NCBI GenBank assembly: GCA_903824725.1 | Contig: CAIJXU010000064.1 | Coordinates: forward strand, 186,001-250,000 | Origin: an uncultured Bacteroidota bacterium | GTDB lineage: Bacteria > Bacteroidota > Bacteroidia > Chitinophagales > Chitinophagaceae | Direction of reading: 5' to 3' | DNA: 64,000 nt | Shown: piece after piece, positions 1-64,000 of the stretch | Layout: every line of letters begins with the position of its first letter | Position numbering within the stretch: position 1 is the first letter of the stretch | Position numbers and translations under genes: made by a program | Notes under the pieces: model-generated | The model's input: only the letters and a program-made list of their open reading frames with translations | Told to the model about the DNA's origin: nothing | Databases searched by the model: none

Positions 1-50
1 GAAGCATTTGCAAGCAGTTGTTGCGCAGATAAGGCTGTGAATTAGCCTTA

Positions 51-686
51 TTACAAACCCTCTGCATTTAATTTATTGTATTGGTCAATACAAGCCAACA
101 CTTCATCTACGCCCGTTCTTTTTTCAGCACTCGTTACAAAGCCTTGTGGTAAAAATTGTAATTTTTCGTTTAAGATTTCGAAAAATGATTTTACATTTCG
201 AGCAACCACTCCTGGTTTTTCTTTATCTGATTTGGTAAAAATAACAGTGTAGGGAATTTCCCAAAATACCAGTTGTTGTATAAATTCAATATCGATTTTT
301 TGTGGGCTATGTCTACTATCAATAAGTACAAATACACGATTTAAATTTTCTCTTTTTCTCAAATAGTTTTCAATCATTTGCTCCCATCTTCGACGACTGC
401 TTTGAGATACTTTAGCAAAGCCATATCCTGGCAAATCCACTATATACCATTTGTCTTGTTTCCCTTTGGCAACCGTATTGCTTGTAATTTCAAAATGGTT
501 GATTAATTGTGTTTTACCTGGGGTACCCGATGTTTTAGCTAAGTTTTTTTGTTGACATAAGGCATTGATGATGGATGATTTTCCAACATTACTTCTTCCA
601 ATGAATGCATATTCTGGCACATTCAATTTTGGACATTGATCAAAACTTGGACTGGAGATTAAATAAGTAGCCTTTACAATTTTCAT
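51..686 (-). CDS. engB: Ribosome biogenesis GTP-binding protein EngB/YsxC/YihA
   Basis: P-loop GRSNVGKSSIINAL, DLPGYGFAKV, TKSDK motifs; ~210 aa. Confidence 0.95.
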   Translation of the reverse strand: MKIVKATYLISSPSFDQCPKLNVPEYAFIGRSNVGKSSIINALCQQKNLAKTSGTPGKTQLINHFEITSNTVAKGKQDKWYIVDLPGYGFAKVSQSSRRRWEQMIENYLRKRENLNRVFVLIDSRHSPQKIDIEFIQQLVFWEIPYTVIFTKSDKEKPGVVARNVKSFFEILNEKLQFLPQGFVTSAEKRTGVDEVLACIDQYNKLNAEGL

Positions 687-699
687 ATTTTAAATAGCC

Positions 700-1200
700 C
701 TATTTAGCAGGTGCTTTTTGTTTTTTTATCACTAAGCTATCTGCTGGATAGTGCGCCTTCAGTGAATCTCTAATGCTTTGACACCATTGCGTTAAAGTTT
801 CTTTTTCGGCATCCGTTAATCTGGCTTCTTTGTGTATTAAAGTGTAAGAGGGCAATGGCATTTCGCCTTCTTTAATTTGCTCAATTACTTCCTCTAATTT
901 ATGGTTTTGTTTTGCAATTCGATAACCTGCAAATTCATTAAAATTAAAATGGCGTTTGCCGTCTTTTATATGATCGTATAGCCAATAAGCAATGGGTTGA
1001 ATTTCGGCATAAAAAGGATAATTTGTATTGTTGGTATGGCAATCCGCACAGGCTTTACTAACAATTAATTTTACATTGTCTGGCATAGGGTACAATGTAG
1101 AGATATCTTTTTGCGTATCGCCTGAATTATTTTTTGTCGGGCGAATGACTTGTGCTATTACAAATAAGACAACAAGTACAAGGATGATTTTTTTTATCAT
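700..1200 (-). CDS. Haem-binding domain protein (single CxxCH, membrane anchored)
   Basis: N-terminal hydrophobic segment, KACADCHTNNTNYPFYAEIQPIAYW typical of the Bacteroidota haem-binding domain family. Confidence 0.8.
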   Translation of the reverse strand: MIKKIILVLVVLFVIAQVIRPTKNNSGDTQKDISTLYPMPDNVKLIVSKACADCHTNNTNYPFYAEIQPIAYWLYDHIKDGKRHFNFNEFAGYRIAKQNHKLEEVIEQIKEGEMPLPSYTLIHKEARLTDAEKETLTQWCQSIRDSLKAHYPADSLVIKKQKAPAK

Positions 1201-1218
1201 AAAAGTATTTTTATGCTG

Positions 1219-2736
1219 TTAAGTTAACACATTTCCTGTCATATCTTGAGGGATACTGATATCCATCATAGATAATATAGTAGGGGCGATATCACCTAGC
1301 TTACCCGATTGTAGAGTACCACTAGCATCTTGGTTAATCAAGAACAAAGGAACAAGATTTAAGGTATGGGCTGTATTGGGACTGCCATCAGCATTCATCA
1401 TAAAGTCGGCATTTCCATGATCTGCAGTTACAAGTAAAGTATATCCATTTTCTAAACCCGCTTTCGCTATTTTTTCGACACAAGCGTCCACCGTTTCTAC
1501 TGCTTTGATTACTGCAGAAAAGACACCTGTATGACCCACCATGTCTGCATTTGCATAATTGATGCATATGAAATCGGCTTGCCCCAATTGTATTTCAGGT
1601 AATAATTTATCTGTTAATTCTTGAGCGCTCATTTCGGGTTGCAAGTCGTAGGTAGCCACTTTAGGGGAGGCGGCCATGATTCGGGTTTCTCCTTCAAAGG
1701 GTTGTTCGCGTCCACCATTAAAAAAGAAAGTGACGTGTGGATATTTTTCAGTTTCAGCAATTCGAATTTGTTTTTTATGATGTTGTGCTAAAACATCACC
1801 AAGGGTGTTGACTAAATTATCATTTTCAAATAGGACATGCACTTTTTGAAAGGATTCATCATATCTCGTCATTGTGGTGTAATCAAGTGATAGTTTTTTC
1901 ATATCAAATGCAGGGAAATCTTGTTGTGTTAATACTTCTGTAATTTCTCTACAACGATCCGTTCTAAAATTAAAACACAATACAGCATCTCCTTCTTTAA
2001 TAGTAGCTATGGGTTGCCCGTTGGTTGTAATGATGGTAGGCTTAATAAATTCATCTGTTATGTTATTATCATAATTATCTTGAATGCTCTTTAGAGCAGA
2101 TGATGCAGTAGCTCCTTTTCCATGCACTAAAACATCATACGCTAATTTGACTCTTTCCCATCTTTTATCTCGATCCATTGCATAGTACCTTCCACTTATG
2201 GAAGCAATGGTTCCAACAGAATCTTTTAAATGGTCTTCTACATTTTTTACAAAGGAATAACCACTTTTTGGATCGGTGTCTCTTCCGTCGGTAAATGCAT
2301 GAATAAAAACCTGAGTTAAACCTTCCCTTTTACAAACATCACAGATGGCTTTTAAATGACTGGTATGTGCATGCACGCCTCCGTCACTCACTAAGCCTAA
2401 TAAATGAAGTGGTTTGTTGTTTTTCTTTGCATATTGAATGCTTTGCAATAAGGTGGTATTTTTAGCAAATGAGCCGTCTCTTATGGCAACATTAATACGC
2501 TGTAATTCTTGGTAGACGATCCTTCCTGCGCCAATATTCAAGTGTCCCACTTCGCTGTTACCCATTTGTCCATCTGGCAAACCCACCATTTCGCCGCAAG
2601 TGGTTAATGTACTATTTGGGTATTGGTTGTATAAACTACTTACAAAAGGAGTCTTGGCTTGCTGAATCGCATCTGCACCTGGGACAAGCCCTAATCCCCA
2701 GCCATCCATAATGACTAATATTACTTTTTTGGACAT
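1219..2736 (-). CDS. gpmI: 2,3-bisphosphoglycerate-independent phosphoglycerate mutase
   Basis: VILVIMDGWG, GNSEVGHLNIGAGRIVYQ, TADHGNAD motifs, 505 aa. Confidence 0.97.
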   Translation of the reverse strand: MSKKVILVIMDGWGLGLVPGADAIQQAKTPFVSSLYNQYPNSTLTTCGEMVGLPDGQMGNSEVGHLNIGAGRIVYQELQRINVAIRDGSFAKNTTLLQSIQYAKKNNKPLHLLGLVSDGGVHAHTSHLKAICDVCKREGLTQVFIHAFTDGRDTDPKSGYSFVKNVEDHLKDSVGTIASISGRYYAMDRDKRWERVKLAYDVLVHGKGATASSALKSIQDNYDNNITDEFIKPTIITTNGQPIATIKEGDAVLCFNFRTDRCREITEVLTQQDFPAFDMKKLSLDYTTMTRYDESFQKVHVLFENDNLVNTLGDVLAQHHKKQIRIAETEKYPHVTFFFNGGREQPFEGETRIMAASPKVATYDLQPEMSAQELTDKLLPEIQLGQADFICINYANADMVGHTGVFSAVIKAVETVDACVEKIAKAGLENGYTLLVTADHGNADFMMNADGSPNTAHTLNLVPLFLINQDASGTLQSGKLGDIAPTILSMMDISIPQDMTGNVLT

Positions 2737-2844
2737 ATTTTAAACTTTTTGGAAGCTGTAAGTTTGATTTTAATTAAATTGTACCTCAAAGTTTCAAAAT
2801 ACTACGCACATTACAAACTTTAAAGAGTTTTAATCCCAAAAAAG

Positions 2845-3234
2845 ATGCAATTAATCCAAAAAATAGTCCTTGTTCTGAGTTTTACATTTTCATTGAGTGT
2901 GGTTCATGCTCAAAATGAAACCGAAACCTTAGTGCAAACATTGCAAACCGCAAATTTTAGCAATTTGTTATCTTTTTGGAGTCCCGTTTCCGAAGTCAAT
3001 ATATTAGATCAAACTTCTCAAAAACAATTTTCTCCCGCGCAAGCTAATCAACAATTGCAAGTTTTTTTCAATAATAAAAATATCATCGGCTTTGAAAAAA
3101 ATGCAGAGCGAAAAGTAGGTAATACAATTTATATCACGGGTAAGCTGTTATCTGCACAAGGAAAATTTAATGTAAGTTTGCTTTTACAAGACAACAAAAA
3201 AGGAATCTCCATTGTAAGTATTCGGGTAAGTTAA
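2845..3234 (+). CDS. DUF4783-like secreted protein
   Basis: signal peptide MQLIQKIVLVLSFTFSLSVVHAQ; short NTF2-like pattern with FFNNKNIIGFE. Confidence 0.6.
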   Translation: MQLIQKIVLVLSFTFSLSVVHAQNETETLVQTLQTANFSNLLSFWSPVSEVNILDQTSQKQFSPAQANQQLQVFFNNKNIIGFEKNAERKVGNTIYITGKLLSAQGKFNVSLLLQDNKKGISIVSIRVS

Positions 3235-3269
3235 TTTTATCTTCTACAAGCAGACACCATTAATGCATC

Positions 3270-3605
3270 ATGAGTAAAAAAAACAAACTTAGTTCTCCAT
3301 TGGTATACAGCACTAATCCTTCGGCATTAAAACCTGAAGAGCAGGAGGAAGTAATCGAGTTACCTATTTCAGAACAACCTTTGCGCGTTATCCTAGAAAC
3401 CAAACACAGGGCAGGCAAAACGGTGACTATCGTTTATGGTTTTGAAGGAGTCATTTCTAGTATGGAAAATTTAGGGAAAGCTCTAAAAAACCATTGCGGT
3501 ACTGGGGGATCTGTAAAGGATGGAGAAATCATTATTCAAGGAGACCATCGTCAAAAAGTGTTTCAATATTTGAAGCAAAAAGGGTATGCAAAAGCGAAGT
3601 TGTAA
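3270..3605 (+). CDS. SUI1/eIF1-family translation factor (YciH-like)
   Basis: C-terminal KTVTIVYGFEG...LGKALKNHCGTGGSVKDGEIIIQGDHRQKV typical of SUI1. Confidence 0.9.
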   Translation: MSKKNKLSSPLVYSTNPSALKPEEQEEVIELPISEQPLRVILETKHRAGKTVTIVYGFEGVISSMENLGKALKNHCGTGGSVKDGEIIIQGDHRQKVFQYLKQKGYAKAKL

Positions 3606-3632
3606 TATAACTGAATCAATTGCAGCGTTCGA

Positions 3633-5441
3633 CTAATAAAATATTTCTAAATTTAATTTAGTTTTTAATTCTTGTACTAATGGATATTGCTCAGCAATGC
3701 GTTCAAATTTTTGCTTGCTGTTTAACCTTAAATGAAGTGGAACATCCTCTCTTTCGCCTGCTTCTACAAGTATGCTAAATTGAATGGCTCTATTTTGAAA
3801 AGTTTCCCAAATTTTTTCAAGTAAATTCATTCTCTCTTGTTCCACAAATTTTTGAGCAGTTAAAGCAGATACGCTTACAGTGAAATGTAATTCATCAAGA
3901 ATCTCTAATTGTGCTAATTTGAAAGTGCCTGCAGCCGAATGCTTTAAAGCGGTTTGGAGATAGAGGGTGTAGTCCTCCCAGCATTTTCTAAGGGCATCAA
4001 TTTTCAATGGGATGGCCTCTTTTACTTCTTCAATATTGTATTGGCTGCCATATTTATGCTGTAAGGCGGCAAGTAAATTTTTTTTATTACTGCTTTCTTG
4101 AGGAGTAGTGCTAGCTGTTGATGGGCTAGCAGGGGATGATTTGACTTCCTGAACGATAGCCTTTGCTGGTGAAGGTGTTGGAGCAGCAATCACTTTGACG
4201 ACAGGATCTGCAGTTTCAATAACTAATTTAGCCTGTTCATTCACCACCATTTTACCAAATGGAACTATACGTTTAGTTTTTATAGGATAATGTACATCAA
4301 CTAGTTTTTTTTTTACAAGTTGCCCCTCTTCCATACTCAATTCAATAGCTTGTTGTAAAAAATTAAGCTTTATAATAGCAAGCTCTACATGTAATCTTTT
4401 ATTACGAGCCATCTTAAATTGAATTTCAGACTCGTTTAAAATATTTAAGGCACTTACCATATAAGGGGTGCTTATTTTTTGCGCAGTCGTAATATATTGA
4501 TCACGCCATCCTTCGATAGACTCTAATAAATGCGCGCTTGCCGTATCCTTGCAAACCAATAGGTTTCTGATAAAGGCGGCAAATCCATATAATACCATAT
4601 CTCCCTCAAATCCTTTTTGATTGATTTCGTCATATAGGAGCATGGCACTTGTTAAATCCTGCTCCATTAAATGATTTAACAATTTAAAGTAGTAGGCCTC
4701 GTCTAAAATATTTAAATGCTCCAGTGTATTTTCATAAGTTAATGCACCATTTGAAAAACTTACAATTTTATCTAGAATACTTAAAGCATCACGCATACAA
4801 CCTTCGCTTTTTTGAGCAATGAGTTGAAGTGCATTTTTTTCTGCTTTAATTTTTTCTTTACTGACAATTTCCTCTAAGTGTAAAACAGTGTCATTGGAAT
4901 TAATGCGTCTGAAGTCAAAAATTTGACACCTACTTAATATGGTAGGAAGAATTTTATGTTTTTCGGTGGTGGCTAAAATAAAAATAGCGAAAGGTGGAGG
5001 CTCCTCTAATGTTTTCAAAAATGCATTAAAGGCACTTGAGCTTAACATGTGTACCTCATCCACAATATATATCTTGTATTTTCCAGCTTGAGGGGCAAAA
5101 CGAACCTGCTCCACTAAGGTTCTAATATCATCTACAGAATTATTACTAGCGGCATCTAATTCATGAATGTTTAAACTGGATCCTTTTTCAAAGGAGACGC
5201 AACTCTCACAAGTATTACAAGCTTCTCCTTCCTTAGTGATTTTAGTACAATTGATGGTTTTGGCTAAAATGCGCGCACAAGTTGTTTTACCCACACCCCT
5301 TGGTCCACAAAATAAAAAGGCATGTGCCAAATGATTGTTTAAAATGGAATTTTTTAAAGTCGTAGTAATATGCGACTGCCCCACCACGGTATTAAAGTTT
5401 TGGGGTCTGTATTTGCGGGCTGAAACAATAAAATTTTCCAT
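3633..5441 (-). CDS. dnaX: DNA polymerase III subunit gamma/tau
   Basis: YRPQNFNTVVGQSHI, GPRGVGKTTCARILAK, Cys4 zinc module, DEVHMLS, LEEPP; 602 aa. Confidence 0.97.
   Translation of the reverse strand: MENFIVSARKYRPQNFNTVVGQSHITTTLKNSILNNHLAHAFLFCGPRGVGKTTCARILAKTINCTKITKEGEACNTCESCVSFEKGSSLNIHELDAASNNSVDDIRTLVEQVRFAPQAGKYKIYIVDEVHMLSSSAFNAFLKTLEEPPPFAIFILATTEKHKILPTILSRCQIFDFRRINSNDTVLHLEEIVSKEKIKAEKNALQLIAQKSEGCMRDALSILDKIVSFSNGALTYENTLEHLNILDEAYYFKLLNHLMEQDLTSAMLLYDEINQKGFEGDMVLYGFAAFIRNLLVCKDTASAHLLESIEGWRDQYITTAQKISTPYMVSALNILNESEIQFKMARNKRLHVELAIIKLNFLQQAIELSMEEGQLVKKKLVDVHYPIKTKRIVPFGKMVVNEQAKLVIETADPVVKVIAAPTPSPAKAIVQEVKSSPASPSTASTTPQESSNKKNLLAALQHKYGSQYNIEEVKEAIPLKIDALRKCWEDYTLYLQTALKHSAAGTFKLAQLEILDELHFTVSVSALTAQKFVEQERMNLLEKIWETFQNRAIQFSILVEAGEREDVPLHLRLNSKQKFERIAEQYPLVQELKTKLNLEIFY
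4305..4314 (-). promoter_or_regulatory. dnaX: A10 homopolymer, candidate slippage/frameshift site within dnaX
   Basis: minus-strand CAA CTT GTA AAA AAA AAA CTA GTT GAT; one extra A gives AAA ACT AGT TGA, one missing A gives AAA AAC TAG. Confidence 0.65.
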
Positions 5442-5526
5442 ACTTGACGCGCAATATACACATTCAAAATCAAAAGTATTGCGCTACTAATTAAATCTTA
5501 TCCCCTTATTTTTAAACAGGTAAAAA

Positions 5527-6711
5527 TCAAGACCCTTTTTTGTATTCCATCAATGGGTGTCGCTCAAAAGGGTGCTTATTGGGGTCGAAAATGTACCTAA
5601 AAGTAACCATTCTTCTGCTGGGGCTTGCCTCCAAGCTTTTATAAACATTGATCATTTTTGGGTTCCATTCTCCAGCCCAGCCCATTTCATATTGGTCGTA
5701 AACTTTTATCTTATTTAAAAGTAGGTGGCAGGCGTAAATTAAAAAACTATCAATCCCCAATGCTTGGTATTTTGGAACCACGCCAAATGCCAATCCTGTT
5801 AATTTATTATTTTGTCCTTTCCATTTCATCCATAAGAGCTGCAATTTTTGTCGCCATCCTAATGCCCCATTAAAATGTTTAAAATATTGATTCACATCTG
5901 GTATATTAATAAACATGGCAATGGGTTCTTCCTTGTAGTAAGCAAACCAAATGACCCTTTCATCCATGACGGCCTTTAATGAGTTAAATAATTTTAAAAT
6001 TTGATCTAGGGTAATTACTTTTTCTTCCCCGTGTTGCGCCCATGCTGCATTATAAACGGTAACAAAATCTTGAGCAAATTTTGGAATCCTATTTTTATCA
6101 AGATGCACTGCTGTGTACTCTGGCTTAGAAGTGAATTTGGTATATCTTTCTTCAAAGCGAGAGGGAAGGGGCTTTAATAAATTTTTACTGTAATAATATT
6201 GGTTATAATAATTTTGAAAACCATATTGTGTTAGTAGTTGTTCATAATAAGGCGGATGGTAGGACATGCCATACATGGGTTCTGCATCAAATCCTTCCAC
6301 CATTAAGCCCCAACATTTATCTCTATCACCAAAATTAATGGGACCATCCATGGCTTCCATTCCATTTTGTGTTAACCAAATTCGTGCTGTATTTAAAAGC
6401 AAGTTGGCTGCACCTTGATCATGGATACAATCAAAAAAACCAATACAGCCAGTAGGAAAGTCGGTTCCTTTATTTTTATATTCTTTATAATAAAATGCAG
6501 CAATTCTCCCAATGGTTTCACCATTTTCATTTTGTAAAATCCACCTAATTGCCGACCCATTTTTAAATAATTTATTTTGAGAGGCATCAAACACTTGCGC
6601 TACCTCCTTGTCTAATGGACGAATATAGTGGGGGTTGCCTTTTTGGAGGGTCGCGTTTATGTCCAAAAACGCTTTATGGGTAGCAGGCGAATTAACTTCA
6701 ATAATATTCAT
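5527..6711 (-). CDS. GNAT-like acyltransferase family protein, conserved hypothetical
   Basis: 394 aa; GETIGRIAAFY, PMYGMSYHPPYYEQLL, GLAFGVVPKYQALGIDSFLIY resemble an acetyl-CoA-binding fold. Confidence 0.6.
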   Translation of the reverse strand: MNIIEVNSPATHKAFLDINATLQKGNPHYIRPLDKEVAQVFDASQNKLFKNGSAIRWILQNENGETIGRIAAFYYKEYKNKGTDFPTGCIGFFDCIHDQGAANLLLNTARIWLTQNGMEAMDGPINFGDRDKCWGLMVEGFDAEPMYGMSYHPPYYEQLLTQYGFQNYYNQYYYSKNLLKPLPSRFEERYTKFTSKPEYTAVHLDKNRIPKFAQDFVTVYNAAWAQHGEEKVITLDQILKLFNSLKAVMDERVIWFAYYKEEPIAMFINIPDVNQYFKHFNGALGWRQKLQLLWMKWKGQNNKLTGLAFGVVPKYQALGIDSFLIYACHLLLNKIKVYDQYEMGWAGEWNPKMINVYKSLEASPSRRMVTFRYIFDPNKHPFERHPLMEYKKGS

Positions 6712-6720
6712 TGCTACAAA

Positions 6721-7422
6721 TTAAAATATTTTTAACACACTCAATGCAAAAATGCCTGCTGTTTCAGTTCTTAATCTAGTAGGACCTAAATGTATAGGAA
6801 GATATTGTTGTTGCATGGCAGCTGCAATTTCATTAGGTGTAAAATCGCCTTCGGGTCCAATCAATAATATCACATCATCTGTTGCCACTACTTCTTTGAT
6901 ATTTTTTTTGTCCCCTGTTTCGCAATGGGCTAATAATTTTACTGAAGCCTGATGCTTTGTCAAACATTCATTGAAGGTAATAGGTGCTGAAAGGGAAGGC
7001 AGCCATGCTTGCTGACTTTGAATCATAGCAGACTGCAATATATGTTGCATGCGATCCATCTTACAACGTTCATGTATTGTTCTTTCGCAAATTAAAGGGA
7101 CTATTTGATGCACGCCCATCTCAGTTGCTTTTTCAAAAAGCCATTCTAGTCGAACCACATTTTTTAATAAAGAAATACCGATGGTGATTTTTTGTCTCGG
7201 TGCTTGAATAACTTGATGCGATTGAATGGAAACAAGGGTATTGCTTTTATGGGCTGATTGTATCGTCGCTTGAAAAATAGTACCAGCGCCATTGGTGAGA
7301 TCGATGTTAGCGCCTTCCTGCATTCTAAGAACTTGAATACAATGCTTGCTTGTTTCGGGACTTAGTTGGAAGTTTTGGTTTCCTATCGTTAATAAAGGTT
7401 CATAAAAATAGGGTACAGACAT
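6721..7422 (-). CDS. rsmE: 16S rRNA (uracil1498-N3)-methyltransferase
   Basis: LLIGPEGDFTPNE and LGPTRLRTETAGIFAL motifs; start moved to MSVPYFYEP. Confidence 0.93.
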   Translation of the reverse strand: MSVPYFYEPLLTIGNQNFQLSPETSKHCIQVLRMQEGANIDLTNGAGTIFQATIQSAHKSNTLVSIQSHQVIQAPRQKITIGISLLKNVVRLEWLFEKATEMGVHQIVPLICERTIHERCKMDRMQHILQSAMIQSQQAWLPSLSAPITFNECLTKHQASVKLLAHCETGDKKNIKEVVATDDVILLIGPEGDFTPNEIAAAMQQQYLPIHLGPTRLRTETAGIFALSVLKIF

Positions 7423-7423
7423 A

Positions 7424-8989
7424 TTAAAATGGTTGGTCGTCATTAATGCCTTCGTCAAATTCCCCTCCGTTCATTTTGCTCCCTTGAATAAAAAAGCGTC
7501 CGCCATCAGCACTTGTATTGCCAGGAAGGGAAGAAACAGGCTTGTAATTATTTCCTAATCCTGGGATACCGCCTTCTCCATCCCATTCTTCGAATCTTTG
7601 AATATCTAATCTTGCTCTTAATTTAATTAAATCTAAAGATCCATTACGATGCTTTGCAATTCTGATATGCGTTTCACCTTGCGTACTTTCGCCCATTTCG
7701 TTACTCATTACTTCGTAATATTCAGGTCGATAAATAAACATAACCATATCAGCATCTTGTTCGATCGCACCTGATTCTCTTAAATCACTCAATTGTGGCA
7801 TTTTACTTTCCTTTCTTGTTTCTACCGCACGACTTAATTGAGATAATGCAATGATCGGAATATTTAGTTCTTTCGCCAATGCTTTTAAACTTCGTGATAT
7901 ATTACTAATTTCTTGTTCTCTGTTTGAATTGCGATCACCTAGGCCACTCATTAATTGCAAGTAATCAATTATGATTAATTTAACTTGATGTTTATTCACC
8001 AATCTTCTTGCTTTGGCTCTAAATTCAAAAATATTTAATGCAGCGGTGTCATCAATATAAATAGGGGCCGACTCCAATCGTTTAATTCCCTTTGCATGTA
8101 ATTGTTGGTATTCGTAATCTTCTAATTTACCTCTCGAAATTTTTTCCATTTTAATCTCACTCTCTGCACTTAAAATTCTTTGCACCAATTGTGATGCACT
8201 CATTTCTAAACTAAAAAATCCAACTGGCTGTGGTTTGGTAGGATGCAATGCTGCATTGCGAGCTAGGTTTAATGCAAAGGCAGTTTTACCTACGGAAGGC
8301 CTTGCGGCTAATATGATTAAATCGGTAGGTTGCCAGCCATAAGTAATGCGGTCTAAGCTAGCAAAGCCACTAGGCACACCAGAAATTTCATCTTTCTTAG
8401 TTCTCAATTCATCAATTCTTGTAATAGCAGTAGCTAATGCAAATCCAATATCAACGAAATTTTTCTTCAAATAATTATTGGTGATGTTAAACATTTTTGT
8501 TTCACTGTCATCCAATAAATCAAATACATCCGTGCTGTCCTCGTAAGCATTAGCAATCACTTCGCCACTGATTCTTATCAATTCGCGTTGAATAAATTTT
8601 TGTAAAACGATACGCGCATGCGCATCAATATTAGCTGTAGAAACAACGACATTGGTGAGTTTTGAAATATAATAAGCACCCCCCACGATGTCTAAATTTT
8701 CCTGCATCCTTAATTCCTCAACCACAGTCAACATATCAATGGGCATATTTTTTTGTTGCAAGCTTTGCATCGAACGATAAATCATTTGATGAGATTCAAC
8801 ATAAAAACATTCCGGCTTTAAAATTTCAGTAACGGTATCAAAAGCACTTTTTTCTAATAAGATGGCACCTAATACTGCTTCCTCTAATTCCCTTACTTGT
8901 GGTGGAATTTTTCCATACATCATACTACTAATGTCAACATTGGTATTTTTCTTTTTAGTACGATTGGTATTTATATTAGGGATGGCCAT
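7424..8989 (-). CDS. dnaB: Replicative DNA helicase
   Basis: PPQVRELEEAVLGAILL, ARPSVGKTAFALNLARN, IIIDYLQLMSG; start at MAIPNINTN rather than the longer ORF start at 9094. Confidence 0.96.
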   Translation of the reverse strand: MAIPNINTNRTKKKNTNVDISSMMYGKIPPQVRELEEAVLGAILLEKSAFDTVTEILKPECFYVESHQMIYRSMQSLQQKNMPIDMLTVVEELRMQENLDIVGGAYYISKLTNVVVSTANIDAHARIVLQKFIQRELIRISGEVIANAYEDSTDVFDLLDDSETKMFNITNNYLKKNFVDIGFALATAITRIDELRTKKDEISGVPSGFASLDRITYGWQPTDLIILAARPSVGKTAFALNLARNAALHPTKPQPVGFFSLEMSASQLVQRILSAESEIKMEKISRGKLEDYEYQQLHAKGIKRLESAPIYIDDTAALNIFEFRAKARRLVNKHQVKLIIIDYLQLMSGLGDRNSNREQEISNISRSLKALAKELNIPIIALSQLSRAVETRKESKMPQLSDLRESGAIEQDADMVMFIYRPEYYEVMSNEMGESTQGETHIRIAKHRNGSLDLIKLRARLDIQRFEEWDGEGGIPGLGNNYKPVSSLPGNTSADGGRFFIQGSKMNGGEFDEGINDDQPF

Positions 8990-9262
8990 AGAGCGTTGAA
9001 TAAGTGTGGATGAATTTCTACTGCGAAAATCAACCCAAATTAGCAATTCAAGAAATTTAGTTTTGCAATGGGGTTTTACACAGGGTCTTCTCATCTAGAA
9101 TACACAAAAAATGGGGGTTATACACGGTTTTTGCACCTGGTTTTTATGGTTATCCACTAAAGGCCGAACCTAGTGGCAAAAAATACCATTTTCTTGATAA
9201 GCTTGTAGGTGCTTCTGCTTGGGAAAGCGCTATTTTTTAACCCAAAGCACTAAAAAAATTTG

Positions 9263-9270
9263 TATTTTTG
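9263..9270 (+). promoter_or_regulatory. Bacteroidota-type -7 box TAnnTTTG (TATTTTTG) upstream of pheT
   Basis: exact match to TAnnTTTG, 23 nt before the pheT ATG. Confidence 0.5.
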
Positions 9271-9293
9271 AAGCTATACAATAAAGATCCTAT

Positions 9294-11702
9294 ATGACGA
9301 TTAGTTATCGCTGGCTGAGTGAGTATTTGCCCCAAACGGTGAGCCCGGAAAAATTAGCTACTATTTTGACATCCATAGGGTTGGAGGTAGAGTCATTGGA
9401 ATCTTTTGAAAATTACAAAGGAGGCCTTGCTGGATTAGTGGTAGGGGAAGTGATGGAAGTAAAACCGCATCCCAATGCAGATAAATTAAAATTGACAAAA
9501 GTAAATACGGGCGCAGCGCAACCATTACATATTGTTTGTGGTGCCTCTAATGTTGCGGTAGGACAAAAAGTAGTCGTGGCGACCGTGGGAACCACCATTT
9601 ACCCAAAAGGGAAGGAACCTATTACAATGAAATTAGCAAAAATTAGAGGGGAGGAAAGTGAGGGTATGATTTGTGCCGAGGATGAAATTGGATTAAGTGA
9701 TGATCATGCTGGCATCATGGTATTAGATCAACATATTAAAATAGGAACTGCTGTTGCTACTTTGTATGAATATGTGCAAGATTGGATTTATGAAATAGGC
9801 CTTACGCCCAATAGGATGGATGCCATGAGTCATTATGGTGTTGCAAAAGATGTGTGTGCTTATTTATCTTACCATGAAACGCCCGTGACTGCTGTGAGTC
9901 CGCTCACCCAACAAGTGACAAAAGATAAATCAATCCAAGCTTTTGAAGTGATGATTGAAGATGAAAAAGCTTGCGCAAGATATAGTGGCATGATCATAGA
10001 AGGGGTTGAAGTCAAAGAATCTCCTAGTTGGTTAAAAAACAGATTACAAAGCATTGGGGTAAGATCCATTAATAATATTGTAGACATCACCAATTATATT
10101 TTACACGAAACGGGACAACCTTTGCACGCTTTTGATGCAGATGAAATTAAGTCTAATAAAGTAGTAGTGAAAAAATATGCATCAGGAACAAAGTTCACCA
10201 CATTAGATGGAACAGAGCGCAGTTTAACCGCGGCCGATTTGATGATCAGCGATGGGGCACAACCACTTTGTATTGCTGGTGTATTTGGTGGATTAAAAAG
10301 TGGCGTAAAATTAAACACGACTCGTTTATTTTTAGAAAGTGCTTGGTTTGAAAATGTACATATACGAAAAACATCAGTGCATCATGGGCTCAGAACCGAT
10401 GCGGCTACTCGTTTTGAAAAGGGAGTGGATATTGATGGAACAGTAAAAGTATTAGAACGCGCTGCTAAAATGATTCAGGAAATAGCAGGTGGAAAATGTA
10501 GTGAGTTAGTTGATGTGTATCCGCATCCAGCTCAAAAGGCAAAAGTGAATTTAAGTTTTGCTTATCTAAAAAAATTAAGTGGGAAATTATATCCTGTTAC
10601 AAAAGTAAAAACTATTTTAAGCAGTTTAGGATTTGAAATCATCAACGAAACCATTGAAGGAATAGAAGTAGCGGTCCCATTTCATAAACCGGATATTCAT
10701 ATTCCAGCTGATATTGTAGAGGAAGTATTGCGGATTGATGGGTTGGATAATATTGAAATTCCTAGCGTGATTACCATGAGTCCTTCTATTGATCCATTGG
10801 AGAAAAAGGAAAAATTTAAAGATAAAATTGCTCAATTTTTAGTGGGCCAAGGTTACACTGAAATTTTAACCAACTCGATTACCAATAGCGCTTATTTTAC
10901 AGAGGAGACATTAGCGACTTCTGTTAAAATGTTGAATAATTTAAGTGCCGAATTAGATGTAATGCGTCCTTCGATGTTGGAAACAGGTTTGGAAACAATT
11001 GCTTATAATCTAAACCGTCAAATGAGTTCGATTGCATTATTTGAAATAGGAAAAATTTATGGACAATCTGCTAAAGGCAGCTATTATGAAGCGGAGCAGT
11101 TGTGCCTTTATATTTCTGGAAAACAACAATTGGATGGTTGGAGAACCAAAGGAGTATTGGCAGATTTTTTTGTGGCCAAAGGCATGGCGACTGCCATTTT
11201 TCAATTATTAGGCATTCAGGGTGGACAATGGAAGCAAACCACCGAAGGGCAGGTTGAATTTGTAGTAGATAAAAAAACGGCATGTAAATTATTGGTGGTA
11301 GGTTCTAAAAAATTACAAGCTTTTGGGATTAAACAATCGGTCTTATTTATACAATTTGATTTAGCTACTTTATTTTCTATTTATCAAAGCAAACAAGTGG
11401 TGTATCAAGAAATTTCAAAATATCCTTCAGTTGAAAGAGATTTAGCATTGGTGATTCCACAAGCCACTCCATACGAAGCAATCGCAACTTGTATTCAAGA
11501 GGCTAAAATAGGCGCATTGCAGGAAACTCGTGTTTTTGATATTTTCGAAAGTGATAAATTAGGACTTCAAAAAAAATCGGTAGCCATTAATTTTGTATTT
11601 AATACGCCAGATAAAACATTAACTGACACCGAAATTGATTTGATGATGAAAAAGCTGGTGCAACAATTTGAAAAAAATATTCAAGCAGAAGTTAGAAAAT
11701 AA
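9294..11702 (+). CDS. pheT: Phenylalanyl-tRNA synthetase beta subunit
   Basis: MTISYRWLSEYLP, N-terminal tRNA-bind EMBD domain, B3/B4, B5, anticodon-binding FDX-ACB domain at C-terminus. Confidence 0.97.
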   Translation: MTISYRWLSEYLPQTVSPEKLATILTSIGLEVESLESFENYKGGLAGLVVGEVMEVKPHPNADKLKLTKVNTGAAQPLHIVCGASNVAVGQKVVVATVGTTIYPKGKEPITMKLAKIRGEESEGMICAEDEIGLSDDHAGIMVLDQHIKIGTAVATLYEYVQDWIYEIGLTPNRMDAMSHYGVAKDVCAYLSYHETPVTAVSPLTQQVTKDKSIQAFEVMIEDEKACARYSGMIIEGVEVKESPSWLKNRLQSIGVRSINNIVDITNYILHETGQPLHAFDADEIKSNKVVVKKYASGTKFTTLDGTERSLTAADLMISDGAQPLCIAGVFGGLKSGVKLNTTRLFLESAWFENVHIRKTSVHHGLRTDAATRFEKGVDIDGTVKVLERAAKMIQEIAGGKCSELVDVYPHPAQKAKVNLSFAYLKKLSGKLYPVTKVKTILSSLGFEIINETIEGIEVAVPFHKPDIHIPADIVEEVLRIDGLDNIEIPSVITMSPSIDPLEKKEKFKDKIAQFLVGQGYTEILTNSITNSAYFTEETLATSVKMLNNLSAELDVMRPSMLETGLETIAYNLNRQMSSIALFEIGKIYGQSAKGSYYEAEQLCLYISGKQQLDGWRTKGVLADFFVAKGMATAIFQLLGIQGGQWKQTTEGQVEFVVDKKTACKLLVVGSKKLQAFGIKQSVLFIQFDLATLFSIYQSKQVVYQEISKYPSVERDLALVIPQATPYEAIATCIQEAKIGALQETRVFDIFESDKLGLQKKSVAINFVFNTPDKTLTDTEIDLMMKKLVQQFEKNIQAEVRK

Positions 11703-11730
11703 CTAAATTCAACAAGACAATTCATTACCC

Positions 11731-12018
11731 ATGGTTGATTTAAAATTATCCCTTGCACAATTACAAGAAAAATTACAGCTTTTAATTAAGCAGTATGGTG
11801 TTATGGATAAGGAAAATCAGCAACTTAAGTTGGCTATAACCAAACAAGAAAATCAATCCAAACAATTAGCAGAACAATTAAAGGAAACGCAATTGAAATT
11901 AGCTGCATCAATGATGCGCCCATCTGATATGAATTCAATGGACAAGGAAAAATGGGTCAAGCAAATTGATCAATATATCAAAGAAATTGATACTGCTATT
12001 AAAAATTTGAATCCCTAA
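11731..12018 (+). CDS. Small coiled-coil protein, candidate ZapA partner
   Basis: 95 aa heptad-rich protein between pheT and zapA, 3 nt before the zapA start. Confidence 0.7.
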   Translation: MVDLKLSLAQLQEKLQLLIKQYGVMDKENQQLKLAITKQENQSKQLAEQLKETQLKLAASMMRPSDMNSMDKEKWVKQIDQYIKEIDTAIKNLNP

Positions 12019-12021
12019 TTT

Positions 12022-12333
12022 ATGTCCGACAATACAGCCTCCTCCGACTTGATTCCTATTAATATCACTATTGCCGATAGATCTTATCGTGTGAAAATTG
12101 CCTCAAAAGACGAAGAAGCCGTTCGCAAAACAGCAGCTTTAATCAATCAGAAGATGGTAGAGTACAAGAATGCTTATGCTGGAAAAGACATGCAGGACTA
12201 TATTTCTATGGTTTTACTGTGGTTTACGACCGAACAACAACAAAATGGGCAAAATTTATATGAGATTGAAAATGCCCAAAGCCAGATAGAAACCCTCACT
12301 GCCTGGGTAGACAAAGCGCTGTCTACTCCATAA
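12022..12333 (+). CDS. zapA: Cell division protein ZapA
   Basis: IPINITIADRSYRVKIASKDEEAVRKTAALINQKM. Confidence 0.9.
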   Translation: MSDNTASSDLIPINITIADRSYRVKIASKDEEAVRKTAALINQKMVEYKNAYAGKDMQDYISMVLLWFTTEQQQNGQNLYEIENAQSQIETLTAWVDKALSTP

Positions 12334-12334
12334 A

Positions 12335-12470
12335 TTACCTCCTCCTCGGCTTTATTCTTTCCATTATTTGATTATCTTCGTAGCGGAACCTTTGACGCAT
12401 TATAAAAAATCGAAATACGTCATCTTGTAATTTTTGTATAAACGAAGCTTGCTATAGGTGATTATCAATG
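12335..12470 (+). ncRNA. Candidate structured RNA (6S RNA-like) in the zapA-rny intergenic region
   Basis: nested pairings CTTCGT(12376-12381)/ACGAAG(12442-12447) and TGACGCATT(12393-12401)/AATACGTCA(12414-12422), separated by an asymmetric bubble; boundaries approximate. Confidence 0.45.
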
Positions 12471-12559
12471 ATTTATGTATAATATAGGATTAATGTTTTA
12501 AACTCATTAACAAAGAAAAAGGGGAGTATGTATTATTTTAAAACAACAAGATTTAAACA

Positions 12560-14125
12560 ATGGACCAAACAATATTATTTGTCATCATTGGAGGCGCTTC
12601 CCTATTGGGAGGTTTGCTCGTCGGCAAACTAGTTTTTGCCCGCAATACCAAAAAACAAGTCGAAGAAGCTGAAGCACAGGCTGCCAATATTTTAAAAGAA
12701 ACTGCATTAAGAGCAGAGACCATTAAAAAAGAAAAGCAACTTGAAGCAAAGGAACATTTTGTTCAATTAAAGTCCGATTACGATCGTGATTTATTGGAGA
12801 GAAATAAAAAAATCGGCGAATCAGAAAACAGAATTAAACAAAAAGAAATTACAATCAATCAAAAGGAAGCTTCGATTGATAAACAAGTAAAGGAAAACGA
12901 AACGATTAAAGACAACTTGAATCGCCAAACTGATTTAGTGAATTTAAAGCGTTCCGAATTAGAAAAACACCAAGAAGAGCATATTCGTAGATTGGAAAAA
13001 ATTGCCAATTTAAGTGCAGATGATGCAAGACAACAATTAATTGAAAGCTTAAAGCATGAGGCGCAAACGCAGGCCCTTGTTTTACAGCAAGAGATCATTG
13101 AAGACGCAAAACAAAAAGCAAATAAAGAAGCGCGTAAAATCATTATTCAATCTATTCAAAGAACAGCTGCCGAAGTGGCTATTGAAAATACAGTAACGGT
13201 TTTCAATTTGGAGTCAGATGAAATGAAGGGACAAATTATTGGACGTGAAGGACGAAACATTCGTGCTATTGAAGCGGCTACTGGAGTAGATTTAATTGTA
13301 GATGATACACCAGAAGCTATTTTACTTTCTTCATTTGATCCACTTCGTCGTGAAATTGCACGATTAAGTTTACAAAGATTAGTAACAGATGGTCGTATAC
13401 ATCCAGCGCGTATTGAGGAAGTAGTTGAAAAAACTCGTCGTCAATTAGAGGACCAAATTGCTGAAATTGGGGAACGCACTGTCATTGAATTAGGCATCCA
13501 TGGTTTACATAAAGAATTAATAAGAATCATTGGAAAAATGAGGTTCCGTTCTTCTTACGGTCAAAACTTATTGATGCACTCTCGTGAGACGGCTAATTTA
13601 TGTGGTATCATGGCGGCTGAATTAGGATTGAATCCTAAATTGGCTAAAAGGGCTGGTTTATTGCATGATATAGGTAAAGTGCCTGATGAAGAAACGGAAT
13701 TAAGTCATGCCTTATTAGGTGCTAAATTGGCTGAGAAATATGGTGAAAATCCTGCTGTGGTAAATGCCATTGGAGCACACCACGACGAAATGGAGATGCA
13801 ATATGTGATTTCTCCTATTATTCAGGCTTGTGACGCTATTAGTGGTGCTAGACCAGGGGCTAGAAGAGAAATCATGCAGCAGTACATTCAGAGAATCAAG
13901 GACTTAGAAAACCTTGCCATGAATTACCAAGGGGTGGAGAAAGCCTATGCAATTCAGGCGGGTCGTGAATTAAGGGTGATTGTAGAGGCTGAAAAGGTAA
14001 CAGACCAAACCTCAGATCAATTAAGCTTTGATATAGCCCAAAAGATACAAACCGAAATGACCTACCCAGGCCAAATTAAGGTAACGGTGATACGTGAAAA
14101 AAGGGCAGTGAATATTGCCAGGTAG
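12560..14125 (+). CDS. rny: Ribonuclease Y
   Basis: N-terminal TM, coiled coil, KH ([28 protein letters not shown]), HD domain HDIGK. Confidence 0.97.
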
Positions 14126-14151
14126 GCGATAATTAATTTAGGATCAAATAA

Positions 14152-14183
14152 TTTGGATAATAAGGTGGGTTCGCCTACCTTTG
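14152..14183 (+). promoter_or_regulatory. Promoter TTTG-N20-TACCTTTG upstream of rplS
   Basis: TTTG at 14152-14155 and TACCTTTG at 14176-14183, Bacteroidota sigma70-type elements. Confidence 0.65.
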
Positions 14184-14205
14184 CCGTCCGCAAAAACTAT
14201 GTATT

Positions 14206-14556
14206 ATGAGCGAAGCAGCTAAATTTGTACACGAGCAATTGACCGCAAAAAAAGAACATCCAGCCTTTAAGGCAGGTGATAATATTACCGTAAACTACAA
14301 AATTGTAGAGGGTGGTAAAGAGCGTATTCAAAGCTTCCGTGGAGATGTGATTAAATTACAAGGATCGGGTGCAACCGCTTCCTTTACAGTACGTAAAATT
14401 TCAGATGGTGTAGGCGTTGAGCGTTTATTCCCTATTTTATCTCCTAATATTGATTCAATCTTATTGAACAAGTCTGGTAAAGTACGTCGTGCTAAATTGT
14501 ACTACTTACGCGATAGAAGCGGTAAGAGTGCCCGTATCAAAGAAAAAAGATTCTAG
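14206..14556 (+). CDS. rplS: 50S ribosomal protein L19
   Basis: [55 protein letters not shown]. Confidence 0.98.
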
Positions 14557-14557
14557 T

Positions 14558-14585
14558 TTTGATTACAAGTTTACTTGTAATCAAA
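14558..14585. repeat. Perfect 12-bp inverted repeat just downstream of rplS
   Basis: TTTGATTACAAG-ttta-CTTGTAATCAAA. Confidence 0.85.
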
Positions 14586-14596
14586 TATTAATATGT

Positions 14597-14633
14597 TTAA
14601 GCCCCTTTCCGAGTTTCGGGAAGGGGCTTTTTT
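14597..14633 (+). terminator. Intrinsic terminator of rplS
   Basis: AAGCCCCTTTCC...GGGAAGGGGCTT followed by TTTTT. Confidence 0.93.
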
Positions 14634-14732
14634 TCGCCCTCTTCTTTTGGCATATAATTAGCTTTTTTCATTAAAAATAGTGGACTTTCTATTTTAGAAT
14701 TACCTTACCTTTAATATTCTAAATTTAATATT

Positions 14733-14921
14733 ATGGGCAACTTAGGATTTCAAGAATTATTAATCATCGGTGTCGTTATTTTAGTAATGTTTGGCGGAAG
14801 AAAAATACCTGAATTTATGCGTGGTTTAGGAAAAGGTATCCGTGAATTCAACGATGCTAAGAACAATGTTAAAAAAGAAATCGAAGAAGGGATTAAAGAA
14901 AAAGACGAAAAAGCTGCTTAG
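14733..14921 (+). CDS. tatA: Twin-arginine translocase TatA/TatE family subunit
   Basis: LGFQELLIIGVVILVMFGGRKIPEFMRGLGKGIREF. Confidence 0.92.
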   Translation: MGNLGFQELLIIGVVILVMFGGRKIPEFMRGLGKGIREFNDAKNNVKKEIEEGIKEKDEKAA

Positions 14922-14984
14922 TTTTTTGTTACTTTGATTTCAGTGGATTATCATTCTATTTTTTATCATTTAACTCTATAGCCT

Positions 14985-16409
14985 TTGTTTCGTTTTACTA
15001 CAATCAAAGACTATCATACTGCTTTGCAAGCAGGAGAAGTGTCATGTATCCAAGCAGTAGATTATTACTTGGATCAAATTGCACGTCAATCACATTTAAA
15101 TTCTTTTTTAGAAGTTTTTGCTGAGGAAGCAAAAATGCAAGCTCGAGCTTTGGATAATGCGCGTGCGTCATCGATACCTATGGGAAAAATGCATGGGGTA
15201 GTAGTTGGTATCAAAGATGTACTTTGTTATCAGGGGCATAAAGTAACTGCGGCATCTAAGATATTAGAAAATTATACAGCCATTTATTCTGCAACGGCTA
15301 TTAGCAAATTGATTGAAGCCGGTGCTATTATTATTGGTCGTCAAAATTGCGATGAATTTGCAATGGGAAGCAGTAATGAAAATTCGGCATATGGTCCGGT
15401 TAAAAATGGCTTGGATACCACGAGGGTGCCAGGAGGTTCATCGGGAGGTTCGGCGGTAGCGGTGCAATCTAATATGTGTATGATTAGTTTAGGGTCCGAT
15501 ACGGGAGGTTCTGTTCGACAACCAGCTGATTTTTGTGGCGTGATTGGGTTAAAGCCAAGTTATGGTCGTATTTCAAGATATGGTTTAATTGCCTATGCAT
15601 CCTCCTTTGACCAAATAGGCATTTTTTCAAAATCCATTTCAGATGCATCATTAACATTAGAAGTGATTGCTGGGTCTGATGATTTTGATAGTACCGTTTC
15701 CGAAAAGCCAGTTCCTTCTTATTCAACTGAATTAAAAAACGCGTCTCCAAAAAAAGTGGCTTATTTTAAGGAAACACTTTCTCATCCTGGATTGGATATT
15801 GAAATAAAAAAACAAACAACGCAATACCTTGAACAACTAAAAAATAAAGGATATACAGTAGAAGGTATTGATTTCCCCTTGCTTCAATTTTTAGTCCCCA
15901 CTTATTATGTTTTAACAACTGCAGAGGCGTCAAGTAATTTATCAAGATTTGATGGGATTAAATTTGGTCATAGAACAAGTCAACCCATTTCAGATTTAAC
16001 CGAGTTGTATAAATTAAGTAGAACGGAAGGCTTTGGAGCCGAAGTGCAAAGACGCATCTTATTAGGCACTTTTGTTTTGAGTGCTGGTTATTTTGATGCC
16101 TATTTTACCAAAGCCCAGCAGGTGCGCCAAAAATTAGTTGACTTAACCAAGGACTTATTTAGCAACTATGATGTTTTAGTATCTCCAACGGTTCCTACGA
16201 CAGCTTTTAAATTAGGTGAGCATAACCATACACCCACTGAAATGTTTTTAGCAGATATTTTTACAGTGTATGCCAACTTGGTTGGTATACCTGCGGTGTC
16301 CTTGCCTTTATTTAAACATACTAATGGCATGCCTTTTGGATTACAGGTCATGAGTGATCATTTCAACGAAACTGCATTATTGCAATTTTCAGAATCATTG
16401 ATGAATTAA
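14985..16409 (+). CDS. gatA: Aspartyl/glutamyl-tRNA amidotransferase subunit A (TTG start)
   Basis: GIKDVLCYQGHKVTAAS, GSSNENSAYGPVKNGLDTTRVPGGSSGGSAVAV amidase signature. Confidence 0.95.
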   Translation: MFRFTTIKDYHTALQAGEVSCIQAVDYYLDQIARQSHLNSFLEVFAEEAKMQARALDNARASSIPMGKMHGVVVGIKDVLCYQGHKVTAASKILENYTAIYSATAISKLIEAGAIIIGRQNCDEFAMGSSNENSAYGPVKNGLDTTRVPGGSSGGSAVAVQSNMCMISLGSDTGGSVRQPADFCGVIGLKPSYGRISRYGLIAYASSFDQIGIFSKSISDASLTLEVIAGSDDFDSTVSEKPVPSYSTELKNASPKKVAYFKETLSHPGLDIEIKKQTTQYLEQLKNKGYTVEGIDFPLLQFLVPTYYVLTTAEASSNLSRFDGIKFGHRTSQPISDLTELYKLSRTEGFGAEVQRRILLGTFVLSAGYFDAYFTKAQQVRQKLVDLTKDLFSNYDVLVSPTVPTTAFKLGEHNHTPTEMFLADIFTVYANLVGIPAVSLPLFKHTNGMPFGLQVMSDHFNETALLQFSESLMN

Positions 16410-16424
16410 AAAGGAACAAACATC

Positions 16425-17420
16425 ATGAAAAGTATACGACTCCTTATTTTTTTCTGTTTATTCATTATGTTACAATCAAACATAAGAGGGGCGAGTTACA
16501 CCCACTATGATTCTATTCCACCTATCGATTCAAGCTTTCAGATAAGAGTTGGCTTTTCTAGTTTATTTACTGTAATATCAGCGGATACTAAAAAAGGGCC
16601 ATTAGAATATACATTAAATGAGAAGGCCATTAGTTTTATTCAAACCTATATGGACAAGCAAGGTGCTGAGTTAAAACAAATGAAAACTTGGGCTAAGCCT
16701 TATTTTAATTTATATGACGGCATATTAGAAAGTAAAGGGATTCCTACGCAATTAAAATATTTAAGTGTCATTGAGAGTCATTTAAGTTCAAATTTGACTT
16801 CCTGGGCTGGGGCAGTGGGTCCTTGGCAAATTATGCCGGAGGAAGCCACTCGTCTTGGTTTAAAATTAACGCCCAACGATGAACGCACGGATTATGAAAA
16901 AAGCACACAAGCAGCGGCGACGATCTTAAAGGAATTATATACTGAATTTGGAGATTGGTTATTGGTAGTCGCTGCTTATAATGGTGGAGCGGGTAGGGTA
17001 AGACAGGCGATTAAAAAAATGAAATCGAATGATTTTTGGGCAATTCAATATGAGCTACCGCTTGAAACCCGAAACCATGTAAAAAAATTCATTGCGACCA
17101 ATTATGTATTTGAGTCGGATCAGATGGCGCCGATTTCAATGACCAATAGAGTTGTGCCTGTACAAAAATTAGAGAATCCTACAATACCATTAGCAACATT
17201 ATTGATTAAGGGTAGATTTAGATTAGAACAAATTGCTCAATTCATATCATTCCCAATAGAAAAGATCGACCAATTGAATCCACAAATGGAAAAAATATTA
17301 GCGACTGGAAAATCTTTTGAAATGACCTTGCCAAAGGATAAGTTAGACTTGTTCGAGGCGCGTAAAAATGAAATTTTACAGGCTTCTATACAATCTTTAT
17401 ATAAAATTAAAGGGAATTAA
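16425..17420 (+). CDS. Lytic transglycosylase (MltD-like SLT domain)
   Basis: signal peptide; LKYLSVIESHLSSNLTSWAGAVGPWQIMPEEATRLGL, VVAAYNGGAGRVRQAI. Confidence 0.87.
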   Translation: MKSIRLLIFFCLFIMLQSNIRGASYTHYDSIPPIDSSFQIRVGFSSLFTVISADTKKGPLEYTLNEKAISFIQTYMDKQGAELKQMKTWAKPYFNLYDGILESKGIPTQLKYLSVIESHLSSNLTSWAGAVGPWQIMPEEATRLGLKLTPNDERTDYEKSTQAAATILKELYTEFGDWLLVVAAYNGGAGRVRQAIKKMKSNDFWAIQYELPLETRNHVKKFIATNYVFESDQMAPISMTNRVVPVQKLENPTIPLATLLIKGRFRLEQIAQFISFPIEKIDQLNPQMEKILATGKSFEMTLPKDKLDLFEARKNEILQASIQSLYKIKGN

Positions 17421-17428
17421 TTACTTTA

Positions 17429-17767
17429 TTAGTAATCGTCGTCAAGTTCATCTTTTTCGTCAAATAAATCATCGTCATCATCTAAGCTTTTCAAATCATC
17501 ATCTAAAGAAAAATCATCCTCCTCCTCCATTTTCTTAAATTTCCCTTTTTGCGTAGATGATTTTTTGGGCATATCAAATTCCTCGAAATCTGGATCCCAA
17601 TTATCTTCTTCTGTTTTCTCCCAATCATCATTTACTTCCTCTTCGTCTACATCATCTTCCTCATCTTCTGCCTTTTTTTTCGAAGTAGATTTACCAATTG
17701 AGTCAGCTTTGTTTTTACTCAGCTTTATTGCATCGGTCTTTTTTTCTTTTACTATTTTCATTGCCAT
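17429..17767 (-). CDS. Acidic low-complexity protein with basic N-terminus
   Basis: 112 aa, Lys-rich N-terminus then DEEDDVDEEE...DDDDDLFDEKDELDDDY. Confidence 0.65.
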   Translation of the reverse strand: MAMKIVKEKKTDAIKLSKNKADSIGKSTSKKKAEDEEDDVDEEEVNDDWEKTEEDNWDPDFEEFDMPKKSSTQKGKFKKMEEEDDFSLDDDLKSLDDDDDLFDEKDELDDDY

Positions 17768-17885
17768 AAGTCATTCAAAATTACAATGTAAATTTTCAAA
17801 CTAAATTTTTATTTACCAAAAAAAATGAGCCTTTTTTTAATAAATTTTAAAATAGAATTAAACCTATTATAATATGGTATAAAAA

Positions 17886-19148
17886 CTATAAATGTACAAT
17901 TTGGTCTCTTCCTGGACCATTAGAAACGTATTTAACGGGTACGCCAAGATAGCTATTGATAAAATGGATATAAGATTTCATTGTTTCAGGCAATTCGGAT
18001 TCTTTTTTCATTTTAGTGGAATCGATGTTCCAACCTGGCATTTTTTTCCAAATGGGGGTAATAGGTGTACCGACAATCTGAAAAGGGACATAATCTATTT
18101 GCTTCCCCTCCATTTCATAAGCAACCCCTAATTCTAATTCCGTAAAGGAGTCCAATATATCAGCCTTTGTCATAATAATTTGTGTTACACCATTGATCAT
18201 GCAGGCAAATTTTAGCGCCACTAAATCAATCCAACCGCATCTTCTTGGACGGCCGGTGGTAGCACCAAACTCGCTGCCAATTTTTCTAAGTTCTTCGCCT
18301 TTGGCATCGTGCAACTCGGTAGGGAAGGGTCCGCCGCCTACTCGAGTACAATAAGCCTTAGAAATACCAAATACTTCTCCAATCAATTTAGGGGAAATAC
18401 CTAATCCTGTACAAACACCAGCAGAAATGGTATTAGAGGAAGTGACAAAAGGGAATGTACCAAAATCGATATCTAACATAGATCCTTGTGCACCTTCGGC
18501 CAACACTTTTTTCCCTTTTGATATTTGCTCGTTAATAAAATATTCGCAATTAATAATATTTAATGTTTTCAAAAACTCAAGACACTCAAAAAATTCGGTT
18601 TCCATTTCACTGATGTCTTCATTGAAATTAAAACTATCTAAGATTTTTTGGTGCTTCATGCGTAAAGCAATGTATTTACTAATAAAATTTTTATTTAGTA
18701 AATCGCCCACTCTAATTGCGTTGCGCCCTGTTTTGTCCATATACGCAGGCCCGATGCCTTTTAAGGTAGATCCAATTTTGCTTTCCCCTTTTGATAATTC
18801 AGATGCTTTATCTAAAGCGCGGTGCGAAGGAATGATAATATTGGTGCGTTCCGAAATAAACAGATTCTTTTTCACATCGACACCCATGGCAGCCACTGCG
18901 TCACATTCTCTTTTTAAAGTAACAGGGTCTAATACGACACCATTACCAATGATGTTTATTTTATCTTGATGGAAAATGCCAGAGGGAATTTGGTGTAATA
19001 CCATTTTGGTGCCATTCACATATAAAGTATGGCCCGCATTAGGGCCGCCTTGGAACCTAGCGATGACATCATAATGAGGCGCGAAATAATCAACAATTTT
19101 TCCTTTTCCTTCATCACCCCATTGAAGTCCTAATATTACATCTACCAT
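17886..19148 (-). CDS. purA: Adenylosuccinate synthetase
   Basis: VDVILGLQWGDEGKGKIVDYFA, QGGPNAGHTLY, GPAYMDKTGRNAIRVGDL. Confidence 0.97.
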   Translation of the reverse strand: MVDVILGLQWGDEGKGKIVDYFAPHYDVIARFQGGPNAGHTLYVNGTKMVLHQIPSGIFHQDKINIIGNGVVLDPVTLKRECDAVAAMGVDVKKNLFISERTNIIIPSHRALDKASELSKGESKIGSTLKGIGPAYMDKTGRNAIRVGDLLNKNFISKYIALRMKHQKILDSFNFNEDISEMETEFFECLEFLKTLNIINCEYFINEQISKGKKVLAEGAQGSMLDIDFGTFPFVTSSNTISAGVCTGLGISPKLIGEVFGISKAYCTRVGGGPFPTELHDAKGEELRKIGSEFGATTGRPRRCGWIDLVALKFACMINGVTQIIMTKADILDSFTELELGVAYEMEGKQIDYVPFQIVGTPITPIWKKMPGWNIDSTKMKKESELPETMKSYIHFINSYLGVPVKYVSNGPGRDQIVHL

Positions 19149-19226
19149 GAATTTGTGTTTGAGAGGACAAAAATAAGTATTGGAAACTTTATTACCTATT
19201 TAAACCAATATTAATTAAAGCAACTT

Positions 19227-21485
19227 TTACACAGTTTCGGTGTCAAACCTGTTAACTTGTTGTATTCCATTCACCGACTTAATTTTTTCAACCAAAAGTT
19301 CTAGCTCGTCCTTGTCGTGGACATACACTTTAATGGTTCCTTGGAACAGTCCCTCCTTGGATTCAATGGTAATGGCGGCGATATTAATCTTAAGCTCCCC
19401 ACTGATGATGGAGGTAATTTTATTCACGACCCCGACATCGTCCATTCCAATAATGCTAAGGCCCGTTAGGAATGATATTTCTTTGTTTTTAGCCCATTTG
19501 GTTTTCACCACGCGATGTCCATAATTGGCGAGTAATTGTGTGGCGTTGGGGCAATTGGTTCGATGTATAATGAGCCCCTTTCCAGTACTCACAAATCCAA
19601 AAACATCATCTCCTGGAATGGGGTTACAGCATTTTCCTAAACTGTATTTAATTTGATCACTGGATTCTCCAAATATGATTAATTCGGATTCTTTCTTTGG
19701 AACTAATTTAGAACTGTTAGGATCGGTATTAATGGAAGCAGGGGTTGCGATGGGTTTTGGCGCTTCAATCTTATCACCTAAAACTTGGAATAATTTAAGC
19801 TCCTTTAAATCGATTTGTTTTTTTGCAATTTTAAAATGCAAATCAAGATGACTTGGCAATTTGTAAAAATTAACCAATTGATCAATATTAAAAGCATTAT
19901 AGCTGGCGCCAATACTCTCTAATTTTCGTTGAAGTGTGTATTTCCCTTCCTCTGCAATAGATTTCTTTTCCTCTCTTAATGCATCTTTGATACTATTTTT
20001 TGCTTTGGCCGTAACTACATTACTTAACCAATCTTCATTTGGCTTTTGTTTATTACTTGTGATGATTTCAATTTGATCACCACTTCGTAATCTATGACTA
20101 ATGGGCACTAATTTATGATTCACTTTGGCTCCAATACATTTTGAACCAATTGCGGTGTGAATGTAAAATGCAAAATCTAAGGCTGAGCTATTGATAGGCA
20201 ACATCTTCACTTCGCCCTTGGGAGTATAGACATATATTTCTTCAGCTAAAAAGGAGGTTTTAAAATCTTGTAAAAAGTCAATGCCTTCTTCTTGTTGATT
20301 ACTTAAAGCCTCTCTTATTTGTACAAACCATTTATCAAAGCGATCTTCATTTTGTGTGCCTTCCTTATATTTAAAATGTGCAGCCAACCCTTTTTCAGCA
20401 ATCTCATTCATTCTCTTTGTTCTTATTTGCACTTCGACCCACTTACCTTGTGGTCCCATCACTGTGGTGTGTAAAGCTTCGTAACCATTACTCTTTGGGT
20501 TGCTTAACCAATCTCTGAGCCTCTCAGGAGAGGGCAGGTATTCGTCAGTGATAAGTGAATACACTTTCCAGCAAGCTTCTTTTTCCTTTTCAAAAGGCAC
20601 ATCTATAATAATACGAATGGCAAATAAATCATACACTTCTTCAAAACTGACACCTTTCTTTTTTATTTTATTCCATATAGAGTGAATGCTTTTAGGACGG
20701 CCATGCATTTCAAAACTAAAGTCCTCTTGTGTTAATTTATCATTTAAAGGTCTAATGAATTCATTAATGTATTTGGTTCTTTCTCTTTTTGTTTCAGCTA
20801 ATTTTTTTGCAATCTCTTTGTAGGTATCGGGCTCCATGTATTTCATCGCCAAATCTTCTAATTCGGTTTTAATATTATACAAACCCATACGGTGGGCTAG
20901 AGGTGCATATACCCAAATGGTCTCAGAAGCGATTTTTAATTGTTTCTCCTGCTTCATCGCATCTAGGGTTCGCATATTGTGTAAGCGGTCCGCTAGTTTA
21001 ATTAAGATTACTCTAGGATCATCCGTTAGCGTAAGTAATATTTTTTTAAAATTTTCGGCTTGCTGACTACTATTGGCGTCCATTACCCCCGAAATTTTCG
21101 TGAGTCCATCTACGATTTTTGCAATTTCATTTCCAAATTCATTTTTGACATCCTCTAAAGTTAAATCGGTATCCTCGATGGTATCATGTAACAAAGCGCA
21201 AATGGTACTTCGCACTCCAAGTCCAATTTCTTCCACGCAAATCATAGCCACTGCAATGGGATGTAAAATATAGGGCTCTCCGCTTTTGCGACGCATGGTT
21301 TTATGCGCATGGGTAGCCATCTCAAATGCGGTGCGTAGTAATTCCTTATCACCCTTTTTTAGCTTTTCTCTAATGGCTCTAAGCAAGGCACGATACTGCC
21401 GAACAATTTCTTTGTTTTCTTGTTCTTCATTTAAATCGTAATTGGATGCGATTTTGGCAGTATTATGTAATTCGGGTAACTCCAT
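19227..21485 (-). CDS. RelA/SpoT-type (p)ppGpp synthetase/hydrolase
   Basis: HD hydrolase HDTIEDTDLTLEDV, synthetase GRPKSIHSIWNKIKKKG, TGS and C-terminal ACT domains. Confidence 0.96.
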   Translation of the reverse strand: MELPELHNTAKIASNYDLNEEQENKEIVRQYRALLRAIREKLKKGDKELLRTAFEMATHAHKTMRRKSGEPYILHPIAVAMICVEEIGLGVRSTICALLHDTIEDTDLTLEDVKNEFGNEIAKIVDGLTKISGVMDANSSQQAENFKKILLTLTDDPRVILIKLADRLHNMRTLDAMKQEKQLKIASETIWVYAPLAHRMGLYNIKTELEDLAMKYMEPDTYKEIAKKLAETKRERTKYINEFIRPLNDKLTQEDFSFEMHGRPKSIHSIWNKIKKKGVSFEEVYDLFAIRIIIDVPFEKEKEACWKVYSLITDEYLPSPERLRDWLSNPKSNGYEALHTTVMGPQGKWVEVQIRTKRMNEIAEKGLAAHFKYKEGTQNEDRFDKWFVQIREALSNQQEEGIDFLQDFKTSFLAEEIYVYTPKGEVKMLPINSSALDFAFYIHTAIGSKCIGAKVNHKLVPISHRLRSGDQIEIITSNKQKPNEDWLSNVVTAKAKNSIKDALREEKKSIAEEGKYTLQRKLESIGASYNAFNIDQLVNFYKLPSHLDLHFKIAKKQIDLKELKLFQVLGDKIEAPKPIATPASINTDPNSSKLVPKKESELIIFGESSDQIKYSLGKCCNPIPGDDVFGFVSTGKGLIIHRTNCPNATQLLANYGHRVVKTKWAKNKEISFLTGLSIIGMDDVGVVNKITSIISGELKINIAAITIESKEGLFQGTIKVYVHDKDELELLVEKIKSVNGIQQVNRFDTETV

Positions 21486-21556
21486 CTTATTACGAAATTA
21501 CATAAAAGCCTTAGGATTTTTACATACAACATTTAGATAGTGTAACTTTGAAGCTT

Positions 21557-23365
21557 ATGACGATGAATCCGCCCAAATCATTTTTTAATATTGCCCTTTT
21601 AAAAAGGGTTTTTTCATTTGTCAAGCCTTACCAATTCATCTTCATCAGCAATCTTGTTTTAGCGATTTTGCTGGCTTTTTTTACCCCCATACGACCTTAT
21701 CTTATCCAAGCGACGGTGAATACCGCAATAGGGAAGCACACCATTTTACCTGATTGGGTTCACTTTTTTTTACCTACTGCTGCTTTTGGATCTGCCATAC
21801 AATTAATTATAGGGATCACTTTGTTTCAGGTCGTTTTTATTATGGTGGAAACCGTGTTTCGTTTTTTATTCACTTTTGGCATGGCATGGCTAGGGCAGCA
21901 AGTGATTCGAGATCTACGTAATAAAGTTTATGAAAAAGTAATGCATTGGGAAATGCGTCAATTTGATAAAACAGCGATTGGGACTTTAACCACACGCACT
22001 ATAAACGACATTGAAAGTATCAATGATATTTTTTCCGATGGACTCATTCCAATCATGGCCGATTTTTTAACCATCATTGTCACTTTAACCACCATGTTCT
22101 TTATTAATTGGGAGTTGACTTTGATTTGCTTAATTCCATTTCCGATTATGTTAGTGGCCACTTATTTTTTTAAGGAAAGTGTCAATAAAAGTTTTATTCA
22201 AGTGCGTAATTCAGTAGCGGCACTCAATGCTTTTGTGCAAGAACATATTTCCGGGATGGCAGTTGTGCAAGCTTTTGCGGCCGAAGAAAAAGAGATGAGT
22301 AAATTTACAAAGATCAATGAAGGACATAAAGTAGCTAATATAAAAGCCATCTTCGCTTACTCTGTTTTTTTTCCGGTAGTGGAAGTGGTATTAGCATTAA
22401 GTGTGGGTTTGATTGTTTGGTGGGTCGCAGATCAAAGTTTAGATGCTGGTATGTTGGTCGCCTTTATTTTATTTCTGAATCAAATTTTTAGACCACTGCG
22501 GATGATTGCAGATAAATTCAATGTCCTGCAAATGGGCATGGTAGCGGCCGAGCGGGTTTTTAAAGTTTTAGACAATACCGATGTTACTTTGAATGAAGGA
22601 ATTTTAGCACCTAAAAAAGTAGAAGGTAAAATTGAATTCAAGCAAGTGCAATTTGCATATCAACCACCTCAGTGGGTGTTGGACAATTTAAGTTTCACAG
22701 TTGAAGCGGGTACGACTGTTGCACTGGTGGGACATACGGGAAGTGGAAAAACTTCGATTATAAGTATCTTAAACAGACTGTATCCCTATCAATCGGGTCA
22801 AATTTATTTGGATGACCAACCCATTGAACAATATTCATTAGATTTTTTAAGGGCCTCTGTGGGTGTGGTTTTACAGGATGTGTTTTTATTTTCAGGATCG
22901 GTCTATGATAATATCACACTTCGGAATTCAGACATTACAAAGGAGCAAGTGCATACAGCAGCGAAGATGATTGACATGCATGATTTTATTATGCAATTAC
23001 CTGGCGGATATGATTATGAAGTGATGGAGCGAGGCGCCACTTTGAGTATGGGACAACGCCAATTGATTAGTTTTATTAGAGCATTATTATACAACCCTGC
23101 TATCCTTATTTTGGATGAAGCTACTTCCTCTATTGATACCGAAAGTGAGCGGCTCATTGAAAAAGCGATAGATACTTTAATTCAAGGGCGCACTTCAATT
23201 GTCATTGCACATCGATTGTCTACTATCCGAAAAGCGGATAAGATTATCGTTTTAGATAAGGGACAAATTAAGGAAATGGGCAGTCATTTTGAGTTACTAC
23301 AATTGGGTGGCTTTTATGCTGCACTCAACGAAATGCAATTCAAGGAGAATAAAACAACTTTATAA
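21557..23365 (+). CDS. ABC transporter, fused permease/ATPase (MdlB/MsbA-like)
   Basis: six-TM region, GHTGSGKTSI, LSMGQRQLISFIRALLYNPAILILDEATSSID; ATG 21557 preferred over TTG 21548. Confidence 0.93.
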   Translation: MTMNPPKSFFNIALLKRVFSFVKPYQFIFISNLVLAILLAFFTPIRPYLIQATVNTAIGKHTILPDWVHFFLPTAAFGSAIQLIIGITLFQVVFIMVETVFRFLFTFGMAWLGQQVIRDLRNKVYEKVMHWEMRQFDKTAIGTLTTRTINDIESINDIFSDGLIPIMADFLTIIVTLTTMFFINWELTLICLIPFPIMLVATYFFKESVNKSFIQVRNSVAALNAFVQEHISGMAVVQAFAAEEKEMSKFTKINEGHKVANIKAIFAYSVFFPVVEVVLALSVGLIVWWVADQSLDAGMLVAFILFLNQIFRPLRMIADKFNVLQMGMVAAERVFKVLDNTDVTLNEGILAPKKVEGKIEFKQVQFAYQPPQWVLDNLSFTVEAGTTVALVGHTGSGKTSIISILNRLYPYQSGQIYLDDQPIEQYSLDFLRASVGVVLQDVFLFSGSVYDNITLRNSDITKEQVHTAAKMIDMHDFIMQLPGGYDYEVMERGATLSMGQRQLISFIRALLYNPAILILDEATSSIDTESERLIEKAIDTLIQGRTSIVIAHRLSTIRKADKIIVLDKGQIKEMGSHFELLQLGGFYAALNEMQFKENKTTL

Positions 23366-23493
23366 TTTTTAATTAGTTGATTTACAATTAGTTGTCTTAA
23401 TTATTTTTTTAAATATTTCGTGACAATTTCTATCTCATTTTATTCAAAATCAGGGGCTTTATTCCTATCTTCGCACCAAATTTTGAGATCTTT

Positions 23494-24621
23494 ATGGCTT
23501 GTAGACCTATTAAATCAATACTGGCACTGTGTTTGAGCCTTTTTCTGTTGTTGAATTCAACAAAAATTTTGGCGAATGACACCACTGCTGTTGCTACAGA
23601 ACATGTAGCAAAGGAAGAAGGCAGCTTTAATGTAACTGAAACCATTTTAGAACATATTAAGGATGACCACAGCTGGCATTTATGGGGACATCTATCTATT
23701 TCTTTACCAGTGATTTTATATAGCCCACAAGGCTTGGAAATTTTTTCCTCCTCTCATTTTTTAAATGAACATCATGAAAATGTGGTGTATGAAGGAAAAC
23801 AAAATTATAAATTATTTGATGGCAAAACCAAAGTAGTGAATGCGGCAGGTGAGATTGATATTGCAGCAAGCAAAAAATTATGGGACTTTTCGATTACAAA
23901 AAATGTAGCTAGTTTATTTATTTCAGTTTTTATTTTATTACTTGTTTTTTTAACTGCTTCTGCAGCATATAAAAAAACCGGAATTAAAACAGCACCCAAA
24001 GGAGTACAATCTTTTATGGAGCCTATTATCTTATTTGTAAGAGATGAGATCGCTATTCCAAATATTGGGGCAAAGCGTTTTGCTAGATACATGCCCTTTT
24101 TATTAACCATCTTCTTTTTAATATTAACGAATAACTTTTTAGGATTAATTCCTGTGTTTCCTGGAGGGGCCAACGTGAGTGGAAATATTGCTTTCACGAT
24201 GACATTAGCGGTTTTTGTTTTCATTGTAGTTAATTTAAGTTCAAATAAAAATTACTGGGAACATATTTTCTGGATGCCTGGAATGCATTGGTCTATGAAA
24301 TTATTCTTAGCACCGATTGAATTAATCGGAGTGTTCAATAAGCCTATTTCATTAATGATTCGATTGTTTGCCAATATTACAGCAGGACATATCTTAGTAC
24401 TAAGCTTAGTATGTTTAATTTTTATTTTCAAAACTATTTATGCTTCTGCCATTGCAGTGCCTTTTGTTGTTTTTATTGGTTTAATTGAATTACTAGTTGC
24501 TTTTTTACAAGCCTATATTTTTACCATGTTAACCGCAATGTACATTGGTATGGCAACGGAAGAAGCGCATCATGCAGCACATGACGAGGTAGGCGCAACA
24601 AACAATAATGCACATCATTAA
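23494..24621 (+). CDS. atpB: F0F1 ATP synthase subunit A
   Basis: LAPIELIGVFNKPISLMIRLFANITAGHI; N-terminal signal/extension common in Bacteroidota. Confidence 0.95.
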   Translation: MACRPIKSILALCLSLFLLLNSTKILANDTTAVATEHVAKEEGSFNVTETILEHIKDDHSWHLWGHLSISLPVILYSPQGLEIFSSSHFLNEHHENVVYEGKQNYKLFDGKTKVVNAAGEIDIAASKKLWDFSITKNVASLFISVFILLLVFLTASAAYKKTGIKTAPKGVQSFMEPIILFVRDEIAIPNIGAKRFARYMPFLLTIFFLILTNNFLGLIPVFPGGANVSGNIAFTMTLAVFVFIVVNLSSNKNYWEHIFWMPGMHWSMKLFLAPIELIGVFNKPISLMIRLFANITAGHILVLSLVCLIFIFKTIYASAIAVPFVVFIGLIELLVAFLQAYIFTMLTAMYIGMATEEAHHAAHDEVGATNNNAHH

Positions 24622-24656
24622 TTAAAATATTTATAATTTTTTTCAATCACAATTAA

Positions 24657-24881
<225 letters not shown>

Positions 24882-24903
24882 TCTATCAAAAAATTTCCAA
24901 ATG

Positions 24904-24939
24904 ATGATAGGCCCTAGCACAGGGCGAAGGGCCTATCAT
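24904..24939 (+). promoter_or_regulatory. Perfect 11-bp intercistronic hairpin between atpE and atpF
   Basis: ATGATAGGCCC(24904-24914)/GGGCCTATCAT(24929-24939), no downstream poly-T. Confidence 0.85.
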
Positions 24940-24987
24940 TTAATGAAAAATTGAAGTCATTATTTATTATAAGATAAAATTAGAACT

Positions 24988-25497
24988 ATGTTGTTAGAAA
25001 TAAACCCGTTAGTGTTGCCTGATATTGGATTGGTGTTTTGGAACACTATCGCTTTTCTATTACTTTTAGTTGTACTAGGAAAATTTGCATGGAAGCCTAT
25101 CTTAAAAGCCATTTCCGATAGGGAGCAAGGCATTGAAGAAGCGTTAGCCAAGGCAGATAAAATGAAAGCAGACATTACTGCAATGCAAAATGAAAATGAA
25201 GCTTTGTTGGCAAAGGCGCGTGAAGAAAGAGCAACATTAATTAAGGATGCCAAAGAGGCTTCTGAAAAAATGGTAGCAGATGCGAAAGATAAAGCGAAGT
25301 CGGAATATGAAAGAATTGTAGCAGATGCACAAGTAGCCATCACACAACAAAAAAATGCGGCACTTACTGAAGTAAAAAATCAAGTAGGTACTTTAGTCGT
25401 TGAAGTGGCTGAAAAAGTATTAAGACGCGAACTTTCTAATAAAGCAGAACAAGAAACTTATATTAAACAAATCGCTGACGGCGTTAAGTTAAATTAA
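24988..25497 (+). CDS. atpF: F0F1 ATP synthase subunit B
   Basis: LGLVFWNTIAFLLLLVVLGKFAWKPILKAI-like region plus long charged coiled coil. Confidence 0.94.
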   Translation: MLLEINPLVLPDIGLVFWNTIAFLLLLVVLGKFAWKPILKAISDREQGIEEALAKADKMKADITAMQNENEALLAKAREERATLIKDAKEASEKMVADAKDKAKSEYERIVADAQVAITQQKNAALTEVKNQVGTLVVEVAEKVLRRELSNKAEQETYIKQIADGVKLN

Positions 25498-25507
25498 ATC
25501 GTAAGCA

Positions 25508-26071
25508 ATGCCCAACGCAAGATTAGCAGGTAGATACGCAAAGAGCATCCTAGATTTGGCCATTGAACAAGGTCAATTGGAAGCGGCTTATGTTGACATG
25601 AAATATGTACAAGCTGTTTGTAATGCAAGCAGTGATTTTGTCAATATGTTGCGTAGTCCTATTATTAAAGCAGATCAAAAAAACAGCATCATTAGTGCTG
25701 TTTTAAAAGATAAAGTAAGTGTATTAACAAACTCTTTTATTGTATTGTTGGTTAAAAAAGGAAGAGAAAGTGAATTACTCGAAATCGCAAATACTTTTAT
25801 TGAGCAATACAATGAAATGAAGGGTATTCATCAAGTTACTTTAACTACTGCAGTTGCAGTGAGTGATGAAACAAAAAAGTTAATCGAACAAAAAGTAAAG
25901 TCAGAAAATAGCTTTGCAACCATTGAATTAAATACCAAAACAGACGAGAGTCTGATTGGTGGCTTTGTACTTGAATTCAATAATAATTTATTAGATGCAA
26001 GTATCTCAAGAGATTTAAAAGACATTAAAAAACAATTTGTTAACAACGAATTCGTAGGTAAAATAAAATAA
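25508..26071 (+). CDS. atpH: F0F1 ATP synthase subunit delta
   Basis: ARLAGRYAKSILDLAIEQG; C-terminal TDESLIGGFVLEFNNNLLDASISRDLKDIKKQ. Confidence 0.94.
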   Translation: MPNARLAGRYAKSILDLAIEQGQLEAAYVDMKYVQAVCNASSDFVNMLRSPIIKADQKNSIISAVLKDKVSVLTNSFIVLLVKKGRESELLEIANTFIEQYNEMKGIHQVTLTTAVAVSDETKKLIEQKVKSENSFATIELNTKTDESLIGGFVLEFNNNLLDASISRDLKDIKKQFVNNEFVGKIK

Positions 26072-26094
26072 TAATATAATTAAAATAAACTGTT

Positions 26095-27672
26095 ATGGTG
26101 GACATTAAACCCGATGAAATTTCAGCAATTCTCAGACAGCAACTAAGCAATTTCAATGCTTCTGCCGATTTAGAGGAAGTGGGAACTGTATTACAAGTAG
26201 GTGATGGTATTGCCCGTGTATATGGTTTGAATGGCGTAAGAAGTGGAGAGTTAGTAGAGTTTGAAAATGGCACCAAAGCCATTGCGCTCAACCTTGAAGA
26301 AGATAATGTGGGTGTCGTATTAATGGGAGAGAGTAAAGGTATCAAGGAAGGAAATAAAGTAAAAAGAACCGGACAAATCGCTTCTATTAAAGTAGGAGAA
26401 GGTTTAGTTGGTCGTGTGATTAATACATTAGGTGAGCCTATTGATGGGAAAGGTCCTGTAAAAGGAGAATTATTTGAAATGCCTTTGGAGCGTAAAGCAC
26501 CTGGGGTTATTTTTCGTGAACCTGTAAAAGAACCTTTACAAACAGGTATTAAAGCAATTGATGCAATGATTCCTATTGGTCGTGGTCAACGTGAATTAGT
26601 TATTGGTGATCGTCAAACTGGTAAAACTGCTATTTGTGTTGATACTATTATCAATCAAAAAGAATTTTTTGATGCAGGCAAACCAGTTTACTGTATCTAT
26701 GTTGCGATTGGACAAAAAGCATCCACCATTGCTGGTGTGATGAAAACTTTAGAAGATAACGGCGCAATGGCTTATACTATTATTGTTGCTGCTCCTGCTG
26801 CTGATCCAGCTCCATTACAATTCTACGCTCCATTTGCGGGCGCAGCGATTGGTGAGTTTTTCCGTGACACTGGTCGTCCAGCATTGATTGTTTATGATGA
26901 TTTATCAAAACAAGCTGTAGCTTATCGTGAGGTATCTTTATTATTACGTCGCCCGCCAGGACGTGAAGCCTATCCTGGTGATGTATTCTATTTGCATAGT
27001 CGTTTATTAGAGCGTGCTGCGAAAGTAATTGCCAATGACGAAGTAGCTAAAAATATGAATGACTTACCAGATTCAATTAAGCATTTGGTGAAAGGGGGTG
27101 GATCCTTAACGGCTTTGCCAATCATTGAAACACAAGCAGGTGATGTATCTGCTTATATTCCTACCAACGTTATTTCAATTACAGATGGTCAAATATTCTT
27201 AGAAGGTAATTTGTTTAATGCAGGTATTCGTCCAGCGATTAATGTGGGTATCTCTGTAAGTCGTGTGGGTGGTAATGCGCAAATTAAGTCTATGAAAAAA
27301 GTATCAGGTACTTTAAAATTAGACCAAGCCTTATACCGTGAGTTAGAAGCCTTCTCAAAATTTGGAGGTGACTTAGATCCAGCTACTAAATCGGTTATTG
27401 ATAAAGGAGCTAGAAACGTTGAAATTTTAAAACAAGCGCAATACACTCCTTTCTCTGTAGAAAAACAAGTAGCCATTATATACTTAGGTACAAATGGTCT
27501 ATTAAGAGAAGTAGCAGTGCGTAAGGTTAAAGAATTTGAAGCTCATTTCTTATTGGAAATGACCACTAAATTACCTCAAGTATTAGCTGAATTCAAAAAA
27601 GGGAATTTACCTGAAGATGGATTAAAGCAAATGCTAGATTTAGCCAACAGCATTATTCCTCAATACAAGTAA
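26095..27672 (+). CDS. atpA: F0F1 ATP synthase subunit alpha
   Basis: [47 protein letters not shown]. Confidence 0.98.
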
Positions 27673-27696
27673 TATTAGTTAATATTAAATTGATAT

Positions 27697-27726
27697 AAAA
27701 ACCCCGAACTATGTTTGGGGTTTTTT
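27697..27726 (+). terminator. Intrinsic terminator after atpA
   Basis: AAAACCCCgaactatgtttGGGGTTTTTT. Confidence 0.9.
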
Positions 27727-27737
27727 GTTATTAGGGT

Positions 27738-28643
27738 ATGGCAGTCATTAAAGTGGAAAATATCAGTAAGCATTTTGGCCAACTAAAAGCGGTGGATCAG
27801 CTAAGCTTTGAAGTGGAGGCTGGGCAGGTCTTTGGTTTTTTGGGACAAAATGGATCGGGTAAAAGTACCACGATTCGTATGCTTTTATCATTAATCCATC
27901 CTAGTAGTGGAAGCATTGAATTGTTTGGAAAGTCAATACAAAAAAACAGAGCTGCTATTTTAGAACAAGTGGGTGCGATTATAGAGAGACCCGATTTATA
28001 CCCTTATTTAAGTGCAACCGAGCATTTACAATTATTTGCCAAAGTAAGAAAACAAAAGGTAGAGGCCAATCGTATTACTAAAACCTTAGAACAAGTAGGG
28101 TTAGCCCAGCGTGCGCAGGATAAAGTGCAAACCTTTTCATTAGGGATGAAGCAGCGTTTAGGGATTGCGATTGCTTTAGTGCATAACCCAAGCTTAATTA
28201 TTTTAGATGAGCCTACCAATGGATTAGACCCACAAGGGATTGCAGATATTAGAGCATTGATAAAGCATCTATCTCATGAAGAAGGAAAGACGGTCTTTGT
28301 TTCCTCCCATTTACTTTCTGAGATTGAGCAAGTGGCGAACCAAATATTAATAATACATCAAGGTAAAAAAATGGTAGAGGGAATGACAAAAGAATTATTA
28401 GATCCCGAAAAAAGAGTGGTTCAAATAAAAACAATGGATGACAAACAAGCATTAGCCATCCTATTGTCGGGTAGTTTTGGTCAGTATATTTTACCTAGGG
28501 AAGAAGGCATTTTTTTAAAATTACCTGCGCATACGATTCCATTGCTTAATGAAAGCCTTATCAAGTCAGGCGTTGCGGTTATGGGTATTGAAACTAAGAA
28601 TTCTTTAGAAGATTATTTTTTACAAATTACTTCAAACGCTTAA
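27738..28643 (+). CDS. ABC transporter ATP-binding protein (BcrA/NatA-like)
   Basis: GQNGSGKSTTIRMLL, SLGMKQRLGIAIALVHNPSLIILDEPTNGLDPQG, SSH H-loop. Confidence 0.93.
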   Translation: MAVIKVENISKHFGQLKAVDQLSFEVEAGQVFGFLGQNGSGKSTTIRMLLSLIHPSSGSIELFGKSIQKNRAAILEQVGAIIERPDLYPYLSATEHLQLFAKVRKQKVEANRITKTLEQVGLAQRAQDKVQTFSLGMKQRLGIAIALVHNPSLIILDEPTNGLDPQGIADIRALIKHLSHEEGKTVFVSSHLLSEIEQVANQILIIHQGKKMVEGMTKELLDPEKRVVQIKTMDDKQALAILLSGSFGQYILPREEGIFLKLPAHTIPLLNESLIKSGVAVMGIETKNSLEDYFLQITSNA

Positions 28644-28645
28644 TT

Positions 28646-29521
28646 ATGTGGTCGCTCATCCAAATAGAATTATATAAAATATTTAGACGTCCTAGAACCT
28701 ATATTGCTTTTGGAGCAGTAGCTGCATTAATTGTGGTGATTCAATTGGGTTTGAAAATTGATGGAGACGCGTATGCCAATTTTTTAATGAAAGACATCAA
28801 TGATACCTTAACGGTGGATGGCAAAGTGTTAAACGGTTATTTGATTTGTTATATTTTATTGCAATTATTGTTGGTTCATGTTCCCTTGTTAGTCGCATTG
28901 ATAGCAGCAGATATGATTTCAGGGGAAGCTAATTTAGGAACGCTTCGTTTATTATTTAGCACACCCTATAGTAGAACCCATTGGGTATTGGCTAAGTTTA
29001 TTGCGGCTAGTATTTACACCATTTTGCTTTTAATATGGCTGGCCTTTTTAGCGCTATTTGTAAGTATGTGGATTTTTGGCACCGACGATTTATTTTTAAT
29101 GAAGTCTAATTATGTGGTGCTAATAGAGCAAAATGATGTGCTTTGGAGATATGTGGGTGCCTTTGTATTTGCCAGTTTTTCGTTATTAACTGTTACAAGC
29201 CTTGGTTTTTTAATGTCCAGTATGTCTAATAATTCAATTGGGCCCATAGTGGGTACCATGAGCGCCATAGTTTTTTTTACTATTCTCAGCACACTCAACA
29301 TCCCTTTATTCAACTTAGTGAAGCCTTATTTATTCACAACACATATGAATAATTGGAAAGAATTTTTTGATATTAAAGTGAACATAAATAATGAAGCCAT
29401 TAGAGGGAGTATTTTAAATATCCCTAAAATCAAAACTTCTTTGTGGGTGCTCACAATGCACATTATTTTATTTGTAACGGCCTCTGTCATTATTATTAAG
29501 AAAAAAGATATACTAAGTTAA
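28646..29521 (+). CDS. ABC-2 type transporter permease
   Basis: six hydrophobic segments; ANLGTLRLLFSTPYSRTHWVLAKFI. Confidence 0.88.
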   Translation: MWSLIQIELYKIFRRPRTYIAFGAVAALIVVIQLGLKIDGDAYANFLMKDINDTLTVDGKVLNGYLICYILLQLLLVHVPLLVALIAADMISGEANLGTLRLLFSTPYSRTHWVLAKFIAASIYTILLLIWLAFLALFVSMWIFGTDDLFLMKSNYVVLIEQNDVLWRYVGAFVFASFSLLTVTSLGFLMSSMSNNSIGPIVGTMSAIVFFTILSTLNIPLFNLVKPYLFTTHMNNWKEFFDIKVNINNEAIRGSILNIPKIKTSLWVLTMHIILFVTASVIIIKKKDILS

Positions 29522-29522
29522 G

Positions 29523-30236
29523 ATGCGAATGAAAAAGTTTAAAAATATTATATTGTACTGTACTTTATTGAACAGCATTTTATTTATTTCTTTCAATGGG
29601 ATGGCTCAAGCCAATCCTTTAATTGAAAGGGTGAGTCAAAAATTGGGGCTAGTGAACGACTATGTGGCAGAAGGGGTCATGAAAACAGATGTTTCTTTTA
29701 TTAAAGCTTCTCTTGGAAAAGTAAAAGTGTATTTTAAAAAGCCCAATTTATTAAAAGTAAAAAAAGAGGGAGGTATTTCCTTGTTGCCTAGGGGCGGGGT
29801 CTCTCTTACGATCAATACTTTATTAAATACAAAACAATACACCACCATCGCCGCAGGCAGTCAAGTTTTAAATGGTAAAAACCTGACGGTCATTAAATTA
29901 ATCCCTACGGATGATAATTTGGATTGGGTCATATCTACCTTATGGATTGATCCTATAGAGGCACTAGTGTATAAGACCGCTACCACCACTAAGGAAAATG
30001 GAAGTTATGAAATCACAATGCAATATGGTGAATATGCAAATCAGGGACTAGCCAGTAAAATAATTTTTAGTTTTAATACCAAGGATTACAAATTACCCAA
30101 TGGAATTACATTAGAATTTGGAGATGAAGAACCAGCATCTAAACAAAAAGCACTCAAAAATAAAAAAGGCACCATTGAAATATCTTATTCGAAGTATACT
30201 ATTAACAAAGGTATACCTGCCTCTATTTTTAATTAA
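29523..30236 (+). CDS. LolA-like outer-membrane lipoprotein-sorting protein
   Basis: signal peptide; KVKVYFKKPNLLKVKKEGGI, TLWIDPIEALVYKTATTTKENGSYEITMQYGEY. Confidence 0.75.
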   Translation: MRMKKFKNIILYCTLLNSILFISFNGMAQANPLIERVSQKLGLVNDYVAEGVMKTDVSFIKASLGKVKVYFKKPNLLKVKKEGGISLLPRGGVSLTINTLLNTKQYTTIAAGSQVLNGKNLTVIKLIPTDDNLDWVISTLWIDPIEALVYKTATTTKENGSYEITMQYGEYANQGLASKIIFSFNTKDYKLPNGITLEFGDEEPASKQKALKNKKGTIEISYSKYTINKGIPASIFN

Positions 30237-30253
30237 TTTTATTATATTGCGTC

Positions 30254-30892
30254 ATGTCTAAAAAATTATTTTTCTTTTTTACATTGTTCATTATTCAAAC
30301 TAGCTACTCGCAAGTGGGCTCTTTCCAAAAAAAAATGGAAGAAGCCGTTGCCTTTTTTGATCAAGCAAAAACGCAGGATCAAACGACAGTTGCTTTTAGT
30401 AAAATGGAAGCATTGTATAAAATGGATCCTAGTCAGTGGCTGCCTGCTTATTATGCCACCTTAATTAAGGCGAGAATGAGTATTAAAAAAATGGGGAATC
30501 CTGATATGCTTGCTGATGAGGCTTTAGCTTGGTTGACGAAAACAAAAGCCCTACATAATAGCGATGAAGTAGCCTGTATCGAAAGTTTTGCCTATACTGC
30601 AAAAATGGCGGTGAACCCTACTTTCAGGTGGAAGAGTTATGAGAAAAGAATTAATAATCCATTGACTTTTGCATTAGGATTAAATAAAAATAATCCCCGA
30701 ATATATACACTTCAAGCAAGCCTTTTATATCGTATGCCAGGTTGGTTTGGAGGAGGTTGTAAGTCATCATTACCCTTAGCTCAAAAAGCTAAATTAATAT
30801 TTGATGCACAAAAAAATGATTTTACAGTAATGCCACATTGGGGAAGACCCATCATTAATGAAATTATGAATGGCTGCCCAGTATCAGAATAG
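30254..30892 (+). CDS. Secreted TPR-like hypothetical protein
   Basis: signal peptide MSKKLFFFFTLFIIQTSYSQ; helical repeats, 212 aa. Confidence 0.6.
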   Translation: MSKKLFFFFTLFIIQTSYSQVGSFQKKMEEAVAFFDQAKTQDQTTVAFSKMEALYKMDPSQWLPAYYATLIKARMSIKKMGNPDMLADEALAWLTKTKALHNSDEVACIESFAYTAKMAVNPTFRWKSYEKRINNPLTFALGLNKNNPRIYTLQASLLYRMPGWFGGGCKSSLPLAQKAKLIFDAQKNDFTVMPHWGRPIINEIMNGCPVSE

Positions 30893-30893
30893 A

Positions 30894-31994
30894 TTAACCT
30901 TCATTTTCATATAGCCTTTCGTCCACTGCATTGGCAAACATGCGTGCGCTAATTTTCTTAAGTGGATTTAAGCGCATATCGGTATATCCTTTTCGAGCAT
31001 AAATAATTCGGACACATTCAAATAAAGCAGCTGTAAAGGAACTCGAATCGGCTTTATTTTTACCCGCAATATCAAAGGCAGTGCCATGATCCGGGCTAGT
31101 GCGGACAATAGGAAGTCCTGCTGTATAATTAACGCCTTCGCCAAATGCCAATGATTTAAAGGGTATTAAACCTTGATCGTGATACATGGCAAGAACGCCA
31201 TCAAATTTTTCATGTTGACCTCTGGCAAAAAAAGCATCTGCAGAATAAGGTCCAAAAACAAGCATTTGATTTTTACTTTCTTTAATGGCGGGTTTAATAA
31301 CTTCAATTTCTTCTTTACCAATTAATCCGTCGTCACCTGCATGTGGGTTTAATGCCAATACTGCAATTCGTGGTTTAATGATGCCAAAATCTTTTTGTAA
31401 ACTTTCATTTAAGATGTTTAGCTTTTGTTTTATTTTATCTTTGGTAATGTATTGCGTTACCTCTTGTATTGTAATATGTTCGGTAACCAAAGCCATTCTT
31501 AAATTTTCAGCAACCAATAACATTAGGTTTTCAATATTTCCAAAGGCACTTTGTAAATAAGGAGTATGGCCACTGAATTGAAAATTAGGAGACTGAATAT
31601 TTTTTTTATGAATTGGTGCCGTCACTAATCCATCTATTTGTTTATTTTTTAAAGCTTCTACTGCTTTTTCTAAAGAAAGTAGTGCATATTTCCCGCCTAT
31701 ATCGGTTAGTTCACCTGGGGTGATATTGACTTCTTCCTCCCAACAATTCACTAAATTGACTTGTTTTGGGTTTAATTTATTAAGGTCGGTAACGCTCGCA
31801 AAATTGATGGGAAATTCAGGTAAACCCTTACGGTAAAATTGAAGACTTTTATTGTTGGCAAATACCACTGGAACCATAAAGTCCAATACCCTGCTATCAG
31901 ATAGTGATTTAATGATTACTTCAATGCCAATACCATTTAAATCACCACAAGTGATGCCAATAATAGGTTTTCTGATGTCAGGGTTCATGTCCAT
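30894..31994 (-). CDS. pdxA: 4-hydroxythreonine-4-phosphate dehydrogenase
   Basis: GITCGDLNGIGIEVIIK, VTAPIHK, SGHTPYL, MYHDQGLIPFK; start shortened to 31994 (or 31988). Confidence 0.95.
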   Translation of the reverse strand: MDMNPDIRKPIIGITCGDLNGIGIEVIIKSLSDSRVLDFMVPVVFANNKSLQFYRKGLPEFPINFASVTDLNKLNPKQVNLVNCWEEEVNITPGELTDIGGKYALLSLEKAVEALKNKQIDGLVTAPIHKKNIQSPNFQFSGHTPYLQSAFGNIENLMLLVAENLRMALVTEHITIQEVTQYITKDKIKQKLNILNESLQKDFGIIKPRIAVLALNPHAGDDGLIGKEEIEVIKPAIKESKNQMLVFGPYSADAFFARGQHEKFDGVLAMYHDQGLIPFKSLAFGEGVNYTAGLPIVRTSPDHGTAFDIAGKNKADSSSFTAALFECVRIIYARKGYTDMRLNPLKKISARMFANAVDERLYENEG

Positions 31995-32026
31995 TTGATT
32001 AGGCTGTAAAAGTACGCACAAAAACC

Positions 32027-32034
32027 TAACTTTG
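32027..32034 (+). promoter_or_regulatory. -7 box TAACTTTG upstream of rsmA
   Basis: exact TAnnTTTG, 4 nt before the rsmA ATG. Confidence 0.5.
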
Positions 32035-32038
32035 CTAC

Positions 32039-32803
32039 ATGCAGTACACGCTAAAAAAGTCATTAGGCCAGCACTTTCTAAAGGATTCTTCGGTTTGTAT
32101 CAAGATAAAGGAGGCTTTGCTTGAACAAGATATAGCCCAATTGTTAGAGGTAGGGCCAGGGGGTGGGGCCTTGACTCAATATATTCATTCCATTGCTTCC
32201 AAGGAATTTAAAGCCATTGAACTAGACACGGAAAAAGTCAACTTTTTATTGCACACTTATCCCGAATTACAAGGAAAAATTATCAATGATGATTTTTTAA
32301 ATATTGCACCTCCATTTACAGATGAATTTGTGGTGGTGGGCAATTTCCCATATAATATTTCGACTCAAATTGTATTTAAAGTTTTGGATTGGAAAATGCA
32401 AGTACCTCAATTAGTGGGTATGTTTCAAAAGGAAGTAGCAGAACGTATTGCTGCTTCGCCCAATTCAAAAGCATATGGCATATTAAGTGTTTTAACTCAG
32501 GCTTTTTATGATGTCACTTATTTATTTGATGTTCCTCCAGAATCCTTTACACCTCCACCTAAAGTAATGAGCGGGGTGATTCAAATGAAAAGAAAAAACA
32601 TTTTTCCTAATATGGCTTCTGAAAAAAGTTTTTATCATATTGTAAAAATGGCATTTGGACAAAGACGAAAAATGCTTAGGAATCCATTGAAGCCTTATTT
32701 TACAACAGCGCAACTAGAGGATCCTATCTTTACCAAGCGTGCCGAAAATTTAACTTTTGAGGACTTCGCCGAACTCACATTTAAAATGCACAACGATAAA
32801 TAA
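32039..32803 (+). CDS. rsmA: 16S rRNA (adenine1518/1519-N6) dimethyltransferase
   Basis: KKSLGQHFLKD, EVGPGGGALTQ, GNFPYNIS motifs. Confidence 0.97.
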   Translation: MQYTLKKSLGQHFLKDSSVCIKIKEALLEQDIAQLLEVGPGGGALTQYIHSIASKEFKAIELDTEKVNFLLHTYPELQGKIINDDFLNIAPPFTDEFVVVGNFPYNISTQIVFKVLDWKMQVPQLVGMFQKEVAERIAASPNSKAYGILSVLTQAFYDVTYLFDVPPESFTPPPKVMSGVIQMKRKNIFPNMASEKSFYHIVKMAFGQRRKMLRNPLKPYFTTAQLEDPIFTKRAENLTFEDFAELTFKMHNDK

Positions 32804-32804
32804 T

Positions 32805-33734
32805 ATGGCTAATAATATTATCATTACTGCACCTGCTCATCCATTTTTAATGGAAACCCTAAATCAAAAAGGGTTCGAAGTGATTTATGAACCCGATATC
32901 ACTTACGATGGATTATCGAAAATAATAAATACAGCATCGGGTTTAATTGTCACCACTCGATTAAAAATAGACGCTTCTATTTTAGACAAAGCGGTTCAAT
33001 TAAAATGGATTGGTCGTATTGGGAGTGGTATGGAATTAATTGATACTCATTATGCGTCATCAAAAAATATTCAATGTGAAAGTAGTCCCGAAGGTAATTG
33101 CACCACAGTAGGTGAACATTGCTTGGGGTTATTATTAAGTTTAATGAATCGTATACATCATTCCTATGATGAAATTAAAATGGGTAAATGGCTAAGAGAT
33201 AGTAATAGAGCAGATGAACTCACAGGTAAAAAAGTAGGTATCATTGGTTTTGGAAATACAGGAGCGGCTTTCGCAAAACTATTATCCGGATTTGATGTTC
33301 AAATTTTAGCTCATGATATTTATAAAACTAATTTTGATACAGCGCAAATAAAACAAGTTAGCTTACAACAAATTCAGAAAGAGGCTGATGTGATAAGTTT
33401 GCATTTGCCCTTGACCTCCCTAACGCGTTACTATGCCAATGATTCTTTTTTTGAATCTTGCCAACAATCCCCCTATTTTTTGAGCACTTGTAGGGGTGGG
33501 GTCACGGACACGGCAGCCTTATTGAAAGCCATTCAAAATCAATTAGTTAGAGGAGCAGGTCTTGATGTACTTGAAAATGAGCAATTAGCCACTTATTCGA
33601 CCCAAGAGCAAGCTTTATTGCAGCAATTAATAGCTTGTCCAAATTTCATTCTAACGCCCCATATTGCGGGCTATAGCCATGAAGCGTATCTAAAAATGGC
33701 CAAAATCCTATTGGAGAAATTAGGTATTATTTGA
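32805..33734 (+). CDS. D-isomer-specific 2-hydroxyacid dehydrogenase
   Basis: GKKVGIIGFGNTGAAFAKLLSGF, GAGLDVLENE; start at MANNIIIT. Confidence 0.87.
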   Translation: MANNIIITAPAHPFLMETLNQKGFEVIYEPDITYDGLSKIINTASGLIVTTRLKIDASILDKAVQLKWIGRIGSGMELIDTHYASSKNIQCESSPEGNCTTVGEHCLGLLLSLMNRIHHSYDEIKMGKWLRDSNRADELTGKKVGIIGFGNTGAAFAKLLSGFDVQILAHDIYKTNFDTAQIKQVSLQQIQKEADVISLHLPLTSLTRYYANDSFFESCQQSPYFLSTCRGGVTDTAALLKAIQNQLVRGAGLDVLENEQLATYSTQEQALLQQLIACPNFILTPHIAGYSHEAYLKMAKILLEKLGII

Positions 33735-33745
33735 GCTTAATTTAA

Positions 33746-33753
33746 TATATTTG
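33746..33753 (+). promoter_or_regulatory. -7 box TATATTTG of the greA leader
   Basis: exact TAnnTTTG match. Confidence 0.5.
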
Positions 33754-33758
33754 TAATG

Positions 33759-33794
33759 TGCAACGCTACAATTATGTGGCGTTGTATTTTTTTT
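33759..33794 (+). terminator. Hairpin plus T8 in the greA leader (attenuator or upstream-gene terminator)
   Basis: TGCAACGC(33759-33766)/GCGTTGTA(33779-33786) followed by TTTTTTTT. Confidence 0.75.
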
Positions 33795-33812
33795 ATAACT
33801 AAACTGAAGGGT

Positions 33813-34289
33813 ATGAGTGAAATGAATATGTATGTCACACAGCAGACATTTGATAAAATGCGTGAAGAATTGCAAAAGATGAAATCGATAGATCGTCCTG
33901 CAGCATCTAGGGCTATTGCAGAAGCAAGAGAAAAAGGGGATTTAAAGGAAAATGCAGAATATGATGCAGCTAAGGAAGCGCAGGGTATGTTGGAGGCAAA
34001 AATAAAACAACATGAAGCTGCGATTTCAAATGCCAAAATTGTAGATACCAGTACGATTGATACAAGTAAGGTGACGATTTTAACAAAAGTGACCATTACC
34101 AATCATGCAACAAAAAAAACGATTACTTATCAATTAGTGGGCGAAAAAGAAGCGGATTTAAAAGCAGGTAAAATTTCGGCATCTTCACCCATCGGCAGGG
34201 GGCTATTAGGAAAAAAAATTGGAGAAGTAGCGGAAGTGATCGCGCCTAATGGAAGTATGAAATTCACGATTGAAAATATTACAATATAA
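33813..34289 (+). CDS. greA: Transcription elongation factor GreA
   Basis: YVTQQTFDKMREELQKMKSIDRPAASRAIAEAREKGDLKENAEYDAAKEAQGMLEAKI; start at MSEMNMYV. Confidence 0.96.
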   Translation: MSEMNMYVTQQTFDKMREELQKMKSIDRPAASRAIAEAREKGDLKENAEYDAAKEAQGMLEAKIKQHEAAISNAKIVDTSTIDTSKVTILTKVTITNHATKKTITYQLVGEKEADLKAGKISASSPIGRGLLGKKIGEVAEVIAPNGSMKFTIENITI

Positions 34290-34315
34290 AAGTCAATCCA
34301 ACTTTTCAAAATTGA

Positions 34316-34353
34316 CAAAGCGTTCACTTTAATTGGTGAGCGCTTTGTTTTTT
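34316..34353 (+). terminator. Intrinsic terminator of greA
   Basis: CAAAGCGTTCAC...GTGAGCGCTTTG followed by T7. Confidence 0.93.
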
Positions 34354-34382
34354 TAGTTAAATTAGTATTTCAATACAATATT

Positions 34383-34772
34383 ATGACCCTATTTACTAAA
34401 ATTATCCAAGGCGAAATTCCTTGCTATAAAATAGCAGAGTCTGAATTATTCTTCGCTTTTTTAGATATTTTTCCATTGCAAAAAGGACATACTTTAATTG
34501 TACCTAAAACAGAAGTTGATAAAATTTTTGATTTGCCGGATGCTTTTTTAAGTGAGCTACTTTTGTTTGCCAAGCCAATAGCAAAAGCCATTGAAGCCAG
34601 CTTTGATTGCAATCGAGTAGGCATGGTGACTGTGGGATTGGAAGTGCCTCATGCCCATTTGCATTTAATACCTATTAATGTTGCGGCTGATATGGAGTTT
34701 TCTGCTCCCAAGTTGCAGTTGACAAAGGAGGAATTTATAGAAATTCAACAAAAAATAGTAAGTCATTTATAA
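34383..34772 (+). CDS. HIT family protein
   Basis: FTKIIQGEIPCYKI, histidine triad HAHLHLIP. Confidence 0.95.
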   Translation: MTLFTKIIQGEIPCYKIAESELFFAFLDIFPLQKGHTLIVPKTEVDKIFDLPDAFLSELLLFAKPIAKAIEASFDCNRVGMVTVGLEVPHAHLHLIPINVAADMEFSAPKLQLTKEEFIEIQQKIVSHL

Positions 34773-34786
34773 TTATTGGTAATCCC

Positions 34787-35374
34787 TTATTTCAATTTTA
34801 GTCGTCCTGGGTTTTTGGTAATAAATTGATCCCAGCTATTTGATTTTTTTGAACTTTTTTTTCCTTTAATTAATTTAACAGAAGGTAATAGGGGGCCGCT
34901 CATTTGATAATAATGACAAAGGGCCACACCCAATGCATCGGTAGCATCAAAATACGCAGGCTTTTGTTTTAAATCTAAAATACGCTCAAGCATTTTCCAT
35001 ACCATATCCTTATCTGCATTGCCATTTCCAGTAATGGATTGCTTCACTTTTTTAGGGGCGTATTCGGTGACAGGTAAATTATAATGCATGGCAGCAGCGA
35101 TGGCCACCCCTTGTGCCCGTCCTAATTTAAGCATGCTTTGTACATTCTTGCCAAAAAAAGGAGCTTCGATGGCAAACTGTTCCGGATGATACTTGTCAAT
35201 GAGTTCAATGATCTTTGCATGGATAAGCTGTAGACGAGCATAAATATCTTTTTCCTTAGTGAGCTTAAGTACATCCATATGTATCAGTGTAGGATGCGCA
35301 CCGCCTTTTAAAACAGCGAAACCTAGTATTTGTGTACCTGGGTCAATTCCTAAAATAATGGGTGTTTTTGACAT
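34787..35374 (-). CDS. ruvC: Holliday junction endodeoxyribonuclease RuvC
   Basis: ILGIDPGTQILGFAVL, AIEAPFFGKNVQSMLKLGRAQGV; ATG 35374 (MSKTP) preferred over TTG 35380. Confidence 0.96.
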   Translation of the reverse strand: MSKTPIILGIDPGTQILGFAVLKGGAHPTLIHMDVLKLTKEKDIYARLQLIHAKIIELIDKYHPEQFAIEAPFFGKNVQSMLKLGRAQGVAIAAAMHYNLPVTEYAPKKVKQSITGNGNADKDMVWKMLERILDLKQKPAYFDATDALGVALCHYYQMSGPLLPSVKLIKGKKSSKKSNSWDQFITKNPGRLKLK

Positions 35375-35422
35375 TTGCAATAAAGTTACATATATGATGG
35401 CAAATTCCGAACTTTGCTCCCT

Positions 35423-36340
35423 ATGAATGAGGCACTCATCAATCGGTTGCGATCCATTGGCAATAAGTCCGTTGGCTTTATCTTATTTGTAATTTGCTTA
35501 TTAGCTATTTATAATAAGGTGCTGCATAATGAAAATTTGAATCAATATAGTGCTGATATTAAAATACAACTTGGTAAAATTAGCCTAGTGGAGTGGGTCG
35601 TTTTATTAATACTTTTTTTGTGCAATTATTTAATGGAGGCAATAAAATGGAAGTCTTTATTAGCATCTTGGCATCCCATTTCAATCATTGAATCCTTCAA
35701 ATCGGTATTAGTAGGGCAAGCTTTTGCCTTTTTTACCCCTGTTCGTTCTGGAGATTATGTAGGCCGCATTTTATGGTTGCCTAGTGGCAGTAAAATGAAA
35801 GGACTTGCACAAATGGCTTGGTCTTCTTATGCACAATTATTAATTACATTAGGGCTAGGAAGCGTCGCTCTTTTTTTTAATTTGCCTTTTTTTTCATGGT
35901 TAAAATGGGTGGCACCCTTTATTACGGTTGGTGCTTTTATGCTGTATTTTCATCCAGGTTATTTTAAAGGGTGGTTAAAAAAATTAACCACATTACAAAT
36001 TGACAATACACTAAAAATTAAATTAATCATATTATCCTTGTTTAAGTATATGTTTTTTGTATTACAGTATACTTGGGTTGTAAATAGGCTTCAAATACCT
36101 ATCTCTTTTCTGGATTTATGGATTGCCCTAGGGGTGCTTTTTTTGGCCTTAAGCATCATTCCTGCCATCAGCATTACGGATTTAGTGATACGTGGGCAGC
36201 TTATTGTATTATTGCTTGAGCCATGGTATACCAATAGTTTAATGTTGATTTGTTTAAGTACCATTATATGGTTAGTTAATTTTTTATTACCAGCCTTATT
36301 TGGAGCTATATTATTATTGAAATTCCGCTTAAAACAATAA
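35423..36340 (+). CDS. Integral membrane flippase-like protein (lysylphosphatidylglycerol synthase TM/UPF0104 family)
   Basis: multi-TM; NYLMEAIKWKSLLA, GQAFAFFTPVRSGDYVGRI. Confidence 0.75.
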   Translation: MNEALINRLRSIGNKSVGFILFVICLLAIYNKVLHNENLNQYSADIKIQLGKISLVEWVVLLILFLCNYLMEAIKWKSLLASWHPISIIESFKSVLVGQAFAFFTPVRSGDYVGRILWLPSGSKMKGLAQMAWSSYAQLLITLGLGSVALFFNLPFFSWLKWVAPFITVGAFMLYFHPGYFKGWLKKLTTLQIDNTLKIKLIILSLFKYMFFVLQYTWVVNRLQIPISFLDLWIALGVLFLALSIIPAISITDLVIRGQLIVLLLEPWYTNSLMLICLSTIIWLVNFLLPALFGAILLLKFRLKQ

Positions 36341-36361
36341 TTTTACAACCAATCTATTTGT

Positions 36362-37156
36362 ATGTTTTTCGTAAATTTTTTATTTATTGTCATCTCCTTA
36401 TTTTGGCCTGTTCAGCCTAATAATGGCATTTGTAGTCAAATTAATACTGCGTATAAGACAGGAGAATCAATTAGATATACAATTTATTATAATGTCTTTG
36501 GTTTGTATATGAATGCGGGCAAAGCCGAATTTGCGACAAAGGAATCTACTTGGGATAATTCCCCAGCTTATACTTTTACAGCAACAGGAAAATCTAATTC
36601 TAAATACGACTGGATTTTTAAAGTAAGGGATAAGTATGAATCTGTCGTTGACAAAAAAACTTTATTACCTTATCAATTCACAAGGCAAATTAATGAGGGA
36701 GGGTATCATTTAAAGCAGGAAGTACTATTCAACCAAAAAGCCAATACTGCAATAGCGGATGGCACTTTGTATAAAACGACTGATTGTACATTTGATGTAA
36801 TTAGTGCTATTTATGCTGCTCGAAATATTAATTATTCGAATCTACAGCTCAATGATAAAATAACGCTCAATTTTTTTTTAGATAAGGAATTGTATCCATC
36901 ATATTTTAAATTTTTGGGAAGATCCGAAATCACCACTCGTTATGGAAGATTTAAAGTCATCAAATTTGCACCTTTGTTGTTAAAGGGGACAATGTTTAAT
37001 GGAGGAGAAAAAATGATTCTTTGGGTAACAGATGACGAGAACCATATACCAGTTCGTATTGAAACCCCCATCATTATTGGAAGTATCAAAGTAGATTTGG
37101 ACGCTTATGAAAATTTAAGACATCCATTAAGTTCCCTTCTTGAAGTCGTGGAATAA
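36362..37156 (+). CDS. DUF3108 domain protein
   Basis: signal peptide; GESIRYTIYYNVFGLYMNAGKAEF, RIETPIIIGSIKVDL. Confidence 0.78.
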   Translation: MFFVNFLFIVISLFWPVQPNNGICSQINTAYKTGESIRYTIYYNVFGLYMNAGKAEFATKESTWDNSPAYTFTATGKSNSKYDWIFKVRDKYESVVDKKTLLPYQFTRQINEGGYHLKQEVLFNQKANTAIADGTLYKTTDCTFDVISAIYAARNINYSNLQLNDKITLNFFLDKELYPSYFKFLGRSEITTRYGRFKVIKFAPLLLKGTMFNGGEKMILWVTDDENHIPVRIETPIIIGSIKVDLDAYENLRHPLSSLLEVVE

Positions 37157-37168
37157 AACGATTATACT

Positions 37169-38029
37169 TTAAGGGTTAAGATTAAAAGTTGATTTTACCC
37201 TAATCCCTTTATCGGTTTCTTGTAAGTTGCAGCACTCGTGATGCGCATCGTGTTCAAAAAATAAAGTATAATCATGTTGAACAGCTTGTTTTAAAAACAT
37301 TTCCTTTTCGGCTAATGTGATTAAGGGTTGCATATCATATCCCATAATATAAGGTAGAGGTATATGCCCTACACTTGGTAGTAAATCGGCCATAAATACA
37401 ATTTGTTGTGCGCCAATACTGATTTTAGGTATCAACATTCCTTTGGTATGCCCATTCACAACAAAACAACTTATGGAAGGGCTAAAGTGTATCTCTTGCA
37501 ATTGGTTACTGTTGTCAAATAGAGGTAGGCTAATTAATTTAAGCTGCCCACTTTGCTGTAGTGGTAAAATATTATCAGCCAAAAAGGAGGCTTTTTCTCT
37601 TTGATTGGGCTGCATTGCCTCATTCCATTGAGGCTCACTTACCCAATAAGTGGCATTAGGAAATTGAAGTGATAAATTTTCATTCTCTCTGATTACAGCA
37701 CCGCCCACATGATCAAAATGTAAATGAGTTAATAAGACATCGGTGATGTCAGTTGTTGTCATATTTAATTTTCCCAATGCCGCTACTAAAGAAATGGTAT
37801 CGTGAGGATGATAGTGACTAAAAAATTTCTCATTTTGCTTTGTGCCCATCCCTGTATCAATTAAAATTTTTCGATCACCTTCTATTACAAGTAAGCAACG
37901 CAATGCCCAAGTACACAAATTATTTTCATCTGCAGGGTTCAATTTATTCCAAATAGATTTAGGCACCACCCCAAACATTGCACCGCCATCTAATTTAAAT
38001 TTCCCAGTATCAATACTAAATACCTTCAT
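37169..38029 (-). CDS. MBL-fold metallohydrolase
   Basis: LLTHLHFDHVGGA, VVNGHTKGML, FMADLLPSVGH. Confidence 0.9.
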   Translation of the reverse strand: MKVFSIDTGKFKLDGGAMFGVVPKSIWNKLNPADENNLCTWALRCLLVIEGDRKILIDTGMGTKQNEKFFSHYHPHDTISLVAALGKLNMTTTDITDVLLTHLHFDHVGGAVIRENENLSLQFPNATYWVSEPQWNEAMQPNQREKASFLADNILPLQQSGQLKLISLPLFDNSNQLQEIHFSPSISCFVVNGHTKGMLIPKISIGAQQIVFMADLLPSVGHIPLPYIMGYDMQPLITLAEKEMFLKQAVQHDYTLFFEHDAHHECCNLQETDKGIRVKSTFNLNP

Positions 38030-39323
38030 GTCCTTTTATTTTTGATGTTCGGTATAACAATACAAATCCAATAATAAAAAATATACATAAGGCCAATACT
38101 GAATTACGTTGAGACCCTGTGATTTCATTTATAAAACCAAAGCTAAACATACCAATGACGATAGCTATTTTTTCAGTAACATCGAAAAAACTAAAATAGC
38201 TAGTGGTGTCGTGTGTTTCTGGCATTAATTTAGAATAGGTACTTCTACTCACGGATTGTATTCCACCCATGACAAAGCCTACCACAATGGCTAAAGTATA
38301 AAAGGGTAAAACACTATTTCTTGGAAGATAATAGCCCATAATACAGCCGCCAATCCAAATGAGGATGGCTACCATGATGGTATTAAAATTGCCCCATTTA
38401 CTGGCCAACTTGGCCATTAAATTAGCACCCGGAATTGCAACTATTTGAATGATGAGTATCGCTATGATTAAATTGGTCGTAGGTATGTTTAATTCACTTT
38501 TCCCATATAAAGTGGCAGCCAGCATTACTGTTTGTACTCCCATATTATAAAAGAAAAAGGAAACTAAAAATCTTTTTAACACTGGCAGTGACTTAAGCTC
38601 TATCCAAACCTTATGAATTTCTTTATAGCCTTGTGTAAATATATTTTTGTGTTGTACTTCTTTAACACCTGTTCCTTTCGGAAGTCTTGAAATAGCCAAC
38701 CAGCCAAAACTCACCCACCAAATACCCACCAACAAAAAAGAAATTTGGGAGGCTTTGCCCACCGTAATTCCTAATAGTTCAGGTTTTAATACAAATACAA
38801 AACATATTAGTTGTAAAAGTACAGAGCCAATATAACCCATCATGAAACCTTTTGCACTAATTCGATCTCTGTCCTCTGGCGCAGCAATTTCAGGTAGATA
38901 AGAATTATAAAAAACCAGACTTCCCCAAAAGCCTACGCAAGCAATGATCACTGAAATGAGTCCTCCTATAATATGGTTGCTATCAAAAAAATAAAGAGAG
39001 GCACAAGCCAAACTACCCATGGTACAAAAAAAACGAAGAAACTGTTTTTTATTACCTCTAGAATCAGCAATGGAGGATAAGATAGGGGATAGAAAGGCAA
39101 CAATAATAAAGGCTATAGCTAATATATAATTATAGAGAGCTGTGTTGGAAAATTCGTAGGCCCCAATTTTTATTTTATCAATTAAAGTATTTTCATTGCC
39201 GTCACCAGTGACTGCTTCATAATAAGCAGGAAATATAGTAGAAGTGATGACTAGATTGTAAACACTATTGGCCCAATCGTACATGGCCCATCCGTTGACA
39301 ACTTTTTTTGAGGCAGTTTGCAT
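38016..39323 (-). CDS. MFS transporter (UMF1/Atg22-like)
   Basis: NGWAMYDWANSVYNLVITSTIFPAYYEAV, 12 hydrophobic segments, GGIQSVSRSTYSKLMPE. Confidence 0.9.
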   Translation of the reverse strand: MQTASKKVVNGWAMYDWANSVYNLVITSTIFPAYYEAVTGDGNENTLIDKIKIGAYEFSNTALYNYILAIAFIIVAFLSPILSSIADSRGNKKQFLRFFCTMGSLACASLYFFDSNHIIGGLISVIIACVGFWGSLVFYNSYLPEIAAPEDRDRISAKGFMMGYIGSVLLQLICFVFVLKPELLGITVGKASQISFLLVGIWWVSFGWLAISRLPKGTGVKEVQHKNIFTQGYKEIHKVWIELKSLPVLKRFLVSFFFYNMGVQTVMLAATLYGKSELNIPTTNLIIAILIIQIVAIPGANLMAKLASKWGNFNTIMVAILIWIGGCIMGYYLPRNSVLPFYTLAIVVGFVMGGIQSVSRSTYSKLMPETHDTTSYFSFFDVTEKIAIVIGMFSFGFINEITGSQRNSVLALCIFFIIGFVLLYRTSKIKGHEGI

Positions 39324-39328
39324 ACAGG

Positions 39329-39359
39329 TTTTATTAGTGTTTTAAAAATACTAATAAAA
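39329..39359. repeat. Perfect 10-bp inverted repeat immediately 5' of the MFS gene
   Basis: TTTTATTAGT / ACTAATAAAA separated by 11 nt. Confidence 0.8.
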
Positions 39360-39382
39360 ACGCAACTCTCCTATAGTTGGGT

Positions 39383-40195
39383 TTAGCAAAGATAATTAGT
39401 GTATAACAATATCAAAATAGTGATACCTAACACAATCCTGTACCAACCAAATGGGGCAAATCCCATTTTTTGAACAATTTTAATAAAAAACTGAACCGAC
39501 ACTAAGGCAACTATAAAAGCGACAACTGCGCCAATGAATAATGTAATTAGGTTATCTGCGGCGAATACTTCTGGGTTGGATTTGTACACATCTAAACTGC
39601 TTTTAGCTGAGGCTGCCAACATGGTCGGCACTGCTAAGAAAAAGGAAAATTCAAGTGCTGTTTTTTTACTTAATTTTTGGCTCATACCACCTACAATAGT
39701 TGCTGCACTTCGGCTTAATCCTGGAAATAAAATAGATAGTACTTGAAAGCAACCAATGATGAATGATTTTTGATAACTTATTTCATCAGCATCATTGTTA
39801 ATATTATTAGCCGCTTCATTTGATTTGAATAATTTATCAATAAACAATAATATTACGCCGCCAGCAATCATGACGATGGCAATGACCCACAAATTATTTA
39901 AGGCTGCATCAATGTATTTTTTTAATAAAGCTCCGAAAATTAAAGCAGGTATGACTGCAACGATCAATTTTAAATAAAAGCTATAGTGCTTGAAATCAAA
40001 AAATCTTTTATAATAAATAACCACCACAGATGCAATGGCGGCCATTTGAATCACAATCTCGAACAAGTCAACAAATGGGGTGTTTTCAATTCCTAAAAAA
40101 GGGTTTGCGAATTTCATATGTGCCGTACTGGAAATGGGCAAAAATTCGGTAATTCCTTCGATGATGGCAATGAGGATGGATTGAATGGTATTCAT
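39383..40195 (-). CDS. uppP: Undecaprenyl-diphosphatase
   Basis: ILIAIIEGITEFLPISSTAHM, FPGLSRSAATIVGGM. Confidence 0.96.
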   Translation of the reverse strand: MNTIQSILIAIIEGITEFLPISSTAHMKFANPFLGIENTPFVDLFEIVIQMAAIASVVVIYYKRFFDFKHYSFYLKLIVAVIPALIFGALLKKYIDAALNNLWVIAIVMIAGGVILLFIDKLFKSNEAANNINNDADEISYQKSFIIGCFQVLSILFPGLSRSAATIVGGMSQKLSKKTALEFSFFLAVPTMLAASAKSSLDVYKSNPEVFAADNLITLFIGAVVAFIVALVSVQFFIKIVQKMGFAPFGWYRIVLGITILILLYTNYLC

Positions 40196-40205
40196 AATAG
40201 GGTAT

Positions 40206-40239
40206 TAAAAAAACGATCCCGATGTATTCGGGATCGTTG
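40206..40239 (-). terminator. Intrinsic terminator downstream of DUF3098 (minus strand)
   Basis: minus AACGATCCCG...CGGGATCGTTTTTTT. Confidence 0.88.
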
Positions 40240-40253
40240 TAAGTCAAATAGGA

Positions 40254-40529
40254 TTATGCTTTTTTAAATAAGGCGTAAATTTCTATCAAAAAGCCAATGA
40301 TCATTAAGATTGGGGCTAAAGTGATTCGACGAAAGCTATACACTTCGTTTACATTAAATACATTAGGATCTGCGCTTTTTCCGCCTGCCATTAATAACAT
40401 ACCAGCAGCAATGAATACGACACCCACTAACATCCATAGGTAATTTGATTTACCAAATAGGACTAATGATTTTTTTGTTTCTTTTTGAGTCATAGTATTT
40501 TGTTTTTTACTGTTCTGTTTGTTCAACAA
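40254..40529 (-). CDS. DUF3098 family membrane protein
   Basis: FGKSNYLWMLVGVVFIAAGMLLMAGG, next to ftsX and uppP. Confidence 0.85.
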   Translation of the reverse strand: MLNKQNSKKQNTMTQKETKKSLVLFGKSNYLWMLVGVVFIAAGMLLMAGGKSADPNVFNVNEVYSFRRITLAPILMIIGFLIEIYALFKKA

Positions 40530-40551
40530 TAGTTATGTTTATAAAAGATAC

Positions 40552-41457
40552 TTAATAAAGTTCGTCTAATTTCATTTTTAGGTATTTTACGACACTGCGG
40601 TAGGTGCTGAACACCGAAATACCTACTCCTAGTATTATAATTCCTGCAAAAAGTAACAAATCGTTTCCAACGCCTTGCATGGTCTTGATTTGCGGAAATT
40701 GTATTCCAGCCCATTGTATCAAGCCAAACAATAAAAATAAAGCAATAAAGGAACTTGTTAATCCATTCATTAAAGCACGCACCACTAATGGCTTCGCAAT
40801 AAATCCTCTAGTCGCTCCTACCATTTGCATTGTCTTAATTAAGAATCGATTACTAAACATGGCCAAGCGAATGGTATTGTCGATACTAATAATGACAATA
40901 ATACATAGGATGATAGACATGACTAAAAAGATAACGCCAATTTTAGTGGCTCTTTCATTTAGATTGGTGACCAAACTTTTTGGATATTGAATATCTGCTA
41001 CTTCTGTTTTAAATTCACTCTCTATAACGCTACTGATATGATTTAAACTATCGGGATTAACATAATTGGCTTTTGCAAAAAAATCAACACTTTCTGGAAG
41101 TGGATTTACATCTAAAATTTTAGCCCAATCCTCATTGTTTTCCTTATTCCAAATTATTTTCGCCTTTTCCTTGTCGACATATTCTACATTTTTAGCGTAG
41201 GGCTGATTGGCAATATATTGCTGTATTTTGCCAATGGCATTTTTATCTGAAGTCCTTAAGTACACACTGATACGGATATCTTCTTTAAAATTATCGCCAA
41301 TCGAATGCAGGTTGATAAATAACCACCCCATAATGCCCATAATAAACAAAACAATCGCGACCCCAATCACGCTATAAATATAATTGGGCTTGCTGCGTTT
41401 TAAAGATGCTGATCCGTTGACTGCCATAGCATTAAATTTTACTTGTTCACTTTGCAA
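40552..41457 (-). CDS. ftsX: Cell division protein FtsX / permease
   Basis: DIRISVYLR, AMFSNRFLIKTMQMVGATRGFI, four TM segments. Confidence 0.9.
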   Translation of the reverse strand: MQSEQVKFNAMAVNGSASLKRSKPNYIYSVIGVAIVLFIMGIMGWLFINLHSIGDNFKEDIRISVYLRTSDKNAIGKIQQYIANQPYAKNVEYVDKEKAKIIWNKENNEDWAKILDVNPLPESVDFFAKANYVNPDSLNHISSVIESEFKTEVADIQYPKSLVTNLNERATKIGVIFLVMSIILCIIVIISIDNTIRLAMFSNRFLIKTMQMVGATRGFIAKPLVVRALMNGLTSSFIALFLLFGLIQWAGIQFPQIKTMQGVGNDLLLFAGIIILGVGISVFSTYRSVVKYLKMKLDELY

Positions 41458-41592
41458 ATGTAGGGTTTTGAACGCTAATGGCTTACATTTGCATAGGGTG
41501 AATTATCCTAATTTTTAGCCAAATGAAGTATTTTTTTGATTTTGGTATCATTAGGGTTCCCATTCGTCCTTTTTAAAAAGAAAAGCAATTAG

Positions 41593-44343
41593 ATGGAGTA
41601 TCAATTTAGGGCCATTGAGAAAAAGTGGCAAACTATTTGGAAGGAGAAAAAAGCATACCAGGTGCCCAATGAAACGAGCAAACCTAAGTGTTATGTATTG
41701 GATATGTTTCCATATCCAAGCGGTGCAGGATTGCATGTTGGTCACCCCCTGGGTTATATCGCATCAGATATTTATAGCCGCTTTAAAAGATTAAAGGGAT
41801 TTAATGTATTGCATCCCATGGGATATGATGCTTTTGGTTTGCCAGCTGAGCAATATGCCATCGAAAATGGAATACATCCGGCCATCTGTACGCAAGACAA
41901 TATCAATAATTTCAGAAAGCAGTTAGATAATATTGGATTTTGCTACGATTGGGATAGAGAAGTTCGAACCTGTGATGCGACTTATTATAAATGGACACAA
42001 TGGATTTTTTTACAATTATTCAATAGCTTTTTTGATAGAACTACACAAAAGGCTCGCCCCATAAAGGAGTTGGTTGCTCAATTTGAAAAGGAGGGGAATC
42101 TTCATTTTCCATGTCCTGGTGATGGGGTAAAGCAATTTACTGCACAGGATTGGAAAGCGAATTCCGAAAAACAGCAACAGGATATTTTAATGCAATACCG
42201 TTTGGCTTTTTGTGGTATTGGAGAAGTGAATTGGTGCGCGGCCTTGGGAACTGTTCTGGCCAATGACGAAGTGATTAATGGATTAAGCGAAAGAGGAGGA
42301 CATCCTGTAGAAAAGAAAAAATTAAGACAATGGTATTTACGTATTACAGAATATGCAGATCGATTATTATCTGGTTTAGAAACAATACAGTTTAGTGAAG
42401 CCATGAAGGAAATGCAATCCAATTGGATTGGTAAAAGCGAGGGAGCGGAAATTGATTTTAAAGTGAAAGACATTTCTGAAATTTTGCGAGTGTATACCAC
42501 CCGTCCTGACACTATTTTTGGTGTTGATTTTATGGTAGTAGCACCTGAGCATGCTTTGATTGAAAAAATAGTGCCTAATTCGCATAAAGAAGAAGTTGAG
42601 AAATATATTAGTTATGTAAAAAGCCGTAGTGAAAGAGAAAGGATGGCAGAGAAAAAAATTACAGGTTGCTTTACAGGTGCTTTCGTTTTAAATCCTTTTA
42701 ATGGGCAAGAAATTCCAATTTGGATTTCGGAATATGTATTAGCAGGATATGGTACTGGCGCCATCATGGCTGTGCCTTGTGGGGATGACCGTGATTTTAA
42801 ATTTGCAAAGCATTTTAATATTCCTATTACCAATATTATTGGAGACGCATTCAATGGATTAGAGGCCAATCCGACTAAAGAAGCTATGTTAATGAATAGC
42901 GATTTTTTAAATGGTGTTATTCAAAAGGACGCGATCCGAATTGTAAATGATCGATTGGAAAGTGTAGGATTGGGTCATCGAAAAATAAATTATCGAATGC
43001 GCGATGCTGCTTTTAGTAGACAAAGATATTGGGGGGAACCTTTCCCAATTAAATGGAAAGAAGGCGTTGCGTATCCGATGGATGAAAAAGAGTTACCCTT
43101 ATTGTTACCCGAAGTAGATAATTATTCCCCCGGTCCAGATGGAGAGGGGCCCTTAGCGAATATTGAATCTTGGAGGAATGCGCAATACGAAACCAATACC
43201 ATGCCAGGCTATGCAGGAAGTAGCTGGTATTTTTTAAGGTACATGGATCCGCACAATACAAATGAATTTTGTAGTAGAAAGGCCAGTGATTATTGGGGAC
43301 AAGTGGACTTATATATTGGAGGAACAGAACATGCGGTAGGGCATTTGTTGTACAGTAGAATGTGGACGAAAGCATTATACGATTTAGGCCATATTGGTTT
43401 TGATGAGCCTTATAAAAAATTATTAAATCAAGGAATGATTCAAGGTAGTTCCAGATTTGTATATCGTAAGCGTGGTACGCAAACCTTTGTATCAGCAAAT
43501 TTAGCACATCAATATGAAGTAGATCAATTGCATGTTGATGTAAATAAAGTAGATGGCGTTGAATTGGATACAGAAGCCTTTAAAAAGTGGAAGCCCGATT
43601 ATGCAAATGCAACATTTATTTTAGAAGATGGAAAATATATCTGTGGAGTTGAAGTAGAGAAAATGTCAAAGTCGAAATTCAATACGGTAAATCCAGACGA
43701 CTTGGTTGAAAAATATGGTGCAGATACTTTTAGGATGTATGAAATGTTTTTAGGCCCTGTGGAGCAAAGCAAGCCATGGGATACCAAAGGAATCGAAGGA
43801 GTACATCGCTTCTTGAAAAAGTTTTGGAGATTATTTTTCGATGAACTAAAAGGAAAAGTATGGGTAGATGAGCCAGCCACTATGGAAGAGCTTAAAGTGT
43901 TGCATAAAACCATTAAAAAAATTGAGGAGGATACGGATAGACATAGTTTTAATACAGCGGTGAGTACATTTATGATTTGTATTAATGAATTATATGATCT
44001 AGGATGTCATAAAAAAAGTATACTGTCTCAGGTGCTTATTTTATTAACCCCTTATGCGCCTCATTTTAGTGAGGAATTATGGCAGGTATTAGGCCATGAG
44101 GGCATTATATTAGATGCCAGTTTCCCAGTGTTTGAGGAAAAGTATGTCGTTGAAACCACTAAGGATTACCCTGTGAGTATTAATGGGAAAATGCGGACCA
44201 ATATAGCCATTGAATTGGCTGCTACAGAGCAGGAAGTAAATGATATTGTATTGTCCAATGCATTGGTGCAAAAATGGATTGACGGAAAGCCTGTAAAAAA
44301 ATTGATTTTTGTGAAAGGCAAAATGATAAATGTCGTAATTTAA
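41593..44343 (+). CDS. leuS: Leucyl-tRNA synthetase
   Basis: DMFPYPSGAGLHVGHPLGY, EKMSKSKFNTVNPDDLVEKYGAD. Confidence 0.98.
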   Translation: MEYQFRAIEKKWQTIWKEKKAYQVPNETSKPKCYVLDMFPYPSGAGLHVGHPLGYIASDIYSRFKRLKGFNVLHPMGYDAFGLPAEQYAIENGIHPAICTQDNINNFRKQLDNIGFCYDWDREVRTCDATYYKWTQWIFLQLFNSFFDRTTQKARPIKELVAQFEKEGNLHFPCPGDGVKQFTAQDWKANSEKQQQDILMQYRLAFCGIGEVNWCAALGTVLANDEVINGLSERGGHPVEKKKLRQWYLRITEYADRLLSGLETIQFSEAMKEMQSNWIGKSEGAEIDFKVKDISEILRVYTTRPDTIFGVDFMVVAPEHALIEKIVPNSHKEEVEKYISYVKSRSERERMAEKKITGCFTGAFVLNPFNGQEIPIWISEYVLAGYGTGAIMAVPCGDDRDFKFAKHFNIPITNIIGDAFNGLEANPTKEAMLMNSDFLNGVIQKDAIRIVNDRLESVGLGHRKINYRMRDAAFSRQRYWGEPFPIKWKEGVAYPMDEKELPLLLPEVDNYSPGPDGEGPLANIESWRNAQYETNTMPGYAGSSWYFLRYMDPHNTNEFCSRKASDYWGQVDLYIGGTEHAVGHLLYSRMWTKALYDLGHIGFDEPYKKLLNQGMIQGSSRFVYRKRGTQTFVSANLAHQYEVDQLHVDVNKVDGVELDTEAFKKWKPDYANATFILEDGKYICGVEVEKMSKSKFNTVNPDDLVEKYGADTFRMYEMFLGPVEQSKPWDTKGIEGVHRFLKKFWRLFFDELKGKVWVDEPATMEELKVLHKTIKKIEEDTDRHSFNTAVSTFMICINELYDLGCHKKSILSQVLILLTPYAPHFSEELWQVLGHEGIILDASFPVFEEKYVVETTKDYPVSINGKMRTNIAIELAATEQEVNDIVLSNALVQKWIDGKPVKKLIFVKGKMINVVI

Positions 44344-44401
44344 ACAATTGGAATTAATTTAATCTAAAAGGGAATCGTTTGAATTCTTTAAAAATGTAAA
44401 T

Positions 44402-46495
44402 ATGAAAAAGATAATTTTTTTAGCGAGTCAATTATGTATAGCGCTTTTAATGAACGCGCAAATGCCTAATTCAAATATGCCAAGATTTAATCGTTGGCTA
44501 AATAATGATGAGTTTGTCATCAATACAAAGTTGGCAGGAAAGACTGCCTCCGCTGATTATGTTTATAATATAAACACAAAGCAATATACGCCGGCACCTC
44601 CTTTGGTTAAGGAAGAGAAATTATTAACTGTCAAAGACGGAGACCTTTTTGTGAAAATCAATGGAGTAGATAAACAAATCACATCCGATAAAAAGGAAAA
44701 GAAGAATCCAACTTTATCCCCAGATGGACAATATGTTGCTTATACTCAAAATAATAATTTATATACCGTTTCGGTTGCTGATTTAAAATTGACAGCCATC
44801 ACCAATGAAACAACTAAGGGTATACTAAATGGTTATGCGAGTTGGGTTTATTTTGAAGAAATATTTGGCCGCCCTACTCAATATCGTGCATTTTGGTGGA
44901 GCCCAGATAGTAAATTTATTTCCTTTATGCGTTTTGATGAGCGTAATGTGCCCATGTTCCCCATCTATAATAGTGAAGGGCAGCATGGATTTGTGGAGGA
45001 AACGCGTTATCCAAAAGTAGGAGATCCCAATCCAACAGTTAAAATTGGATGGGTAGCGCCGACAGGTGGAAATATAACCTGGGCCGATTTTAATGACCAA
45101 GACGATCAATATTTTGGATGGCCTATTTGGAACCCCAACAATAATAAGATGTGGTTATCTTGGATGGATCGTGGCCAAAATAATTTGAAGATATATGAAT
45201 TAGATATGGCCAATGGATCTAAAAAAGAAGTGTATAAGGAATATCAAAAAACATGGATTGATTTAGAAGATAGAGTGGGCGGTAGAATAAATTTTTTAGC
45301 CAATAATAAAGGATACATTGCTCAATCTGATCAAACAGGCTGGAATCAATTGTATTTGTATCAAATGGATGGTCAATTATTAAACCCAATCACGAATGGC
45401 AAATTCACTGTGACTGGGATTAAACTTGTTGATGAAAAAGCAAAGACTATTTATTTTACAGCTAGAGGTGTAGAACATTCTACTCGTATCGATTTGTATG
45501 CCGTTGGAATGGATGGTAAAAATTTTAAAAGATTAACAGCGGGTGAATTTAATCATACACAAACCAATCTATCTCCAGATGCAAAGCATGTGGTATCGTT
45601 GTATAGCAATGTAACCACTCCTACTACATTAGGTTTGATAGATGTAAAGTCAAAATCAATAACAACTTTAGGCAGTTCGGTAGATTCTAATTTTAAAGTT
45701 GCAGATGTGGCTAAGACCGAATTGATTTATATTAAAAGTGAAGATGGTTTATATGAGTTACCAGCATTAGTGACATGGCCTAAAAATATGGACCCTACCA
45801 AAAAATATCCTTTATTAGTAAGTATTTATGGTGGTCCTAATGCAGGAACTGTAATGGATAGTTGGAATTATTCAAGCACACGTGAAAATTGGGCAAAGGA
45901 AGGATTGATTCAAGTTGCATTTGATCATCGTGCCAGTGGTCATTTTGGAAAAGAAGGTGTGAATTATATGTATCGCAATTTAGGTTATTGGGAAATGAAG
46001 GATTATATGACCATGGCCAAGTGGTTTATTGCTAATGGCAAAGCGGATTCTACTAAAATTTGTATTACCGGATTTAGTTATGGTGGTTATATGAGTTGTT
46101 ATGCATTAACTTATGGCGCATCTGTATTTACACATGCCATGGCTGGGGGTAGTGTGACATCATGGGAATTATATGATAGCCATTATACTGAAAGATATAT
46201 GGATACTCCTAAAGAAAATCCAGAAGGTTATAAATCAAGCAGTGCAATGACTTTTGCAAAAAACTTTAAGGGCGTTTTACAATTAGTACATGGCACCATG
46301 GATGACAATGTGCATATGCAAAATTCAATACAACTTTTAAGCGCTTTGGAAGACAATGGAAAAGAAGTTGAATTTATGTTGTATCCTGGAGGTCGACATG
46401 GTTGGGGTGGTGCCAAAGGCAAGCATTTCACTGACTTGAAAAATAAGTTTATTTATAAATATTTATTAGAAAAGCCAGTTCCTTCCAATAAATAG
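44402..46495 (+). CDS. S9 family prolyl oligopeptidase (dipeptidyl peptidase IV-like)
   Basis: ITGFSYGGYMS nucleophile, DDNVH, YPGGRHGW; signal peptide. Confidence 0.94.
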   Translation: MKKIIFLASQLCIALLMNAQMPNSNMPRFNRWLNNDEFVINTKLAGKTASADYVYNINTKQYTPAPPLVKEEKLLTVKDGDLFVKINGVDKQITSDKKEKKNPTLSPDGQYVAYTQNNNLYTVSVADLKLTAITNETTKGILNGYASWVYFEEIFGRPTQYRAFWWSPDSKFISFMRFDERNVPMFPIYNSEGQHGFVEETRYPKVGDPNPTVKIGWVAPTGGNITWADFNDQDDQYFGWPIWNPNNNKMWLSWMDRGQNNLKIYELDMANGSKKEVYKEYQKTWIDLEDRVGGRINFLANNKGYIAQSDQTGWNQLYLYQMDGQLLNPITNGKFTVTGIKLVDEKAKTIYFTARGVEHSTRIDLYAVGMDGKNFKRLTAGEFNHTQTNLSPDAKHVVSLYSNVTTPTTLGLIDVKSKSITTLGSSVDSNFKVADVAKTELIYIKSEDGLYELPALVTWPKNMDPTKKYPLLVSIYGGPNAGTVMDSWNYSSTRENWAKEGLIQVAFDHRASGHFGKEGVNYMYRNLGYWEMKDYMTMAKWFIANGKADSTKICITGFSYGGYMSCYALTYGASVFTHAMAGGSVTSWELYDSHYTERYMDTPKENPEGYKSSSAMTFAKNFKGVLQLVHGTMDDNVHMQNSIQLLSALEDNGKEVEFMLYPGGRHGWGGAKGKHFTDLKNKFIYKYLLEKPVPSNK

Positions 46496-46513
46496 CACCC
46501 AAAACTTTCATTC

Positions 46514-47545
46514 ATGTCCCAACCGATATTAGATAGTTCGAATAGCAATCCTTTAGATAAAGAATTTGAGAATAGTATTCGTCCTAGGGAAATGGATGCA
46601 TTTGCTGGGCAGCCTCAATTAATTGAAAACTTGAGTATTTTTATCAAGGCAGCTAAAATGCGTGGAGAGGCATTGGATCATATTTTATTTCATGGCCCTC
46701 CTGGATTAGGAAAAACCACTTTAAGTCGAATTGTTGCAAATGAAATGGGCGTTCAAATAAAAGAAACATCAGGCCCTGTGATTGAAAAACCTAGTGACTT
46801 AGCGGGTTTGTTGACTAGTTTAGAAACGAATGATGTATTATTTATTGACGAGATACACCGATTAAGCACTGTCGTGGAAGAATACTTATACGCGGCCATG
46901 GAGGATTACAAAATTGACATCATGATTGATACTGGCCCCAATGCGCGTAGTATTCAAATCAATCTAAATCCTTTTACCTTGGTGGGAGCAACCACTCGTA
47001 GTGGCTTATTAACTGCACCCTTATTATCAAGATTTGGAATTAAGTCCAGGTTGGAATATTATCCAGCCACGGTGATTGAAAAAATTATTTTAAGAAGCGC
47101 TCAAATTTTAGATGTTAAAATTAATGCGGACGCGGCAGGTGAGATTTCAAGACGAAGCAGAGGAACACCAAGAATTGCCAACGGATTATTAAGAAGGGTG
47201 CGTGATTTTGCTCAAGTATTAAATGATGGCGCTGTTGATTTAGGGATTACACAACATGCTTTAAAAGCATTAAATGTGGATGAGCATGGATTAGATGAAA
47301 TGGATAATCGTATTTTATTGGCCATCATTGAAAAATTCAAAGGAGGACCCGTGGGTATCTCCACCATTGCAACAGCGGTGGGAGAGGAGTCAGGCACCAT
47401 CGAAGAAGTGTATGAGCCTTTTTTAATACAAGAGGGATTTTTACAGCGTACCCCAAGGGGGCGTGAAGTAACTCATAAAGCCTATGATCATTTAGGAAAA
47501 AAAAGAGATCGCGGTCACTTAGACAATCCTGAATTGTTTAGGTAA
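46514..47545 (+). CDS. ruvB: Holliday junction branch migration helicase RuvB
   Basis: LRP-like [40 protein letters not shown]. Confidence 0.97.
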
Positions 47546-47554
47546 GTTTAGATC

Positions 47555-48253
47555 TTATTGGACCACCAATCTAAATCCATTTCCGTGAATATTTACAATT
47601 TCTATTTTTTCATCTTCCTTTAAGTACTTTCTTAATTTAGCAATATATACATCCATACTACGACCATTAAAGTAAGTATCGCTACCCCATATTTTTTTAA
47701 GTGCTTTTTCTCTAGTAAGTAAGTCATTTTTATTTTCAGCCAACATTTTTAATAACTCATTTTCCTTTGGAGACAATACTTGTGTTTTATCATTGTACTT
47801 TAGTTCACGTAGTTTAGGATTAAAATGATATCCTGCTAAATCAAATTCTACATTTTCGGTTACTTTATTATCCTCCTCATTACGTTTGATAATGGCTTTA
47901 ATTTTAAGTAGTAAAACTTCACTATCAAAAGGTTTGGTGATATAGTCATCTGCTCCTAATTTATATCCAGTAATGATATCTTCTTTTAATGTTTTAGCAC
48001 TTAAAAAGAAAAGAGGTACATCAGGATCAATATCTCTAATTTCTTCGGCCAATGTAAATCCATCTACATGCGGCATCATTACATCTAATAAACAAAGGTC
48101 AAATTTTTCACGCTGAAAAGCGGCTAATCCTAAGCGGCCGTCGCGTTCAAGTGTCACTTCGTATTCATTTAATTCTAGGTAATTTTTAAGAACTAAACCT
48201 AAATTACTGTCGTCTTCGCACAATAAAATTTTGCTTGTTTTTTTATCTTCCAT
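47555..48253 (-). CDS. OmpR-family response regulator (orphan in this window)
   Basis: receiver LLCEDDSNLG, LLDVMMP; winged helix C-terminus. Confidence 0.94.
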   Translation of the reverse strand: MEDKKTSKILLCEDDSNLGLVLKNYLELNEYEVTLERDGRLGLAAFQREKFDLCLLDVMMPHVDGFTLAEEIRDIDPDVPLFFLSAKTLKEDIITGYKLGADDYITKPFDSEVLLLKIKAIIKRNEEDNKVTENVEFDLAGYHFNPKLRELKYNDKTQVLSPKENELLKMLAENKNDLLTREKALKKIWGSDTYFNGRSMDVYIAKLRKYLKEDEKIEIVNIHGNGFRLVVQ

Positions 48254-48331
48254 ATTGATTGCTTTGTGTAAAGAAACGCTTTTTATGTTTTGCTTCTAAA
48301 AAAGGGTTTCCAATGTTTTGTTAAAATATAC

Positions 48332-50044
48332 CTATTTCTTCGTACTTGTACAAAGGTCGCAAATTTTACATGGTATTGGGTTTATTTCTCCGAAATATTT
48401 TGCCAAAAAACTGCTGCGACAGGGTTCATTTTTACCCCATATATAGTCTGAAAATTGCTTCACTCTTTCCAAAAAAGCCTGTTTACGTAATTGATAATTG
48501 TCTAAGTCAATTTTGATATGTGCTGCCGATGCTCGGTTCCATAAAAATTGAACAACGGGTTGATTTTCTTTTTGTTCAAATTGAATCATCCCCTTATTTT
48601 GTAAACTAATAAGACTGTTTTGTACAAATATTACATCACGTTGTAATAATTCTGCAAGCAGTTGTTCATTAATATATTGAGGACTATCTAAAACACCTCC
48701 GTAAGTACGTAATATGTTTTGAAGTACGATACTAAGGATGGTATTTTCTTTTTCAAAATCTTCGAGCATCTGACGATCTGCTATTACTTGAACCATCGAA
48801 GGTTTAAAGGAACTGGCTGAAAACTTTATATGCCCTTCTTGTTCAATCCACTGCAATGCATTACGGGCCGTCATTTTATCCCATTCAAATCTTAAGCAAA
48901 AACTATCAAAATCAAATATAAACTGTTGCTTTTCACCCATGCCAATTGGTAGTTGAACATAATCTGCTAAATCCTGGTATACTTTTTTTATGGTAGCAAT
49001 AGAAGGGTATTTTTTTTCTTGGACCTTTTGCCAATATTCCCAATCATTTTGTTGAAATAATAAGATGGCTGATGCAGGCAATCCGTCACGTCCCGCTCTT
49101 CCTGCTTCTTGATAATATTGTTCCAAACTGCCTGGAATATCATAATGAATTACAGCACGAACACCCCCTTTGTTGATACCCATTCCAAATGCACTTGTAC
49201 TCACCATGATCTGAATTTCATCACTCATCCATGCTTGTTGATTTCGTTGCCTGGTTTCAATTGACAATCCTGCATGGTATTCGGCTACCTTAAATTGATA
49301 TGCTTTTAATAATTGAGTAAGTTGACTTACGTTATTTCGGGTATTGCAATAAATAATCACCGAGCCACTTATTTCATTTAAGAGCTGTCGGCAAGTATGC
49401 AATTTAACAGGCACTTGATGAATACTATATTTGATATTAGGTCTCAAAAAAGAATCTGTTATGACAATAGCTTGTTGTAATGATAATTGTTTAATGATAT
49501 CTTCCTGCACCATTGGAATAGCCGAAGCGGTCATTGCTAAAATGGGCACTTTTGGAAATAACTTTTTTAAGATAGATAGTTTGCGATAGGAAGGTCTAAA
49601 GTCATAGCCCCATTGTGAAATACAATGTGCTTCATCTATTGCGAATAGTTGAATAGTTAAGTTAGATAAAAAAGTTTGAAAATGAGATTGTGCTAATTTT
49701 TCTGGGCTACAATAAATAAATTTATATTTTCCTTTTAAAGCATCCTCTAATATTAGTGATTCAGCATCTTGAGAAAGTTGACCGCCTAAATTGACTGCGC
49801 TAATATTTTTATCCAATAAATCCTTTACCTGGTCCTGCATCAATGCAATTAAGGGGCTAATGATGACGCAAACACCTTCCTTCGCTAAAGTGGGTAATTG
49901 AAAGCATAATGATTTACCAGCCCCTGTGGGAAGTAAAGTGAGTACATCTTTTCCTGCTAATACAGCGTCAATGACTTCTTTTTGTTGAGGCCTAAATTGA
50001 GTATATCCCCAATATTGATTTAATATATCTAATGGATTTTTCAA
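48332..50044 (-). CDS. RecQ-family ATP-dependent DNA helicase, C-terminal Cys motif, no HRDC seen
   Basis: FRPQQKEVIDAVLAGKDVLTLLPTGAGKSLCFQLP, DEAHCISQWGYDFRP, YQEAGRAGRDG. Confidence 0.94.
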   Translation of the reverse strand: MKNPLDILNQYWGYTQFRPQQKEVIDAVLAGKDVLTLLPTGAGKSLCFQLPTLAKEGVCVIISPLIALMQDQVKDLLDKNISAVNLGGQLSQDAESLILEDALKGKYKFIYCSPEKLAQSHFQTFLSNLTIQLFAIDEAHCISQWGYDFRPSYRKLSILKKLFPKVPILAMTASAIPMVQEDIIKQLSLQQAIVITDSFLRPNIKYSIHQVPVKLHTCRQLLNEISGSVIIYCNTRNNVSQLTQLLKAYQFKVAEYHAGLSIETRQRNQQAWMSDEIQIMVSTSAFGMGINKGGVRAVIHYDIPGSLEQYYQEAGRAGRDGLPASAILLFQQNDWEYWQKVQEKKYPSIATIKKVYQDLADYVQLPIGMGEKQQFIFDFDSFCLRFEWDKMTARNALQWIEQEGHIKFSASSFKPSMVQVIADRQMLEDFEKENTILSIVLQNILRTYGGVLDSPQYINEQLLAELLQRDVIFVQNSLISLQNKGMIQFEQKENQPVVQFLWNRASAAHIKIDLDNYQLRKQAFLERVKQFSDYIWGKNEPCRSSFLAKYFGEINPIPCKICDLCTSTKK

Positions 50045-50049
50045 GAAAG

Positions 50050-52173
50050 CTATACTAGTTTTTTATTAAATAGCCTTAATGAATTGAGCGCTAATACCAC
50101 ATCACTTAATCCCATAATCAATGCGCCGTAGGTGGGTCCCCAAGTACCTAATAACCCAAGCGCTGCAACGGGGATGGCGATAATATTGTATGAGAATGCC
50201 CAAATTAAATTTTCCTTAATGGTTTCATAAGTTCTTTTTCCTAACCCTAATGACATAGGAAGATTTTTTAAGCCTTGGTTCATTAATATGACTTGTGCTG
50301 TTTGTATGGCTATATGAGAAGCATTACTTAAAGAAATACCAATAGTAGCTTTTGCCAATGCAGGTGCGTCGTTGATGCCATCCCCCACCATTGCAGTTGG
50401 ATATTTTTTTACAAATGCATCTAATTGTGTCAACTTATCCGATGGGCTTTGTTCTCCAATGATTTCTTGTATGCCTAAAGCTTTTCCAATTTTATCACAT
50501 TTAGATTGTCTATCGCCACTTAGTAAAATAGTATGCACCCCTTGACGGTGTAATATTTCTATGACTTGTTTGGCTTCAGGTCGGATTTCATCTTCTACAT
50601 CAATCCAACCTATGAGGGCATTGTTTTTTTGGATGTATATATTATGCCCATCTTCTATTTTTTGATCGGCAACTATCTTATAGGAGCCTGCCCAATATTG
50701 ATTTCCTTCTTTGTCTATTGCTTTAATTCCTAATCCTTTTACTTCTTCAATACTAGCCCATGCTTGCGCGCCACTTGATTTCCATTCGTTACTGATACAT
50801 TTTGCAATGGGGTGGTTTGAATACTTCTCTAATGAATACACTAATGATTTAAAATCATCTTCACTGGTCCCATCCAAAATTTTAAATTGGTGCATTGAAA
50901 AATGTCCGGTGGTTAAGGTACCTGTTTTATCAAAAACAACTTGGCGTATATCTTTAAAAGTTTCTAAGCTTTTAGCATTTTTAAATAAAACACCGTTGCG
51001 TGCGCCTCTTCCCAAACCAACTGCAATAGCCGCAGGAGTGGCTAACCCCATCGCGCAAGGACATGATATCACTAAAACAGCAATGGCCCTTAACATACTA
51101 CTACCAAAGCCGATATCTGTTAAAAAATAATTTCCAATTAAAGTCAGTACTGCTATACTTAATACGAGTGGAACAAATACAGCACTTATTTTATCTGCTA
51201 ATATTTGTACTGGTGGCTTTTCGCCTTGTGCGGCTTTGACCATTTTTAAAATATTAGCAAGTACCGTATCGTCGCCTACTGCTGTTACATAGGCTTTAAT
51301 AGTACCATCTTGAATGGTACTTCCTCCCAATAATAGATCATTTTTTTTTCGTTGAATGGGTTCGCTTTCGCCAGTGACGATCGATTCATTCACATTGGCT
51401 TCACCCCATAAAATTTTACTATCCATGGGGACCGTTTCACCTGCATTCACTAAAATTAAATCACCTACTTTTAAAGTTTGACTTTCAACATTAAAAATAA
51501 TTTCTTTATGATGTTCATCAAATACAATCATGTTGGCCATCACTTTTTGTGCGCGTACTAAATCCTTTAAGGCACGTTGCGTGGATTGTACTGAAGCATC
51601 TTCTAAATAATTACCAAAAAAGACTAAAGTGATAATAGTAGCAGTGGTTTCGTAATAAGCAAAAGCAATTCCTTGTCCTGATAAGGTTCCATATAAACTA
51701 TAACCAAAGGAGGATAATGCACCAATGGCAACTAGAACATTCATATTAGGTATTCCACTACGTATGCTATTCCATGCACTTTTTCCAAAATAACTCATAC
51801 CCACTATAAAAACAGGAACTGTAAATGCTAATTGTACATAGGTGTTCATCAACCAATGAATATGTATTCCTGGAATCATATGAAGTACCAATGGGAGCGT
51901 GAATAAAAAACTAAATAAAGATCGATCGGCATTATTATCCAGCCACTTTTTTTTGGGGCTAGGACCATCTTGGCCTCTCACTTTATATCCGAGTCCTTGT
52001 ATCCCTTTAATCAAAATTTCTTTGTTGATTTCATCGGGCTTTTCAAACTGCACTTCCCCTTCCATGAAATTTACTTTGGGTTCATCAATGCCTTTTGATT
52101 GTAAATATTTATGTATAGATAAGGCGCAATTGGTGCAACTCATCCCGTCGACTTTCCATTGAATTGATTCCAT
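50050..52173 (-). CDS. Heavy-metal (Cu+) P-type ATPase
   Basis: N-terminal HMA MSCTNC, CPC (SCPCAMGLATPAA), DKTGTLT, GDGINDAPAL. Confidence 0.95.
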   Translation of the reverse strand: MESIQWKVDGMSCTNCALSIHKYLQSKGIDEPKVNFMEGEVQFEKPDEINKEILIKGIQGLGYKVRGQDGPSPKKKWLDNNADRSLFSFLFTLPLVLHMIPGIHIHWLMNTYVQLAFTVPVFIVGMSYFGKSAWNSIRSGIPNMNVLVAIGALSSFGYSLYGTLSGQGIAFAYYETTATIITLVFFGNYLEDASVQSTQRALKDLVRAQKVMANMIVFDEHHKEIIFNVESQTLKVGDLILVNAGETVPMDSKILWGEANVNESIVTGESEPIQRKKNDLLLGGSTIQDGTIKAYVTAVGDDTVLANILKMVKAAQGEKPPVQILADKISAVFVPLVLSIAVLTLIGNYFLTDIGFGSSMLRAIAVLVISCPCAMGLATPAAIAVGLGRGARNGVLFKNAKSLETFKDIRQVVFDKTGTLTTGHFSMHQFKILDGTSEDDFKSLVYSLEKYSNHPIAKCISNEWKSSGAQAWASIEEVKGLGIKAIDKEGNQYWAGSYKIVADQKIEDGHNIYIQKNNALIGWIDVEDEIRPEAKQVIEILHRQGVHTILLSGDRQSKCDKIGKALGIQEIIGEQSPSDKLTQLDAFVKKYPTAMVGDGINDAPALAKATIGISLSNASHIAIQTAQVILMNQGLKNLPMSLGLGKRTYETIKENLIWAFSYNIIAIPVAALGLLGTWGPTYGALIMGLSDVVLALNSLRLFNKKLV

Positions 52174-52260
52174 AAGGATTCATTTATGATGTAAAGATAC
52201 GAAGACATTTTAGCTTATAATAAAGCATTAATACCCATTAAAACATTGTATTTGTTGACT

Positions 52261-52268
52261 TATCTTTG
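52261..52268 (+). promoter_or_regulatory. -7 box TATCTTTG upstream of tsaE
   Basis: exact TAnnTTTG, 4 nt before ATG 52273. Confidence 0.5.
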
Positions 52269-52272
52269 CCTT

Positions 52273-52680
52273 ATGGATATGATTTATACTTTAAGTCAAA
52301 TGGAGAGTACAGCACAGGGTTTACTGAAGAAATTTGGTAATAAACCCATCTGGGCATTTCATGCACCCATGGGAGCTGGGAAGACCACTTTAATTACTGA
52401 ATTGTGTAAACAACTAGGGGTATTGGATCGTGTGAATAGTCCCACTTTTGCTATCATGAATGAATACCAAGTGCAGGGCAAAGTGATTTATCATATGGAT
52501 TGGTATCGCTTGCAAAACGAGGCAGAAGCCAGCAGAGCAGGGGTTGAGATGGCATTAGAGGAAGCCCATTATTGTTTTATCGAATGGCCGGAGCGTGCCA
52601 TACAATTATTGCCAGCAGATACCCAATATTTTGAAATAGAAATACTTGACCCTGAACATAGACGCATTTTTATACCTTAA
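52273..52680 (+). CDS. tsaE: tRNA threonylcarbamoyladenosine biosynthesis ATPase TsaE
   Basis: APMGAGKTTLITELCKQLG, VNSPTFAIMNEY, HMDWYRL; start at MDMIYTL. Confidence 0.94.
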   Translation: MDMIYTLSQMESTAQGLLKKFGNKPIWAFHAPMGAGKTTLITELCKQLGVLDRVNSPTFAIMNEYQVQGKVIYHMDWYRLQNEAEASRAGVEMALEEAHYCFIEWPERAIQLLPADTQYFEIEILDPEHRRIFIP

Positions 52681-52723
52681 GTCTTCCATCCAATTTTTGT
52701 ATCTTCATAAAAAATAAGACGAT

Positions 52724-53938
52724 ATGAGTACCTTAAAACCCCAAATTGACAGTTCCATTTTTTATGAAACGCAGGAGGAGGTTTTGGATATTCGATATAG
52801 GAGTAAACCCTTGCTCATCGGAATCCCAAAGGAAATTGCATTTCAAGAAAATAGAATTGGTTTAATTCCCGAAGCGGTTAGCGTTTTGGTGGCCAATGGC
52901 CATGAAGTTCTAATGGAACACAATGCAGGGGAAGGAAGTCGTTATTCTGATATGGATTACGCAGAAGCAGGTGCTAAAATTGTATTTGAGAAGGAAGAAG
53001 TCTATAAATGTCCCATCCTTGTTAAAACAGCACCCCCAGTGGAAGCAGATTTGCCTTTTTTGCAAATGCATCAAACCATTATTTCCCCATTACATTTAAC
53101 TGCATTAGAAAAAGGGTTAATGGAAAAGTTAATGGCAAAAAAAATAACTGCATTGGCGATCGAAAATATAAAAGATGAAAATCAAAATTTTCCTATCTTA
53201 AGAAGCATGGGCGAAATTACCGGTAGCGCGGTAATGCTAATCGCTGGGCAATACTTAAGTAATTTTAATCAAGGTAAAGGAATATTATTAGGAGGCATAA
53301 GTGGGGTACCTCCTACAAAGGTGGTCATCATTGGGGCAGATATCATTGGTGAATTTGCAACTAGAAATGCATTAGCCTTGGGCGCGTCAGTAAAAGTGTT
53401 TGATAATAATGTATCTAGATTACAACGACTTCAAAATAACTTAGGACAGAGGGTTTGGACTAGTGTGTTGGAACCTAAAATATTAGCAAAGCAATTAAAA
53501 ACTTGCGAAGTGGCAGTGGGTGCTTTGCGAAATGATTTTAGTCGTGCGCCGATCGTAGTGACCGAAGAAATGGTGGCTGCTATGCGTCCTGGAAGCATCA
53601 TCATTGATGTGGCTATTGATCGCGGTGGTTGTTTTGAAACAAGTGAATTAACTAATCATGAAAATCCAATCATGATTAAACATGGCGTCATTCATTATGG
53701 CGTACCTAATATCCCAAGTGGGTTTGCTCGAACAGCAAGCCAAGCTATTAGTAATGTTCTCATGCCTTTATTGATACAGATTGGTGACTTAGGGGGGTTG
53801 TCTGAAATTATTTGGCAACAAATACATTTAAGAGAAGGGATCTATCTATACAAGGGTGCATTAACTGATATTTATATCAGTGAAAAATTTAATCTTAAGT
53901 ATACCGATTTAAATTTGTTGATTGCAAGCAAAAGCTAA
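52724..53938 (+). CDS. Alanine dehydrogenase / transhydrogenase-alpha-like
   Basis: IGIPKEIAFQENRIGLIPEAV, VVIIGADIIGEFATRNALALGASV. Confidence 0.87.
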   Translation: MSTLKPQIDSSIFYETQEEVLDIRYRSKPLLIGIPKEIAFQENRIGLIPEAVSVLVANGHEVLMEHNAGEGSRYSDMDYAEAGAKIVFEKEEVYKCPILVKTAPPVEADLPFLQMHQTIISPLHLTALEKGLMEKLMAKKITALAIENIKDENQNFPILRSMGEITGSAVMLIAGQYLSNFNQGKGILLGGISGVPPTKVVIIGADIIGEFATRNALALGASVKVFDNNVSRLQRLQNNLGQRVWTSVLEPKILAKQLKTCEVAVGALRNDFSRAPIVVTEEMVAAMRPGSIIIDVAIDRGGCFETSELTNHENPIMIKHGVIHYGVPNIPSGFARTASQAISNVLMPLLIQIGDLGGLSEIIWQQIHLREGIYLYKGALTDIYISEKFNLKYTDLNLLIASKS

Positions 53939-53942
53939 AACA

Positions 53943-54554
53943 CTAACTATTTTTGTAGTCCATTAAATTAACCTGTTGCTTACAAAACTGGTACTCTTGT
54001 GGGTCATTGCTCCCCACGATGATTAGTTTATGCAAAGCATATTGCTTGATTAGATGATCGTAGAGTGCATAACCTTCCTTATCTAAATTACTACAAGGCT
54101 CATCTAATAATAAGATAGGACTATCGGAAAAAATTGCTAATGCTAATTTGAGTCTTTGTTTCATCCCGCTACTAAAATACCTAATCTGCTTATGTGTAGC
54201 TGATTTTAGCCCAATCAATTCAATGATTTCATCAACACTTATTTTTTGTTGTAAAGGTTTAAACGTAGCATGAAATTGAAACTGTTCAAGCGTTGTTAAT
54301 TCTTCTACCAATTCTAAGTAGGGTGCTGCAAAACTAATTTGATTAAAAATGGTACTGTCTTTATGTTCCGTCCATTCGATCGTTCCTTTGGTCAAGGTGC
54401 TATAACCTGAAATGATTTGTAGTAGCGTACTTTTCCCAGAACCATTATTTCCAATTAAAGCATAATGCTGGCCTGCTTCAAAAGTATAGTCTAGATTTTT
54501 GAAAATCCATTCTTTATTGAATCTTTTGCTGGCTTGATGTAAGCTAATTTGCAT
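53943..54554 (-). CDS. Stand-alone ABC ATPase subunit, H-loop His replaced by Asn
   Basis: GNNGSGKSTLLQIISG, FSSGMKQRLKLALAI, LLLDEPCSNLD, IIVGSNDPQE. Confidence 0.88.
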   Translation of the reverse strand: MQISLHQASKRFNKEWIFKNLDYTFEAGQHYALIGNNGSGKSTLLQIISGYSTLTKGTIEWTEHKDSTIFNQISFAAPYLELVEELTTLEQFQFHATFKPLQQKISVDEIIELIGLKSATHKQIRYFSSGMKQRLKLALAIFSDSPILLLDEPCSNLDKEGYALYDHLIKQYALHKLIIVGSNDPQEYQFCKQQVNLMDYKNS

Positions 54555-54559
54555 ATTGA

Positions 54560-55357
54560 TTAATCTTCTTCAACGACACCTTTGCCGAATCTTTTAATGA
54601 CGCCACGTCCACTTTCTCTAATAAAAGTTAAAATTTCATCGCGTTCATCGGTTGCAGGAATTTCTTCTTCAATAAATTCCAAAGCCTGTGTGGTATTCAT
54701 TCCTTTGCTAAAAATGTATCTGTATATATCAAGGATATGATTAATTTTTTCCAAATCAAAGCCTCTTCTTTTTAATCCTACACTATTCACTCCGCCATAA
54801 CTTAAAGGATTACGCACCGCTTTAATATAAGGAGGAACATCTTTACTTACCAAGCTTCCTCCAGCGATATAAGCATGTTGGCCTATATTAACAAATTGGT
54901 GTACCGCACTCACACCTGCAATCCAAGCATAATCACCAAGGGTTACATGCCCCGCAATTTGAACACTGTTGCTTAAAATGCAATGGTTCCCAATAATACA
55001 ATCGTGCGCAATATGACTATATGCCATGATTAAACAGTTGTTACCTACTTTGGTAATCCATCTATCTGAAGTACCTCTGTTAATTGTAACAAATTCTCGA
55101 ATGGTAGTATTGTCTCCAATTTCAACATTCGTTTTTTCTCCATTAAATTTTAAATCTTGAGGATCTGCGCCAATAACAGCGCCAGGAAAAATGCGACAAT
55201 TTTTTCCAATTTTAGTACCATTCATAATGGTAACACTACTTCCAATCCAAGTGCCTTCTCCAATGGATACATCGCCGTGTATGACTGTAAAAGGATCAAT
55301 TTTTACATTGGATGCTACTTTTGCATTGGGATCTATATAAGTAAATGGATGTGTCAT
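54560..55357 (-). CDS. lpxA: UDP-N-acetylglucosamine acyltransferase
   Basis: left-handed beta-helix hexapeptides, MAYSHIAHDCIIGN, GLKRRGF. Confidence 0.96.
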   Translation of the reverse strand: MTHPFTYIDPNAKVASNVKIDPFTVIHGDVSIGEGTWIGSSVTIMNGTKIGKNCRIFPGAVIGADPQDLKFNGEKTNVEIGDNTTIREFVTINRGTSDRWITKVGNNCLIMAYSHIAHDCIIGNHCILSNSVQIAGHVTLGDYAWIAGVSAVHQFVNIGQHAYIAGGSLVSKDVPPYIKAVRNPLSYGGVNSVGLKRRGFDLEKINHILDIYRYIFSKGMNTTQALEFIEEEIPATDERDEILTFIRESGRGVIKRFGKGVVEED

Positions 55358-55380
55358 AAGTTGGTGTCGATTATTTTTTA

Positions 55381-56787
55381 TTATGGTCTTTTAATTACCT
55401 GTGCTACCAAGTCAGCTTCAGTGGTTACTTTTCCTCCCACATAAACGGTTCCTCTCATTTCACAAATACCACGACGAATAGGAGAGGTTAATTCCATCTT
55501 CAATAACATCGTGTCACCTGGCTTAACCATTTGTTTAAATTTGCAATTATCTATTTTTAAAAAGTAAGTATCGTATTGACCTTTTGGCATCGCATTGATA
55601 CATAAGATACCTCCCGTTTGTGCCAGGGCTTCAATTTGTAAAACGCCAGGCATAACAGGATTACCTGGAAAATGTCCTGGGAAAAACCATTCGTTGTAAG
55701 TGACATTTTTCACCCCTACGATCATCGTATCGGTAAGTTCAATTATTTTGTCAATAAATAAAAATGGATGACGATGAGGAAGTGTTTTTTCGATTTGTTC
55801 TAATGTAAAAACAGGCGTTGCCGAAGGGTTATACAATGGAACATCTTTAACGTGCTTATTTTTTTTGATGTACTGCTTTATCTTTTTAGCAAATTCCACA
55901 TTGCTGCTGTGGCCTGGACGATTGGCGATAATGCGTGCCTTAATTGGATAGCCTATCAAGGCTAAATCGCCCACTACATCTAAAAGCTTGTGACGTGCAG
56001 GTTCGTTCGGGAATCTTAATTCCAAATTATTTAAATAGCCTTCACTTTTTACTTCTATTTTTTCTCTCTTAAACACTTTTGCTAAACGATTCATTTCGGC
56101 AGTTGAAACGGGCTTATCAACCACTACGATGGCGTTATTAATATCACCACCCTTAATTAAATCGTTCTCTAATAAAGTCTCTAATTCATGTAAGAAACAA
56201 AAGGTACGACAAGGTGCAATTTCTGCTTTGAAATCATTGATGGTTTTTAAAGCCGCATGTTGTGTTCCTAAAACAGGACTATTAAAATCAATCAAAGTCG
56301 TAATTTGATAATCTAATGCGGGTAGTGCAACCATTTCTACTCGCTTGTTATCATCGTAATGAAAAATATTTTCGTCGATGCTGTACCAAGCTTTTGCCGC
56401 ATCTTGTTCGAGAATTCCTGCTTCTTCAATTTTTTCAATAAATGGACTAGAGCTTCCGTCAATGATTGGAATTTCTGGACCATTTACTTCGATCAATAAA
56501 TTATCGATACCCATACCAACTAAGGCAGCAAGGATATGTTCCACTGTACTTATTTTGGCATCTCCTACTTGCAATGTAGTTCCTCGACTGGTGTCGGTGA
56601 CTAAATCACAATCTGCTTTGATGATCGGTTTATTAGGTAAATCAATTCTTTGAAATTGGATGCCATAACCTGGATTGGCAGGATTCAAAGTCATATCCAC
56701 TAATACCCCCGTATGCAAACCTGTTCCACTAATACTAATACTATTGTTTAATGTGTGTTGCTTATCGGGATTAAATTGTTGATCCAT
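55381..56787 (-). CDS. lpxC/fabZ: Bifunctional UDP-3-O-acyl-GlcNAc deacetylase / 3-hydroxyacyl-ACP dehydratase
   Basis: LpxC SGTGLHTG, STVEHILAAL; FabZ LPHRHPFLFIDKI, PGHFPGNPVMPGVLQIEALAQ. Confidence 0.97.
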   Translation of the reverse strand: MDQQFNPDKQHTLNNSISISGTGLHTGVLVDMTLNPANPGYGIQFQRIDLPNKPIIKADCDLVTDTSRGTTLQVGDAKISTVEHILAALVGMGIDNLLIEVNGPEIPIIDGSSSPFIEKIEEAGILEQDAAKAWYSIDENIFHYDDNKRVEMVALPALDYQITTLIDFNSPVLGTQHAALKTINDFKAEIAPCRTFCFLHELETLLENDLIKGGDINNAIVVVDKPVSTAEMNRLAKVFKREKIEVKSEGYLNNLELRFPNEPARHKLLDVVGDLALIGYPIKARIIANRPGHSSNVEFAKKIKQYIKKNKHVKDVPLYNPSATPVFTLEQIEKTLPHRHPFLFIDKIIELTDTMIVGVKNVTYNEWFFPGHFPGNPVMPGVLQIEALAQTGGILCINAMPKGQYDTYFLKIDNCKFKQMVKPGDTMLLKMELTSPIRRGICEMRGTVYVGGKVTTEADLVAQVIKRP

Positions 56788-56846
56788 GGGTCGTGTTTAA
56801 GGCTTCACTTAGTTAAAGCGATGATTTTCAGCAAAATTAGGTTGAA

Positions 56847-57893
56847 TTACCCTTTTTGGGACAGTTGTTGCACTAATATTTCGAGATCCTTGAGCCTTTT
56901 CTCCATTTGAGGGAGGTTTTTGACCTGAATTTGGCTTCTTAATGTGGCATTTTGTTCACCTGCAGGGTATCCTGTCACGATCAAATTGGCTTGTTTGATG
57001 CTTTTTGTGAGGCCACTTCGGGCTGCTATTTTAACACCATCGGCAATGATGATATGTCCCGCAGTTCCCACTTGTCCGCCCATCATTACATTTTTACCCA
57101 ATTTAGTACTACCGCTGATGCCAGATTGCGCAGCGATGACCGTATTTTCTCCAATTTCTACATTGTGACCTACCTGTATTAAGTTATCTAACTTAACTCC
57201 TTTTCTTATAATGGTAGACCCTATAGTTGCTCTATCGATAGTCGTATTGGAACCAATTTCTACATCATCTTCGATAATGACATTGCCTAATTGAGGTATT
57301 TTTTGAAAACTGCCATCTGCTTTAGGAGCAAAGCCAAATCCATCTGCTCCAATCACTGCATTGGAATGTATGGTTACATTATTTCCAATGACACAATCCG
57401 AATATATAATGACACCTGAATTTAAAATAACATTGTTGCCAAGTTTTACATTTTCCCCTATGACTACGTTTGGGAAAATTTTGACATCATCTCCAAGTGA
57501 GACATTATTGCTGATATATGAAAACGCAGCAATAAAATGATTTTTTCCTAGTTGAACATCGGGGGCAATAAAAGAAGGTTGCTGTATGCCTTGTAATTCT
57601 TTTGATTTTAATTCCTGGTATTTTGTAAGTAAGGTAGCAAATGCAGCATATGCATCAGGCACTTTAATCAAAGTAGCAGCCAAGTTATTTTTTAAAACCT
57701 GAGAATCGTTAATGATAATAATGGAGGCCTTGGTTGTATATAAAAATTCCTCGTATTTCGGGTTGGCTAAAAAAGAAATTTCGCCCTGTTTTGCATCTTC
57801 AATTTTTCCAAAATTGTGGACTAAGACCGAAGCGTCACCTTCGACCTGACCTTGGATCATTAAAGCTATTTGTTGGGCACTAAATGAAATCAT
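56847..57893 (-). CDS. lpxD: UDP-3-O-(3-hydroxymyristoyl)glucosamine N-acyltransferase
   Basis: hexapeptide repeats, [33 protein letters not shown]-type motif. Confidence 0.96.
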
Positions 57894-57914
57894 GCGCTAG
57901 TGTTTGAATGGGGG

Positions 57915-59144
57915 TTATTCATGGAGTGAGCAAATGTAAAATTTTTTAACCGGGGCAGAAAGACTTTCGTTAATTAATGCATTTTGAATCTCCGAAATAG
58001 TGCTTATTTGACCGGTTTTTAGCAAAATTTTAATAGTTTCTCCGTCATTTTTGTATAAAGTGTTGGTGGCTTCGCCTTTGAAGCATAAAAATGAAAGGTC
58101 CTTTTCGTTCATTGGAAATTGAGATTTAACCTTCTGATGAGCGGTGTCCCAATCTTCGTTGCTTATGGGTTCCGCTTGCATTTTACATTTAAATCCTTTT
58201 CGATTCAAAAGTCGGTTGCATAAAAGGGATAAGACAGGATCCGAATGATGTTGCCATTTTTTAATAGCGCTTAATATATCTATATCATCTAATTGGCAAT
58301 AAGCGTTGAGGTCGATGTTGGCTAATTTCCCAGAAAATTCATTTAAGAAATAATCCAACACGGTTCCGGTTTTAATGGCTTCGTCTTTTTGTTGCAAAAG
58401 CCATTGCGCGCGTTCAATAATTTTAACCAACATATTTTCGGCAGCGACAACAGATTTATGCATGTATACTTGCCAATACATTAAACGGCGAGAAACTAAA
58501 AACTTTTCAACACTTGTAATTCCTTTTTCCTCCACAACCAATTCATTGTTATGAACTGTGAGCATTTTCAATATTCTTTGATAACCAATCACCCCTTCAC
58601 TTACTCCGGTAAAAAAACTATCACGAGATAAATAATCTAAACGATCAACATCTAATTGACCACTTATTAATTGGTGTAAAAAAGTTTTTGGATATTGATT
58701 GGTAAATATTTTAATAGCAAGGGTTAGCTTTCCTTTGAGCTGTTCATTTTCATCTTCATTTAAAGCTTTCATAATTAATAAGGATAGATCTTCGTGCGTC
58801 ACTCCTTTTAATATTACATTTTCTAAGGCATGTGAAAATGGACCATGTCCAATATCGTGTAATAAAATGGCAGCTTTTGCCGCTTGCGCTTCAGCATCTG
58901 TGATTTCAATGCCCTTGTCCTTTAGTTCTATGATGGCGTTGCACATTAAATGGTAGGCGCCTAATGAATGGTGTAATCGGGTATGAACCGCACCGGGGTA
59001 TACCATTTGAGCTAAGGCCATTTGTTGAATTCGCCTTAGGCGTTGATAAAAGGGGTGGTTCACCAATGCAGCAATCAGGGGATCGTTGATGGTAATAAAT
59101 CCGTGAACGGGGTCGTTAATAATTTTTCGAGTATTGGTTGCCAT
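57915..59144 (-). CDS. HD-domain phosphohydrolase (dNTPase-like)
   Basis: NDPVHGFITI, RLHHSLGAYHL, LLHDIGHGPFSHALE. Confidence 0.93.
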   Translation of the reverse strand: MATNTRKIINDPVHGFITINDPLIAALVNHPFYQRLRRIQQMALAQMVYPGAVHTRLHHSLGAYHLMCNAIIELKDKGIEITDAEAQAAKAAILLHDIGHGPFSHALENVILKGVTHEDLSLLIMKALNEDENEQLKGKLTLAIKIFTNQYPKTFLHQLISGQLDVDRLDYLSRDSFFTGVSEGVIGYQRILKMLTVHNNELVVEEKGITSVEKFLVSRRLMYWQVYMHKSVVAAENMLVKIIERAQWLLQQKDEAIKTGTVLDYFLNEFSGKLANIDLNAYCQLDDIDILSAIKKWQHHSDPVLSLLCNRLLNRKGFKCKMQAEPISNEDWDTAHQKVKSQFPMNEKDLSFLCFKGEATNTLYKNDGETIKILLKTGQISTISEIQNALINESLSAPVKKFYICSLHE

Positions 59145-59257
59145 AGTATATTCGTGATAGCAAAGGTACGAAATGTGAATAACTCGGCACGCTAATTTAA
59201 ATAGTCAGTGAAACAAAAAAACTATATTTGTACGACCACTTATTACCCTATAAATCA

Positions 59258-59542
59258 ATGCTTAATATGAAATTGACACAAACTACATTAGATAAATTAG
59301 AAGATATTTTAGGCGAATCTGAATATGTTGTAAGATATGAGAGAGGTAATTTTCAAAGTGGCTGGTGTTTGTTAGAATCAAAAAGAATTGTGGTTTTAAA
59401 TAAGTTTTTAAACTTGGAGGCGCGTATTAATACATTATTGGAATTAATACCCCAATTAGATATTCAATTTGATAAATTAACGCATGATTCACAAAAACTG
59501 TATGAAACAGTAAAGAAAATGAGTTTAACCGTCGCTGAATAA
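59258..59542 (+). CDS. Conserved hypothetical protein
   Basis: 94 aa from ATG 59258; TATATTTG -7 box at 59223-59230. Confidence 0.65.
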   Translation: MLNMKLTQTTLDKLEDILGESEYVVRYERGNFQSGWCLLESKRIVVLNKFLNLEARINTLLELIPQLDIQFDKLTHDSQKLYETVKKMSLTVAE

Positions 59543-59589
59543 TTTATTGATAGGGGTATTAAATATTGTTATAAGCAAATTTTTTTATT

Positions 59590-60354
59590 TTGTTAGATTT
59601 TACCATTCTTGGCTCTGGAACAAGTACGGGCGTTCCCTTAATTGGTTGCGATTGTAATGTATGTCAATCCAATGACCCATTTGATAAACGACTTCGCACA
59701 AGTATCAAAATTCAAAGTGCGACTACCTGTGTTGTTATAGATACGACGCCCGATTTCAGGTATCAAATGTTGCGCACCCAAACTTTACAATTAGATGCAG
59801 TAGTTTTTACACATCCTCACCGAGATCACTATGCAGGCTTAGATGACATCAGACCTTTTAATTTTTTTTCCAATAAATCAATGCCCATCTATGCTAATGC
59901 ATTAACGCAAGTGGCCATCAAGCGAGATTTTTATTATGCTTTTGATGAAAAAAAAGAAGCAGGCTTACCCGAAATGATTTTGCATACTATTGATACCGAT
60001 CCTTTTCTGGTAGGGGATATTCCTTTCACGCCTATACAAGTAATGCATCGAGATATGCCAGTACTTGGATTTAGAATAGGGGAGGTAAGTTACATCACGG
60101 ATGCGAATTATATTGCTCCCAATGAAATAGAAAAAATTAAAGGGTCCCAAATTTTAATTTTAAATGCATTACGAAAACAGCATCATCCAACGCATTTTAA
60201 TTTAGACCAAGCCATTGAACTAGCTGGCTCCTTAAATATACCCACCGTTTATTTTATTCATTTCAGCCATCAAATTGGGTTACACCATGAGGTTGAAGCG
60301 AGTTTGCCAAAAGGGATGCACTTAGCCTATGATGGGCTTAGGTTTTCGCAGTAA
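59590..60354 (+). CDS. MBL-fold metallohydrolase (PhnP/lipoate-associated type), TTG start
   Basis: LGSGTSTGVPLIGCDCNVCQS, FTHPHRDHYAGLDDIRPFN. Confidence 0.92.
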   Translation: MLDFTILGSGTSTGVPLIGCDCNVCQSNDPFDKRLRTSIKIQSATTCVVIDTTPDFRYQMLRTQTLQLDAVVFTHPHRDHYAGLDDIRPFNFFSNKSMPIYANALTQVAIKRDFYYAFDEKKEAGLPEMILHTIDTDPFLVGDIPFTPIQVMHRDMPVLGFRIGEVSYITDANYIAPNEIEKIKGSQILILNALRKQHHPTHFNLDQAIELAGSLNIPTVYFIHFSHQIGLHHEVEASLPKGMHLAYDGLRFSQ

Positions 60355-60452
60355 TCCCTCCAATACGAATAGAGGTATTTGTACCTACTTTGATAAGTAT
60401 TTATTCATTCAGTCATTTAGCTATTTTCACTAATTAGCATGAAATTATCTTT

Positions 60453-61265
60453 ATGTCTCATTTGTGGAAGGCCTACTTTATCTTTTCTGAAAAAGAAAAA
60501 AAGGGGATCATTGTTTTAGGTTGCATATTAACCACTAGTATCCTACTGAGTTTTTTGATGAGTCCCCAAAAACAAAGTGTATCAAAAAATGCAAAAGTCA
60601 ATTTAACACCCATTCACTTATTTAAATTTGATCCCAATACCATTGATAGTTTAGCCGCTTTATCATTGGGTATTCCGCCAAAGCAAGTAAAAACACTAAT
60701 TCATTATCGAGAAAAAGGGGGAAGATTTTATAAAAAAGAAGATATTTTTAAATTGTATGGTCTAGATAAAAAACTTGCAGAAAAACTATTACCAATGATT
60801 GAATTGTCTTCAATTCCAAATACTAGAAAATTCGAGAGGTATAAAAATAAAAGTGATGTTTTTTGGAAAATGGACATCAACACTGCAGATGCGAATGAAT
60901 GGTCAACTAAAACCAAGTTGCCATTTCATATTATTCAACAAATCATTCAATATAAAAATCATTTAGGTGGATTTAGTTCGGTCAAACAATTAAATAAAGT
61001 ATATGGCTTAGGTGACACTAGTTATCAACTTTTGCGACCTCATTTAATAGTCCAAAAAAACTTTAAAGCGACTTTAAATAGCAGTACTATGAATTTTGAA
61101 CAATGGAAATCACTTGGCTTATTTGATGACCAACAAATATTTCAAATTTTAAAAATAAGGAAACAACAAGCGGGGCAAATCACCTGGCGTCATTTGGTTA
61201 TTTTGTTTGATTTGCCACAAAATCAAGCCCTTTGGTTAAAAACCCAAATTGTCATAAGTGATTGA
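60453..61265 (+). CDS. Membrane-anchored ComEA-like helix-hairpin-helix protein
   Basis: N-terminal TM; repeated HhH: FDPNTIDSLAALSLGIPPKQVKTLIHYREKGG and MDINTADANEWSTKTKLPFHIIQQIIQYKNHLGG. Confidence 0.85.
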   Translation: MSHLWKAYFIFSEKEKKGIIVLGCILTTSILLSFLMSPQKQSVSKNAKVNLTPIHLFKFDPNTIDSLAALSLGIPPKQVKTLIHYREKGGRFYKKEDIFKLYGLDKKLAEKLLPMIELSSIPNTRKFERYKNKSDVFWKMDINTADANEWSTKTKLPFHIIQQIIQYKNHLGGFSSVKQLNKVYGLGDTSYQLLRPHLIVQKNFKATLNSSTMNFEQWKSLGLFDDQQIFQILKIRKQQAGQITWRHLVILFDLPQNQALWLKTQIVISD

Positions 61266-61390
61266 TAAACAATATAATGTGAAGCTCGAACAGCGGGTCT
61301 GTATAAAATCTAACTAAAAAAAGATTTCAGTCTAAAAAAAAGTATTAGTTTGAGTTAGGATTAAGTTCCTAGTTTTCGATTGCTTGCTTG

Positions 61391-61414
61391 AAAATCCTCC
61401 TTCGGGAGGATTTT
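61391..61414. terminator. Hairpin with UUCG loop between convergent genes, likely terminator
   Basis: AAAATCCTCC-TTCG-GGAGGATTTT perfect stem. Confidence 0.75.
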
Positions 61415-61439
61415 ACTTTTATAACCTAGTTGCAAACAA

Positions 61440-61589
61440 TTACTTCCCTGCTTTGAAAATTTGATTTACTGCACCACCCAACATTGGGAATTTTTCTTTT
61501 ACAAAAGCTGCAATGGTTTCAATAGATTGCTTTGCTTGTTCTGGAGTAACGCCAGTTTCTTTTACTAAACGATCAATAAGTTCTTGCAT
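61440..61589 (-). CDS. 49-aa small protein missing from the ORF track
   Basis: minus translation MQELIDRLVKETGVTPEQAKQSIETIAAFVKEKFPMLGGAVNQIFKAGK*. Confidence 0.78.
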   Translation of the reverse strand: MQELIDRLVKETGVTPEQAKQSIETIAAFVKEKFPMLGGAVNQIFKAGK

Positions 61590-61627
61590 AATGATGATTT
61601 TAAAGTGGTTGTAATAGTATAAATGAG

Positions 61628-62863
61628 CTAAGCCACTTTTAAAGTGCTTAACTTACTTTTATTAAACATGTTTTTAGCGTAATCAAGTGTTACATTAAAT
61701 TCGGTCGCATTAGTGCCTGGCATTTCAAACATCGCTTGTGTAAATAAACTTTCACAAATACTTCTCAATCCTCTCGCGCCTAATTTATATTCCATTGCCT
61801 TTTCAACTATATAATCATATACTTCATTGTCAATGGTTAACTTAATTTTTTCAATTGCGAATAATTGAGTGTATTGTTTTATGAGTGCATTTTTTGGTTC
61901 GGTTAAAATACTTCTCAAAGTAATGGCATCTAATGGCTCAAGATAGGTGATGATCGGAAGTCGGCCTAAAAGTTCAGGAATTAAACCAAAGCCTTTAATG
62001 TCCTGTGCATTCACAAATCTCAATAAATTTTTTCGTTGTAATTCTTGCTCATTTTTATTGACACTAAACCCAATGGCATTGGTATTAATGCGTCTAGCAA
62101 TGATTTTATCTATGCCGTCAAATGCGCCACCACAAATGAATAAAATATTTTTTGTATCTACTTTAATCATTTTTTGATCTGGGTGCTTGCGTCCCCCTTG
62201 AGGTGGAACAAGCACTTCGGTACCTTCTAGCATTTTTAATAAGCCTTGTTGTACGCCCTCGCCACTTACATCACGGGTAATGGATGGATTATCACCTTTG
62301 CGTGCAATTTTATCTATCTCATCTATATATACAATGCCTCTTTGCGCTGCTTCCACATCGTAGTCGCAATTTTGTAATAATCTAGTAAGCATGCTTTCTA
62401 CATCTTCACCAACATAACCCGCTTCTGTAAATACAGTAGCATCTACAATTGCAAAAGGGACATTGAGTAATTTTGCAATGGTTTTAGCAAGCAAGGTTTT
62501 ACCTGTACCCGTTTCTCCAATCATGATGACATTGCTTTTTTCAATCTCAACTTCGTTCTTGGTCGTCACTGGTAAATTGATACGCTTAAAGTGATTGTAA
62601 ACAGCGACACATAATATTTTTTTAGCATCATCTTGCCCAATAATATATTGATCCAAAAATGCTTTAATGGCCATTGGTTTTTGCACTTTCAAATTACCTG
62701 CCTTCCCGTCCGCCTTTTTTTGGTGAAATTCTTTTTGAATAATTTCATGCGCATGCTCAATACAGTGCTCGCAGATATGTCCTTCTTGGCCAGCGATTAG
62801 AATTTTAACTTCTTCGCGCTTGCGACCACAAAATGAACATTGTATTGCTTCTATTTTAGCCAT
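61628..62863 (-). CDS. clpX: ATP-dependent Clp protease ATP-binding subunit ClpX
   Basis: Cys4 zinc domain [47 protein letters not shown]. Confidence 0.97.
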
Positions 62864-62878
62864 GATTTTTTAAATTAA

Positions 62879-63502
62879 TTAAAGCGATTTTGCTATTTTA
62901 TCTACTATTCCATAAGCCACCGCTTCTTTTGCATTCATCCAGTAATCCCTATCAAAATCGGCCATAATTTGTTCTACTTTTTTACCACAGTTATTGGCTA
63001 ATATTTGAGCGCCTAATTCCTTTGTTTTTCGGATTTGCTCTGCTTGAATTTCAATATCGGCACTCGTCGCTTGAAAATAACCACCAATACTAGGCTGATG
63101 TATCATGACTTCGCCATGTGGAAATATGGTTCGTTTTCCTTTTTCACCCATACTTAATAAGATAGATCCCATACTTGCAGCCAAGCCCATACAAATAGTA
63201 TGAACAGGACTTTTAATTAAGTTCATGGTATCAAACATAACCATTCCGCTCGTCACCACACCGCCTGGGCTATTGATATAAAATTTTATCTCGGCGCCTG
63301 GTTTGTCGGCATCCAATAATAATAATTTGGTTACAATATCTTTTGCTGATTTGTCGTCTACTACGCCCCATAAATAAATAGCTCTTTTTTCAAAAAAGAT
63401 CTGTTCCATTTTTTTATTCAAAAATCCAGGGCCGCTTTCTTCCTTTTTATTTTCTTTAGGGTCTTCGTCGTCCTCCATTAAAAATTGATTCGTAATTATC
63501 AT
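62879..63502 (-). CDS. clpP: ClpP protease subunit (second paralog, acidic N-terminal extension)
   Basis: GLAASMGSILLS, GEVMIHQPS, DFDRDYWM triad contexts. Confidence 0.95.
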   Translation of the reverse strand: MIITNQFLMEDDEDPKENKKEESGPGFLNKKMEQIFFEKRAIYLWGVVDDKSAKDIVTKLLLLDADKPGAEIKFYINSPGGVVTSGMVMFDTMNLIKSPVHTICMGLAASMGSILLSMGEKGKRTIFPHGEVMIHQPSIGGYFQATSADIEIQAEQIRKTKELGAQILANNCGKKVEQIMADFDRDYWMNAKEAVAYGIVDKIAKSL

Positions 63503-63524
63503 ACAATTATTTTTATTGCTTCTT

Positions 63525-64000
63525 TTATTTTTTAACTTTTCTTGGGTTGGTTAATAATACCTCATCTACCAATCCGTATGCTTTTCCTTCGGCTGCTGTC
63601 ATCCAAAAATCTCGATCACAATCCTTTGCCACTATATCCACTTCCTTGTGAGTATGGTGTGCAATCACTTCATATAATTCGTGTCTTAATTTTTTAATTT
63701 CACGTGCTGTTATTTCAATATCTGAAGCTTGTCCACCAATCGCACCACTAGGTTGGTGTAACATAATACGACTGTGTTTTAAAGCAGTTCTTTTTCCTTC
63801 TACCCCTGCACACAATAAAATCGCACCCATGCTTGCTGCCATTCCTGTACAGATGGTAGCTACATCTGGGCTTATAAATTGCATGGTATCATAAATGCCT
63901 AATCCAGCATATACGCTACCGCCTGGACTGTTGATATACATTTGAATATCCTTTGTACGATCGGTACTTTCTAAAAATAGTAATTGCGCTGTAACGATAT
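63525..64000 (-). CDS. clpP: ClpP protease subunit (first paralog), truncated by window end
   Basis: reads through to the window edge: [32 protein letters not shown]...; [23 protein letters not shown]. Confidence 0.95.

Follow-up and report, generated by a model that had tools for sequence, protein, structure and literature searches.

The window, i.e. the whole 64-kb stretch of DNA analysed here, carries a dnaX gene on its minus strand (Table 1). The DnaX protein matches the Pfam families DNA_pol3_delta2/AAA, DNAX_ATPase_lid and DNA_pol3_gamma3, the last of which corresponds to domain III (residues 244–364). Its best structural relatives in a PDB search are E. coli gamma/tau (E 1e-67), and it is the product of the single gene of the host genome that passes the TIGR02397 cut-off. 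Around the run of interest the minus strand reads GAG GGG CAA CTT GTA AAA AAA AAA CTA GTT GAT. The ten A's take up the third position of codon 376 and all of codons 377–379 (of 602). They come just past domain III, which in Pfam reaches to residue 364, and this is where the first-pass annotation had placed them; the sequence, frames, stops and residue numbers that it gave agree with ours. It had also called this run the longest homopolymer noticed in a coding region, which holds for the entire window, whose remaining A/T runs of at least 9 are three 9-mers at positions 30327, 36871 and 51341.

Table 1. Features of the dnaX locus, in window coordinates.
Feature	Position	Strand	Basis or remark
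dnaX, DNA polymerase III subunit tau, 602 aa, 68.1 kDa	3633..5441	-	ORF, Pfam, PDB, TIGR02397
Common N-terminal part, predicted gamma-like product of 379–381 aa depending on the slip; AAA+ core, lid, domain III	4305..5441	-	Computed from run and stops; Pfam limits
Purine stretch GAAGAGGGG, proposed SD-like stimulator, probably not functional	4323..4331	-	Seen in the window, unconserved in congeners
Proposed A10 slippage run, GTA AAA AAA AAA, codons 376–379	4305..4314	-	Sequence and phylum survey
TAG, ending the +1 frame (reached by losing one A or gaining two)	4301..4303	-	1 nt beyond the run
TGA, stop of the -1 frame (one A inserted or -1 ribosomal shift)	4297..4299	-	5 nt beyond the run
Tau-only C-terminal region, absent from gamma	3633..4304	-	Rest of the ORF; homologous region in another frame in 45/46 two-ORF relatives

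Both alternative frames terminate within 8 nt of the A10, and the position of the TGA is retained in nearly all congeners. With one extra A, or after a -1 shift, the computed product ends in VKKKTS and has 381 aa (43.0 kDa). One A lost or two gained would lead to an end in VKKN or KKKN, at 379–380 aa and 42.8–43.0 kDa, the lost A corresponding to 379 aa and 42.8 kDa. These frames confirm the KKKTS or KKN termini that had been proposed for a short DnaX form. In E. coli, the C-terminal region of tau contacts the polymerase and the helicase. A dnaX product of 379–381 aa is plausible as a clamp-loader subunit by analogy, because the solved clamp-loader structure 1jr3 contains an E. coli gamma cut down to a chain length of 373 residues.

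Selective retention of the run and its stops in Bacteroidota

For the survey, whole genomes were scanned for dnaX at the level of genus, family, order, class and phylum, and the genes were then read from their loci. This gave 215 informative genes, and three loci cut by contig ends were left out of the sums. With the site defined as A9–A12 within codons 345–405 (window numbering), the run is present in 175 of the 215. AAG codons or missing stops in relatives had been named beforehand as evidence against a programmed site; the opposite was found, with A9 or A10 in 36/36 informative congeners. Runs of A9 or longer occur in 14/16 genes from other genera of the family, 56/62 from other families of the order, 28/28 for the sampled rest of the class and 41/73 for the other classes of the phylum. 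The length is A9 in 54 genes, A10 in 108, A11 in 12 and A12 in one; no gene has length 8, and four genes have length 7 in the site zone. Elsewhere in the 175 run-bearing genes there are just two runs of A≥9 in 299,770 nt.

Translation of the run yields 28 different peptide words (VKKK, EKKN, EKKS, KKKT, LKKN and others), and all three codon phases are used, so that it is the nucleotides that are conserved, and not the protein. Even GC-rich genes, with a third-position GC of up to 0.83, retain it. A synonymous null, in which amino acids were fixed and codons were drawn from each gene's own usage, gave an expectation of A≥9 in 65/175 genes (37% of sites on average). For the window gene alone the null probability is 0.57, and since this is not small the case rests on the comparison among relatives. 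The product of the null values, with each of 39 families contributing one, comes to about 1e-23, which is indicative and no formal test, as it was computed on run-bearing genes; sequences within a family are related, and p-values from pooled tests are therefore overstated.

A further 80 named loci extend the sampling. Tau lies in the genome frame with A9–A11 in Chitinophaga, Longitalea, Ferruginibacter, Pedobacter and Mucilaginibacter, and likewise in Hymenobacter, Aureispira, Aquimarina, Aequorivita and Muricauda. The two-ORF form described below was seen in Flavobacterium, Myroides, Chryseobacterium, Sunxiuqinia and Crocinitomicaceae records. Among the same loci the run is missing from Bacteroides, Prevotella and several other Bacteroidales records, and six of these (L274, L281, L284, L292, L293 and L296, from Bacteroides, Bacteroidaceae and Prevotella) have no stretch of five or more A's in the 200 nt that follow domain III. 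From these sequences, the site looks to have been lost in the Bacteroides/Prevotella family, though kept by other Bacteroidales. In the genome survey it was found in 0/26 genes of eleven out-of-class families (f30, f31, f36, f38, f39, f42, f43, f45, f47, f51 and f53). Because of these absences, the run is not indispensable.

The stops beyond the run are also selectively retained. In the tau-in-frame genes (n = 129), a -1 stop lies within 12 nt in 95%, compared with 37% at control positions of the same genes, and a +1 stop lies within 20 nt in 85%, compared with 40%. Both stops are close (-1 within 15 nt, +1 within 20 nt) in 82% of these genes and in 16% of the controls, and by family medians both frames are closed in this manner in 25/31 families. 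In the window's own family, the codon that yields the TGA has T before GA in 42/49 genes, against a background of 27% for V/I/L codons.

In 46 other genes, here called two-ORF genes, the genome frame closes 0–19 nt past the run, and only a change of frame would give tau. The frame of the tau C-terminus is -1 in 42 of them and +1 in four, and in 45/46 the downstream frame is homologous to the tau C-termini of full-length genes. On a quick dnaX tree of 123 genes there are at least 17 changes between the two-ORF and the tau-in-frame state, and several families contain both. Some groups are fixed as two-ORF, such as the Flavobacterium-like genus g34 of family f25 and most of f35. Many of the genomes are metagenome assemblies, where homopolymer errors can mimic two-ORF forms; these forms are present also in the closed single-contig genomes G116, G122 and G134.

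Differences of a single base in run length were observed in L031 (A9 vs A10), L209 (A12 vs A11) and L322 (A9 vs A10). Locus L031 (G025:C79) belongs to the window's genus, of which it is the sole two-ORF case: it has the same flanks as its A10 neighbours and a downstream frame intact over 220 codons, with gamma as the genome-frame product and tau requiring one inserted A. In L322, from Flavobacterium sp. YO12, the comparison is with congeners L321 and L325; tau lies in the +1 and not in the -1 frame, and could not be rescued by a -1 ribosomal shift.

Proposed polymerase slippage and alternative explanations

We propose that the A10 of dnaX is a selected site of transcriptional slippage, with a probability of roughly 0.8 on the comparative evidence. 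RNA polymerase copying the T10 template would stutter and produce dnaX mRNAs with ten A's or with A's gained or lost. Those with 10 or 10 ± 3 A's would be translated into full-length tau, and all other run lengths would lead to the nearby TGA or TAG and hence to the gamma-like subunit. This subunit would consist of the AAA+ core and the collar (domains I–III) and would be able to form clamp loaders, while lacking the tau C-terminus that tethers the polymerase. By the Thermus precedent, a sizeable fraction of slipped product is expected. The run, the stops, their selective retention and the relatives that need a frame change for tau are observed; that slippage takes place in this species, with whatever efficiency, and that gamma accumulates and has a cellular role is inferred from them. 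The programmed gamma subunit predicted in the first-pass annotation is well supported by the survey and by the prompt closure of the off-frames.

The same annotation had left open whether the event would be ribosomal or transcriptional, and the survey favours the latter and disfavours the E. coli type. A threshold of nine is that expected for the RNA–DNA hybrid of the polymerase, and a ribosomal slippery heptamer needs only seven. Slippage by RNA polymerase accounts for this length threshold, and also for both off-frames being closed, for tau being found in either of them, for the codon phase making no difference and for a conserved structure being absent. A large proportion of genomes bear signs of selection against runs of length 9 (PMC1088944).

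The main alternative is a -1 programmed ribosomal frameshift of the E. coli type, in which ribosomes would shift at A_AAA_AAA, stimulated by upstream purines and/or downstream structure, to make gamma. We regard it as unlikely. Every long A run does contain an in-phase A_AAA_AAA or A_AAA_AAG heptamer (in the window A_AAA_AAG in phase is not present, only A_AAA_AAA followed by C), and the -1 stop is the more tightly conserved of the two, but seven A's and a single stop would be enough for the ribosome, whereas the observed lengths start at nine, and the +1 frame is closed too. Tau sits in the +1 frame in four surveyed genes and four named records, and as these are out of its reach a -1 ribosomal shift is insufficient. 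Upstream SD-like 4-mers are about twofold enriched (61 observed vs 32 expected), for which reason a ribosomal contribution is kept in play. The purine stretch GAAGAGGGG, noted earlier as a possible stimulator, is indeed present, but is probably irrelevant in that role: any SD-like 4-mer within 18 nt was found in 10/36 congeners and is absent from 26/36, and Bacteroidia ribosomes sequester their anti-SD (PMC8710568), prfB frameshifting being nevertheless functional in Bacteroidia (PMC8710568). Downstream structure is unremarkable, with a mean z of -0.35 over 89 genes, and no stable stem-loop was found beyond the run in the window (z -0.88 for 85 nt, +0.3 for 60 nt). Of the two accessory elements, the downstream stem or pseudoknot was dropped since it gave no consistent signal in the window and the 89 genes, and the SD-like stimulator is a poor candidate, its enrichment being weak and the element unconserved. 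One gene of the same family does present the pattern of a ribosome-only site, namely L088 (G282; codon 372), which has A7G only, as CAA AAA AAG in precisely the phase of the E. coli site; its -1 stop is retained at 6 nt, and its +1 frame is open for 104 nt. A switch from polymerase slippage to ribosomal frameshifting is possible in this gene, judging from its sequence.

Two further explanations dispense with a regulated slip in the mRNA, and both appear highly improbable. The run could simply follow from the AT-rich genome and from the lysine-rich linker that comes after domain III, and yield no regulated product; the linker does contain lysine, most of the surveyed genomes are AT-rich and the synonymous null produces A≥9 at a good part of the sites. 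Against this, the run is seen in far more genes than that null expects, with the indicative family-wise product given above, and it stays while the encoded amino acids change. Off-frame stops are enriched in both frames, including the T that makes the TGA, and two-ORF relatives need a frame change to make tau at all. Protein-level constraint on KKK alone is ruled out by the variety of the encoded peptides, and chance is ruled out by the survey, although the window gene taken singly would permit it under the null. The least probable explanation is a DNA-level contingency (phase-variation) tract, where replication slippage would toggle cells between tau-in-frame and gamma-only alleles. The one-base length changes between relatives (L031, L209, L322) and the repeated flips of architecture are in its favour, but an allele without tau should be lethal, because the bacteria studied so far need the tau C-terminus to replicate, and whole groups are fixed as two-ORF, the single-contig genomes included.

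Known systems and significance

In E. coli dnaX, a -1 ribosomal frameshift occurs at A_AAA_AAG with an SD-like element and a stem-loop. The present site resembles it in the gene concerned, in a shift about two-thirds along, and in a similar short product ending just past the site; it differs in having no AAG, no conserved SD-like element and no significant stem, in a run longer than 7 and in the closure of both frames.

The closer likeness of transcriptional slippage is to Thermus thermophilus dnaX, where it takes place at A9 (Larsen et al. 2000, as described in PMC1088944 and PMC5009743) in a fraction of about 50% (PMC5009743). Shared with the window gene are tau in the genome frame, a sense-strand A run of at least 9, close stops in both other frames and a short product that ends at the run. 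Of the features of the Thermus type, a run of at least 9, close stops in both off-frames and retention independent of the protein were found here, and mRNAs of several run lengths together with a short DnaX protein are predicted. By the account in PMC1088944 the Thermus run lies seven-eighths along the gene, whereas the run in the window is at codon 377/602, directly after domain III. Slippage is proven in Thermus and presumed for the present gene.

In 2013, GeneTack predicted two-ORF dnaX in 12 genera (17 genes, nine of them A10) and also in Chlorobium and Chloroherpeton; the 17 were all -1 frameshifts (PMC3711429). These genes also have an A run after the clamp-loader domains and a frame change for one product, and slippage was proposed for them; they differ in needing the frame change for tau, which the window dnaX has in the genome frame. 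In the literature searched on dnaX frameshifting or slippage in Bacteroidetes or Flavobacterium, only the GeneTack paper and reviews were relevant. Slippage in Thermus dnaX and two-ORF dnaX genes (PMC3711429) are already known. Against that literature, it appears to be new that tau-in-frame genes retain the run nearly phylum-wide, that it lies right after domain III, that +1 two-ORF forms exist and that the two states switch often.

We lean towards the view that the making of gamma by slippage arose early in Bacteroidota dnaX and has mostly been kept, to provide a clamp-loader subunit shorter than tau that ends directly after domain III. As slippage yields all frames, the genome frame would have drifted freely, with at least 17 switches of the encoded product (tau or gamma) between genera. 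The retention of A9–A12 with closed off-frames over most of the phylum suggests that a short clamp-loader subunit is of value to these bacteria. The role of gamma has been debated since 1990, and in E. coli only tau is essential. If this view is true, a dnaX with two products would be common and not the exception that review PMC3290774 makes of it. According to that review, most bacteria are without dnaX frameshift signatures, and tau may be all that they make, a statement that would need amending. Many annotated 'short DnaX' genes of the phylum would also be mis-annotated, which flags a systematic problem, two-ORF dnaX being read as truncated. The natural variants in length and frame, even within one genus, are available for testing slippage in a cellular gene.

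Other long A runs are present in the same genome. Counts from a pattern search and 20 sampled regions put the A/T runs of 9 or longer at 64 in its 2.2 Mb, only three of them of length 10. The other two A10 runs (L231:1073 on C44 and L232:1141 on C91) lie inside ORFs close to their 5′ ends, at about codon 49 of 397 and at codon 4 of at least 388 (a glycosyltransferase-like ORF), and slippage at them would give early truncation of their proteins. The A9 at window positions 51341–51349 (minus strand) is located within an ORF for a copper-type P-type ATPase (707 aa, 50050–52173), 3′ of the GESEP motif. A programmed frameshift is known in E. coli copA, at another place in the gene than this A9.
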